Assembly: GCA_033439295.1 (NCBI GenBank)
Contig: JAVTLE010000021.1
Coordinates: 1,116,009 to 1,180,008 of the forward strand
DNA from: Deuterostichococcus epilithicus
Lineage: Eukaryota; Chlorophyta; Trebouxiophyceae; Prasiolales; Stichococcaceae
Direction: 5' to 3'
DNA: 64,000 bases
In this document: one piece after another, positions 1-64,000 of the stretch
Layout: each line of letters begins with the position of its first letter
Position numbering within the stretch: the first letter of the stretch is position 1
Translations under genes and position numbers: made by a program
The notes under the pieces: generated by a model
Databases searched by the model: none
The model's input: only the letters and a program-made list of their open reading frames with translations
What the model was told of the DNA's origin: nothing

Positions 1-813
1 GTCTGCCATGCTGCTCAGGTGACGCCTCACCGTCAGCAGCGCCAGGTCGCAGATCTTGCCCTGGCACAGCACCCGCGCACGCCACTTTTTTGGGTTGCCT
101 GGCCGCCGCACGTGCACCGTATTTGCGCTGGAGATCTGCAAGGAGACAGCGACTGAGTGAGCTTGACTCCTGGGGCGACCCAGAGAATCTGTATTTTGCG
201 CATGCGCCTTTCCATCTGCACGTATTCATGCCAGCTGTCTGTTCACCACTGTGCGCATCATCCGTCAAGAGCTGAGACTTCATCACACATGCACCTTGCA
301 GTCCTTCTTGAACCTTAAGCTGCAGCCTTTCCGCACCACATGAGCATTGGTGACGATGTGGCGCTTGACGGTGTCCACCACAAATGCCGAGCCGGTTTGG
401 CTGCGCTGCGGCCGCATCTGCCATGGCTGCGCGTAGTTGGGGTCGCTCCGCATCACGAAAACTGCAGGCACGTCACCATTGCTGTCAACACGTGGGCGTC
501 GTGCCAGCAGGCTGGTGCGCTTGTAAAAACCTGCGCTGTGGGGCTGCCGCTGCAACATCGGGATCTTGCGATGCAAACAGCTGCTGATTGACCTCCCTGA
601 CAGGCTGAATCCGCATAGCTCAGACGGTGACACCCATATCTGACAAGCACAGACGAAACGCCTACCTTTCAGCACCGAGCGCAGCGCCGTCGACCGCGCC
701 GCAGGAACCAGCTTGCTGACATCGCTCTCGGTGGCGGTGGTCCTTGCGCGCTTTGCGAGTGGCTCATCCTGCCTGTCGTCTTTGGCAAGCTGGCGTTCTG
801 GTGTTGCATCCAT
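1..813 (-). CDS. Deg/HtrA-family serine protease, 5' part (cut by window edge)
   Basis: This is the N-terminal part of an ATP-independent trypsin-like serine protease of the plant DEG9/DEG10 type. Three exons fit: 813-666, 461-337 and 135-31, and a GTGAGG donor leads off the window. The joined protein reads LRSVLKVFVMRSDPNYAQPW, then GSAFVVDTVKRHIVTNAHV with the catalytic His in TNAH, then NPKKWRARV and CDLALLTV with the catalytic Asp. Both introns keep frame and rebuild the family alignment. The Ser and any PDZ domain lie outside the window. I chose the Met at 813, which puts a basic KRAR stretch near the N-terminus. The frame stays open to a Met at 1083, which would add an Arg/Ser-rich leader that could be an organelle transit peptide. 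Nuclear or organellar location is therefore open. Confidence 0.85.
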
Positions 814-1314
814 GAAGCTAGAGCACGCTGCGCGCTCACGATCTGGGCGAATGCCTCTGCCAATCCATGCGGACCGCCTTGCAGCGACCCTATTCGGGCT
901 CTGACCAGATCCTCGTTTCACATTCGAGAAACATACACGAGATGGGCTGCCAGTGACGCGCAGGGTCGGGCTTCTCCGACGATTCAAGCTCAAGGGCCGT
1001 CCTGCTGTTCCGACACCGATCGATGCAGCCGATGCGAGCAAATCACGACTGATAGCTGTGGTTGACAAGAAAACGACAGGCATACGGGGCGGTGCAAACT
1101 GCCCGTGTGGAGCACCATACAGAACAGCTCAGCATGCATGCATGCTGCGTGATCCACAGCTATCGCTGATACGCGCGGATGAGACAGCGACATTATCTGC
1201 TTTCGCACCTGTTCGGAATGCTCCTGAGCTCGTTCTATCGGCGACGCTGTGGCTCTGCTCACCTTGAGGCGGCCTCAATTCCTGTAAGCAACCTCACCAG
1301 AATTCCTACGTCCG
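814..1314. promoter_or_regulatory. Divergent promoter region between Deg protease and Vms1
   Basis: About 500 bases separate the two divergently read genes (230 if the protease starts at 1083). I see no clear TATA element. The stretch must hold both 5' untranslated regions and promoters. This is inferred from gene orientation only. Confidence 0.35.
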
Positions 1315-4300
1315 ATGCCTGTGGTGCTGGGCTCGATATACGAGCTGCCTGAGAGCTTTTTCCAGTCACTGAAGCCGATTGGTGCCGCCTCGAGCACACC
1401 AGCGCCAGCAGAACAGCCAGCGGAAGAGAGGCGCGCCCCTGCCTGGCATGCACATGCATGAACAACACTGCAGTCTGGTGCTGAGCTGGGCTGGACCTGA
1501 CGCTGAGCACAATCACGTGCTTTCGCAGGGCTCCACCGCCAGCAGGTGGGGCACAGAGTGTTGGACAGGGCGCAGGCGCGACAGCGGCTGCGGGGGCTGC
1601 AGCCCCTGTCAGCACCTGCTTCGCATGCGGCCTCGACGGCGATGAGGCCGGCAGCTTTGCCAACCAGGCGGAGTGGCGCGAGCACTTCAAGTCCGACTGG
1701 CACCGTGTCAATGTCAAGCGGCGCCTTGGCGGCAGGCCGCCTCTGACAGAGCCGCAGTTCGAGCAGCTCGTCAGCAGAGAAGACGATGTGAGATCTTTCG
1801 CAGCTGCCTGCCGAGCGTCACGACTTGCAAGCGCACATACGGCTGCCCGCAGCAACGTTTTCTCCTTCTGTCTGACTTCACCAACACACGCTGTCGCGGT
1901 GGCGCAAGGGCCCATCTTGCGCATGCAGGTGTCCAGCATCTCCGGGTCGTCGTCAGACGAGGACGAAGACGCGGCAGGTCAGCAGGGCGGCGTGCGCGAG
2001 CGTGGCGGCGTTCCTCAGGACCAATTTGTTGCTTCAGGTATGTGCCTGTTCTCGCACGCCGATGCAAGACTGTTTGGCAAATTTGGGTTCCCATGACTGG
2101 ACAAGTGTGGCAGGAACAAACATTCCCAGCGGACGGCACACACTCGTGGGCATCGCAGTTGCAGTGCAGCTGCACACCACAGGCGCTGAGGAGGCCTTGC
2201 GGCTGCTCAAGGCTGCCTGTCTCGGGCCGCAGATGGGCGGAGGGTCGCCGTCTGGCGGTGCCTCATGGCCCCCGCCGCGGCGGACATATCGACGCCATCC
2301 GAGGCACAGCAGGCGTTGTTGAAGCTGCGAAAACAGCCGCCGCGGTGGGCTGTCGTCGTTTCGTCAGGCGGGCACTTTGCCGCCGCGATTTTCGCCATGG
2401 CGCCGGCGCCCAGCGCCAAGCAGCAGCCCAAGGTTGAAACGCAACTTTTCGAGGTGGTCGCGCACAAGACCTTCCACCGCTACGTCGTCAGGTGGGGTGC
2501 TGGGGACACGACCGATCATGCAAGGCACAACCTGTTCTCCACAGCTGCAGACCATCTGCGCACCGAGCCCGGGGTTTACTTCTGAAACTTGTTGGCGTGT
2601 CGCATTCCATCGCGATCGCACTGTAACGCGCGGCATCTGGCTATCTACCATGCTGAGCCAGCCTCATGCTGCTGCAGGGCCAAGGCAGGCGGGCGGCAGG
2701 CGACGCAGGACGCCACAGGGAAGTTTGCAAAGTCGGCGGGTTCGCAGATCCGCCGCCACAACGAGGTGTGACGACGCCTGGATGATGCGCCCGGCTGCTG
2801 TGCCCATCTGACATCGCGCCGTGCAGCAGCATAGGGCTATGACTCTGCGGCCGGAAATTGCCAGACGCTTGTAAGGCTGCACTGCCTGCACGTCTGTTCA
2901 CCCAAACCAAGCTGCTGCCGGCTTCACTGCTGGTCCTCATGCGCGCAGCAAATGCTGACTACGGAGATTCGGGCGACGCTCAAGGAGCATGCGACGCAGC
3001 TTGGGCCGGACGACCTGATCTTTGTGCAGGCGTCGGGTGCTAACGCCGCCGCCATCTTTGGCGGGGAGTCGCCGCCGCTCAGCCGCGGCGACACCCGCGT
3101 GCGGCGCATACCCTTCCCCACCAGGCGGGTGCCGTGCGCCGCCGATGGCCCGCATCTCTGCATTGCTGGCGCACACGCTTCGCGCCTGAACCCTGCGGCT
3201 GGGTGCTGCCTGCGACGCTGTGCAGTAGGGCGAACATTAGTCAAACGCGGCTGAGGGTGTCTGCCTCGCTGCCACAGGCGGCCGACGTTCGCAGAGGCAA
3301 AGCGCGTGGCCCATATCCTGGCCTGCGTCTACCTGGTAGAGCAGCCGGCCGAGCAGCCCAGTGGCGTGGCAAAGGCAGCAGCAGCGCAGCCCGCCAGCGC
3401 CCGGGCGGACGGAGAGTCAGCGGGCGGCGTGGGGCCCGACGGGCAGCAGGCGGCGGCGGCGCGGGAGCAGGAGCAGGAGGCGCTGCCGCCGCCGCGGCTG
3501 CACCGGGCCGTCCTGTCCGGGGACGCCGACAAGGTTGGACTCTTTCCTCAGTCGGCTGTCAGCGGCTCGTCTTTCGAGATCCACACGATGCAACGCAAGG
3601 CCAGGAGGCCAGCGGCTGGGGTGTGGTCACACCGTGTTGTTGCGAGGCAAGCCGGACTGCTGCACTGCTGAGCGCGTCGTTCTGGCAGGGCGGTCCTGAC
3701 GAGTGGCTCCACCTGGTGCCAGGTGCTGTACCTGCTGGAGAGCGGGCATGACCCGGCAGGGCGGGACGCCCGCGGGCGGCTGCCCTACCTGCTGGCCTCG
3801 CACAAGGCCGTGCGCGATGTGTTCCGGCGGTGCGCGCTCTTTGTCTTTTGCATGCTTGAGCTCGCCGCCGCAGTTTCAGCCAGCTGCGAAGCTGAACCAT
3901 CATCCGTGTGCCGCTGCATCCTCGCGGCTGGGTCGTGTGCATTCCAGCTGCTCTCCTCTGGGTGCAGCAGACGGGTGCAACGGGAGTGTGATGCAGACGC
4001 TGCAGACGAGGAGCCTGGCCAAGGATGTGGCCGCGGCCCCCTTGATGCTGCGCCGCACCTGCCGCAGGTACATGGCGGGCCACCCGGGAACGTGGGACTA
4101 CACGGCGGCAGGCATCCCCAGCGCGCTTACAGATGAGATGGAGGCGCACCAGGAGGCTCGCGCGGTGAGCCCAGGGTTTAGGGCTCAATCACACCCGCCC
4201 TCCCTGCCCGGCCCTGTGCTCCTGCCTTTGCATGCCGGAGGGCGGCAGGCGGAAACCAGGACCAAGCAGCGGACGAGGGAGAAGAAGCGCAAACAGGCTG

Positions 4301-5082
4301 TGGACTGTGGCGTGCGAGTGTCACCTCGGATTCGACTTCTGCGCCCGTGCCTTCTCAGCAGGCGGAGGAGCAGACGAAACAGCGGGCGCCAGAGGGAACA
4401 CAAACGGGCCACCGCAGGTCTGAACCAAGGCGGCGCCCAGCTTGCCAGCTGAGCTGAATGGAGCGAATGCGAACCCTGCACCAATGCAGGCGGAGAAGAA
4501 GGCGAGGCAGCGGGCTCGGGACAAGGAGCGCAAGAAGGCGGCCGTGGCGCGGCGCGCGAAACAGGCCGAGGAGGCCAAGGCCGCCGCGGAGCAGGAGGTG
4601 GAGGTCGCGGCGGCTGCCGCCGCCAGCGCTGCCGCGCGGTGCGCGACGCACCCATGCCTGCCGGTCTTCCTGATGCTTCCTCCCAGCCCTCCTCGAATCG
4701 GGGACCCTGTCGCAGTCGCGGTGTGGGCCGCTTCTTGAACCTGTGACGGCTGGTTGGCGATGCAGCGCGCTGCGCCTGCTTCTGCGCTCTTCGGGCAGAC
4801 CGCCGGTGGAGTCACGGCCGCTCCACCGAATGCTGCAGAGTGGCCGGCGTGCGGACCGGTGCCAAGGCGGCGACGCCTGCGGAGCGGGCCGCGGCAGCGG
4901 CGGCGGCAAAGGAGCAACGAAGCGCGGCGGAGGTGGCGGCGCGGCGGGAGGCCGCTGCGGCGGCTGCCGAGGCACGCATGAAAGCCATGCAGCTGCAGGC
5001 CGCGGCGCAGCAGTTGCACCACGGGCGAGCCGCCTCTCTTTCAGCCGCTGCTGTGCACGGGCTCTGGCCTGGGGGGCATTAA
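1315..5082 (+). CDS. VMS1: Vms1/ANKZF1-type peptidyl-tRNA hydrolase of ribosome quality control
   Basis: The family releases nascent chains from stalled 60S ribosomes and binds p97/Cdc48. The ATG at 1315 opens with SIYELPESFFQSL, typical of the family N-terminus. Domains in order are a C2H2-type finger (CFACGLDGDEAGSF, then WREHFKSDWHRVNVKRRL), SSISGSSSDEDED, the VLRF1 release-factor domain (VAVWRCL, SSGGHFAAAIF, HKTFHRYVVR), ankyrin-like VLYLLESGHDPAGRDARGRL, and a basic coiled coil. A VCP-interacting motif follows near 4960 (R-E-AAAA-AA-EA-R, fitting RX5AAX2R). The catalytic-Gln loop reads GGRQ just after HRYVVRAKA. Exons: ~1315-1380, ~1537-1787, 1934-2038, 2233-2491, 2678-2765, 2949-3124, 3278-3533, 3723-3829, 4068-4164, one or more small exons (4249 and/or 4362), 4490-4638, 4839-5082. 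The intron after 3124 needs a GC donor to keep TRRPTF. Intron 1 and the 3' end are uncertain. Confidence 0.88.
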
Positions 5083-6075
5083 GGGCCGTGCTCCCATACA
5101 TGTCTTGGTCTGCAGAGCGCAAGCCTACAACAGTTCTTCAGCAATGCCATGCTCAAGCTTTTGACTACTCTGGAACTCTTGCATCACTTTGGCTGTTTGC
5201 AGAGGTTTCAAGTCGACATATGAACGTGTGATTGTCTGCAGGTGAAGCCGGCTCAGACACGCCGCAGGCAACCGATGGGAGCGAGGAGCAGGTCAGGCTC
5301 GTCCGGTTTCAGGGTTGCCGCAGCAATTGCAACGGCAGTGGTCCTGCTGACCGCGGTCAGGCGGCAGTAACTCCGGGCTCTGTCCTCAGGTTTTTGGATC
5401 TCTGGGTGCACACTTGACTCAAGGCTTCAACCTGTTATCTTGTGATTGAAAGCGGGAGTGGTGTTGAAACCACAGAGCAACAGTTCTCAATCCTTACTTC
5501 TGTGGGTCCAGCAACGTCGGCGCCAATGAAAGGGCAAGGTGAGATGTGTCTACCGTCTGTCAATACATTGTTCTCAGCTAGAGAGTGTACAGACCGACAC
5601 CTCCGAACCCAATGCCAGGCTAGGAGTGTTAGTCATGCACGACGTCTGAGCCGGGCAGCCGCATCCAGCCATACCGACCCGTGCCGCGCAAGAACTGCCG
5701 CATGCCCGCCCAGCTGAATTTTTGCGGCGGCGACTGCCCATGCAGCAGATCCTGCACGCCATATAAGCACTTTTGACAGCCTGTGCAATATCGGCGATGT
5801 CAATTGCTGTCGTCTGAAGCAAGCACACACCTCATTGCTTTGACTTGCTACGCTCGGGCAGATCCCAGGCACGGCGGAACAGCGCCCTCTCAATGATGCG
5901 ACATCAGCAAGCTGTTCTTGGGATTGGGGTCGTGCATTGGAAGTAAAGGCTTCGTACCATCCTGATCTCTGACGCCGTTGGCTTGGCAGGCACAAGCGAC
6001 AGCGTTTCCAGTGTGGCAGCACCTGCAGCACGGTTCAGGAACGCTGGCACGTGCCGAGGGGCAGAAGCCATGCAT
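5083..6075. other. Convergent intergenic region between Vms1 and the cation transporter
   Basis: This holds the 3' ends of two genes read towards each other. A possible extra 3' exon of the upstream gene lies at 5242-5370 (see findings). No other coding exon could be tied to a family in 5371-6075. Confidence 0.4.
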
Positions 6076-9000
6076 TTAGGAACACGCCTCATCAATGTCA
6101 ACCATCTGCAGGTGGTAATCGCATGACCACAAAGCAAAGGTTGCTGGCCAGTCGTGCACGAACTGACCTAGCGTCTCCGGGAGCATTGCTGCCGCCATGC
6201 CCGCGAGCAGCGTGGCGGACCCGAAGACCAGGAATGGCAGCATGGTCGTGTCTGCCAGGGTGCCTGCAACGATTGCGCCATGTTTTTCGGATCTGACGGC
6301 AGCTCAGAAATGCCTAGTGTCGGCCGCAGATGCAGCATGTGCAGTCTCACCGAGGAAGAGGATGCCAGGTGCCACGAGCGCCCCAACATGACCGAGCTGG
6401 CTGCAAAAGCCCTGCAAAGTGTGACCATACGTTGCGCCCAGGCAAACCGTCATTGCTCCACAGCCAGCCAGGGTGCAGCATATGACCATACATCAACAAT
6501 ACAGCACAGATAGGTGCAACTCACCAGAGCAGTGTTCCTGACGGTCGTTGGGAACATCTGCAAGGGTAGCACGGCGCCGTCAGATGTTGCGACTGAGCGC
6601 ATGCGCCCTTCTGGGGTCAAGCATATGTGCGGCCAGCCAACTTACAGCACCCCCCGAGCAGCGGCAGCCAGGTGACCTGTCCCCGCACCTCCTCCGTGTA
6701 GATGTATGCCAAATTGTAAGCCATTGCGACGCCAAACTTGCCGCAGATTGCCAGCAGGCGCTGCAGCCAGCCGCGCGTAAAGGCGCACGCCAGGATAGCG
6801 CCAGCGCCTGCACAACAGGAGAAAGGGGTTTGAGATGTGTGCCTGCGAGGTCCCAAGAGCACACCGTATTGCAACATGTGTGGGTGCTGCATGGGTCTGG
6901 AAGATCAGCTCTGTGGGTCAACTGCTCTGTCGGGGCATCAGAAGGTGAGACGAGTTACAGCCTAGCGCACAAAGCGGCCGCGTCAGGCGGCGGCGGCCGC
7001 GCGGGGGGGCAGGGGCATGGGAACGCGAGCAGGGCGCCTCACACTCCATGAGGGCGTAGACGAAGATGGGCCGACGGCCGATGCGGTCGATGAGGAAGCC
7101 GCTGACGACGTAGGCCGGGATCTCGATCATGTAGATGGCGCAGTGGTTGAGGTAGATGCTGCCGGCCAGCTGGCCCATGCCGAATGCGCTGCCATAGTAT
7201 GCTGCACAGAGGACACAAAAAGTCAGTGAGTGTGGTACGGCGATACGCGTGATCCGCAACTCCAGCAAAGCTCCGCCTCTGCGCCTCAAGGTGCAATCCG
7301 CCAAGCCCCGCAGCGCAACTGCCGCACGCCACACGACCACAGCCACGAGCAGGTGCAAGGGGAGGCCGGCACAAGAGCAGAATCACTTCTGGCTTGGCGG
7401 TTGTGAAACAAAGCCTGAGACTCGGGGTGTGTGCGCACCCATGGACACGACGAACCAGACGTAGACCATGATGACGAGGCGCAGGCGCAGGCGCGGGTGC
7501 TTGACGACGTCCCACAAGCCAACGCGCACTGCGGTGGATGAACCCATGTCCGCCAGCGCCTGCTCCGGCAGCTTGGTGCGGTTGCCCACCGCTATCGCCG
7601 CCAGCGCCGCCGTCGCCTCGCCCTGCGTGTATTGCAGGTATGGTCGCTCGCACTCTGCAGCTGCAGGGGGGCTTCTCCGCGCAGCGTTCACAGCACAGCG
7701 ACTCAGATCCGCAACATTGCGTGCGGCATGCCTGTCCCAGGGCAGTGCACTCCCGCCGCCGCTGACGATGCCTGGGCCTGGCAGTAAGCACAGTCTCGGA
7801 CCTGCCTGGTGGCCCTGGTCCTGGCACATTCGGTGGGCAGTCGCGCTTGCAGTGGCAGATCCGGACCATAGCAGGCTGGCAGGGGGCACGGGGCACGACA
7901 AACACCTGGATCATCGGGCAATGCTGCAGCACCAAGACAAAGCACCTTGCGGCCGGCGACAAGCAGCCAGCGGGGTGACTCCGCGACGGCGGGCCACAGC
8001 AGGAGGTACGCCGCCATGGGCAGCGCGGCCAGCGCCATCAGCGGCCGCCAGGGACGCACGCCCCAGGCAATGAGCGCCGTCAAGCAGGCGCCCACCGTGA
8101 AGAAGCAGCCCTGCAGTTGAGTGGCGACAGGAAAGGCTCTGCGAATGGGACGAGCCAGACGCCAGGGAGCCATGCTTGTTCTTGTTTGCGTTCCCAGGAC
8201 GGCTGTGGCGGGTGCACGAGGGCGGCACTATGTGGGGCGGGCATGTGGGGCATTTTAAAATCATGAAAAGGGTTCTGTATTATCGAAAACCGGCAGCTGA
8301 GGAGTACCTGGATGATGCCACAGGTGCCGCGCCAGGAGGGCCCCACCGGCTCGACCGCCAGCACAAAGCCCACGATGCCTATGCCGCTGTTGCCGAGGCC
8401 TGCCGGGCGGCACACACCGCACTCGCGTTTGGCAGCGGACCGCGTGCAGGGCACGCCCAGCAGGGCAGCCGGCACCGTCGGCAGCACCATGTCGGTGGCG
8501 GCAGCACACGAGGGGGGGCGTGCACCCCCGCCGTGCAGCACTGTGAGCCCGGCCTGCACGGCGGCGCGGGCGACCAGCAGGGTGGCGGCGCATGTGAAGG
8601 GGGCGCACCTGTGAAGCCGCGCAGCACAACATACCACCAGTAGTCCGGGGCCAGCGCCGACGCCAGGCCAAACACTGTCGAGGTGGCCACCGTCGCAAAC
8701 AGCGCCCGCCGCCGTCCTGCCAGCATTCAACATGTGCGCTTTTTTCATCGTCTCGTCCTAGTAGGCGCTTGTCCTGCTGCGGGTGCGTGAGTATGCACAC
8801 CTGAAGTGTACATCTGCTCGGGAGGCAATGCGCATCACGATGCTGTTCCACAACAGGCGCGGCGTCTTGCCACGTTGGCACAAGCCGCGACGAAGCAGAG
8901 GCGGAGGAGCCAGCAGCCAGGGGCCTGCAGTGCCGAGAGAGCCAGGAGTAGGCGCGGCAAAGCAACAAATACAAAGGCGAAAAGGAAACACAAAGGCAGA

Positions 9001-9764
9001 AGAAAAGGCGCACCTATGCGGTCGGACAGCATGCCCCAGAGGCCCGCCCCGACGAGGAAACCCACAAAGTAGCCCGTATTGACGAGCTGAGCGCCCCAGT
9101 CGTCGTGGCACACCAGGTCGAAGTCCGAGATGACGGACTTCCGCCTGTGGGGAATTGGAACGGGATGGACCCGTGAGCACCTGCACCCCTGAAGGCGCGC
9201 TTGCCTGCGATGCATAGCAGCGCCTGCACGTACCGCGAGGACAGCAGGAAGTGCGCTGAGAAAGCTGTGTGTCGCACGCCTGCACTCCTGTGGGGTACCG
9301 GCCGCTGATGTGCGTGCCTACCTTCGGGTCCACTGCCAGGCCTTGCGGGGCAGCCCGCACACGTCTGGCGCCGCGGCCTTCAACGCCGCCTGGCACACCA
9401 GGTCCGCTGGGTCCACGCACCGCCACCAGCGCCGTGCCACCGGGTCCTCCGCCAGGAAGACCGTGACGAGCGTCTGGATGGCGGCTGGCGGCGCACCGGG
9501 GAGACGGAACGCGTCAAATGCGCAGTCGGATTGGACCGGGGCTGCCACCGAGGCGACGTGCTGGTCTCCCATTCAGGCATGCGGTGCAGCTGCAACATCT
9601 CGTCAGACTGGTCGGGCTTGCAGCGAAGTCGGAACGGAAACTTGAAACTGAAACTCACCGGGCACCCACACCAGGCTGACGAGGCAGAACTGGCGCAGCT
9701 GGCCGCGGCCAAACTCGCCCACCGAGATGAGCGCCTCATCGATGGTCACCTGCTGCGCTTCCAT
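6076..9764 (-). CDS. Organic cation/carnitine-type transporter (MFS, OCT family)
   Basis: This is a multi-pass membrane carrier of the plant OCT group, which moves organic cations across the plasma or vacuolar membrane; the substrate cannot be read here. Twelve exons fit: 9764-9659, 9484-9322, 9144-9014, 8716-8609, 8399-8308, 8110-7946, 7622-7439, 7201-7043, 6807-6689, 6557-6525, 6411-6351 and from about 6266. Landmarks are VTIDEALISVGEFG at the start, FDLVCHDDW after the luminal loop, GMLSDRIG followed by GRRRALF (the MFS loop 2-3 signature across an intron), ESPRWLL at the end of helix 6, DRIGRRPIF in the second half, YTEEMFPTTVRNTAL and finally LPETLG. About twelve hydrophobic helices result. 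The Cys-containing loop between helices 1 and 2 (WWRCVDPADLVCQ, DVCGLP) is a family trait. The stop at 6076 assumes the last GT is not used. Met at 9764 was chosen by family length. Confidence 0.9.
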
Positions 9765-10345
9765 CAGCCACGCATGCCCAGCAGACGCCTTGCTAGCGAA
9801 GCCGAGGCTTACTGGTGCTGTTCTCAGATATCCTCGGGACGATGTGCGTCTCACGGCGCGGCGAGAGTGGCCCTTCGCCGCGCTGCGCCGGCTGTTACCA
9901 GTGACAAAGCAGCAAGCGCTTGCACCGCTTTCTGTGACCCGTCCCTGCTTCTATCTGCTTCTCTGTTCCCTTGTCTGCTTGACGACTCAACGCACTGGCG
10001 TTTGTCCTGCCAAGTGCTCCCTGGAAGCTGGGTCCGCTGCTTTAAGGGGCAACGCAGTAGAGGTGCCTGGCGCACAGGTCAGTCGAGGTATGGCGTCGCG
10101 AACTGGACACGCGCTGCTGATTTGCACTTGAAAGTGGCTGCAAACTGGATCGGGAAGACTGATGACTGTGTGACTGTACTTGGCTGGCGTCACGGTGAGC
10201 TGGCCACTTCCCTCCTGATTTGTCCTCAGCATTCCGCAATTTCTGTTTCATTCAAAGTGCAGTTGCGATTGCAACAGTAATAAGCACCGCCAGCACCAAG
10301 CACCTGCCACTTGCAAACCCCACTGCACAGGTCACAGAAGGCAAC
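9765..10345. promoter_or_regulatory. Divergent promoter region, transporter and Gemin2
   Basis: About 580 bases lie between two divergent starts. The transporter frame stays open to an upstream Met near 9854. I see no TATA box or repeat. Function is inferred from orientation. Confidence 0.3.
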
Positions 10346-12637
10346 ATGCAGGACGCAGAAGAGCTCACGGACGATCTGCGGCATGTTGCCCTCGAAGAAG
10401 GTGCGCGAACGCCAGCATGCCTCGCTACCAATCCAGCATGTGCTGCACATGCGGGTGCCGCATCCTGTGCCAATCCCACATGCTGCCATGCAACCGCTCA
10501 CCGCAGGCGACAGGGGGCAAGATGATGAGGAGATGCAGAACGGCGACGAGCAGGAGGCAGGGGAGGAGGAGGAGGAGGAGGAGGAGGAGGAGGAGGAGGA
10601 CGAGTCTGACTTCACTGAGGAGGAGGAGGATAGAGAGGTGGCACCCCTGCCGACCCGCTGCCGTGCTGCGGAACGCAGAAACGGCCCTGTTGGAACGCTG
10701 GACAGCCGTCGAGTATTTGGCATCACCAGCGCATGCCGCAGTCAGCATGCTGCGTGCGCCCATGTCGACCTGCACACAGGCTTCCGGCAGAAAAATCTTC
10801 CTTGATGTTTCCGTCGGGGTCCCAGGTGCGGCGGGACCTGCAGCAGTTTGGCATCTACCGCGCGCTGCCGGTGCACGGCGAGCCGAACTACTCCTCAGGG
10901 CCGCCCGACAGCGCGGAGGAGTACCTCCGCCGCGTTAGGCAAGCTCTCTGGAAAACCTGATTCGGCCTCCCACTGCAACGCATGATGCGCAGCGCAACCT
11001 CTGAAGCCTGTGCGGGCGGCATCGCCTGCATCGTCAGATCGCATTGTGGCGTCGGCTTGACCATACGGCAATTGAAAACTGGCTTCTCGATGTCGATTTG
11101 GTACGAAGACACATTGTAGCACAGCCGCTTGACAAGTACTGGTATCTGAGCCAGAGCCAGAAGTACTGGCATATGAGCCCTGAGCGAAGCGAGTGCAGCG
11201 TCCCAGGTGCGCTGCCTCGCAGCGGGTCCCTGGGTTCGGATTGACTGGCAAGGCTGCTACGTCAGTCTCAAAGACGACACCCGACCTATCTGCAGGCATG
11301 AGGCGGCGCAGCTGCCGGACATCGTGGTTTCGGCCATCGACCCGCGGGCGTACGATGCGCAGCGCACCGCGTGGGCGCCCTCAGCGGCGGGCGACATCCC
11401 CCCGGCGCCCGACTTTGCGCGCCCCAGCCAGCAGTGGGTGGTGCAGTTCCTGCGCGACTTCGTCGCCGTGCGTGCCGACCTGCAGCGGTGCGGGCTCGGC
11501 TCTGCTCCTCCTCATGCTCTAGTCCTTCTCGTTTCCCTGGTCAAGCTGTGTTCATGCATGCTCATGCATGCTCATGCGTGTACTTGAAGGCAGCAGCAGA
11601 CGCAGGGTCGGCACTGGCAACGCGCAGGCCACGCAGCGCCTGCGGTTGCTGACCACGACGAGCCTGTCTCGCGAACCCACAGCTTGGGTGCGCGCTCTGC
11701 AGCTGGCGCGGTCAGGCTGGCCCTCTGCAGGTGGCGCCTCGCACGCTGACAGCCCCACTCCGGGAGCGCGCTCCTGCACGAGCTGCTCGCAGCTGACCGG
11801 CGATTCGAGGCGTGCACATCGGTGTTGACACCCGCGGCATGCCTGCTGGCTGCAGGACTGAAGCAGAGGGCAGCTTCGAGCGAGTGTGGGTGCCCAACGA
11901 GGGCGACCACGGCAGCTGGCGCGCTTTCTGCTTTGGCGACGAGGCTGCCGGCAGCCCGCCGCAGCAGCCAGTGATGCCCGTGCTCATGGCCATTGACCAG
12001 GTGCCGTATGCGTATACGGCGTGCAGCTGGCTACGCGTGCCCTGACTCACAGTGAGGGTGCTGGGTGCCTGCCTGCGGCTTCAGGCCGCAAACTCGTCTC
12101 AGTCACGCCTCTCTGAGGAAGTCAGATGGCTGCCTCAGCTCAGGTTATCATGCTGCCTGCCAACCCTGCAGGTGAAGTGCGCACTGCTGCTGAAGTGGCA
12201 CTCGGACTGGGCGGCGGCGTCGTGCACGCTCTCGCAGCAGAGCGCCACGTGGCTGTATGCGCTGACGGCGAGGCTAGAGCGGCCGCTGCCGCAGGTGTGG
12301 CCCCCAGTCGATGTCGCACCTTCACTGGAGCGCTGCATCAATCTAGAGGCCCAGTCCTGGCGGGCATGCAGCCGAATGCGGCTGATCCCCGTGCGCATTC
12401 CTGCTTCAAGATCGTCTGCGGCCCCAACCTGTTGCATCATTGAGGCAGAGTGCGCTCCGTGACGACCGTCGAGGTTCTTTCTCTTCTGGAACACAGGGGG
12501 CGATGGCCAGCCTGCGGTCACTGCTGCGGCACTGCGCGCAGTTGCGGTCAAAGCTGACGGACCCCAACGACCCGCTGCTGGCCAACCTCAACATCCTGAT
12601 CGCCATCACTGGTGCCTTCTTCGGGCAGGTGGGCTGA
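10346..12637 (+). CDS. GEMIN2: Gemin2/SIP1, SMN-complex snRNP assembly factor
   Basis: Gemin2 holds the Sm core on the SMN complex while spliceosomal snRNPs are built in the cytoplasm. Seven exons fit: 10346-10400, 10507-10637, 10826-10938, 11296-11487, 11856-12000, 12172-12294, 12497-12637. Recognised blocks are ALPVHGEPNYSSGPPDSAEE, then YLRRVRHEAAQLPDIVV across an intron, PSQQWVVQFLRDF, GSWRAFCFGDE, SQQSATWLYALTARLERPLP, LRSLLRHCAQLRSKL and the terminal LNILIAITGAFFGQ. An acidic run of about a dozen Glu encoded by (GAG)n precedes the core. The intron after 10938 begins GCAAGC, so a GC donor is needed to make the Arg of RRVRHEA. Total length is close to 270-280 residues, normal for the family. 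All joins keep frame. Confidence 0.9.
10560..10600 (+). repeat. (GAG)n triplet repeat coding poly-Glu
   Basis: An almost uninterrupted GAG run lies inside exon 2 of Gemin2 and encodes about twelve Glu. It extends a natural acidic segment and is likely variable in length between strains (inference). Confidence 0.8.
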
Positions 12638-13499
12638 GCGAGCGGTCGCCGTGGTGCTGCCTTGCTGCCTCCTGGTGGAGAGCTGCGTGCTTGTGACGGC
12701 GCTCCACCCTGTTCCAACTCAACTGTATGTAGTCAGCGAATAGGAGGGCCCCAGAATCAACCTCAGTTTTCTCATTTCTGTGCGGCAGGATGAGATGCTG
12801 GCTGGCATATGGGAGGAGGAAACGTGAGGTGCTAATGTGGCAGCCACAGATTTGAGGCAACACATCAGCTTGAACGTCTCTTGCGGTTGAAATGCCATTG
12901 TGCAGTGACCACCTACCTGTAACTATGGGGCCGTTCACCAGGCGGCGAGACTCTGGTTCGGTCTTTGTTTGATAGGGACCAGGCTGAACGAGGCTGCCAG
13001 ACCGCTGTTACACTCGTCCGTCCAGGATGCATACCCATATATCTGAACCCATTCAAGGAAAAGGGTGCCTTCTACGTACGAGTAGTGTAATATACAGCAG
13101 AGGGCGATCACGAGACCTGCCTCTAGACTTCTCTGGCACAGTCCGCTGCATCACATCACAACATTTTCCGCAGGCCGCGGCAGCGGCAGTGGTCACGCCT
13201 GCTGACCTAGAACTACCTATGCATGCTCGAGTAACGATCACGCTCGACCTGATTCTGCAGCGCTAGTAAGGCGATTGACAGATGCTCTGTGCACCAGACT
13301 GCCCAGTGGCAATGCAAGCTGCTGGCAATTCTCAAAACTGCATCTCCGCAGGTGGGCAAATGTATACGTTTGCCGACCGCCAACAACACACGAAACAACT
13401 GCGAGTTACGGCCTCCGCGCGTCCCTGCCCCTCCGAGTTTTGTAGCGCACACACGGCTGCTCCCAGCCCCCAGGAGTGGGTGAGGCTCAGCCGCTGAGC
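12638..13499. other. Convergent intergenic region, Gemin2 and RabGAP 3' ends
   Basis: About 860 bases lie between two gene ends. Base composition is less GC-rich than the neighbouring exons. I see no supported exon, RNA gene or repeat here. Confidence 0.5.
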
Positions 13500-16400
13500 T
13501 CAGTGATCCTTTGCCTCCGGGACCTTGGGAGCCGGTGCGGCTTCCAGGTTTTGCGGCGGCGGCAGCTCCTCGTCCAGGTTCCGCGGCTGCAGCTCAGGCT
13601 CTGCATCGAGGTCCCTGAGCCGCAGCGCGTCCAGTGCAGCAACCGCCTGACCGCCCTCTGCTGCCTTTGCCGGGCTGGTCCCCGGGCCCGGGGGCGGCGC
13701 CGCCCCTTTGGCAGGGCTGCTGCCTGCGGAGCCTGGCACCGCCTCGGCGCCATCAGCTGCGTCGCTGCGCCCCTTGAGGCTCCAGCTGTTCTTGCGGCCC
13801 AAGGGCGTCGGCAGCGGGCTGCTCTCCCCGCTGCCGCTCTGCGTCAACAGGCCATGAACACCATAGAGTGTGCTGCACAGACATGCATCATACGAGTAAT
13901 AAGCGATTGCCTGCACATCGTGCCATGTGCACCAGAAGGCTGCAGCCTGCCCATACATGCACCCTCATGCCACATCTGCAATGCCAGACTTGTTGCTTCA
14001 ACGCCTCGGGTGTGCAACATAAAAAGTGCGCCGACGCTGTGGGAAGGCGCAGGTGAGCAGTGCAGAGTAGCGGCGCACCGGGCCACGTGCGACGCTGGTG
14101 CGCAGCTTCGAGAAGAAGGCGCCCGCGGCGGCGGCGGCGCCCCTGCCCCCGTCCGCGGCGCCGTTGGCGTGCGGCGCCGCCCTGCCCGCCTGCTGCAGCA
14201 GCTGCGCGATGAGGGCATCCTTGTGCGCTATCTGCTGGTCCCGCTCCGCGATCTGCGACCGCACCCCAGCCAGCGCCTGCTCCTTCTCCTGCGGCAGCGG
14301 GTGTGGCAGCATTCCCAGCCAGCATTGACGGGTGTCCGGGCAGTCAGGCCGCGTCCCGGGCTTCGGGTGATGTCTCCGATGGACGCCAAGGACTGCGGCC
14401 GTGTCGAGGACCGCCAGCCTCCGCCGGGGCCACCGGCAGCGCCGCCGAGCACACGACCATGCGCGGAGCGGGGGCCGGCGGCGGGAGGTGAGGAGGGCAC
14501 CCTGCGCCCGCCCGGGGGTTTAGGGTTTAGGGTTTTTTGGGGGTGGGGGGGGACCTGCAGCTGGGAGTCGAAGAAGGCGAGGGTGTTGTTGACGCCCAGC
14601 AGCTTGTCGTGCAGCAGGTCCACCAGGCTGGCCTTGGCCTGCAGCTCCTCCACAGCCCCACCGAGCTCCTTGCGCGCATCCTGCAGGCACATCCGGGAGC
14701 GCACCCCTTTCCGCTGTGCGGCACCAGCCAAGACGCACCCTGGACATTCTGCTCGCACGGGCCAGCTGGCCCGCGGCTGCGCGCGCCCATGCATGGCGCC
14801 GCCTCGGCAGCAGGGGCGAAGGGCTGGTTGTGAAGGGGGAGGTGCCTCTTGGACGCGCACCCGCAGCCGCCGCCTCCTGCCGCCGTCGATTGTTGGACAG
14901 ACGCTGGGCCGCACAGCGCTCGAGGCATGCGCTCTGACGCAGACAAGGCACGTGTGCCGCACGGCGACCAGTTGAATAGAAACACCCACCGCCACGTGGC
15001 TGGTGGCGGACTGCGCCTCAACCTCCGCCTCGTGGCAGGCGGCCTCTGCTGCAAACAGCTCCTCCTCCAGGCCCTCCACGACCGCGAGCAGCTGCGACAT
15101 GGCCGCCGCGTGGCGGGAGCCCTCGCCGGGCGCCGCCTCCGCCGCCGCGCCCCGATTCCGGCCTGCGGCGCGCATGGTACGACTGGGTGCTCAGTGGGTC
15201 TCGGCCGGGCCACTGGCAGCGGCACAGTGCCCGCGGCATCAGAGGCGCCCGAGCCGGGGGTCGACAGCCCCACTACCAAAGCCGCATGCTGCGACGCCGG
15301 CCTGGAGGCCACGTCACCGGCACGCCACAGGGGGGCGATGGCTGCTGCTCCTGACCGCCTGCCCTGGTACACCACGATGCAGGTGTTGTTGAGCAGGTTT
15401 CGTGATGATGGTGCAGACGAGACCTTCTGGCTCACCGAAAGCCTCGCCGATGGTGCGTGCGACGACGTTGGAGGCGGCCTCAATGTGGCGGCGCGCGCGC
15501 TCCGCGGCAGACTCGCCGCTGGGCGCCCTCGGCAAGCCTCCAGCTTGCTGCTGGGCGGCTGCGGCCGCGTCACCACGGAATTGTCCTCAGACGGGGGAGG
15601 GCTGCAACTCCAGAGCCTTCTGCAGGGTCGTTCATGCAGCTGTGCAGCAGTTTGCCCAGTCAGAGTGTGCTGGCAGGCAGCCCAGACCAGCGTTCCGACA
15701 TGCAGCAGCAGCGGCGCCGTGCCTGTCGTGACCGCAGCCGTGACGCTCGGCGAGCCAGGCGCGCCAGGCTGCGCTGCAGCGCTCCTCGCACCGCCAGCCT
15801 CCTCGACCACCTCCAGCCCCGTGCCATCCGGGCACAGGGGAGTGGAGCCCGGCTCCAGGCGCGCCCGCGGCAGCGTCTGCCATCAGAAAGCGGACATCAG
15901 CAGGGCTTTCGTGTAACTGCCAGCAGGGCTTCTGCGTGAGACGCTCGCAACAGCGAGAGCAGTGACGTCAGCAGCAGCGGCTTGACGAGGGATGCACGGC
16001 CAAGCATCCTTGCAAGCCGGGGCAGACCTGAGGCTGTTTCATGCAGCTTGGCAACGAGCATGATAGCTTGCAAAGCCTGCTGCCGTGGCATGAGCCTTCT
16101 GGGCTGTTGCATGACCTCCTGGCAGCCTCCGGTGAGACCGCTCTCCTACCTTGAATGGCGTGGCAGCAATGTGGTACGCTGCCTCGGCCGCCGCGGAGCT
16201 GTTACGCGCGACACCGGCCTTTGCCGCCACGTCTTCCGCCTCTCCAGACAGCACCGCAGCTGCACAGCAAAGAGTGCGCCGCATCAATTAGGAATCAGGA
16301 ATCAGAGGCCGCTGACTCAGCATTAAGTCCATCATCTGCGCATCTCCTGCAGATTGGCAAGCGCCTGGAGGAAGCATTTCGACAGGCAACGCTGCCAGCA

Positions 16401-19400
16401 CACCGCCAGTGGCGGCGGGGCCCTTGCTGCGGCCGCTGCGCTTGCGGCCAAACAGGCGGCGGCTGGCTGGCGCGTGTGACGAGGAGATGCGGTCTAGCCG
16501 CCTGCTGACAGCGCTCGCCGCTGCACTGGCCGCGCCCAGCCCGCCATCGCTGCACATGTGCAAACGCCGCTCAGGTAGGTGCCTGCTGCGGCTGGGCTTT
16601 GCAAACTTGAGCTTTGGTCCACAGCGAGCTTTGCGGCATGTGTGCTGATGCGCACTGAGGTCTACACAGCCAAATCGCAGCATGAGCCTGAATGAAGGGC
16701 TGCCAACCTGCGGTTGGTCACTGGCTGCGCAGGCTGAGCGTCTGCTGGCGACGGCTGCTCCTGCGGTGAGCACGATCCGAAGCAGCATCAGTCACTCACC
16801 GGAAAGCCGGAAAAATCAAGCTCCGGGTTGCGATCCGAGCCGTACTGCGCATCACAAAGCCAACAGCATGTAGGATCGACTCATTGCAATAAGTTCAGCA
16901 GGCTCACCGCCCGCGTGGACGCCTCGCTGACAGGCGACAGCTCGGCGGCGCCGTTGAGGCCGCTGCGGCCGGCCAGGAGCTCGTTGCTGGGGATCTGACT
17001 GACGTAGTCCCGAACGTCCTATGGGTGCAGACCGGCAACTGTTTCTGAACCCAGTCTATGTTTGTTCGATTTCCAGTTGATTGCAATTGTGCAATCAGAC
17101 AAACGACAAAGCAGCGGGTGGACGTAATGCTATTGGCATTGGTGGCAGCCAGGAACCCATACCGAGAGTTCACTTTCCATTCTGCTGGCCGGCTTGTCGG
17201 GCAGCTGCGCTAGGCGGGAGGGTGTGATCGCCTCCTCCTCGGAATCCTCCGAGTCGTCGCTGCAATGTCAAATGTCTTGAGGGTTCAGCAGCAGCACCGG
17301 CCCGGAGCTCTGCGGCGGAGTCACGTTCAGCACCGACGGCTTCCAGCAGCAGCAGCGCAGGCAGGGCATTGTTGTCCCGAAGTAGAAGCACAGCCCTGCA
17401 GCACTGACCGCAGCCCCAGCAGGCATCGAAGGTGGCGCGCCGCACGCTGTCAAAGCGCGATGCACACCGGCACAGCAAGTCACACCTGCCAGAGTAGTAG
17501 TCGCCGCTGCCCATGGGGCCGCTGGGGCTGTCGGCGGCCGCCTCATCATCCGCTGACGCCTCGCCGTCGGAGCTGGCCCAGGCCGCATCATCGTCCTCGG
17601 ACGTGTCCTGCAGCAGAGCGCACACAGCAGAGCCGTCAGGGTTTGCAAGCGGCAGTGCGCACCGTGCACAGAGGTGTGGTCAGAGTTTTACCCAGCAGTA
17701 CTGAAAGCGCGCGGTGCCTTCGTGGGAAACTGCAGAAAGGTGAGCGAACAACGAGCGCAGGTTTGCTCCAAAATGCCGCCAGCAGGCCTGCTATGTGAAC
17801 ATCTCCAAACGGCATGCGGACAGGAGGCGTGATGCAGGGGAGAGGAGGGGCACTCACATTGTGCTTGGAGGCGACGACGGTGGTGCGGTACGCCTGGCGC
17901 AACGCCTGGATCTGGTCCATGGTGAGGCTCGCAAAGGCGATGCAGGCCATGTCGATGAGGCGGGAGGCGTCAAAGGACATGGGCGCCATTGCGTGCAGCA
18001 GCGTGAAGGCGTCGATGCTGTCCACCGTCGCAACCAGCGCCTGCGGCAGGCAGGCAACTCGACAGTGGGCGTCGGTTCGCTTCCTGCAGGCTTCCTTAAC
18101 CCTCGACCAGAGGACTGCCACTCGCAGTGGTGCGGTAAGGGTCATGCCGTCAGCAGGGGACGTGCGAGCAATTCACAGCAAAAGCCCCCGGCAGCAAGCT
18201 CTCTGCATCTTCCTCCCTGCGCACGGCTCATGCCGCCCCCAGGCAGACCAACGGCTCCCTCACGGCCCACCTGGGCGTAGATGTCGACGAGCGCAAGTGC
18301 GCAGCGGAACAGCACAGAGGCGCAGCGGTCGAAGAACAGCACGTCCCACACCCGCAGCGTGCTCTCCAGCGGCAGGCTGGTCACGAACATGGTCAGGAAC
18401 CAATTAAGCGCCATCGACGCCACGTTGACGCCATGCCGCGTCAGGTGCGCGCACAGCGTGGGAAAGCGCTGGTCCACCTGTCGGGACGGAGCAGCAGGCT
18501 TCAGCACACAGTGCCTATTCAGTGCATAGTTGCAGGCCAGTCGCCGAAGACTGGGAACGTCAGTGAGCTCGGCCGTCAGCAGAGCGTTGTGTGTGGCGGG
18601 GGCGGGCCCGGCGGTGCGCCCGCGCAGACCGGCCGCCATAGCAGATCACGAGCACAGACACGCAGGCGCCGGAGGCACTGCCCAGCGGGGCAGGCATCAG
18701 GGCAAGCGCAGCAGGTGCTCCGTGACGGCCGAGTCACAGGCGCGGGGTGCTTGGGGACGGCCGCAGCAGACGCACCAGGTGCTTGAAGACGGCCTGGTCG
18801 ACCTGCGGCGCTATGAGGTCAAGCGCGAAGTAGCCCGGCAGCAGGTCCTCCACCACGTGCGTCAGCGCCCAGAAGGCGTCCTCCTCGTCCATGAACAGCA
18901 GCATCGCGCCCGCCACGAAGTTCATGCCCTGCGCGTTGCGGATGTTGTGGGTTTGGGGGTAGTTCAAAGTGACTTCGTTTTCAAAAGCCGCCCCTCGTGA
19001 CCTTTCATCAAGGGTGGCTGCGCGTCAGCTGGGTGCTGCGTGCTTTGCGCCCGGCAACACAAGGCAGGTGCGGCCTTGATCTGGAGCGGCCCCTTCCTCC
19101 CGCCGGCAGGCGCAGGACGTCTGGCCAGGCTGTTGCGCTGCTTCAATACAAGGGGTGTACTCGCCTTGGCGCATGCAAGCTGGACTTCTTGGTGTCCTTC
19201 AGGGCAGAACAGTGGGCACCCACTGTGAATGCAGGTGCATTGGCAGCACCTGGCAGTAGCCGACGGACTCGTTGCGGCGGGAGTAGGCCGCCAGGATGCG
19301 GCGCAGGGCGCCACGGCCGCGCCGGTTCATGAGCGGGTGCCCAGGGAACGTGCGATGCAGGTCCTTCTCGATCTGCACGTTCCAGTCGTTCGTGGAGGGG

Positions 19401-21270
19401 TGCCACGGCTCCGAGGTGCGGCTGCGCCTGCGGGCACATGGCGGCAGCGTCTTGCATGTCAGTAAAACTCCCTAGTTTTGCCATGTTCGCTGACAACACA
19501 CGACACTGCTGCAAGTTGTCGTGAACGAGACATGGACCTTGGGGCATCTGCAGCCAGGTCTCCCTGGATGTGCATGAGCAAAGAAAATAAACCCACCTGC
19601 CGGTTTCCGACCCTGACACGGACAGGCGTCCGGATGAGACCGTCCGCCGAGCTGTGACGACCGGCTCCAGCACCGGCGCTTCTGCCATTGCACTGTCGCC
19701 ATGAGCAGCAGTTTCTGGTGCGGGCGCCGCGGCGGCGGCGGCAGCCGCAGCATCTGGCACCGCCGGCTCCGCTGCAGTGGCTGCAGCTGCTGCCTGCTGA
19801 GCTGCGGCTGCCGCTGTGGCCGGCAGCGTCGCTGCTGCCGGCATGTATGCCGCTGCTGCCGCCTGCGACTCGCCATCGCTGCTGGAGTGCTGAGACCTGT
19901 AGCTGCTGGGCGCCTCTGTGCTGGGCGCCGTGGCAATGCTACCGACTTCAGCCTCCCCGGAAGTCTGGCTCCGCTGCATCAGATCGAGCAGCAAAGAGCA
20001 CTAACTCTTCACTTGAGGGGAGCAGCGGTCTTTGTTGACTGGTGTTGCCGTGGCACAACACAAACCCCGTTTCAATTCTTTCAGCACTGCCGATCAAGGC
20101 AGACTAGGAAGCGCATCTTCACGATGAGCTGCAACTTTCCTCGAACACAGTAGAGAATAGGGCAGTGAATCAGAAGTTTCACCTTGCGGCCGTACTTGGT
20201 GTTGCCCAGCGCCTTCTGCACCAGCTGGTCATACAGCCCAGCCTCCCGCTTGCCATCCAGGCACAGGAAGATCTGCCACAGCCGGCCCCTCAGCGCCTGC
20301 GCAGAGATCAGCAACCTGAGCGAGCTTGCGAGAGACGAGCACAGGAGCAACCTTGCTCCTGTACTCGAGCACAGTGTGCCACCACCGGAGAATGACACAT
20401 GCCCTCAGAGCCGCACCATGAGCAAACGTCAGCAGGAGCCTCCTCCCAGCTTCACACACAGCCGCTCGCCGGGCACAGCACGTGTCACCGCGAAAGCATC
20501 CTACCCGAGGCATGCCGGCCTGCACGAGGCAGCGCAGCTGCGGCAGCCAGTCGGGCATCTCCGCAGCACCGCCGGCGGCGCTGTCCCGCTGCACCCGCCA
20601 CTCACTGAGCGCCGCCTTGAAGGGCTCCAGTCCGGCCTTGCATGCCGCGTCGAGCTGCTCGGCTGGGCTGCCGCCGTCCCTGGCAGTTTTGCAGACCACG
20701 ACATCAAACCCTGCTGCGGATCCGGCGGCGGCAGCCGCTGCCATGATAGCCATCGTCATGCACACCTCATGCGCTCTCTATCACATCCAACGCCTGTGTC
20801 AGCTTCGTCAAGGGCCTCTGCACAGCACCTCTGTGCCTCCGGAGCAAACGACAGGAGGAAGGACGTCCACAGACTGGCGCGCTCGACCTCCTCCTTCGCC
20901 CAGATGGGCGCATACTGCTTGAAGAGGTCGTGATGGTCCCGCTTGACCTGAGAAGGTGACGGGCGCAAATAAGAACACACTGGACTTCAATGCAAATGCG
21001 TGTTGCTACCCAAACAGGCAAGCGAGAGCTGCTGCACAGTACGCTCTTGTAAGCAGGCTGCACATGTGCGCCCTTGCATGGCTGTGGCAAGCACGATATG
21101 AGAAAGCTGCAATTTGCTGCAATCAGCATTGGGCAATGTGCCTGACCAAGGTGCATTACTGCTGCGAATTCCAAAGAAAGGCGATCCACTGCAAGGTGTC
21201 TGGGCGAAACGCTGCCCACCACGAAGCCATACGAATCCTTCAGCACTGGCGATGAGTGCCGCCGGGACAT
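13500..21270 (-). CDS. TBC-domain Rab GTPase-activating protein with C-terminal coiled coil
   Basis: TBC proteins switch off Rab GTPases in membrane traffic. The start at 21270 gives MSRRHSSPVLKDSYGF, then VKRDHHDLFKQYAPIWAKEE and ERASLWTSFL, the plant TBC leader. The domain then runs: ALRGRLWQIFL (about 20300), IEKDLHRTFPGHPLMNRRG (19370, with the Arg finger), RNESVGYCQ joined to GMNFVAGAML (19250/18930, the Gln finger YCQGMN), HVVEDLLPGYFAL, then MALNWFLTMF and LRVWDVLFFD (18400-18330). Both catalytic fingers are present, so it should be active. A long Ala-rich stretch (19990-19600) interrupts the domain before the Arg-finger motif. After it come an acidic segment (17600-17200), DVRDYVSQIPSNELL (17010), coiled-coil exons including ELQAKASLVDLLHDKL (14640) and EQALAGVRSQIAERDQQI (14280), and a Pro-rich tail. 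The 3' third could be a separate gene, but no start or terminator separates it. Confidence 0.8.
14518..14537 (+). repeat. Interstitial telomere-type (TTTAGGG)2 motif in an intron
   Basis: GGGTTTAGGGTTTAGGG followed by a T and G run is two copies of the plant-type telomere unit. It sits directly after the donor of the RabGAP exon ending DSQLQ, so on the gene strand the intron begins with a C-rich and CCCTAAA tract. Whether it is a short telo-box element or a repair scar cannot be told from sequence. Confidence 0.75.
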
Positions 21271-21900
21271 TGCATCTGCTGCTTGGCCAGGCACAGGGAC
21301 CTGCTGCACCGCGGGAGGACTGGGCGCACGATCCTATCGAACGTCGAAACGATCAGCAGGCCTCCGTTCGAGCGAAGCACTTGCGGCAGCAGGACGGAGG
21401 AGCAATTTATCGAGAGAGAGCAGCTCGTTTTGTCTGCCGGCCGCGGTCGTCGAGCTCGTCTGAGCAACCACGAGACAAACTGCAGCTGTCGTACTCGTGT
21501 TGAATGGGCCGCTGCCAAACGAAGCGAGGACAATGCAATCGATCGACACGTGTAGCCTTCGGAGGCTGTCTGAAGGCTGTCGAAACTGACAAGACTTTGT
21601 CCAAAGTCTGCAACTTGCTATCATCCATGTATTCCCGCGTCACTTGCAGATCTCTGATCATCAGATGCGCGGGAGGAGCCTGCCGACGTCACGTTGCACC
21701 TTGCAAGAGTTACAAAAATTTGCAACGTTTGACAGCCTCCCTTTGATTTGATGCGGGGCATTTGCACTGTCTTTTGCCTTAACGCGGCGCCGTTTGGCCG
21801 TTAACAGATCAAAGCTCGAGGGCAGCAGAGTGACAAACATCACCTGAGCCTGCATCTTGCGAGCAGCAGACTCGCTGCACGCATCACTCCACATTGCATC
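21271..21900. promoter_or_regulatory. Divergent promoter region, RabGAP and an unrecognised gene
   Basis: About 630 bases lie between two divergent ATGs and the stretch is less GC-rich than the exons. No exon or repeat could be supported. Confidence 0.35.
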
Positions 21901-24595
21901 ATGAGCTCCGCAGCAAAGGCTGCACTAGCGGCCGCCAGGCGAGCGGCACAGCAGGCTCGTGGCCAGCGTGCGCAGTGCGTAAATGTTTCACATGCTGCGC
22001 CACGCTCATACAGCTCAGTCCCCAGCGCGCTTGCTGCGCTGGCAACCAGCTCCAGGCTGCCGGCGCTGTTCCAGCAGGACGAAAATCCCGTGCAGCTGCT
22101 CGTCAGCCTGCGGCGGCACTTCAGTCCGACTTCGCTGCCCGGCGGCGTGCCGGGCACAGCCGGCGGCGGTTCGGCAGAGACGCAGACTGGCGCCAGGGGG
22201 CCCTCCGCTGGCTCTGCCGAGTCGTCCACCGGCGCAGCGACCGGCCCGACGGGCGGAGGTGCGGAGGTCAGCACGGGGCTGGGCGCCCCCGCCCAGACTG
22301 CCGCCGCGGAGCGTGGCACCGGCCTGCGGGAACCCACAGACGCTCCGCCAGTGGAGCAACACGGAAACGCCAGCAGCGCAGATGACGGCGGTGCTGCCGA
22401 GCGCACAGCCAGTCCACAGCAGCCGCCAACGGATGCTGGCGGTGGAGCGGAGCAGCCAGGGCCTTCAGGTGCTGCTGGCGATGGCGAGCAGGCGGAGCCG
22501 CGCTCGACAGCTGCAGCAGGGGTGGGCGCAGGAGGCGAGGAGCTCGGCGGTCCTCAGCCTCACGGCAATTTCCCAGGTGATTGACGTTTTCGTGGTCTGC
22601 ATCCAGAGTCACCTGTGCTTCGACCGTCCAAAACCTGAAATTCTCCATGCATGGTTCGCAGAGCCGGACGAGCCCATCAGGGTGGAGTCAAGGGATGATG
22701 AGGGTTTGAATGGCCTGCTGTCAGCTGCCATGTTAGCCATCCAAGAATTCAGGGTGAGTGTCCAGCGCTGAGAAATCAGCACATCCTCCAGTAGTTTTGA
22801 TAGCATGCGAGCATTCCTGCTATTCATTGGAACAAGTGGTCAGTGTGCCATGTCAGGTTGGGCCAGACGGAACGTTTTCCAATGCACTCAGACATGAGCT
22901 GTGCGCCACTTGACAAACAATTACAGGGTCGGCTGGCTTTAGAAATAGTGAAGCGGAGAGTCGAGACGAGCTTCAGCGAGTCTGACTTCCTGGTGAGCCA
23001 AATGCGGCTTTGCAGCGTGGCCGCTTGCCGTTGGATGTGTTCGATCAACTATGCGAAAATGATAAATATCTCCACGTTGCAGGAGTCTGCAAAGGACGCC
23101 TACTGGATCGTCAACGATCTTTTTTCCAGACGCGAGTTTGACGCTCTAGAGCCCATGGTGTCAGAAAAGCTGCTGGCCGCACTCAGGTGTGTGACATGCT
23201 TCAGCGAAACTCTGCATGCACATCCTGCAGGCCATGCACACCTATTCATCGCGTGCAGCCACAGCCTGCCGCTGGCGCACATTCACTCATGCTCTCTGCC
23301 AGAAGCTACTTGGCGTGTTGGGGGCCAGGGACGCAGACACTGTCCTATTGCAGACTGCAAACGGTATTACACAGTCATGCCGAAGCCTCTCACATTCATG
23401 TTGCAGGGGCACCCACGATGAGTACGACCAAAAAGGGTGCGTGTTCCAGTTCTGAAAACGGTTCATACGAAGCCTTGCTGCTGGATCCTGTCCCTGGGCA
23501 TGCCACATTGGCCATCGTCAATGCAGGGGACACGATGTCGAAAGTCTTCTGGCCGGCATGTGCAGGTGGACCTTCCACCTGACAAAGCAGACTGTGGACG
23601 GCGCCAGCATCGTGGAAGTGTCCACCTTCGGGGTAGGCGACGGCACCTCACGCTGCGTCACTGCATGCTGTGCGTAGCTGATGTTGTGTGACACAAAGCT
23701 CACATAGACTACTGTTTGCCGCCGCCGCTCCGCCCTGAAGTGTTCGGTTACTTTATGAGACTGCAGATGTCATGCATACCATAGGAGACTGCACCTCGTC
23801 CGTTCTGCTGCATTCGATCGGATGCTTCTCTCGATCTGCGTCACGACATAATCTGCACAGCTGCCCTACACAATGTGTGGTACAAGTTTTCGTGTTGGGG
23901 CTGTGTGCTTGCCCCCAAGAGCTGTCAGCGAAAGGCTATCTAATTAGGCTGGTGCTTGCGCGTTCCTACAGAAGAAGAGCATCGAGCAGCTGGACCCCGG
24001 CCTGGCGGCTCTGGTGCCGGAGTCTGCAGAGCCGCCATCTGTGGCCGGCAGCGGTGCGGTGGCAGCAGCAGCGATTGGCGCGGACCAGACCGCGCAGGCG
24101 TCTGTGCGGTCGTCGGACTGGCGGACGCATCTGCAGTCAATGAACCCGTTCAAACACTTGTTCCTCGTCATCGGCGTCAGGTTCCAGGGCGTCCAGGAGA
24201 TCGAGGTGAGGCAATGACATGAGCGCTTGAACCGTCACCCACTGTGCTGGGGTCATGTCAGCGTCTCACCAGGCCTGTCCCCGTAAGCAGGGGCCGGGCG
24301 GAACTTAGAACGGGCACTGGCGTTGGTCGTCCAGTCTGCATGTGTGAGCTGACAAACCAATCATAAGGCGTCATGGTGCAGTGTTGATTTGACCTTGACG
24401 ACCGCGCTGCACAAGCCAGGCAATCTTGTGTCCATTGAAATGCAGACGCGGCAGAAGGAGGGCGGGAAGGTGTTGTCCGTGCTGACGGACAGGCGCCATC
24501 ACGTCTGGCGGTTTGTGAGAGGACCCCTGCCTGCCGACAGCCTGCCCGTGCGGGAACTGGATCTCCCTTGGAAGGTTCTGGATATTGTGTGCTGA
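21901..24595 (+). CDS. Unrecognised protein, possibly Tim44/mL45-like mitochondrial fold
   Basis: I do not recognise the family with certainty. Exons that keep frame are 21901-22576, 22662-22753, 22927-22992, 23083-23186, 23407-23436, 23566-23632, 23972-24205 and about 24369-24595. The N-terminus (MSSAAKAALAAARRAAQQAR) is Ala/Arg-rich without acids, like a mitochondrial presequence. A low-complexity Gly/Ala/Pro/Glu region follows. The core has DEGLNGLLSAAMLAIQEFR, a helical DAYWIVNDLFSRREFDALEP, then beta-like segments WTFHLTKQTVDG and VSIEMQTRQKEGGKVLSV and the end VWRFVRGPLP with LPWKVLDIV. A helical part followed by a curved sheet is compatible with the Tim44/mL45 NTF2-like fold, but that is inference. 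The junction at 24205/24369 and a possible extra intron near 21975 are uncertain. Confidence 0.6.
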
Positions 24596-25250
24596 GGATG
24601 TCGGCCTTGCGCTGAGGGGTCTGTCATTAAACATTCAAGGAGGAAGGGGTAGGTGTCGGTTACTGTAGTGACCTCAGTCTTTCTCCTGCCATTCCTCGAA
24701 TGATTGGTCAAGCTACGAGCAGACTTTGTGGTCTCTGTTGACGGCACTTGGCAAATTGCCGCACAGCACAAGATTGCCAAGGTATAGGTATCTAACGCCG
24801 AGAGCAGAATTGCATCGTCAGCATAACAGGAGGCCGCCCCGTCTTCTAGGTAGTCGCCCTCTTCAAGAGGCGGCAGACTGATGGCAATGCTGCAGCGACA
24901 AAGAGCCGCCTGACGCTGCATGCTGTACACCACCTGCGCTGGCCTGATGACACGTTCTTGCCACTTGCTTTGAGCTCCGGTTCAGGACTCTAGTTTTATT
25001 TCACGACCATCATGGTCTCTGGGAGAACGAGCTTGTGGGTGACATTCTATTCGAGGCGGGGTGGCTGACGGCCGTCTTCACGCGGCCCTGCGACTCCCCG
25101 AGCAGTCACGTCGTTCACCCGGCAGACCCTCTCGAGCCGGTGGGCAGCTGTCACATTGCGCCCCAAGCACCCTTGGTGCACGCTCCGAGACGCAGGCGCA
25201 CTATTCAGCCCGTGCGATCGGGCGGCTGCAGCCTCTAGCCTTCCCCGCCA
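24596..25250. other. Convergent intergenic region
   Basis: This holds the 3' sides of two genes read towards each other. A 144-codon ORF on the minus strand overlaps it but matches nothing and has no splice context. No supported feature. Confidence 0.45.
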
Positions 25251-26115
25251 TCAGATTTCGCAGTACACACCATCCATGCGGTAGCCGCGCCGCTTGGCCT
25301 TGTCTGCCCACTCCTTGCCGGCCGCCGGGTCGCGATCGCAGCCATACCCCTCCATCAGCATCTGACCCAGCAGCGCCTGCTGCTTCTGCATGGGGCATTT
25401 GGCATGGGCGTTTCACGGAGACCTTGTCGGAAGAAGATGGTGTTGGGTCGGCTGCAAGGTGACTCACGAACGCTGTGCTCGGCTGCGCACCGGCTGCAAA
25501 CTCTTGGAGCGCAATTGCATCACAGGCAAGATTGAATCTGGCGCGGCACACAAGGCGCATCCACTACCCTCCATACAAACCCACCACGTCGCCCTTGAGC
25601 GCCTCCCGGTGCGCATCGGTGTACCAGCGGCGCACGGCATCTGTGACGACCAGGCTGAGCGGCGCGGACTGCGGCGGCCGCCCGTTGGCTGGCTGCGTCT
25701 GAGCTGGCTGCTGCTCCGGCGCGCGGCTCGAGGCGGCAGGCACGTGACCGTTGCCTGCGGACAGGGCACAGCAGTGCTGCCACCGTCAACAGGCGTCAGA
25801 GGATTCTCTTTGCTGGAAAGGCGCCAGCCAGGAACTGAGCGACTCGTTACGACAGGGCTCTCTAAGGTGCTCAGCGTCTACATGTGCGATCTCAAGCACA
25901 GTGACACGTTGGGCACACAGACGTCTGCAATGCTTGTCTGCGCAGCATGGCAAGTGGCTGGGGTAGGCACCACCTGTGGCCATGCTATTGAAAGCGCTGC
26001 GGAACGACGGGTCGGACAAGCTGCGCTGCAGCATCCACAGCGGCTTTGCAGCGCGGTTTGCCGGCCTCAGTGCCGCGCTGCTCGCCAACGTGGATGCGGT
26101 GCAGCTGGCGTGCAT
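25251..26115 (-). CDS. Small SEL1/TPR-like protein, probably organelle-targeted
   Basis: Three exons fit: 26115-25974, 25754-25585 and 25385-25251, all in frame. The protein is about 148 residues. It has an N-terminal leader rich in Ala, Ser and Arg (MHASCTASTLASSAALRPAN) that looks like a mitochondrial or plastid presequence, then a Gln/Pro linker. A conserved C-terminal block follows: DAVRRWYTDAHREALKGDVK and ALLGQMLMEGYGCDRDPAAG, with ADKAKRRGYRMDGVYCEI at the end. The GQMLMEGYG...DPAAGKEWADKAKRRG stretch resembles one SEL1-like helical repeat, as in small plant proteins of unknown role. The ATG at 26115 was preferred over one at 26136 because it opens the leader. No partner can be named. 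Confidence 0.72.
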
Positions 26116-27324
26116 GCAAACTGCGTCAGAGGGCAAACCCTCGCTGCAGCCCGCCAGCCGTCAGACCATGGGGAACTTCACATGCAAGACGTTCGGTCAA
26201 TGCAAATACTTAGAGGAGACTCGTTTCCAAGGCCTGGGTTCCGTCTGGATCAACCCAGGCGCACCATCCTTTGGCGATTAGCTCAGAATTAGATTCACAA
26301 CTGGGACAATGAGCAGGAAAGTCAGCCAGGTCATTGACAGCCACGCCAGCATACCCGTACCGTTGAGGCTTGAGGTCCGCAGCCGTGTAAGCGGATCTTG
26401 CGCCGGCCCGATGCCTCCGACATCGACAGCATCTCGTAGTCTCGGAGTTGATGGCACAGCGGAAGTATCTGTGTTTCCTTCGCTTTACTCACAAAACCCG
26501 CACTTCAAGAAGGTGGCAGCGTTTCATCCGACCGAGGAGGCGGTGCTGAGTTGTACTGCACCGTGAAACTCGGACGACAGCGAGGTGCTGCCGTGTCCAG
26601 CATGCTACCACATTATTTTCAGCGCTGCCATGCGTTTGGACGACGTCTTGAAGGCAGCTGGCACTGCCCCTGAAGCGAAGCCACTTACGAAAGCATAACA
26701 CGCAAGGGGTTGGGGCCAGTTGGCGTTGCGGCTGCCGTCCGGCCGCTGCGGCTTCGTCGCGCCAGCAGAATGCAGTGGCTGCGGAGGACGTCGCTGGCCG
26801 GCAACCTTAAAGCGCGGGCGTCACTGGATGAAGGAGACGGCGGCAGGGGCCGGGGCCAGCAACTTTCGTCGGCGCGCAGCGCCGACGCACAGCTGCCGGA
26901 TCCGTCGCGCCGGGACTGTGGCAGCAACGGCGCTTGCAAAGCGACCAGCGCCTCCAGGCGAGCGCTTCCGCCTCGCTATAACTGTATAAAGGTCAGACAC
27001 ACCGGTTGGGTGCCCGGTGCCCCGGTCGCCGTCTCGTCGTGTACTACTGCCCGTGTGCTCGTGTGGTAACCTGCTCCGGGCCGCAAGCGTCGCAGCATTT
27101 CTTGCCGCCTGTCGTTTGGCACTCCCACGCTTCCCCTTGTCGTGTTGTCCGCGTGGACAACGACCAGTCGACAACCTCCGACTGCCACCACGACGGCCAA
27201 CCCTGGCGCCTGTCCCCTGCGCCTTTCCAACTTCCCACACCATTCAGAGGCCCACTGCAGCCGTACGCCAGCCTGCGTAGATTCAAGTCAGTGCCGCCGA
27301 CGCAATATCTCGTCGCGCCAGTCC
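26116..27324. promoter_or_regulatory. Long divergent upstream region with a TATA element
   Basis: About 1.2 kb separates two divergent genes. It contains the TATA element listed separately. An 85-codon plus-strand ORF at 26309-26566 has no family match and no splice context, so it is not called. Confidence 0.35.
26985..26990 (+). promoter_or_regulatory. Candidate TATA box for the SnRK2-like kinase
   Basis: CTGTATAAAGG is a good TATA match in otherwise GC-rich sequence. It is about 340 bases upstream of the proposed kinase start at 27325 and 155 bases before an in-frame Met at 27142. Transcription would start near 27015 if it is used. Confidence 0.4.
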
Positions 27325-30300
27325 ATGATGCATGACGCAGCCGCGGCAGTCTGGTGCAGCGGCGCCACTTGCGGGGTGGATGCTCCGGCTCACACCCCTC
27401 GAAACCCACGCAGGAACGGGAAGAGGACGCCGCCGACCCTGAAGGAAGTCCGAGCCTCCGCCGCGTCGCTGTGGTCGTCAGCGGCAGAGGAGCAGGGCAG
27501 CGCGCCCACCGCGGCGGGCCCCACCTCGGCACTGGAGCCGCTGGCCATGCATCCCTACTACGTGCCGATCTCCACGCTGAACAGGTGGGCAGAGGTGCAT
27601 CTGCGCAGATGCTGCAAGAGCGGCGAGCACGCCGCGCAGGAGTTGACAAGAGGCCCTTCCGGCTGCCGCAGGGGCGCCTCCGGCTTTGTGCAGCTCGCCG
27701 TGGACAGCCGCACCAGGCAGCAGTACGCCATCAAGTTCATCCAGCGAGGAGAGTCTTTTGATGTGAAGACCATCTCCCGGGAGCTGATGAACCAGGTGAG
27801 GCATGGGAAACGAGGAGGACCTGCAGAACGGCTTGCGCACTACTCCTGAACCCCCGTTCTCTATGATGCCGCTGCATGACCAGTTGTGTGCTGCGCCTCT
27901 GCAGCGGATGTGCTATGGGCACCCCAACATCATCCAGCTGAAGGCGAGTTGCGGTTTGCTGGGCACAGTCTGGCTGTGCTTGTCAATGCATTTCAGCCAT
28001 AACGCGCACTGGACGCAGCCAGCATGCCCGCACCCTTGGGGTTGACCTTCCACCACACAACCCTGCAGGAGGTGTTCCTGACGTCACAGCACCTGGGCAT
28101 CGCAATGGAGTACGCAGACGGTGGTGACCTCTCGCAATATATAGACGACGAATTGCAACGAGGGGTGCGCGATCCCTGACAGCCATCTGCACGCAGTACC
28201 TGTCGATGTCCAGCACCGCGCCCTCTGTGAAGCCCTCTGCAAGCCAGTGATCAGAGCCAGCGCGGGTTTGCACCCAGGCACCTGGTGACGTTGCGGTTCC
28301 TGTCCGCAGATCGAGGGTCTGCCAGAGGACGACGCCAGGTGGCTGTTCCAACAGCTCATTGTGGCGCTGGACTACTGCCACCGCCTCGGCATCGCCAACC
28401 GAGATGTGAAGGTGTGCCTCCTCCCGCAGTGCCCGCTCCGACTGTCGCCAGTCATGAAATGACGTCTCCTGACGGCAGGCGGGCGATGCTGCTCCCGACA
28501 CCATGGCACAGCCCCGCCAGGACATCGCCTGGCTTCATGAACGTCTCTCCTCCGTGTTTCCGACATGCAGCTGGACAACATGATGCTGCATGGCACGTGG
28601 CCGCGGACCGTGCTGAAGATCTGCGACTTTGGCTTCTCCAAAGACGAGGCGGGGCAGTCGGTGTCCAAATCCACCTGCGGCACCCCCGAGTACATGGCGC
28701 CAGAGGCGAGCCTTCTTGAATCACAAGAAAAACCGAAAAACAACGTCTGGCACCCATATCACACAGAACACTATGAGCGCGAGCGCAACGGCGCCCGTGT
28801 TTGACGCCGCATTGCATGTCGCTCAGGGCATTGACAAGCCTGCCTCCTGGCCGGCGCTCACACAAGATGGCACCGATTGCTCTGCAGGTGCTCTTCGAGC
28901 GCATCTACGATGGGAAGGCAGCCGACGTGTGGTGAGCCTGCTCATTTGTGTTGCGACCGAACATCCGCCGCGTATAGGCGCTGCATCTTGCGGTACCACT
29001 CTGCGTCGGCGATGCCTGTGGTGCTCCTGGCGCTGCACGACTAGTGGTGATGTGCATCGTAGTGTCTCCGTAATGTTCCACCTGGAGCGTATCTCCGACC
29101 GACAGGTCCTGCGGGGTCAGCTTGTACGTTATGCTGACGGGCGTGTTCCCCTTCGCCCGGGAAGCCGACGACGAGTGCACCAACGTGGTCCGCATGCAGC
29201 GCATGTTCACGCGCATCATCCAGGGCGAGTACTCCCCGCTGCACAAGGTGCGCAGAAGAGTCTATGCTCCTTGCTCGAACCTCGCTTATGCTACCACCCC
29301 TGCTCATGTTTCCTCTTGCCGCCATTTTCGCTACTGATCCCGCGCCGCCGCCGCTGCTGCCCCTACTAATACTAATGCCGCCGTTGCCGCCCTTGCTGGT
29401 TCTGCTGCTCATATGTGAACATCTGATCGTTCAGGTGCTCGGTTTCTGCTCTTTCAGCTGGACTCAGCAGATGCAAGTTTTCGAGCCCGCCCGCAGGTGT
29501 CGCCAGAATGCCAGGATCTCATGCACTGGCTGCTGCAACCGGACCCGGTGAAGCGGGCGAGCATGGGTGCCATTATAGAGCACCCCTGGTTCCAGCGCGA
29601 CCTGCCGCCGCTGCTGATGGACCTCAATGCCAGGTGCATGCCGGCAGTCGCCCTGCACACATCGTGACCGGCGCTGTGGCTGGAGCCCCCTTCTCCCGGC
29701 AGCTTGAAGCACGGAGTATCGCAAACTCTCTGCGGGCAGCCGTTCAGCACGCGCCATGCTCCCTGAGTCCTGTCTCCGTCAGGTCGTCACATTGGGTGCG
29801 CCCTCCCCGATGCAGGATCATGGCGACCTCGGCGCACAATGCGGGCATTGCGGGCGCGATGCAGAGCGCGACGGAGGTGCTGTCCCTGGTGGCGGGCGGC
29901 CGCTCGCAGCGATGCCTGCGATCTTCGTCCGAGTCACCCGCGAATTTCCAGCACCAGATTGCGGCGCTGCAGCCGACGTCGCCGCCGCCGCGCGGCCGAC
30001 CTGCCCCCTTCAGGTAGGGCGCGCCCGGATTTCAGCCTTTCCCGTTTTGCGCCCTCCTCTCGCCACTCCATCCCTGTTGCCGCCAGCTGCAGGGGTCCCC
30101 TCCCTGCCTGTCTTTCACTGCGCGGACATACATGCCTTTCCTTGCCGAAGACCACATGAGGAGGCTGGCGCAGCTGTCTTGCAGCAACTCCCGCTGCAAG
30201 ACATCTCCAATGCGGTCATGCCGCGTACACACAGAGGCATTTGACTTTCTCCTCCCATGCGCCCAGGTCCAACAGCCAGCCCATGAACGGTGTTAGCCAG

Positions 30301-30645
30301 CCGAGGGCGGCGCCGGCGGCGCCGCGGCACCCCTCGCGGCTCGCGCCGCCCGTATACTTACCGCGGCCGTCGCTGTTAGCGGCGCAGACAGCCCGCAGCG
30401 GCCACGCCGCCATGCAACGCCTGCCGCCGCCGCCGCCGACCCCGCCGGAGCGGCAGCCGGCATTGCCGGGCTATGACGCGCGCGGCCGCCAGCAGCCGCA
30501 GCGGCGACAGGATCCCTGGCCAGGGGCCAGACGCGGCCCAGCGGAGCTGCCGTATGATGACGCTGACATGGAGGAGGCGCCGGATGGCGGCCCCGGGGCG
30601 GTGCCCCGCGAGCCGTCCACCCGCTTCCTGCGCTTGTCGCTGTGA
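27325..30645 (+). CDS. SnRK2-like Ser/Thr protein kinase
   Basis: SnRK2 kinases act in osmotic and nutrient stress signalling in plants and algae. Exons: 27325-27584, 27672-27795, 27905-27953, 28069-28164, 28310-28411, 28571-28705, 28888-28931, 29106-29247, 29497-29633, about 29816-30013, 30267-30645. Kinase landmarks are RGASGFVQL (glycine loop), YAIKFI (VAIK Lys), HPNIIQLKEVFLT, MEYADGGDL, NRDVKLDN (catalytic loop), ICDFGFSK (DFG), STCGTPEYMAPE (activation segment), DGKAADVWSCGVSLYVMLTG, VFPF, VSPECQDL and HPWFQRDLP. Gly and Asp of DFG and the catalytic Asp are intact, but HRD reads NRD. Two introns (after 27953 and 28705) begin GC. The C-terminus is Pro/Ala-rich and differs from the usual acidic SnRK2 tail. 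The start is uncertain: Mets at 27142, 27325 and 27547 share the frame. Confidence 0.88.
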
Positions 30646-31566
30646 GCGGTCGGCAGTGGCGGGCTCACGAGTTGCGGCGGGCTGAGCTGGTGCGGCCAAA
30701 GGCGCCGAGGTGTGGCAGGTGTGAACCGCCGTCAAGGGCCTGCTCCATGGCTTCGGCGTCGCCAGGGTCGGATGTCAATGGAGTGGAAGGACGGGAACTT
30801 CGGTGCTGAGAGCGCGCGGTAGTTTTGCGGCTGGCACATGATGCTGAGCGCTGCCACGCGGGCCGCTCGTTACAGGCGAGCAGCTGCAGGTCGTACACTG
30901 GGTGTGCGCTGACAGTTTCATTCATTCAGTATCTGCTTGGTGTTGTGGCTGCTGCTGCCCACGAGTGTGATCTTCTCTGCGGAACATTTTTTTCAATGCG
31001 ATTTGTGATTTGTTGTTGAGATTAGCGTACTTTTTTGCCCAAGCGTGAATGCTGGTGGCAGCCTGCCGCTGGAATTGTCAGGGTTTTGAAACGGGTTGGA
31101 GCTCTCGTCGTGCTTCAGAGGGTGAGGTGCTTGTGTTCACATTCTAACGGAATGAGATCAATACAGTAGGCCGCCCTGCTTTGATGAAACGCGGCAGCAG
31201 TAGCATCAGAGCTGACCGAGCATTTGACACAGCAACAGGCGTGCCGGCAGAGGGCAGGCTGGATGGCAGTGTTCCTCAAGCGAGTCTGACATCATGCACG
31301 TCACTTATGAAAGCGGATTGCAAGCCTGCAAGTATATGAAGCGGTGGCAACGGGGAACAGCAGCTGAGTACTGTGGGCTGGAGAGGCGGGACAGTAGCAA
31401 GTAGGTCACAGGTAGGTGCTCAATTTCTGTGCTCAGTTTCTACGTTTGTATGGTGCGTATGATGTAATGGTGGTCGATGTTACATAGCACACGAAGATGC
31501 CACCGCAAGGACCAGCCAATATTGCGGCAAGCACGCGCCGCCACCGATGGCTGCCTCGCCACCTCT
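30646..31566. other. Convergent intergenic region, kinase and eS4 3' ends
   Basis: About 920 bases of relatively AT-rich sequence lie between two gene ends, including runs such as ATTTTTTTCAAT near 30985. I see no coding exon or RNA gene. Confidence 0.5.
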
Positions 31567-33782
31567 TCAAGCGGTGCCAGTACGCTTGGCAGCCTCCTGC
31601 AGAACACCAGACATGACCGATTAGCGACTTTGACTGTGTGCAGCAACTGAAAGGGATGCAAGGACGAGCTGTATACACATTGCAATGATTCATGGACAAA
31701 TCGATGCCACTGTATAACTGAAGGAAATGCGAAACCCACAGACAGCGGGGACAGCGCTGCCGTAAGAGTTAGTGGCAACAGCCTGGGGCGTCAAGGCACT
31801 CACTTGCGTGATGTTCAATGCAATTCCCTTGCCCTTGGGCAGCGAGATGAGCGGCTTATCGCCGCGGCCAATGATGAAGACGTTGTTGATGCGCGTCGCA
31901 AAGGCCTGGCCTGTTGCGGTAGAGGCGGGGTAACACAGTCAGTGCCAGTATTCGTCACACAGTCATCAGCAGGGTCGACCTGCAAGGTCAGCACACGTCA
32001 GAGGGAAGACAGGACAGGCGGCAGGAGGTCATAGGCGGGTGAGAGGTGGATGCCACTGCCACAACCGCGGCAACCATAAACAACGCGCACCGGCAGCATC
32101 CCGGATGTGCACGATCTCGAAGGAGCCCTTGTGCTTCTCCTCGTGCACGATGGTGCCAACGCGGCCATTGTTGCGGCCGCCGGTGATCATGCACAGGTTG
32201 CCAGCGCCGAACTTGATGAAGTCCTTGACCTTGCCCGTCTCGATGTCCAGCATCACCGTGTCGTTGTGCTGCACATAAGGATGCGAGCAACCGTCAGCAG
32301 CTGCCGCTCCCGTGCTGCATCAGATGCAGCGGTACAAGCGCCCAGCAGCGTGGATGTGGCCACCGGCGTGTGCAGCAACAGCATCGATGCACGCCATTAC
32401 AGGCAGACAAGAGCGTGCGGCACAGCAGGCGCACCCGGATCTCGGGGTCGGGGTACCGGATGGTGCGGCCGTCGTGCGTCGCGATGTATGGCACGCCGCC
32501 CTTGCCCACCTGCTGCCGCGTCACCTGTGGGCGGCAACAGAGCAAATCCCAGAGGCAAGTGGGCCTAGAGCGGGGCTGGCGACGTTCAATGACACCGGCC
32601 TGCGCCACCAAGAGCATTTCCTTGGCTGCAGGCAGGGAACCTCCGAGGCCTGTCAGAGTCGTTCCAGAAGGCAGGATGTCGGCAAACACGATTTTCAGAG
32701 CTGATGTAAGCTGGCAGCAGGAAGCAGCAGCCTCGGCCCACCTTGGCCAGCTTGTACGATGCCTCCTCGGGGCTGATGCGGTGCACCACGAAGCGGCCCT
32801 TCGTGTCGTACACCAGCCGGAACTGCTCTCCCGTCTTCGCGATCTCGATGACATCCATGAAGCCCGCCGGGAAGGTGGCATCGGTACGCACCTGCAGTGA
32901 GGCCACAGTTGCATTTGAGAGACGGTGCTCCACGCAGACGTGCTTCCACCTGACTATGACGCCGACTGACAGCAGCTGTGCACAAGCCGTAGCCTTTGCA
33001 GGGGATGGGGCACCGCTGCGCTGCCGCAGCCGCCGGCACGTCATCCCAGTGCTTCAAGCATTGCCGGAGGCCACCATGCTGCCGCACGGCGGGTGTTGAT
33101 GCCCCCCCTTTTCCCCAGCCTCTTCCGCGCTGCTCCCTCCCCACAGGCGACTCAGGCGCACGATGCAGCTGGTGGATGCAAGCCCGACGATGGAGGCTCA
33201 GTCGTGGATGGCGCGCTGCAGCTGAAACGGGGCTCAGAGGCGCATGTGATGATGGGAAAGCGAGGCTCATGTACTGAAATATAAACACCTTGCCGTCGAC
33301 CTTCACGTGCCGCTGCATGAGGATGGCCACCACCTCGCGCCCCGTGAGCGCGTACCTGCGCATAAGCCACTGCCCCTTGAGCAAGCGCCCCAGACAGCTC
33401 AGTGAAGCAGCAGAGCCTAGGCCAAGGCTCCAGGCAGAGGGCCTGTGGCCCCGGTTGCCACAATGACCATCTGCACAGCGGGACCCGCTTCTGCCCCTTC
33501 CATTGACCCCTTCACTTGAACTTGTGCAGGACAGCGGAAACAGCTTCAGACCCATGCGCAGCAAGGCTGCGAAGCCACCGCAGGCTGGCGCGCCGCGTGG
33601 GTGAAAAGGGGGAGGGGGGCGCACTTCAGGCGGTTGCGCAGCAGCACCGTCAGCGGCAGGCACTCGCGCTGCTTGTGCGGGCCGGGCGACGGCTTGGGCG
33701 CAAACACGCCGCCCAGCTTGTCGAGCATCCAGTGGCTCGGCGCATTGAGCCGCTTCAAGTGCTTCTTGGGGCCGCGCGGCAT
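31567..33782 (-). CDS. RPS4: 40S ribosomal protein eS4 (RPS4)
   Basis: eS4 is a core protein of the small cytosolic ribosomal subunit. Seven exons fit with every junction in frame: 33782-33625, 33355-33289, 32891-32742, 32524-32435, 32268-32091, 31910-31804, 31596-31567. The start [20 protein letters not shown] is nearly invariant in eukaryotes. Next come [35 protein letters not shown] (S4 domain), [62 protein letters not shown] (KOW), [36 protein letters not shown] and [13 protein letters not shown]. Length is close to 260 residues, as expected. The C-terminus EAAKRTGTA is shorter than in land plants. The final exon is only ten codons including the stop. Confidence 0.96.
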
Positions 33783-35034
33783 GGTGGCAACCTGCGAGAC
33801 AGCAACGTACGATGCGTCAGCGACAGCGGAGCTGTCCTGCGGGTCTACGTGATGTCTAATCGCATGGGCACCCGCTCCGCTGCTGACCGCCCGCCAGCGG
33901 CCGTCACTGCTCCTCGCTCAGGGAAAGACGTATTCCCCATTGGTGACTCTTCCTGGCCCGCTCGTGTTGCGTGATGTGCCAGTGCGGAGGAGCGAGACCT
34001 GTGCCGTCAGAGGCAGAGGTCCTGCCACACACTATAGCAGTCACGATCCCCCAAAAATTCAGGACTCGCTGCCACAGGGCAGGCAACGGCACCACGACTG
34101 CATCCTGCAGATAGCCGGCCCGTCTGCTGACACGCTGGCAGCCACCCCGGGAGGCCTGGGCAGCAGCAGGCTAGCGCCTTGCACTGCTCATCCTGAGCAC
34201 CCTGCTCCCGCAACCCCTTGCTCCCATTGCCCGAGCAACTGCAGTGACCAGACCAGCTAGTGCTACGCGCTGTCGACGGCTCCAACCACTGTGCCGGCAG
34301 ATGGCAGCCTCCTTGGATGTCAGTCGCAAAGGCAGTGTCGACTGCATCCACCAGCATCCGGCAACTAGCAACTCGCCGAGCGCGTGTCAGCGGCGACCCA
34401 CCTGTTCCTTCGCCGGTGCAGCTGCCACAGGCACCGCTTTGCCTGGCCTGCAAAAGAGACCGAGTACCGGCGCTGGAGCGCACTTCAGGAGGCGGCGAAT
34501 TAGGTGTTGGGCTCGGATTAACGAGCTGTGGGCCAAAACCCTGAACCCGTGTTGAAATGTGGCCTCGGCGGATGAGCTGGCTTTCGCTACTGACACACAC
34601 AGTGAGACGCACTCATGCGGGGTCGGCCAGACCTCATCAGCGAGGCACAAATCAGGTGGGCAGGGTCGGCTGACTGGAGGGGTATGGTGTGCGCAAGCAA
34701 CAGGCGGGGGCTGGTGTTTGCGGAGGCAAGGGTACTCGTATCGCGCACAGACGGCGGCCCGGGCGGTTCAGAGATCCGCCGATCCTCGCCTTCGTTGGAT
34801 CGATCATGCAGAGCTCGGTGGTTATGCCACAGCGACCACACCACTGTAAAACCAGCAAGCAGCTGCCCCGGCAAATGAAAGAGCACGGTGGTGTGTCTGC
34901 TGGTGTGCTGTTGCGCCGCAGAATTTGAGGTCCCCGGTGTTGCACATCTCCCACTCAAAGCATGTCAACACTTGAGCCAGCATTTGAGCAGCAGAAATAA
35001 CGCAATTCTCGTGCGATGACACACCAGTGCTGCT
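33783..35034. promoter_or_regulatory. Upstream region of eS4 and 3' side of DDX47
   Basis: Both flanking genes read leftwards, so this 1.25 kb holds the eS4 promoter and the DDX47 3' untranslated region. Several short ORFs cross it on both strands, but none matches a family or has matching splice sites. No snoRNA or tRNA was seen. Confidence 0.4.
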
Positions 35035-38000
35035 TCACCGCTTGCCATATTTCTTCTTGAACATCTGCCCGGCGTCATCGGCGTCATCGTGCGCGCCCTT
35101 CCGCTTGCCCTTTTTGTTCTTATCCGTCTCCCGCATTAGCACCGTGGCCAGGCGCTGTGCCTCGCCCACCCGCTCCTGCAGCAGCAGCACCGCCTCCTGG
35201 CGGGGGGCGGCGCACGCACACTGCAGTCAGTACGGATTGCAGACACATGATGACTCTTGCCGGGAACCCGCTGGAAAAGACCACCCAAGCTGCTGCGCCA
35301 CCGGCGCCCACCGGCTGCGCCTGACCGGTGAGTTTGCGCTGTGCATCGCAGAGGATGGGACGCCATGCGAGGACGTATGAGATGGCTGTCCGCAAATACA
35401 TGTCTGCAGACAGGTGTCCGCAGTTAGATGAACCGGACAACTGTCCACGCTCAGCTGAACCCGGACACTACGCCGCAGACACTTCAGCAGCTGCAGCAGC
35501 GCCAGCATGACACAGGGTGGCGCATTCCGCCTGCCTGCTGGCTGGCGGGGCACACGCGAATCATCGCACACCGCTTGTCCTATCAAGCGACATGTGCATA
35601 ACCCCATTAAGAAGAGGTGCGCAGTAACAGCTCGCCTAGCCAGCAGTGTGCCGGCTGGCGAGGCGGCGACTCATCGCACCGCTTCTTCAAATGACAAGCG
35701 GTGCGCTGTCAAGCCACTCTGGCAAGCCAGCGGGTGTGCAGGAAGCTGATTCGTGGCCTGGAGCTACAGCAGCGCCATCAATGCGGGTGGCGAAGCCAGA
35801 TCGATGGTCGGCATTCAGTCGGTTGAGGGCTCACCCGATCAGGAACGGGTGGCCGAAATAATCTGCCGCAACACATGACGGTGCAGGTGCAACCAGTGGT
35901 TGCCAGAGAGCATCAAGAGAATCACCTGCTCTGTAGGGTACAGCTCCATTTTCTGCCCGGTAAGCTGCTCGATCTTCTGAAACAGCTCCACGTCGTACCT
36001 ATATGCCAGCACAGCAGCGCTCATCAACCTTTTCCCGTGACACAGTCCACGAGCAGACGTACGTTGACATTGGTTGTGAGCAGAGCGGCCAGCCTCACAA
36101 AGTGTAAAAGGTCCCACGGACTCTGCACATGGCGCTCTACGCACCGTGCGTGGCGCCGCAGCAGTCGACGCTCATGCATGGGGCAACAGTTGCTTTGGGG
36201 GAGCGGACACGCGGAAAAAGCCCGCACTGCGTGACGAAGGTGAGGGAGCGGCCGGAGCGCCCCGCGCGGGCGGTGCGGCCCACGCGGTGCACGTAGTCCT
36301 TGGAGTTGGTGGGCACGTCGTAGTTCATGACCACATCCACCTCCGGGATGTCCAGCCCGCGCGACGCCACGTCCGTCGCCACCAGGATGTTGCGCTCGCC
36401 TGCCTGCGCATGGGGATGTTTACGTTTGCTCTCGGTGCATGATTTGTCGCGGCTGGGGGGTTCCGAGGTGTTGGCCACGATGTTGCAGCGCTGGACTTGC
36501 AGCTGTGTGAGACAGGACCCTGGACGGAGTTTGTGAGTCCCGCTTTGATGACTGGCCCAGGATGTGTGAGGCCGACAGGCAGGCCGTGCAATGCGGTTGC
36601 CAGTCGCATCGAGCACAGTCACGCCCAGCATGGAGCTACCGGCGTGTGACACCCGTGGCGAAAGCAATCTCTCTGCAGCCACAGCGATCGGGCCTCACCT
36701 TGAACTTGTTGAGGGCGCCCAGCCGCTTGGGCTGGCTCATCTGGCCATGGATGGGGATGGCGCCGAAGCCAAGGTTGCGCAGCGCCAGTGCGATCTTGCG
36801 GGAGTTATCACAGGTGCGCGTGAAGATCATGACCGTGCTGCTGGCCAGCTCCGTCAGCACGTACGCCAGGTAGCAGTCCTGCAGACAGGATGGTGGGGAC
36901 ATTCTTGACGTGTTTGATTGACAGACTGTCGCACCGCAGCCAGTCTGAAGCAGCCTGTGAGGAACGGTGCAGCCTGTCTGCGTCTGCAACAGCGCCAGGT
37001 AGGATGCACAGGCGCAAGGGGTTTGTGTCTGTGGGACCCAGGCAGGCTTTGCTCCGCAGCCTCTGACACAGCTGCCTGGAAACTGCCGCCTGGATGCGCC
37101 CGCGCCTTGTGCTTGGCTGGGACGAAGAGGTATTGCTGCCGCAGGGTGTCCACCGTCGTGTACTTTGCAGACACCTCCACCTTGACCGGGTTCTGCAGGC
37201 ACGCCCGCTGCAGCTTTTGCACCTGCAGTTGCGGCACGCACGAGGATCGGGCAGGGGCCTGTCTTGCGGGCCGCGCAAGACGAGGGGCAGCAGGTCGCGG
37301 GGTGCTGAGGGTCAGCATGTGCCCGCCTCTGCCGACCAATGCGGCAGACGTCACCAACACGCAGCAGCAGCTGGTGGCGAAGCCCTGGGCGTCGAACAAC
37401 ATCTGACTGCTGCTGCGCAGGGTCAGTGCTATGCGCAGGAGCAGCAGCCAGAGGAGTCGCCGCAGCAGGACGGGCACCTTGGACGTCATGGTGGCAGAGA
37501 ACAGCTGCGTTCGGCGCTCGCGCGGCACCGACTTGAGAATCTGGTCGATCTCCTGCTCGAAGTCCATGTTGAGCAGTCGGTCCGCCTCGTCGAGCACCAG
37601 GTGCCGCAACGTCCTCAGGCTGAAGCCCTGCGGCCGTGGAGGAGGGTGCCTGATGAAGTGCGTGTCCTCCTTCAGGTAGTCGTGGCCGGGGTTCACTCAA
37701 GTCCAAAATGGGTGCCGCCTGACCTTCCGTCCTTGGTATCACCTGACCGCATCGGTCGTCAGCGCCCGAGGCGGCTCAGTGCGAAGGAGCAGTTGCCCAC
37801 CTTGGTGTTTGACAGGTGGTCCACGACGCGGCCGGGCGTGCCGACGATGATGTGCGGCCGCTTGCCGAGTGCAATGGCCTGTGTTGCACGGCTACAGATC
37901 AGGCGCTAGGGCATTGTAGTCCATTGCTATGCGCGCCACGAACCAACGAGTCGCTCGAATGAAAGTTCAGACGAGTGAGTATGGTTGATGCTGAGTATTT

Positions 38001-38612
38001 AGTGACAATCAGTAGGCCGCAGCCGCCGTCGCCTCCATTCCCAGCGACGGTGCTCGGCGGCTGCCACAGGCAGCGGTCTGCCCGGTGACACGTGAGGAAC
38101 TGGCGCAAAGGCCTCTAACATCAGAGCTTGCCTGCGCCATCATGTCGATGCCGCCAACTAGCACAGCGCACTTGACGCCGATGGAGGCGCCAAGCGCCTC
38201 AAACTGCTCCGCAATCTGAATGGCCAGCTCGCGGGTGGGCGACAGCGCCAGCGCAAAAAGCGCCTGCGGCTTGTCTAGCAGCTCCTGCAGGATGGGCAAC
38301 GCGAAGGCGCCCGTCTTGCCGGAGCCCGTCTGCGCCAGGCCGATGACATCCCGCCCTGCGGCGGCACAGTGCGAGTGGAAAATGCAGCATCGTCCTTCAC
38401 AGGGACCAAGTGACAGTCCATCATGCATGATGCTTCTAGGTGTTTCAGAAGCTGCTCGGTGACGGACCTTGCAGGAGGTGCGGCACTGCCTGCTCCTGGA
38501 TGCCGGTGGGTGTCTTCCAGCCAAGCGCGACGGCGGCCTCCGCCAGCTGCTCGCAGACGCCCAGCGCCTGAAACTTCTGGACGCTGGTCTTTTCGACCTG
38601 CTCCTCCACCAT
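35035..38612 (-). CDS. DDX47: DEAD-box RNA helicase DDX47/Rrp3 (18S rRNA maturation)
   Basis: Rrp3/DDX47 is a nucleolar DEAD-box ATPase needed for early 18S pre-rRNA processing. Nine exons fit: 38612-38468, 38355-38132, 37878-37801, 37627-37478, 37222-37106, 36878-36699, 36403-36228, 35998-35926, 35196-35035. Motifs in order: Q motif [10 protein letters not shown]...[11 protein letters not shown], motif [12 protein letters not shown], Ia [11 protein letters not shown] in [11 protein letters not shown], Ib [51 protein letters not shown], then [28 protein letters not shown] and [15 protein letters not shown]. The [17 protein letters not shown] block and NMDFEQEID identify the DDX47 branch. The tail is Lys-rich. 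Introns after 38132 and 37106 begin with [12 protein letters not shown] is short for the N-terminus, so an upstream exon is possible. Confidence 0.95.
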
Positions 38613-39166
38613 GCCCAGTGTGCTGCTCTCTGCCTTCGTTCAAAGCCTGAGTTATCGAGGCAGTTGAGTTCTGACAACTGACGGCAAGGTGCAGGAGGGC
38701 TGCCTGATACGGTGCGACGTGCGAGCTGTAGTGTTTCCCGGACACTATGCGTGTTCCAGAAGTCACCACAGATGTGTGCGCGAGTGAGAGGTGTGGATGC
38801 AGATGGAGTCTGCTGGCAAGTGACTGCGTTAATCACGGAAGCTCGCAGCACATGATGCAGGGCGGCCCCAAATGCACTTGCATCATGCGCAATGCGAGCA
38901 GCGAGCACTCTAACAAGGCGTTGCCTCTGTGCACGTTAATTTCGGCTACCCACCGTTCTGCGTTGCTTCTCTTGCTCGAAAGCTTGAACTTCGCAACGTT
39001 GTTGGCCGTGGTTCTGAACTTCTCCCACTTTCGGCTCAGAGAGAGGCGACACGGCTGGCGGGTGGACGCCTGAGGACAGCAAGAGGTCTGCAGAGCACGC
39101 CGTAGCAGCAGACTCCGTTGCCGCGCCGCCCACGCCGCTCCTGCCGCGCATGACCAGCGGGAAGCC
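38613..39166. promoter_or_regulatory. Divergent promoter region, DDX47 and Svp26-like gene
   Basis: About 550 bases lie between two divergent ATGs. No clear core-promoter element or repeat is visible. A further 5' exon of DDX47 could lie here. Confidence 0.3.
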
Positions 39167-40464
39167 ATGGTGGAGGCTGCCACTCTGCTAGTGTACGCAG
39201 GAGGCTATCTCTCAGTAGTGTTCCTCTCGGTCTGCCTCGCTGCCGGGCTCTATTACGTGGCCGAGCTCATAGAGGAGTACACACAGGTGAGCGTCCCGCC
39301 GCAGGAAATCGCCAATGCCTGCACATCTTCCACAGAATATCGGCCAGGAACCATACTTGAACCGCGTGGCGCTGTGTCGAGCTCGATTGTCTTCGGGTCC
39401 GTTCAGCACAGTGAAGAGCTGACTGTGGAGGGCGGCGCACGAATCAGATGAGACATGCTGGGGCAGCGTGTTGAATGACATGTGGTCGCTGTGCGCTGCA
39501 GCTGACCAAGAAGATCATCACCTGGATCTCCGAGGTAGGGCCTGCTTTTGCACAGCAGACTGACAAGCCTGGCCATCGGGCTGCCGCTTGATGCCTTCAG
39601 TAACCGGCACGCACCGTTTCAGGCCGGCCTGGCGGCAGCTCCGGCACCGCAATGCAGGCCTGTGACACCGTCGACTCGAATCTGGTCCTGTCACCACGCA
39701 GGCAACGCTGCTGGTGCATGCGGTGCTGCTGTTCTGGGACCGGCTGCCGCTGGTTGCCGTCGGCATCAGCGCAGGGGCACACGTCGCCTACCTGCAGCTG
39801 CTCAAGCGCTTCCCCTTCTTCCGGCTGCTGTCCTGGGAGGGCCTCGCCAGCATCGGGCTGCTGGCGGGCGCCAACCTTGCCTGGGGCCGCTACTTCTGGT
39901 GGGACAGCTGCACGAGGCGTGCGCGGCTGTGTCACCGGTTTCACACGCCCTGGAGGCTGTCTGAGCTGCCTGTGGATTATGCAGTTGGTTGGTCAGCGTC
40001 CCCGCGGAGCTCTTGTCCAGGGTCTCAGCACCAACTTTTTCATCTCGCAGGCACACATGGCACTCGCTCGAATATATCTTCGGCTTCCTGCTCATGACGA
40101 CGTGGCTGAACCCCATCCTGCTGATCCTGTCGCTGGCGGCAAATGAGCAGACGCTGCCTGGCGGCAGCGGCGCTCCATACGGCAGCGGCGGCGGGTCAGG
40201 TGCGCGCTGTGAAACGGCATCGGGAGGCTCCATCGGAGACACCTTGCGCAGACACGTGTGTGCGCTCCTGCCGATGTGACGACGGACGAGTGTCTTTCGA
40301 ATCCTTGAGGCAAGCTGGTGATGTGCGCAGGCCAACCAAAGAAGAGGGCCAGCAGGGGCCTGCTGCTCAGTATGTTCTCGTGGCTCAGGAACAAGCGGGA
40401 TGATGTTCTGCCGGGCCGGTCGGCGATGAACGGCCGGGCCACACTGAAGCCGCACACCGTCTGA
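39167..40464 (+). CDS. SVP26: TEX261/Svp26 family ER export membrane protein
   Basis: Svp26/TEX261 is a four-helix membrane protein that recruits Golgi enzymes into COPII vesicles. Five exons fit in frame: 39167-39286, 39502-39534, 39702-39916, 40051-40199, 40331-40464. The first helix and the signature AAGLYYVAELIEEYTQ are diagnostic. ITWISE, then ATLLVHAVLLFWDRLP, YLQLLKRFPFFRLL, LASIGLLAGANLAWGRYFWW, HSLEYIFGFLLMTTWLNPIL and ILSLAANEQTLPGG follow, ending in a short basic tail with RGLLLSMFSWLRNKRDDVLP. The spacing matches the family at about 215 residues. The intron after 39916 begins GCGTGC; only that donor gives TRHTWHSLEYIF. The tail is longer and Gly/Ser-richer before the last exon than in animals. 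Confidence 0.9.
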
Positions 40465-41267
40465 CGGATGTTGGTCCAGGATTCTGCAGCCAGGAGTGCA
40501 GCAATTCCGGATACAGCCGAATACAGTTGGGCGTTTCAGAATGACCAGAAACATGCAGTCGATGAAGTGGTGATCGCATAGTGACGAGCAGTGTCCTGCC
40601 GTCGGCATGTAGGTACATGCATGTGCGCGCGCGTCTTTTATCGCGTCTTCTGGCTCGGAAGCGCCAGAATGTGGAGCAGCAGAAGAGACCGCAAAAGCCT
40701 TTCAAACCCTCTGTCACTCCTCAGCGCTATAAGTCAAAGCTTCGACAACATTCCGATTTCAAGGCATACCTGCATTCGAAAAGTAGCTACTTGACCACGT
40801 CTTGTGCGTCAGTCTGACACCCTCAGGACCAGGTCCAAAAAGCCAAACAGCTAGACTACATGCACCCACCACCCAAACAGTGTTTGCGTGCTGCAACGAA
40901 AGACGAGTCAACTTCCCAGTACTGATATGTGCATAACCCTCGACAGCCGCGGCGATAGAGTTTCTGGGGACAGGGCGCCACACCTCTTGAATAATCTCCG
41001 AAGAACCGCCGGCAGCATTGTTCCCGCGGCCTGAAAAGATGTAGTTGCCGACCGCTGAAGGATTCGCTAACACCTGCTTGCAGGGTTGGGGACCCCAGCA
41101 GCCCCCAAATCAGGCTCAAACAGCTGCCAGCACAAGCGCCTCACTTGACGCAACACGGCAGGCCGTCCGGGTTGGTCAGCACCAGCGGTCGCAGCATCCG
41201 CATGCCAGCCGGCCCACTGGTGTCTGTGGACGGCTGCGGCACCAGTGGCGCTCTTCAGGACAGCTGC
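40465..41267. other. Convergent intergenic region, Svp26-like and LARP1 3' ends
   Basis: About 800 bases. A 104-codon minus-strand ORF (40759-41073) matches nothing recognisable and has no splice context. No RNA gene or repeat was seen. Confidence 0.45.
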
Positions 41268-44200
41268 TCAGGCTGTCGTGGCCTGCGAGGGCGCAGAAGA
41301 GCCATTGCCGCCCACCGCCTCCGCCGCGGTGGCAGGTGCCGCAGCATCGGCGGCAGCTGGCGGTGTGTCGCCGTCGAGCGACGTGCGGGCCGAGGCGAAG
41401 GCCTTAGACAACGACCCGGTGCGCGCTGGCGACTCCTGTGCCGCCGGTGCAGGCGCCACCGCGGCATCAGGCGCCGCCTCCTTGCCGGCATCCTGCTGCT
41501 TGACGGCGGCTGCGTCCTCCACAACTGGCGCCAGCGGCGGCCTGTCAGCGCTGCCCCCTGCCAGCTTGTCTGCAGCAGCAGCGCCACCGCCGGCGGCTGG
41601 CCGCTCGACGCTCGTGCCGGGCGAGGGCGGCAGGCCGCGCGGCGCTGCGGGCGGGCTCGCGCCTGCCAGCTTGTGGGACGCCAGCTTGTCGGCAGCGGCC
41701 GCCATGAAGCCGCGGTCCGGCGAGTGGGAGGAGGCAGCTGGGCGCCGAGCTCCGTGGCCGCTGTGGCCAAAGCTGCCGCCGCCGCCCTTGCGCTTGTCGG
41801 CGACGCCGTTGACGTGGCCGTACTTGCCGCCGAAGCCATGGCCACGCTCGTAGCTGCCTGTTGGCGTGTTGCCGCGACTACGATTCCGATCCTGAGGCGC
41901 AGCCCAGGCACTGGGCGTCAGCACTTCCAATGACCCCAAGGAGCACTGTCAATGGCACCACACAGGAGCACAGCCGCGTAGAGAACCGAACTGTGTTTGT
42001 ACAGGCGGACGGAGCCTCAGAACAGATCTTGGTTGAGAAAGTTGTCATCCGCAGAGGCATACAAGCCCTCGGAATTAGCATGGATGTGATCATCACTGGC
42101 TATGTCCGTCAAATGCATCTATTCAGGTGCAAGCAACTTTGTGTATGTCATAGAGGGTGCCAGGCTGAAGTGCATTTGTCGCTATGACTCAGGCGACAGG
42201 CGACGCATGAGGCAAGTGAAGGTGAGCAAGTCAGAGTTGTCAGCCTCAGAACAGATCTTGGTTGAGAAAAGTTGTCATCCGCAGAGGGCACAAAGGCCCT
42301 CGGAATTAGCATGGATGTGATCATCACTGGCTGCACATCTATCAGGGTTGTGTGCTGTGACAAGGCAAACATGCCGTGGCTTCCTGCATGTGGGTTGACC
42401 GTGTTGCCGGTCAAAGCAATCCACAGAACAGACAGGAGGAAATCGAGACACGAGGAAAGAGAGACACACAAGCGCATGCAGCGCATCAAGCCTCAGAACA
42501 GATCTTGGTTGAGAAAGTTGTCATCCGCAGCGGGCGCGACAGGCTCCTCGGAATTAGCATGGATGTGATCATCACTGGCTTGACAAGATATGGGCTGCGG
42601 ACGTGACAGCGCACTGCCGCAGACCTGGGGTAGACTTTGCAGATCACAGCGTCTGGATGAAGCCGAAAGTGCAGCTGTCTAAAATGCGCCATTTGCGGTT
42701 GCGACGCGCTTGCAGCGCTGCTGAGGCACTCCCCCGGAAAGGACGCGTTTGCAGCATCTCAGGGCCCGGCTTGATGGACGGCGCAGGGGTCCGTCGCGAT
42801 GTGCTTCGCAAGTTGTCCGTCATGGCTTTGGGCGCGTGGGAGAGGGGGGAGCAAGGAGCGGGACAGGACTGGACCTGTTGGTGGCGGATGCGGTCGGCCT
42901 CAGGCTGCGCAGCCCGGAAGTCCTCCAGCGTCCGGAACTTGGTGTCCAGCAGCTCCTTCAGCTGCAGGCGGGGGTTTATTATTTGTCAATGGTGGAGATG
43001 CGTGTGAGCGCCACTTCACCGTGGCATGGGGGACAGCAGGCGCTGGCACGTCTCCGCGAGGGAGGTTCGCATGCAGCAGCTCTTTCAGCTGCAGACGGGG
43101 CCCCAATGCGACAGAGTATGCGCAGATGTATGAGCACAGACTGCCCACGTCTGCGTGAGGGGCGCAGAATGCCAGCATCTCTGTGCGAGGCCTGCCTCAT
43201 GCTCTGGGTTCATGGGGCTGATATAAAGTCGGAAGTGCAGGGTGGGCGGCCGGCATGCAGCTGCATGCAAGTTGACATTACAGTCGTAGGTAGGAAGCTT
43301 GGGGCCGGCACCTCCGCGTTCATCTGCACGCCAGCATCCTTGGGGATGCCGTTGTAGTGGTGGAACGCCCTGCGCACGGACACGCACAGACTTGGCACAA
43401 AGTTGCATCGGCAGTGGCTTTGGGTGGTGAGCGTGGACAGGGCGCTGCACATGCGAAAGAGCGGTCGTCTACTCGGTATCGCGTGTGCACGTGCAGCACG
43501 ACAGCTGCATGTTGACAGGGGGTTGTGCACCACCAGCCAGGAGACTGACCAGTACTTCTCGAGCCCATACAGCCGCGGCGGCGTCGACGCCTTAAAGTCC
43601 TGCATGTCATGGGCGGTCAATCAGGAAACAATAAAACTTGAACCAATACTTCTGCTATACCAGCAAGGGGACATCGTCGGACCAAGAGCGTGTCGCCAAA
43701 ATCCCCCAATCAATCATGAGGAACGCTCGGACCGCGCCTTGCTCGCAAGCTTGCTGGGTGACTCTCACATGCCACCAGATCGAGAACCGAAGATGGGGAG
43801 TCCCACCTGCAGCGTGATCTTCTCGAAGTCGGCGTACAGCTCAGGCTCGAAGGCGCGTTCGAGGCCGTAGGAGAAGAAGCGAAAGAGGCACTCCATGCCA
43901 TACTGGTAGCCGTCGCAGGCGTCCTCCCAGGCGAGCGCGCGGAATTCGTCGTACATTGCCGTGTTGAAGGTGTCGCGCAGGAAGTAGGACCAGAAGCGGA
44001 ACAGCGTGTTCATCTCGTCGCTATGCCCGATGCCTGCGGGAAAGGAGGTGCGCAAAGATGTAGGGGCTGAAAGGCCTTCAGACGAGGACATTGTACACCC
44101 AAGGGACATGCGCCAAATGGAATGGGGCCAAATGCCAGCGAACGGCAGCTGCAGCTGTGAAGGTGGGTCGTGCTTGTCGCCCTGACCAAGTTTGTCAGGG

Positions 44201-47200
44201 CAGGCACATGTGCGTCCATCGACAGCCTGATGTGTTCGAGCACTAGTGCAGACACATGATTTAGAGGAGCAGCAGGCAGTGCGTCCCGGCGAGCTGGTGG
44301 GACAAGCAGCAACGAGCATCAAGCTCAGCGCGTCCGGCGTGACGGCTGAAGGCGCAGGACGGCCGCACTGCAGCTGCAGAGGTGCGCGGGATCCAGAGGC
44401 GCACGCATCCACTCACAGTCACAAGTGCGGGGCGGAGAGCGCAGGCGCAGGAGCAGGGAGCGCACCCAGCTCGGTGCGTTCGGCGAGGCAGCGGTCGCGG
44501 AAGGTGCTGTACAGGATCTTGTTGAAGCCCGCCTCCTCCAGCAGCGCGTGGCTGGGGTGCTGGAACTCTGGCAGCGGCGCGGAGCCCGCAACCAGGGGGC
44601 TGGGCGGCTTGCGGCCCGCAGCGCCCGCGCCGACGCGCTTGCCGGGGTAGGCGAAGCCGGCGCCGTTGGCGTCGGGCGAGCTGCCCATGAGCCAGCCGAT
44701 GCCGTTGGACGGCGGCGAGGCGGCGCCGATGCCGCGCGGCCCCCGGTGCCTGATCCAGGCGGGGCGGACCAGGGTCAGGCAGGTCGGAACAGGTTCCACT
44801 GAAGGAGGAGCAGGTCGCAGTGCCGCTCAAGCCAGGGCACAGATGACGGCATTTGCCTGAGGTTCGGAGCGCACACAGTTCAAGGATGCAGAAGTGGCGG
44901 TGCCTGTCGGAACGCCACAAGCTCCGCCCCCGAGAGCATGTCACGAGCTCGAACCCCAGTGACCGCCGTCACACACGCGCACCCGCTGCGGGCGTTGGCG
45001 ATGGACTTTGGCATGCTGGCAGGGTAAAACTGCGCCACGTTGGCGCCGCCAGCGTGGCCGCCGCGCGGCGCCGGCGGCGGCCGCCCCTTGGCCGGCGCCT
45101 TTGCACGCCCCTGTGACAATCCCACCACAGCCAGGTGAGGTTCGCGAAACAGCCAGGTGCTGAGGCCTGCAGGAGCCCAGCAGCTGAAGAGGGCGACTCC
45201 AGTGTCATGGAGCTCTTCATTCCACCGCCATGCTGGACATGAGCTCGCCGTCCAACTGCAGGAAGCGGGAAACAACAACAACTCACGTCCTTGCCGCCGA
45301 TCTCGCGCGCCAGGAAGCTGAGGCCGTCGTTGATGACGGCCGCCTCCTCGTCGCCGTGCGGCGTGCGGCCGCGGCCCTCCTTCGAGCGCGACGGCGTCAC
45401 CAGGATGAGCTTCTGCACGTCGCGGTCGCTCAGCTGGCGGCCGGGCGAGGCGGCGTCGCTGTCGCCCGCCGCATCCTCACCTTTCTCGTGCTCCTGCAGC
45501 AAGGGGCGTCGGGGGCCGGATTGGTCGCCAAACAGCACCAGCAGGGCAGGGCCGCAGGCCGCCGGGCAGCAGACACAACAGCCGCGATGCAGTGGACCAG
45601 GTCCGTTGCCACTCTGACGTTGCGCTTCGTGTGGCGCCCCCGCTCAAGAACGGTGCGCTGGAGCATCCGCGGACGCTGCTTCCGTGCAGCAGTGCCGCTG
45701 ACGCCAGGGGAGCCGGCCAGGAAGTGCGGTCGGCCCTTCGAGCAGGCCCCATCACGACAACCCTGCAGGAGCCCTCACCTCATCGAGCTGGAACATGTCA
45801 TCCTCATGCAGCTCGTCGTCGGCCTTGCGCGCGGCCGGCGGCGGCGTCGACAGCCCGGCGGCGCTCGCCGCCGGAGTCGGCACGTCGCCGTTGCCCTCCT
45901 GCCGGCTGCCGCCTTGCGGCATGTTCGCTGAGGCGCCCGCCCCGCTGGCGCTGCCCTGCCGCTGGCCACGCTCTGCCGCCGGGGGGTCGCCCGCCGACTG
46001 AGCGCCCGATGCGCCGACGGCTGCGGCTGCGATGCCTGCCGAGACCGCCGCTGCAGCGGAAGGGGTGTCCGGCGCCGCCTCAGCGCCGCTTGCGCCGCTG
46101 GCCTGCGGCATGCTGACAGCAGCGGGGGCGGCGGCGGCGGCCGTGGCAGCAACCTGGTGGTAGGAAGCGGGGGCGTCGCGCTGCTCTGCGGGAAGGACCC
46201 ACTGTGCGGCGCCCTCCCGCGGCCGCAGCGCCACACCGTTTGCAGACAGCTCTGTGGACGCTGAGCCGCGCATCGCCTCCATGATGATTGCCAGGTCCGG
46301 CGTCAGCATGCGCACGCGATTGAAGTTGGCGATCACCTGGGGGAGCACAGGTCGGGCATGTTGTTGCAATCGGCAGCTGGATGCAGCGCAAGTGCATGTG
46401 CACTGCTGTTCACTGCCCGACTGTTATGAGTTACTGCCCATGCTGCGGGGGCAGATGCTACTCGCGGTGCCCCGAGAGCACCTCTCCGAATCGAGCCTGG
46501 CAAAGCATGTCGGATGTAGTACACAACTTATGATGTAAATGAGTTGGGTGCACAGGCTGCGGGGCACCCGCAGGAGATCCTGCAATGAAGTGCGCCCGCG
46601 GGCGCTTGTGTGTGGGGTCCGTGATCCAGGAGAGGACAGGTAGGGAGAGGGCAACGCACCGCGAGTGGGATCCAGCCGCCGTCGTCCATCTTGCGCCGCA
46701 GGAACAGGTCCTTGACCAGGTTGTCGACGCTGAAGTAGTAGTCGATCTGGTGGCGCACTGCCTCCAGCAGCTGCACGTGCGGCACCACGGGGCCGGGCGC
46801 GCCGCCCGCTGGCAGGCTGTAAGCCGACGGCGGGTAGTACATCGGGGACACCATGGGATAGAACTGCATCTGCTGCGGCATTTTGGCTTGCGCCTGCGCC
46901 GCCGCCGCCGCAGCCTGCGCCGCCTGCCGCTGCTGCTGCTGCTGCTGCTGCAGACCGCCGCCGCCACCGCCGCCCGGGACGCCCGACTGGGCCTGCCCGA
47001 AGTGGCCGCTGCCGCCGCCGCCGCCGCGAGGCGTGCGGTCGCCGCCGCCGCGGCCGCCCCGGCTGCTGCGGCCGCCACGGCCCCCTCCGCCGCCGCCAGC
47101 GGTCCAGAAGCCGCCGGCGTCAGCNCCACCGCCNCCNCCACCNCGCTTGNCGNCACTGCGGCTGCGGCCGCCACCGTCGCGGGCGCTGCCGGGCTGCCGC

Positions 47201-48885
47201 GGGGCGCCGGCTCGGTCGCCAGATGACGAGCGCAGCGACTCCTGCAACTGCGCCTGCATGGTGCCAGGATCCGACAGCGGCCGGTTCAGCGCAGAGGCGC
47301 GTGCCTGGCCGGCGGCAGCGGCGCCGCTGCCAGCAGCCGCGCCGCCCGCGCTGTTGCTGCGGGTGCTGCTGCCGCCGTCGTCCTGCCGCCGCTCTGCGCG
47401 CTTGTCACCCGACCGCTTGTTGGCGGCGCCGGCGGCAGCCCCCTGGGTGTGAGTGCACAGATCCACAAGTCAACTTCGGCGCCAGTAGGGTGTAGAACGC
47501 AGCACTCGATTCTGGGTAGCATTCATCACATGAGTGGGAGTTTCGAGCTTTCCCGGAGCGATCACAGGCTGCTTCACGTGTCCAACAGGCCGATTCGGCA
47601 TAAATTGCACCTCGTCGCTGGTGGAGGGCGCGGGGCCGGGCGGCGCTGCCCCCTTCTTCCGGTGCGGCACTGCGGCGTCGCCCAGCGACGGCCAGGCTTG
47701 CACAGTCGTCGGCGTCTCGCTCAGCGGCGCTGCAGTCGCCCGCACCACCGGGGTGGACGGCTGCGCGTTTGGGACCAGCCTTCAGCCATACCAGATGGTG
47801 GACCGCGTTTGCGAACCGTGTTTGCGAAAGTGGGCGCCAGCAGCTGACCTTCCGAGCCATTTGGGGAGTAGATACATTCCGGTTGTCAGCCCCTATATGG
47901 TTGCACAGAGTGCTCACCTTTACCCACGCTGGCTTCTTGGGGGCTGCCTGCTGCTGCTGGGCTTCTGAGCGCCGCGCTTCGGCCTGCATGTGCACGTTGC
48001 ACCGTTCAGCAGCTGTGCAGCTGTTGGAACATCGAATGGATGCATTTGATGCTCTACAGGGGTATGCTCAGGCCAGCAGCTGTCCGCATGGCTCACCTTT
48101 GGCTGCCCCTCAGATGTTTCTGCCGACGGTGTGGCCGCTTCAGACTGGGCTCCAGCGGACGCTGACTCCTGTGCAGCTGGCGGCGCCTCTGTCGGCGCAT
48201 CAGCCGCCGGCTTGACCGCATCCGCCGGCGCCGGCTGCTGCGGGGGTGCAGCCGCAGCCTCAGCAGGCGTTTGTGCGAGATCTGCCTGTTGTGACGAGGC
48301 CTGCTGCTGCTGGGGCTGTTTGGCAGAGCCGGCCCCCTGGCCGGCGGTGCCCGGCCGGCTGCCGCCGCTGAAACTGGTGTTGCTGGCTGTGGAGAGGGGG
48401 CTGCCGCCCTGCACCCCTCTTGGCGAGTCGCCCTTGACCGACCCGGACTTCACGATGCTCGCCCACGGGGAGCTCAGAGGCTTCGCGGATGCTGCTGGGG
48501 CTTCAGCCTGAAGTTTCACAGTCGACAGGGTGTGTCAGCCGGTGTCGGAACACCTTTAGACGCGCTTGTGCACCGCCCGCGCTGCGTGCAGGCCGCATAG
48601 TTGAGCCAGTACAGCAGTCGAGATTGATGTACTGAGTAGGTGACAGCAGGTGCATAGGCTAGAAAACAGGCTTGGGGACGCAGGATGCAGTGTGCGTCAG
48701 CCAAGTCAAGGCAGGCAGCGAGGAGCGAGCTCCGTGATCAAAGCGAGACGCACCTTGCTGACGTTCTCGCCACCCTTTGCGGTTTCGGGAGCCGCCTCCG
48801 CATGTGTCGAAACGCCGACGTCCCTTGGCGCCTCCTGCGGCTGCGCTTCTGGCGACGCTGCTGTCTCCTTGACTGGCTCCGTCAT
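41268..48885 (-). CDS. LARP1: LARP1, La-related protein with DM15 cap-binding repeats
   Basis: LARP1 binds the cap and 5'-TOP motif of ribosomal-protein mRNAs. About fifteen exons fit: 48885-48754, 48507-48097, ~47985-47921, ~47770-47605, ~47445-46664, 46336-45779, ~45500-45287, ~45255-45225, ~45110-44990, ~44790-44465, ~44037-43811, ~43606-43547, ~43361-43310, ~42962-42880, 41891-41268. Landmarks are [22 protein letters not shown], a Gly/Arg RGG region (47130-47010), and the La motif: [20 protein letters not shown] with IPLA joined to [20 protein letters not shown]. After an Ala-rich linker come the DM15 repeats: [20 protein letters not shown], then [33 protein letters not shown], and RLYGLEKYW joined to AFHHYNG. 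Human, plant and fungal LARP1 share this order. The last intron hosts three snoRNA-like copies. Confidence 0.9.
42013..42101 (-). ncRNA. Box C/D snoRNA-like copy 1 in LARP1 intron
   Basis: On the minus strand it opens with AGCCA, then C box GTGATGA, a guide stretch CATCCATGCTAATT before a D'-like CCGA, a C'-like GGATGAC, a second guide CAACCAAGATCTGTT directly before D box CTGA, and GGCT closing the stem with AGCC. It lies in the last LARP1 intron in the host orientation, the usual setting for processed snoRNAs. From memory the second guide pairs with the conserved CAGATCTTGGT of 25S rRNA and the first with ATTAGCATGGA of 18S rRNA. Confidence 0.85.
42242..42332 (-). ncRNA. Box C/D snoRNA-like copy 2 in LARP1 intron
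   Basis: It is nearly identical to copy 1 across C box, both guide stretches, C' and D box. It has one extra base in the A run beside C' and a different spacer between D' and C'. The AGCC/GGCT closing stem is kept. It lies about 230 bases from copy 1. Confidence 0.85.
42489..42580 (-). ncRNA. Box C/D snoRNA-like copy 3 in LARP1 intron
   Basis: This is the third copy and is transcribed first on the host strand. C box GTGATGA, D box CTGA, both guide stretches and the terminal AGCC/GGCT pairing are unchanged. The D'-C' spacer differs from the other two (GAGGAGCCTGTCGCGCCCGC on the minus strand). Keeping boxes and guides while the spacer drifts argues that all three are functional. Confidence 0.85.
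47125..47152. other. Ambiguous bases in the LARP1 RGG region
   Basis: Seven N calls lie among GCC/CCN triplets in the Gly-rich exon. They leave several residues undefined but do not break the frame. This is a base-calling problem in a GC-rich repeat, not biology. Confidence 0.95.
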
Positions 48886-49537
48886 GACTGCTTGAATTAG
48901 ATACTGTATATGCGCGCGGCACACCGCGCTGCCGTCACGAACGCATGCGCCGTGCCGCCGGGTGATCCACGCCAAGCTGAGATGGCTGTCGACAGTCAAG
49001 CGCCGCGCGCTGCACCTGCAGATCGTCTGCGACACTCCACCTGCTGCTCGTCAGGGCTGCAACCCGATCAAAGAGGTCCTTCGCCTGCGCACACCTGGAC
49101 CCTTACCACGATCTCCTTTCACGACGGCTGAGGCTTTCAGGTTTTATGCGGAGGGCCGCTTCTCGTGTATTAGAGGGGATTGCCTATTGCATTCGACCAA
49201 CCCCCACCTAAATGATGCAAGCTCACTGCCGACACTGCATTGGAGGAGATGCACGGGGTGCTGGCCCCTAAACCAAGAGTCAACACGAGCAATTGCACTG
49301 CGGTATACCAGCAGCAAGCGAGGCACCGGATAATCGTAGCCAGGTCTGTTTAACTAGTCACCGTCGAGACATGTTGTCAAGCAGTGCCCGCAGCAAAGAT
49401 TGTAACACCTCTTAATCATGGCTGCAAAGCGCTTCTAAGACAATATACCCATAGCAAAACACGCAGCACCAGTTCAAATTGCGCGGCCGGGTGCTTGAGA
49501 CTCCCGATTTGTGAGAGCAGATGGTGCACATGCGTTA
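48886..49537. promoter_or_regulatory. LARP1 upstream region and phosphatase 3' side
   Basis: Both flanking genes read leftwards. The 650 bases therefore hold the LARP1 promoter and 5' leader plus the phosphatase 3' untranslated region. No coding exon is supported. Confidence 0.35.
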
Positions 49538-52117
49538 TCATGCCACGAGCCCTATGCGCCCTGCCGCCCGCTGCGGCTGCTGCTGCCCGCTGAGCTTCTC
49601 GATGGCCTGTGTCCGCTCTGTGAGCCTGCGGACCTGCGAATCATGCAGGATCTCCAGCACCTGCAAGAGGGCCATTTGGTTGACCATGAGTGCCACCGGT
49701 GGGAGGCACTGAAACAGGACAATCTCACGAAAACCATGTGGCAGATGATACTTCTTGCATGCGAAGCCAGATGCGATATCAAGGGCCAGAAATGAGGCCC
49801 ACACCTGTGGTGGCCCGTCGCCGCAGCCGACTGACATGCCAACGTCGATGCGGTGCACCCTGGCCTCGCATGCGCTGTTGATGCCGCTTCGCTGGATGGT
49901 GTGGCCCACGACCTGCGGTCAGGTTCCCAGGCTTACAACATTTATGCTGTGTCGGGAGCCTGAAGTCGCACGGTGCAGCAGTGTGCAGCATTGGACATGA
50001 TGATATCCTCCTGGCAAGGGGTTGGTAAACCACAGAGCAAGAGGCGCCCGAGGTGCGAACCCGCACCATTCTGCGGGCGCCGTCGATCATGCCGAGCGCC
50101 TCCTGCAGCGCGTCACAGTCGCAGCGGCCTGGGTCCTCTGCGGAGTAGTCCCTCGCCCAGACCTGAGATGCATTGAAAGCCAAGCTGTGGCTTGGTAATG
50201 TTCGGTGCTGCAGCGGGGTGCCCTGTTCGAGGCCTCGGTCAGTCACAGGCACCGTGCAAAACGCTCTTAGCAGAGGCAATGAAAAAGCGCGGTCCCAGGT
50301 GCTCAGCGCAGCGCAGCTCGACATGCCCTCACCACTGCTTGGCGGCCGTTCAGGAACTTCGGCATGTCGCTGTCGCTTTCGCCCATCATCCACTCCCTGG
50401 TGTCACTGCACACAGAGGGCGCATTCTCCACGTCGGGCCACAGCCTTTTAATGCACTTCAATCTTGCCTCCTCAAATTCCTGCTGCGCAGGGTGCAACGG
50501 GCACAGGCCATGCCCAGTGGGATGCTTTCGCTGCACCAGGCAATGCGTTCCCTCGGGAGGGCACGCACCGGTTCATGCGCTCCAGGCCATAGCGCGCATG
50601 CTCCGGCAGGACGCCAGCGTGCACGAAGACGGTGCTGCCGATCTGCAGCACCACCTGGGACACGTGTACTGCCACCAATCAGCACAGGATGGCCATGAAT
50701 CCCCACGCCTCTGCCAGAGGCTTTGCTTGTGCAGCCAAGTTGTGGGTCTGCACGTCGCTGCAGCAGAGCCGCCCCCTCGATGCGGCCGCGGACAAAGAAG
50801 CTGGGAGTCAGCCGAGGTGCCAAATCAGGGCGTCCTGCCCTACCGGGTGCGGCGCCAGGAAGCGCTGCGCGATCGGGCCGCCCGGGCTGAGGGCTGCATA
50901 ACGCGCCGCGATGGACTTGTTCTTCAGCGCTGGCATGTTGTGCCGGTGCTCAGTCGGCAGCGGCGGCGGGCTGAACTCTGGCGCAGGGTACCCGCATTTG
51001 GCCTGCGCAGCAGCCAGGGGGTTGCAACGGCAGAAGTGACCGACAAAACCCGCCTTGTCACTGGCAGAAAGTGGCAGAGCAACTCCGTCAGCGGCAACAG
51101 TGCAATAGGACGCTGGCGTAGCAGCGCGCACACCCAATCCTTGTAATGCCCTCGTGGAAGTGGGAAACAAGTTCGTTGTGTTACCCATTACATACCCGCA
51201 GGTTGGCATCCAGCCGCTGGAGGGCGTGCCACTCGAGGAACTCGGCCATGCCGAGCGGCGTGGCGTATGTGAAGCGCCCGCTCACGTTCATGGTCTCGTG
51301 ATTGCCTGCACCCGAACGAAGCTGGCAGACCTGAGAACTCATCTGCTGGTGGCGATAGCCCCCTGGAGGTTTTAGACGTCTGAGGAGCTGATCTGCATCG
51401 ATCCTTGATTGTTCACTGAGACATGAGAGTGCATTGTCCGTCTTTGGATCCATTAACCATTGAAATGTGCAACTGCAGTGCTTGCTCGCCGTTCAGCACA
51501 TGCAGCGCGCCGCCTGCCGCTCGCGCCTCCCGCTCCAGGCGCTCCAGAAAGTACAGGATCTCTATTTCGTCGTTGCCGCGGTCCAGTTGATCGCCCACCT
51601 GCGGCGGGAAAAGCGCGTCGTCGCCAAATCCAGTCTCAAGCAATATCTTGACGTAGAAATGGCGGTAACCTGAGCACCCAAAGCGCGTGTCGCGCACCTA
51701 CAGCCCATGATGCATGACCAGTGCCGCAGTAGTGCCAGACGTGCTGGGCAGCATCACACTCGCCTGCACGGCCGTCGTGGTGCCGCCGATCCAGCGGTCG
51801 TTCTCATCGATGAGGCCGCCCAGGCTGAAGGCTCGCCTCGCCTTGCCCAGGTCACCGTGCAAGTCTCCGATGGCGACAATGCGCGGCACTGCCGGCAGGA
51901 ACGTGCGCTGCGGTGCCTGCAGGCACCCGGGCACTGCCTGAGCACGCACTGGTTTTATTGCAGCAAGGCGCCGGTGGACTGTCAGCATCCTCATAGCGCG
52001 CGCGTCCGTGCGCGGATGCACTTGGAGCAACACTGCACATTGGTCACGTAAGCACACCTGCTTTTCGGCGTCAGCGAGAGCAGTGCTCTTCAGCCGGCCA
52101 ATGATGCTCGCCCACAT
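49538..52117 (-). CDS. Shewanella-like (SLP/PPP-family) metallophosphatase
   Basis: SLP phosphatases are bacterial-type PPP enzymes found in plants and algae, usually in the plastid. All three metal/catalytic signatures are present: IGDLHGDLGKARRAF, VGDQLDRGNDEIEIL and NGNHETMNVSGRF. VFVHAGVLPEHARYGLE, DTREWMMG and GRQAV joined to VWARDYS follow, then QEALGMIDGARRM, VVGHTIQRSGINSACEARVH and IDVGMSVGCG with the family's second His. Exons are about 52117-52059, 51916-51764, ~51600-51490, 51305-51196, 51002-50843, ~50665-50570, ~50480-50345, ~50163-50062, ~49915-49800 and ~49672-49538. Two introns begin with GC (at 51763 and 51489); the second is required for LNG-NHE. The proposed N-terminus is short and lacks an obvious transit peptide, so a 5' exon may be missing. 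Confidence 0.9.
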
Positions 52118-52528
52118 CTGCAGGGCCACCCTGAATCTTAATCAAAGCTGAATGTCCACACGGTCACAGCATGGCACGCGGAAGGGATTGCGAGCAGTTG
52201 CAGAGGGCAGAGATCACGAACTTGAATTTCAAAAGCCTGGCAGCTCGCGCACCGTGCTGCTCTCGGTGGCCATCGTGCCTTTCAGTTCAGCCACAGTCGA
52301 AGTTTTGCAGACCGCGTTAATTTGTATGGGGTTTGGCCTGAATCCTTTCTCCAACAGTCGTCAGCGGCATCCTGCAGCCGCAGCACTGCTGTTAGTGCTT
52401 CCACCGGAGCTGCGCCTGCGAACTGCAATCGCGCCACAACATTTCCGCCTGACCCTCTTCGTCGATTGTTTTGCGCTTGTGCAACCCTTCCCCTACCTCA
52501 GTCCTGCCCAGCTATCTGGCTGAAGATC
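52118..52528. promoter_or_regulatory. Divergent promoter region, phosphatase and COA1-like gene
   Basis: About 410 bases lie between two divergent starts. A missing 5' exon of the phosphatase with its transit peptide could lie here. No clear element is visible. Confidence 0.3.
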
Positions 52529-53401
52529 ATGTCGAGCCTCAGCGGCGCCACCGCCATCTCTCCTGTTCGTGTGGCGAAGCTGGCGGGCTTTGGCTTTCTG
52601 TGCTATCTCACAGGCTACCACGGCATCGATGCAGCAGAGTCCACGCTGCTGCTGAGGGCCGGCAACAGGTAATGATACATCCACATCGCCGCAGGAGTTG
52701 CTGCCGACACCATCTGGATCATCACCCAACCAGGTCCGTGGTTGAGCAGAGCGCCACAACCCTCGCAGGATCCTGCTGGAGCACGTCGAGAAGGACGCGG
52801 AGCTGCAAGAGCAGCTGGGGCCGCCACTACGGCTGGGCCACTGGTACAATGCTGCCGTCGGCATCAGACCGGGCGGCCTGGCAGCGGACTGCAGCATGCA
52901 GCTGAGCGGCATCAAGCAGGATGCCAACGCCACGCTGCAGGTGCGTGCTGCATATTGAGTTCAGTTGACACGAGGCGCCTGCGTGTGCTGACCCCCTGGC
53001 GCCTGCCACTCGCTGCTTGGGCTGTAGACACATATGGATAGAGGGGTTGCAGGCGTACACGGCAACGACGCCCAGGGCAGATGGACGCGAGCAAACATCT
53101 GCAGATCAGCGCTCTGCTCTGGCGGCCTGACAATTACGGACTGTGTGTGTGCCTTGCTAGATGAGCCGTAAGCCATCGGCGTACAACAGCATCTTGCTCT
53201 ACCATCTGCTGGGCCCCGGGGAGTGGGGCGTCAACGCGGTGAACGTGATGGTCGCCAAAGGTGCGCTACTCTTCACTTCTGATTGTGTGCCAGGTCATGT
53301 GGCTGAGGCGAGCACCCAGCAAGACTCGTGGCGAGCGCTGAAGATCACATGATGCCCCTGCTCCAGGCGCGCCCAAGGACCGCCCGGCAAATGCCGTATG
53401 A
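52529..53401 (+). CDS. COA1-like mitochondrial membrane protein
   Basis: COA1-family proteins are small inner-membrane assembly factors with one helix and a beta domain. Exon 1 (52529-52669) gives MSSLSGATAISPVRVAKLAG, then FGFLCYLTGYHG, a possible membrane helix. Exon 2 (52770-52939) gives ILLEHVEKDAELQEQLGPPL and GHWYNAAVGIRPGGLAADCS with QLSGIKQDANATLQ. A third exon near 53090-53150 reads MDASKHLQISALLWRPDN if its acceptor is GGGCAG. A later exon from about 53161 gives NSILLYHLLGPGEWGVNAVN, followed by APKDRPANAV and a stop at 53399. The spacing of LLxxL, Lxxx(P)xW and LFxPGxW-like blocks fits COA1, but the middle exon and the family call are tentative. Confidence 0.55.
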
Positions 53402-54550
53402 GCAGCGGCTGGTTGTGGCAGCCTTCGGCGCGCTGTGCGATGGCCGCTTTGGCATCTGAAGCGTCGGGGACGTCAGTGATGCTGCAGTGGGTGGGCATGT
53501 GAGCGCGGTTCGGCGGGTTGCGGGAGCAAGCCACATTCACGCGGGCTGCAGGTGAAGACATTTATCATATTGGCGGCATAGCTTTCTCCTCATGCAGCTT
53601 CCGAAATTGCTAGACTTGATGCGCCTCCGCCGCGACCTGTTGCCAGATGACAGTGCGCGTGGTTTTGAACCACTCACCGGATGGCTGATGCCATGTGGCG
53701 TGCTGTGCTGCAGGGGTCTAAACATCCATGGGCAGCTGCCATACGCGCGAGACCTGCTCAGCCGCCCAAGGCCGCCTGCTGCTGCAAAGTGGGTCTCAAT
53801 GTCTGCTTGCAACACTCAACTTTAAACTTTGGTCCTCCGACTGTGATTCCCAGCCTCTGGCACCCATTGTGACGAAGGCAGAGACCCGCGCCCCGTACTC
53901 CAGTCGGACAAGCCCGTGCTGTGCTCCGGGTGCGTGCTGCGCTGCGACTTGACTGTCTCCTGCGCATTGCTTCCTCTACACACTTTGCGCCATTCCTTGC
54001 AGCTATCTGAATGAATAGCATTCACCCTTGCGATCCCGCGGCCCTGGATCAAGTGGCTTTGCCTTTTGTTGTGCAACCTGAGATCAACTCGACAAGTGCA
54101 AGTCCTTCTGCGAGGCCGCCGCGGCCCTCTTCTGCGTTCCTGCAGAGTCTACAACATCGCGGCAATGCGTTATAGATTCGACTGCATTGCCCGGCGCGAG
54201 GATCGTTTCTGATTCGGTGCAGGTGCTTCGTCGAAGGAGCTGCCCTCGGCCAGGCCGCGCCAGGCCAGGCCGAGCGACTCCGACGCCTGCTGACCGCTTC
54301 CGGGTGCGCAATCACCCCTCTCTAGACATATGCATCATCTGCAAGTGACACCATCGGTTGTGACCATCAGGCCAGTGGTCCATCTCGGAAGGTTGCACAC
54401 CAGTAGTGCAGCCGCGGGCAACCAGCCATGCAACCATGACCGATGAAATTTGAAGCAAAATCATTATGCCATGACCACCCTCCCAACAGTGCTTGAGCCA
54501 CTGTCAGCTGGCAAAGTTGATGCATGAAACGGTGTGCAGGAGTCACTGAC
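53402..54550. other. Intergenic region, COA1-like 3' side and BCS1-like promoter
   Basis: About 1.15 kb lies between two genes read in the same direction. It must hold the 3' untranslated region of the first and the promoter of the second. I see no supported exon, RNA gene or repeat. Confidence 0.45.
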
Positions 54551-57500
54551 ATGGACGACCCTACGCAGCTCCTGACACAGCTCGGCATCATGAACAAGGT
54601 GACGGGGGCCATCCATTGCGGCGCTGTGCATGTCGCAGTGCATTCTTCGATGAACTCCTCGATGCATCCCTCGCTGCGTCCTCGTGCTCGTATGACTGTC
54701 CAGTAACACAGTGGTGTCACGTTCTCACGCATCACCTGCAACTCCATGCGCCACAGATCTCGACCGGCAACACCGTCCTCGACCTCATGCTGTGCGCAAT
54801 GCTGCCGATGCTGCTAGCGCGCCTGATGCCGCTGCTGGCCAGCCTCAAGGACTGGTGGCAGGTGCGCTGGCCACGGGCCGCTGGCGGCTCCGCGCGCTGC
54901 GTGTATGCGTGCTGCACACACACCATAAGCCATATGTCATAAGCCGTTACACCATCAGCAACCTGGGGAAAGTGCAACCTCAGGCCAGGCTCACGAGTAG
55001 ACCTGATACCCGCTGATTCTGCGCAGAATCGCTCCGCCGGCTCCAAGAGGTGGCAGCGCGAGATCTCGTATACTCGCAAGGAGTACTGGTGCTACGGCAA
55101 CGACGACGAGGCGCCGAACAACCTCCTGCAGCAGGTGGACCCAGCTCTGCCGGGTTGTCTGGCGATGTTCACACTGTTAAGCCTGCACTGATCTGCGTCA
55201 GAAACACAATTCATCTTGGTCGGACCGGACTGTGAGGTGCTTCGTAGACATTTCATCACACGGTGCTTAACAGGCGATTTTGATGTATCTGGGCACCAAG
55301 CACGAGTTGTGCAGCCAGTACGCTACGGCGCAGCTGTCCCTTGCCAAGGTGCGCTGCGCTGGTCTGGTGTTTGACTGAACCGAGCAGAGCTGCTCTTTGC
55401 TGCCCTGTGATTCTCATAAGGTGCCCTCCGCTGTTTTGCGGTGTCGACTAATCTCAAGGGCTGCCAGGTGGACATTGCTGCCCCTGCATCGAAGCAGAAT
55501 AATCATGTGCGTTCCCATGCCGCAGAAGCCGAACTCCAAGAGCGACAAGGCCTCCGACGAGGGCGGCGGCCATACCGACGATGACTCGTCGTCGGAGGAC
55601 AGCTGCTATGCGTACGACACCGCGCGGCAGCTGAAGAGCTACCAGGTCAGTGCTCATCCCAATGGGCATGGGAGATACCACTCGTTGGTCACGAGACGCG
55701 GCTGGCAGGTGCATCTCGCACTGCTCGCAGGACACTGTGTGTTTGCGCCGCCAAGGACTGTCTGAGTTTTAGCTGGCAAGCGTCGCCAGCTCAGTGCCAT
55801 TCGCACAGACCTCTTGAGGCGTGCGCATCTCCCTCCTTGCAGGTCAACACCGTGCCTCCAAATGGGCACTGGATCGAGGTGGACCCCGGCGTCGAGTTCA
55901 TGCGGGTGGAGAATTACGTTGACAAGGCCGGCGACGGCAAGCGCGGGGAGGCCGTGATAACCTTCCACCTTCAGTCCAGCGCCGCTGACGGTCCCGCACG
56001 CATCGACGCCTTTGTGGACGCCGCCTACTCTTACTACAAGGTGCTTCGATGAAACTAAAGTTTTTGGGTGTTTATCATGGTCGTTTCCTGGCTGCGACCT
56101 GGTCGTCGCTCAGCTACTCGTGGTGCATTCCTGGAGTCGCCTACTTTTACAGTAAGGTGGGCTGAGGGACTTCTGGGTTGATATTGACCGCTTGTCTGGC
56201 AGCTGCATTCAGCCGGCAGCTCCTGACGGGTCTGTTGCGCAGCCATCCTGGGTTCCTCTCTCGGGCTACTCTCATCACGGCTCCTGCATCAGGACCCTGT
56301 TCTGTGGAAGCAGCATGTGCTGCCACGGTATGTTTGGCAAATTCGCCTGCTTTTGAGCGCCTCCTGAGGTGTGGTGTTTCACCTGCAGGCGGCCCTGGAG
56401 GAGAAGAGTGAGAAGGCGCGGTACCTGTATACGCCCACCAATGGCGACGGCAGCAGCGGGGAGGACGGCGGCGGCAAGGGCGGCATGTGCTACAAGCGGT
56501 GCGCCTCCCTCACCTGCACTGCAGCCCGCTGCGCTCCAGCCATCTGCTGATCCGGCTCCCAGGGCGCCTGCACACATGCTTGATACCGCAGCTGGAACAG
56601 CCGTGCAACTAGGTCTTCAAGGTTTCGGGTGTTGCAGTACCCCCTGTGCAGAAGCCTGTCATCTTTGCGGAGCCCATGTGCAGAACTCACTTGCTTTGCT
56701 GTGCGTGCGCAGGTACCAGCTCAGCGATGAGAAGACGTTTGACTCGTTCTGGCACCCCGAGAAGACTGCGCTCCTGCGGCTGGTGAGCAGCCATGCCTGC
56801 TTGTCACAAGCAAATAGAAGCAGAGTTGCCTCCTGGGCAGCCGGGCTGTCATATCTGCCGCCCCATCCACATGTGCATCACACCAGGACGCAGTCCCACA
56901 GCTGTTGCGCCTGTGCAGGTGGACCACTTCCTGCACAAGACCGGGAAGTACGCCATTGCGGGTAAGAGGCCGACGCTGCTCTTGGCTATCATTGGTCGTG
57001 GCCTTGGCTGTGGCCCTTGGTTGCCCTTGTCTTGCCTTGCGATTCCGGGTGCTCTTTGAGTGCATCACCTCGCTCTCTGCCACTGCGAGCTTGAAAAGGG
57101 CACAACACGGCCCAAGGTTCCGCGGCACCACTTCAAGCTCGGGGGTCAGTTTGTGCGCTGGCACCTCGCAGGCTACAGCCATAAGCTGGGCCTGCTGCTC
57201 CACGGGCCCCCCGGGACAGGCAAGACGTCTCTCGTGAAGGTGCGCCGGACAAATTCGCTGGGTGCAGCACCCTGTCTGCAGATCGCAGCCCTGAGCTGTG
57301 ACCATGCTGATCCATCCATCGTCTGAACCATTGTAGCGTGCGTCGTCCGGTGTAAGGGTAGCTGAAGGGTGTGCTACACTACTATGAAGATGGCAGGCTT
57401 TCGTGACGTTGACCACAAATCTGCAGGCACTGGCGCATTTTACCGACAGGAACATCATCAGCGTGCCGCTTGCTCAGGTGGGGTCTCCGGTGTCTGCAAG

Positions 57501-59256
57501 CTACAGAAGCCCATGGTTGTTGAAGCCTTCCTTCTTGTAGCCTGCAGTCGCCAATCGTGTTTGATGCCTTCACTCTTGCTGTGACCAGCTTGGTCTCTCC
57601 CTGTGCTGCAGATACAGACTAATCAGCAGCTGGCGGACATTGTTTTCGACCAAACGTACAAGGTGAGCATCCGATCCCTGACCTGCTTCACATCACAACA
57701 CACGCGGCATTGGTGAAGCTGCCTAAGCTGCACGGGGCCACCGAGCGGCGCCTGCCGCTCGCCACCTGGCGATGCGTGCCGCCGTGCGCATACAGTACTG
57801 CACGTGACAGGGCTGCCGGTGACTCTCAAAACCTGCACACCGCGCTGAACCTCCTGGATTGCTGCCCCCTGCCACTAACCTTATGCCCCTCGCTCATGCA
57901 GGTCGTCGGTGAGGACCTGCCCTACTCGCTGCCCTTCAGCAAGACCATCTTCCTTCTTGAAGATGTGGACGCCGCCTGCGAGGTGGTGCAGCGGCGCGCC
58001 CCCGCCGCCGGGGCCGGCCCAGCGGCGTGCAACCAGACGCCCGAAAGGCGGCGGGCGCCCGCGTCTCCAGCAGACGACGAGGCGCCGCGCTCCAGCAGCC
58101 CCCGGCCTGACAGCGACAGCGACGCCGACATGGTACACCCTCGCCCATGTTCGGTCATGCTGGCTTCTGCTGCACCTGCCCCTGGGGTCCGTCCGGCAAT
58201 GCCATTCACGTGCATCTGTCCTCAGGTCCTCAGGTGCCAGAATAGGTGCTGAGTTTCGAGCATGCTGAGGGACCTCCCGATTGTCGCTGCCTGGACGCTC
58301 AAGGTGGAACAATCGTCCCGGATAGGCATCTCAACCGGGGTCTCACTGTCTGTGGCAGTGGCAGGTGGTGGCCGGCCCGGTGCAAGGCCCGGAGCTGCCT
58401 AAGAAGGGCCTTGGCGGCCTCGCGGGCTTCGGCGACCCCCCAGACAAGCTGAACCTGGCCGGCCTGCTGAATGTGCTCGACGGAGTCGTCTGCTGCCCCA
58501 ATCGGATCGTGGTGCGCTCGGAACTGCACCTGCAATGCACATCTGCCTGAGCGTCAAGTCTCTTTGCTGCGCCCGCTTCCCGTCTTCCTGACACTCGCGG
58601 CCCGTCCGCCCTCGCTGCTGCCGTTGCTGTTGCCAATGCCGCCGCTGCTGCCGCCGCTGCTGCCGCCGATGCCGCTGCCGCTGTCACTGACTGTCGCAAC
58701 ATGTGCTGTCACCGCAGATTATGACCACTAATCATTTGGAGAAGCTGGACCCGGCACTGATCCGCCCCGGCCGCGTCTCCAAGCAGATCTACATGGGCCA
58801 CCTGTCGCTGGCCTCCGCGCTGCTCATGGTGCAGCACTATTTTTGCAGCACCACCGGCGGTAGCAGCCTGACCACGGAGGAGGTCGAGGCCTTCACCGCC
58901 GCCTTCCCAGTGCGGCCACCCCCTGCTCTATTGGCTTTTCACTTCCCTGTCTCTCACCGGGTGGACTGCTTGCTCCCTTGTCTTCAATGCACCTATGGAG
59001 TGCCTTCCGGAGCAGGTCTGGGCTGCCTGTCGTAGGCGCACATGCCGCCAGGCTAACGCTTGACTCCCGGGCAACGGGCCTCAGCCAATTGAGTCGAGAT
59101 GCAACTTCTGTTGTGTCCCTGACGTGTGTCGATTCTGACGGAAGTCTGTGAGTTGCACCTGAACAGGACGGCGTCGTCTCCCCGGCGGAGATGGAGATGC
59201 TGTGCTGCGATGTCGACACGGTGCGTGCTCAGGGCATTCTGACGCCGAGCTCCTGA
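54551..59256 (+). CDS. BCS1-like AAA+ ATPase
   Basis: BCS1-type ATPases are membrane-anchored AAA+ translocases; mitochondrial Bcs1 inserts the Rieske protein into complex III, and plants have many relatives. Sixteen exons fit: 54551-54598, 54757-54861, 55027-55134, 55274-55348, 55526-55645, 55843-56040, 56389-56498, 56713-56784, 56919-56961, 57172-57239, 57427-57477, 57612-57662, 57902-58132, 58365-58511, 58717-58909, 59167-59256. A hydrophobic segment (MLCAMLPMLLARLMPLLASL) is the anchor. The BCS1-specific domain covers DDEAPNNLLQQ to RYQLSDEKTFDSFWHPEKTA. Walker A is HGPPGTGKTSLVK, Walker B TIFLLEDVDAA, then LAGLLNVLDGVVCCPNRIV, sensor IMTTNHLEKLDPALIRPGR with the Arg finger, and a short lid. 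An acidic Ser/Asp insert of about 50 residues follows Walker B. The substrate cannot be read from sequence. Confidence 0.9.
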
Positions 59257-61105
59257 TGCTGAGCTTAGTTTTTGCAAAGGTCGAGAGACGCTGAGCTTTT
59301 CGCTACCGGGACGCAGGTCTGCGAGCTCGTGGCTGCACTGGGGAAGCGCAGGTCAGCATGAACGCTTACTGCCGGAGTGAAGCGGCCTGGTGCAAAAGGG
59401 CAGATGTCAAGGGGAGAAGTGAAGTCAGGCAGCAGATGCAAGCTACTTCTTCAAAGTTGCAAAGGCGAAGGTGAACTCGGTGTGGTTTCGTCTTCATTTC
59501 TTAGGTACCTGTCATCGTGATGAGTGTGCTTCAAAGCGCCCAACCTCGCACAGACGAGTGATAGTGTTCTTGAAGTCGTGGTTTCAGCCGTCGCTGTGAT
59601 TTGGGGAGAGAGAACAATGAGATGTGTCTTGAAGAACTAAAGAGGGTGCGTCATCTTAGGTGTTTTCATTCCAAGTTGTCCATGTAGTCGAGCCAACGAC
59701 GACGCTGCAGCTTCACACGAGGGTGACAGCACGTCTGGAGCTCATCAGGCTTCTGCCGCCGCCAGCATTGATGCTGACCCCAGCACGACGCGTCAGCAAA
59801 CAGCTGCAGTATTGAGCATCACAGCACAATCCCGCCAACCTCCAGCTCTTTCTGGGTCAGAGAAGCATGCATTGATCTTTTTCTCATATTGCCCGCCAAC
59901 AGCGGCAGCATTCAGATTGCAATATGATTTGTTGTGGGAGATCATTGGCGCAGCGTGAAGTAGTGCGCATCAAGTTGTCCTCAGCCTTTGCTTGTGCTGG
60001 CTAGATATTCAAAGGTAGAAGGGGATGGACTGTGTGAACAGCACGGACCACACTCTCTCTCTTTACATGATGACGTGAGACTACTTAAAAATGCGAATGC
60101 ACAAGACTAGGTATGTCGAAATGGCTACAAACCTGCGCATGCGGCGGTCCAATGACCGGACGGGCGACCCCACTGCCTGAACCTTGGCGTGTGATGCTGC
60201 TGTGTTGTTTATTCCAACCAAATTCCATCCTGCTGTTCCGGGCGCTACCACGCTGCGCTGCGCTGAGCAGCGGCCGCGCCAGCACCGGACACCATGATGC
60301 AGGACGCATAGCTCCCCCGACATGGCCTCAAAATTGGGCCCGCCGCTTCGTGCGGCAGGGCCATGAAACCACGCACCAAGCGAACAACGCGAAAATCAAG
60401 GCTGACATAAATAATTCTTGTTCCATATTAGAAAGCACAAGCGTCTGCCGCGTATACAAGCTGCACGTGGGGTTCCCGGAGAGAAAGAGGTGAAGTCGTG
60501 ATGGTGCATGCATGCAAACCAAGGGAAGAGAGTAGATCTGCAGGAAATCGAGGAAACCACGTGAGGCGGAAACCAGCGAATCGATAGCTGTCGGCCGCGC
60601 GGCCCTCGGTGGCATGTGGCCCAAAATCTTGGCCAGCACTGTCTCGCTGCGGCGGCGCAGTTGCGCCGCCGTCAGCCGAGATGGCTGCTGGCCTGAACGG
60701 ATAGGCTGCGGCTGAAGCCGCAACCGCGCGGCAGCCCAGAATAGTGATGATTGCAAGGCCGCAGCGGCAGGCGTTGCGGGCGGATGCTGCCGTGCTGCAC
60801 CGAGGTGGCTGCCGCAGCACGTCTTCCAAATGAGCTGCGCCACCAGATCGGGGAGCCCAACTACATTGCCAGGGCCCAGCCGTTGCAGGCCACAAGCTTT
60901 ATTGGCGCAGCATCCTGCGCGACGTAGAGGCAAGGCGCCGCCCTGCAGTGCAGAGTCATGGGTCATCAGGTTGGTGTTGACTGTGTGCTGGAAACACGCA
61001 CAACATATGGTTTACCTAACGACCATTGCCGAGCGTGGGCCTGCCAAGTCATGCTGCCAGTCACTACCTGGCTGCTTCAACTTGCACGACCGTGTGTTAA
61101 CAAAC
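59257..61105. other. Long convergent intergenic region
   Basis: About 1.85 kb lies between two convergent genes. The first 800 bases are clearly less GC-rich and free of long ORFs. A 212-codon minus-strand ORF at 60328-60966 and an overlapping 155-codon frame compete with each other and match nothing recognisable. The stretch may hold a further 3' exon of the expansin-like gene. Confidence 0.4.
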
Positions 61106-63809
61106 TCAGCGGTGTGAACGCTGGTTGCACAGCTCACCTTGCACACTGGCGCCGCCATTGTCGTTGCGGCACTGCCAATAGAACTCGTTGATGTAGACGC
61201 AGTCGAAACCCTCGTTGCCACAGATGATGTCCGGGTACTGCACGGAGCATTGACTGATTTGATCAGCGGCAGCAAGAAATCAGGTGATGCCTTGCTCATC
61301 TAGAAGAGCAGCCGGGGAGACATGCAGCAGTGGCCGCTTTGCCACTGCCGGCAACAGAGATACGTTACCGGGTGCGTGTCAGACGTTGACACAAATTTGG
61401 GGCCAGAGTGGGCGCTGCAGCGCACCTTGCCGGTGGTGTCGCCGCACTGGTACCAGGCCGGCAGCGTTGCCAGCCCGGAGTCGGGGTTGATGAAGCCACC
61501 GAAAGACTCCCGGTCCAGGTCAACCAGCGTCATGTCGGTGGTGGGCGCCTCTGTCGGCTCTGGCGTGGGCGCCTCTGTGGGCGGCTCGGGGGCGCGCGTC
61601 GGTGCCTCGGTGGGGGGCTCCGGTGCTTGGGTGGGCGCCTCTGTCGGCGGCTGCGGTGCAAGGGCGGGCGCCTCCGTCGGCGGCTCCGGGGCAGGCGTGG
61701 GCGCCTCTGTGGGCGGCTCGGGTCCCGGCGTCGGTGCCTCGGTGGGGGGCTCCGGCGCTTGAGTGGGCACCTCTGTTCGCGGCTCGGGTGCGGGCAGCGG
61801 TGCCTCCGTCGGCGGCTCAGGGGCAGGCGTCGGCGCCTCCGTCGTCGACTCAGGGGCGGGCGTCGGCTCGGTGGACGGCTCGGCAGTGTTGATAACGGCG
61901 CGCCGCTGGCTGAGCTGGCTCTGGGTGTCCATGTGGCGTGGTGATGTGACGGAGGCGACGGAGACGGCCTCCGTGCTCAAGGTCCCGCTGCCGCTGCTGC
62001 TGTCGCTGCTGCTGCCGCTGCCAGAGGTGGGGTTGCCTAAGCTAGAGCAGCCCGCCTCGCTGAACTGGACAGTGCCGTAGCCAGCTTCCATGGACGTTAT
62101 GGTATCTGTCACCTGAGCCAGATGTATGGCATGATTTTAGACACACATCCTGAACGGCAAAGTAGGCGTGCAGTCCTGCAAATTGCCCTGCTAGCGGCCG
62201 ACACCCAGCTCTCTGGCAGCAAGGCGGTCTTGGCACAATGGCAAAAGTCTCGCTCGTGGCAGCTTGCTGAAGCTTGCTGAGGGAGGTAACGTAGATCCAG
62301 CAGCGTGGGACTGAGCACGCACCGCAGCGCCGCAGACTGGGGTGACGGTGATATCCATGGGGAAGGAGTAGGTGCCATGGCTGTTGTGGTACGCCCAGTT
62401 GTTGTTGGAGGACCGTTTGAGTGGTATGGAGTTGCCGCCGATGGTGGCGGTCACGGCGGCCACTGGCACCCGGGTGTTGGAGATGACCAGGTTGAAGTAG
62501 TAGACGGAGGATGTGGGGAAACTGTAGTACAGCTTGGTGTCGCCCACCTGGTGGAAGGGAGGTGATGCGTCAACACTGCGGGGATGCAGCAATGATGCGA
62601 CCACACGTTGACAGGCAAAACCCTCTGGCAGCGGCTGCCAGAGACGGTCCGCACCTGCCGCAGTGCTGTGGCCGGCATCATGCATCGTAGGCCTTGGCTG
62701 GCACACCACTGCCTTCTCAGGTTGAAGCACCAACTGTAGCATGTCCTGAGTGCGGCGCACCTGGCAGGGGACGGCGTGCCACTCGACAGTCCAAATGCCA
62801 TCACCGACACTGAAACTGCGGGCGAGGTCCAGGGCGCCGGATTTGCACTCCGGGCACACGTTGTCTACGAGGCCGTACTGCCATTCGGTGGAGATCCTTT
62901 TGCTCTCAACACCGATGCCGGAGCCTGCGCACAAGGTTGTCGACGCTTCAGGACTGATGTGTCTATGACAAATAAATTGTACGCCGCCAGGCACACGCCG
63001 TCTGCAGGCTACCCTGATGCTGATCATGCCCTCACTGCAGCATTCCTCATGCCAAGTAGATCAGGGAGCAATTGTCACATATTATACGAGCAAGGAGAGT
63101 AGGAGAGGAGAAGAGTGCACCGGTGCCGCGGAACCACACACAGGTGCCGCATGAGGCGGAGCCGTCGAACTGGGCGTTGTTAAGAGCGATGAAGGTGGAG
63201 GGCAGTCCGGTGCCGCCGTCGCTGGCGCCTGCGGGCGCGTTCGACCATGGCAGACCGGTGGTGTCTGCGAAGTTCTTGCCGAACGCGCATGCGCCCCTGC
63301 TGTTTTGGCCGTAGCCGTAGATGGTGCCCTACAGAGCGACAGCAACAATCAGCATATAGCATGCGCTGCCGAAAGGATGTCAACCAAACGACGTCTGACC
63401 CCCACATCATTGATCAGCACTCGACATGTTCACCAAGTCTTGCGGGGCACACTAAGGTGAAGGGCAGCTACAATGAAGTCAAGAGACGCTGATGCTCGAG
63501 TGATGCAGTGAAGAGCCTGCCACCATTCTGGCTTGATCTCTTTGGAGGTTGAGCTGGCTGTGTGAGGCGCCAGCGCACATTGCACAAGGCAATGAGACAC
63601 CAGGTCCGAAATCCATCTGCTTCGGTCAACATCTGGGCGCAAACTCACGTGTGGGGTTTGACGAGATGCGATGCAGTCATGTTAGAGCGTCTCACCGCGC
63701 CGGACTGTGTCGATGATGCCACGGACGACCAGTCGCCCTTGACGGTCGAGAGGGACCCCGCCACCGCCAGCGACGCCACCAGCGCCGCCAGGAACCGGAA
63801 AAATGCCAT
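61106..63809 (-). CDS. Secreted expansin-like protein with Pro/Thr linker and CBM1-like tail
   Basis: Expansins loosen cell walls without cutting polymers. The Met at 63809 starts MAFFRFLAALVASLAVAGSL, a clear signal peptide. Exons: 63809-63696, 63328-63121, 62924-62761, 62547-62323, 62112-61426, 61237 to the stop at 61106. The double-psi barrel is seen in GTIYGYGQNSRGACAFGKNF, FIALNNAQFDGSASCGTCVW, then DNVCPECKSGALDLARSFS and WTVEWHAVPCQ. The second, CBM63-like domain is KLYYSFPTSSVYYFNLVISN with WAYHNSHGTYSFPMDITVTP. A Ser/Gly stretch and a Pro-Thr-Glu-Ala repeat linker follow. The end has QCGDTTGK joined to YPDIICGNEGFDCVYINEFY and WQC, a Cys pattern like a fungal-type cellulose-binding CBM1. 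The stop assumes the last possible donor at 61137 is not spliced. Confidence 0.85.
61535..61880 (-). repeat. Tandem Pro/Thr/Glu/Ala-coding repeat (expansin linker)
   Basis: About ten imperfect units of roughly 33 bases encode PEPPTEAPTPA-like peptides. The plus strand shows the recurring GGCGCCTCTGTGGGCGGCTC. It forms an extended linker between wall-binding domains and is probably O-glycosylated (inference). Confidence 0.85.
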
Positions 63810-64000
63810 GATACCGACGCAGATAAGGATGTGGACTCCGTCCACCAGCCAGATACACCGGAGGTGGCTCCTTGCACCGACCTCTGGAGCTCGAGGATCC
63901 TCTTGACGACGTTGAAACGGAGGTGCAGCGGGCCAAGTGGGCGACCTGCGAAGCGGCAGGCACATGCATCAGCGTGTCCGCATGCATACGGCCGCTGGTC
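63810..64000. promoter_or_regulatory. Upstream side of the expansin-like gene
   Basis: These last 190 bases lie 5' of the signal-peptide Met. The reading frame is open upstream but codes a Pro/Arg-rich stretch that would precede the signal peptide, so it is taken as leader sequence. No element is identified. Confidence 0.25.

Follow-up and report, generated by a model that had tools for sequence, protein, structure and literature searches.

In yeast, position A796 of 18S rRNA is guided by the snoRNA snR53. In the available portions of the literature, cited here by PMC number, Arabidopsis SnoR53Y is assigned two positions, 18S A801 and U6 A48 (PMC8053127), and the 18S site is tabulated for three plants (Arabidopsis, tomato and tobacco), for yeast (Am796) and, as a prediction, for O. 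tauri (Am770), whereas the table gives none for human (PMC11542601, Table 2). For Neurospora crassa, snR53 and snoR53Y are given as the counterparts of CD11, an intronic snoRNA that carries one D' guide for both 18S-Am793 and U6-Am47, as well as a D guide for a 26S site, A356, that is termed species-specific (PMC2780460). The same source matches the U6 site of CD11 to mammalian mgU6-47. The sites of a further snoRNA, U24, are C1437 and A1449/G1450 (PMC8053127). As to gene arrangement, the snoRNAs of Chlamydomonas and plants are for the most part arranged in polycistronic clusters that contain multiple isoforms; in O. tauri, introns harbor 72 of 131 snoRNAs and 2 of 12 clusters, and the snoRNA genes are single-copy with three exceptions (PMC7671301). 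Few plant snoRNAs are intronic (PMC5122169). Finally, in mammalian cells the LARP1 protein is reported to bind the transcripts of snoRNA host genes (PMC8266598).

Here we describe a predicted intronic snoRNA cluster in the green alga Deuterostichococcus epilithicus whose guides resemble those of snR53, SnoR53Y and CD11 and whose host gene is LARP1. Positions refer to the window, i.e., the whole stretch of 64,000 nucleotides that was analyzed, unless another contig is named. The host intron is predicted at 41892–42874 on the minus strand (983 nt, GT...AG, phase 0), between a stretch that includes the end of an upstream LARP1 exon (42875–42985, minus strand) and the predicted last coding exon (41268–41891, minus strand), which reads DRNRSRG...ATTA and a stop over 207 codons. 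The original prediction had placed the intron at 41892–42879, and we model its upstream end at 42874 instead; the resulting donor, GTCCAG, is in our judgement not a strong one. By themselves, neither the slice 42878–42985 nor the last coding exon 41268–41891 matches Pfam. When the predicted exons are joined, the La domain (PF05383) is recognized at 79.7 bits and LARP1_HEAT/DM15 (PF21071) at 194.2 bits over profile positions 4–149 of 149, whereas the unjoined exons score more weakly (the first La exon has no match, and the two HEAT pieces reach 21.8 bits, against a cut-off of 27, and 123.6 bits). All five PDB matches of the host are named LARP1, La-related protein 1 or La ribonucleoprotein 1, and the intron sits after the DM15/HEAT region. 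The designation of the intron as the last of LARP1 is thus right at the level of the predicted gene model, as the intron has GT/AG ends in phase 0 and the 207-codon frame downstream is open and ends in a stop. The minus strand also carries, downstream of LARP1 at about 36027–38935, frames of a DEAD-box helicase; their best match in PDB is to DDX47, a ribosome-biogenesis helicase (3ber_A, E 5.1e-55).

Three copies of a sequence of about 90 bases lie in this one intron, all on the host strand. Copy A, the 5'-most in the LARP1 transcript, spans 42489–42580 (92 nt, minus strand), with its C box at 42575–42569, D' guide at 42563–42552, D' box CCGA at 42551–42548, C' box at 42526–42521, D guide at 42509–42497 and D box at 42496–42493. 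Copy B spans 42242–42332 (91 nt, minus strand; C box 42327–42321, D' guide 42315–42304, D' box 42303–42300, C' box 42280–42275, D guide 42262–42250, D box 42249–42246), and copy C, the 3'-most, spans 42013–42101 (89 nt, minus strand; C box 42096–42090, D' guide 42084–42073, D' box 42072–42069, C' box 42050–42045, D guide 42033–42021, D box 42020–42017). Their lengths and their start-to-start spacing of 229–248 bases agree with the triplet first reported, which had been put at 230–250 bases apart. Every copy runs in the same order, from AGCC through box C (GTGATGA), a guide, box D' (CCGA), a variable loop, box C' (GGATGA) and a second guide to box D (CTGA) and GGCT, so that the boxes and ends claimed earlier are present in all three. 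Specifically, each has the terminal RUGAUGA and CUGA boxes and the complementary ends of a box C/D snoRNA, and in each the internal boxes are one base off TGATGA (C') and CTGA (D'); minimum-energy folding forms the full AGCC/GGCT end stem in one of the three. A scan of both strands of the window for RTGATGA followed by CTGA 50–110 nt on, with a perfect 4-bp end stem, returned exactly these three copies, while 60 dinucleotide-shuffled windows gave a mean of 0.12 matches and a maximum of 1.

The copies are far better conserved than the DNA between them. Of 93 alignment columns, 81 are invariant; apart from column 65, the 12 variable ones all fall in columns 36–50, between D' and C', where there are 11. 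The bodies are 92–95% identical in pairwise alignment, whereas spacers and flanks, in six comparisons, share 48–55%, each inside the range of 50 shuffles (in the case nearest the upper limit, at 54.6%, the shuffles went up to 55.4%). Alike bodies within diverged spacers are what selection on the RNA body would be expected to produce. At the level of the genome, BLAST with copy C on the 46.8-Mb assembly (21 contigs) found at least three places, all in the LARP1 intron, and no fourth, a count that is a lower bound. An exact pattern placing TGATGA no more than 15 nt from CCATGCTAAT likewise occurs in three places in the whole assembly, again all in the LARP1 intron (reversed control, 0), and within the limits of this pattern the three copies look like the genome's sole guide of this type. 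These counts bear on the dispersed-repeat alternative raised in the original prediction, which we reject, as BLAST and the exact pattern both find copies in the LARP1 intron only. The idea of a functionless repeat in decay, or of a mobile-element fragment, is hardly credible: the copies are indeed tandem repeats, but the genome searches found three of them, all in one intron, and boxes and guides are intact in three of three while the spacers have diverged beyond recognition. Searched with an exact gapped pattern, prokaryotic and viral contig collections held no relatives, as expected from the composition of those collections.

Covariance-model searches point to the same class of RNA. At gathering thresholds no Rfam family matches the three copies. 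A relaxed search of 41800–42950 returned 19 matches, every one to a snoRNA or scaRNA family on the minus strand, and these coincide with the copies to within three bases. The top family by bits is SNORD24 (RF00069; 30.0–31.3, below its gathering threshold of 41), followed by snoU6-53 (up to 26.5 bits, gathering 36), which has the lowest E-value (0.0029). The snoR53Y model (RF01279) reaches at most 19.4 bits against a gathering threshold of 43, and we therefore file the copies as working like the snR53/SnoR53Y type and not as members of the RF01279 family. Over the whole window, a relaxed search (E up to 1) gave ten matches, six of them to the snoRNA copies at E-values of 0.16–0.97 (0.29–0.58 for SNORD24), by themselves not significant; the other four (mir-922, SAH and isrG twice) fall far below threshold, leaving no other RNA gene recognized by Rfam in the window.

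The D' guide has targets in two RNAs. Its sequence, TCCATGCTAAT, is complementary to ATTAGCATGG(A), which is found in both 18S and U6. Against an 18S-like fragment from the alga's own genome, 11 of 11 pairs are Watson–Crick; against the genome's U6 gene (98.2 bits) there are 10 Watson–Crick pairs and one G–U. In both, the fifth base from D' (D+5) faces the A of TTAG, so that the snR53/SnoR53Y-type geometry, a D' guide on ATTAGCATGG with this A at D+5, is present in the copies. Judged by the shared sequence, the selected A would be the equivalent of Arabidopsis 18S A801 and U6 A48. Shuffled D' guides reached the observed score in 63 of 1500 cases with one target set and in 94 of 1000 with another. 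The 18S-like fragment (C19:1767166–1767419, minus strand) lies near a run of N and was recognized by BLAST with an 18S query (88% identity over 71 bases, 98% over 45); its resemblance to that query ends a few bases past the ATTAGCATGG site. Rfam at gathering thresholds found no rRNA in the 8 kb around it, and the assembly yielded no full rDNA.

The D guide, ACCAAGATCTG, is complementary to CAGATCTTGGT of 25S rRNA, and the base at its D+5 position is a G, which lies three bases to the 5' side of the C guided by U24 (C1437 in yeast). Pairing was counted on seven fetched LSU sequences, six from records titled bacterial MAGs and one from a viral contig, which were picked by a pattern containing most of the target and so show the neighboring bases and not conservation at large; six give 11 Watson–Crick pairs plus one G–U, and the seventh 13 plus one. 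The form AACAGATC of this target was not supported, as all seven sequences read TGCAGATC, the form used for these counts. Rfam recognized eukaryotic LSU over the site in six of the seven. As a side observation, five of the six GTDB records titled bacterial MAGs hold eukaryotic LSU rRNA, probably contamination, and the last 389 bases of the 4.5-kb IMG/VR contig match eukaryotic LSU rRNA, probably a chimeric assembly. In the alga's own assembly the 25S target stretch was found neither by exact pattern nor by a 3-mismatch pattern, the latter built on the unsupported AACAGATC letters. Shuffled D guides reached the observed score in 38 of 1500 cases (one target set) and 4 of 1000 (another set). The motif CCAAGATCT followed by CTGA within 8 nt occurs at 21 places in the genome (10 forward, 11 reverse; reversed control, 2 and 1), three of which are the LARP1 copies; with 18 places outside them, the D' guide is the more distinctive of the two. 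Pairings of at least about 10 bp that cover D+5 were found with the 18S-like fragment, with U6 and with the LSU of other eukaryotes. On its own, this complementarity is modest and would be weak evidence; the case for snoRNAs is built on boxes in three of three copies, alike bodies within diverged spacers and a D' site common to yeast, plants and Ostreococcus.

The D guides of the copies and of U24 overlap on 25S, which, together with the rank of SNORD24 in Rfam, raises the question of whether the copies are U24 isoforms for the standard U24 sites. We consider this very unlikely. A separate U24 lies elsewhere in the genome (C9:2191496–2191568, minus strand) and scores 47 bits, over the Rfam cut-off that the LARP1 copies fail to reach and that the same search exceeded in none of 14 control genomes. 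Moreover, the guides differ: in the LARP1 copies a UGUU between AAGAUC and the D box shifts D+5 by three bases, onto the G, and their D' guide fits 18S and U6 and lacks the ATTTGCTA element of U24. Neither the equivalent of C1437 at D+5 nor a D' guide for A1449/G1450 is found in the copies, and with a proper U24 elsewhere we reject U24 identity for them. The separate U24 reads ATGA in place of CTGA at its expected box D.

The G selected on 25S is absent from the plant-centered site table in the available text of PMC11542601, and G1443–G1445 are not named in the available text of PMC8053127; methylation at this G is thus a prediction. G1434/Gm1434 is an 18S site in PMC11542601 and is guided by SnoR19 in PMC8053127. 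The accessible part of PMC8351944 makes no mention of the site names sought. The absence from the plant table is one argument for a narrower function, in which the D' guide serves U6 alone, like mammalian U6-53, or 18S alone, and the D guide provides accessory pairing or has no effect. The placing of snoU6-53 (second by bits, first by E-value) and a U6 pairing about equal to that with 18S would fit as well. However, the 18S pairing is at least as good as the U6 pairing, and Arabidopsis SnoR53Y and Neurospora CD11 are each assigned both 18S and U6 in the portions available (PMC8053127; PMC2780460), so we regard the narrower function as doubtful.

Box C/D snoRNAs in the last LARP1 intron, as first proposed, remain the best reading of the locus, given the boxes, the uniformly snoRNA or scaRNA Rfam matches, the rRNA and U6 guides and the domains of the host. 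Specifically, the copies are very probably isoforms of one dual-guide box C/D snoRNA, expressed as a polycistron from that intron. In the pathway that we infer, LARP1 pre-mRNA would be spliced and the intron debranched and cut, and exonucleases would halt at each C/D-bound core to leave three RNAs of about 89–92 nt. The D' guide would then direct the particle to the A of TTAG in 18S and U6 and the D guide to the 25S G, where fibrillarin would add 2'-O-methyl groups. A more far-reaching proposal, which we think improbable, is that the alga obtains its guide for methylation of 18S, U6 and the 25S G from the LARP1 intron and from nowhere else, that this 25S G lies inside the U24 footprint such that the two snoRNPs compete, and that LARP1 output is thereby tied to the modification of rRNA and the spliceosome.

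Intronic gene clusters in Chlamydomonas are reportedly the subject, to go by its title, of a 2008 paper by Chen and colleagues. Taken with the multi-isoform clusters described in PMC7671301, these make the present arrangement one of a known kind. The original suggestion that a LARP1 intron as multi-copy host was undescribed therefore holds only in part: multi-copy clusters are reported as usual in Chlamydomonas and plants, whereas LARP1 as a snoRNA host was not found in the mostly open-access literature searched, including the available text of PMC8266598, PMC6954239 and PMC7671301. The general picture is unchanged by this cluster, yet if the reading is right, LARP1, a translation-control gene, joins the snoRNA hosts, green algae gain an example of a guide common to 18S rRNA and U6, and a testable 25S methylation site is placed beside that of U24.

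Compared with the known systems, then, the algal copies are like SnoR53Y and snR53 in carrying a guide for the probable equivalent of 18S A801 (yeast A796), which in SnoR53Y also serves U6 A48, but here box D has a guide of its own, for 25S, and three copies share a LARP1 intron. Neurospora CD11 is similar in being intronic, with a D' guide for 18S and U6 and a D guide for large-subunit rRNA; it differs in its 26S site, A356, and in occupying one table row in the available source, where the alga has three tandem copies. U24/SNORD24 has its D guide on the same 25S stretch, with a target three bases away and a different D' guide. The clusters of Chlamydomonas reinhardtii and plants also hold several isoforms of one snoRNA each (PMC7671301), though the algal host is LARP1, and with few plant snoRNAs being intronic (PMC5122169), the position in an intron has more in common with Chlamydomonas than with land plants. 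While in mammalian cells it is the LARP1 protein that binds snoRNA host transcripts, in this alga the LARP1 gene would itself be the host.
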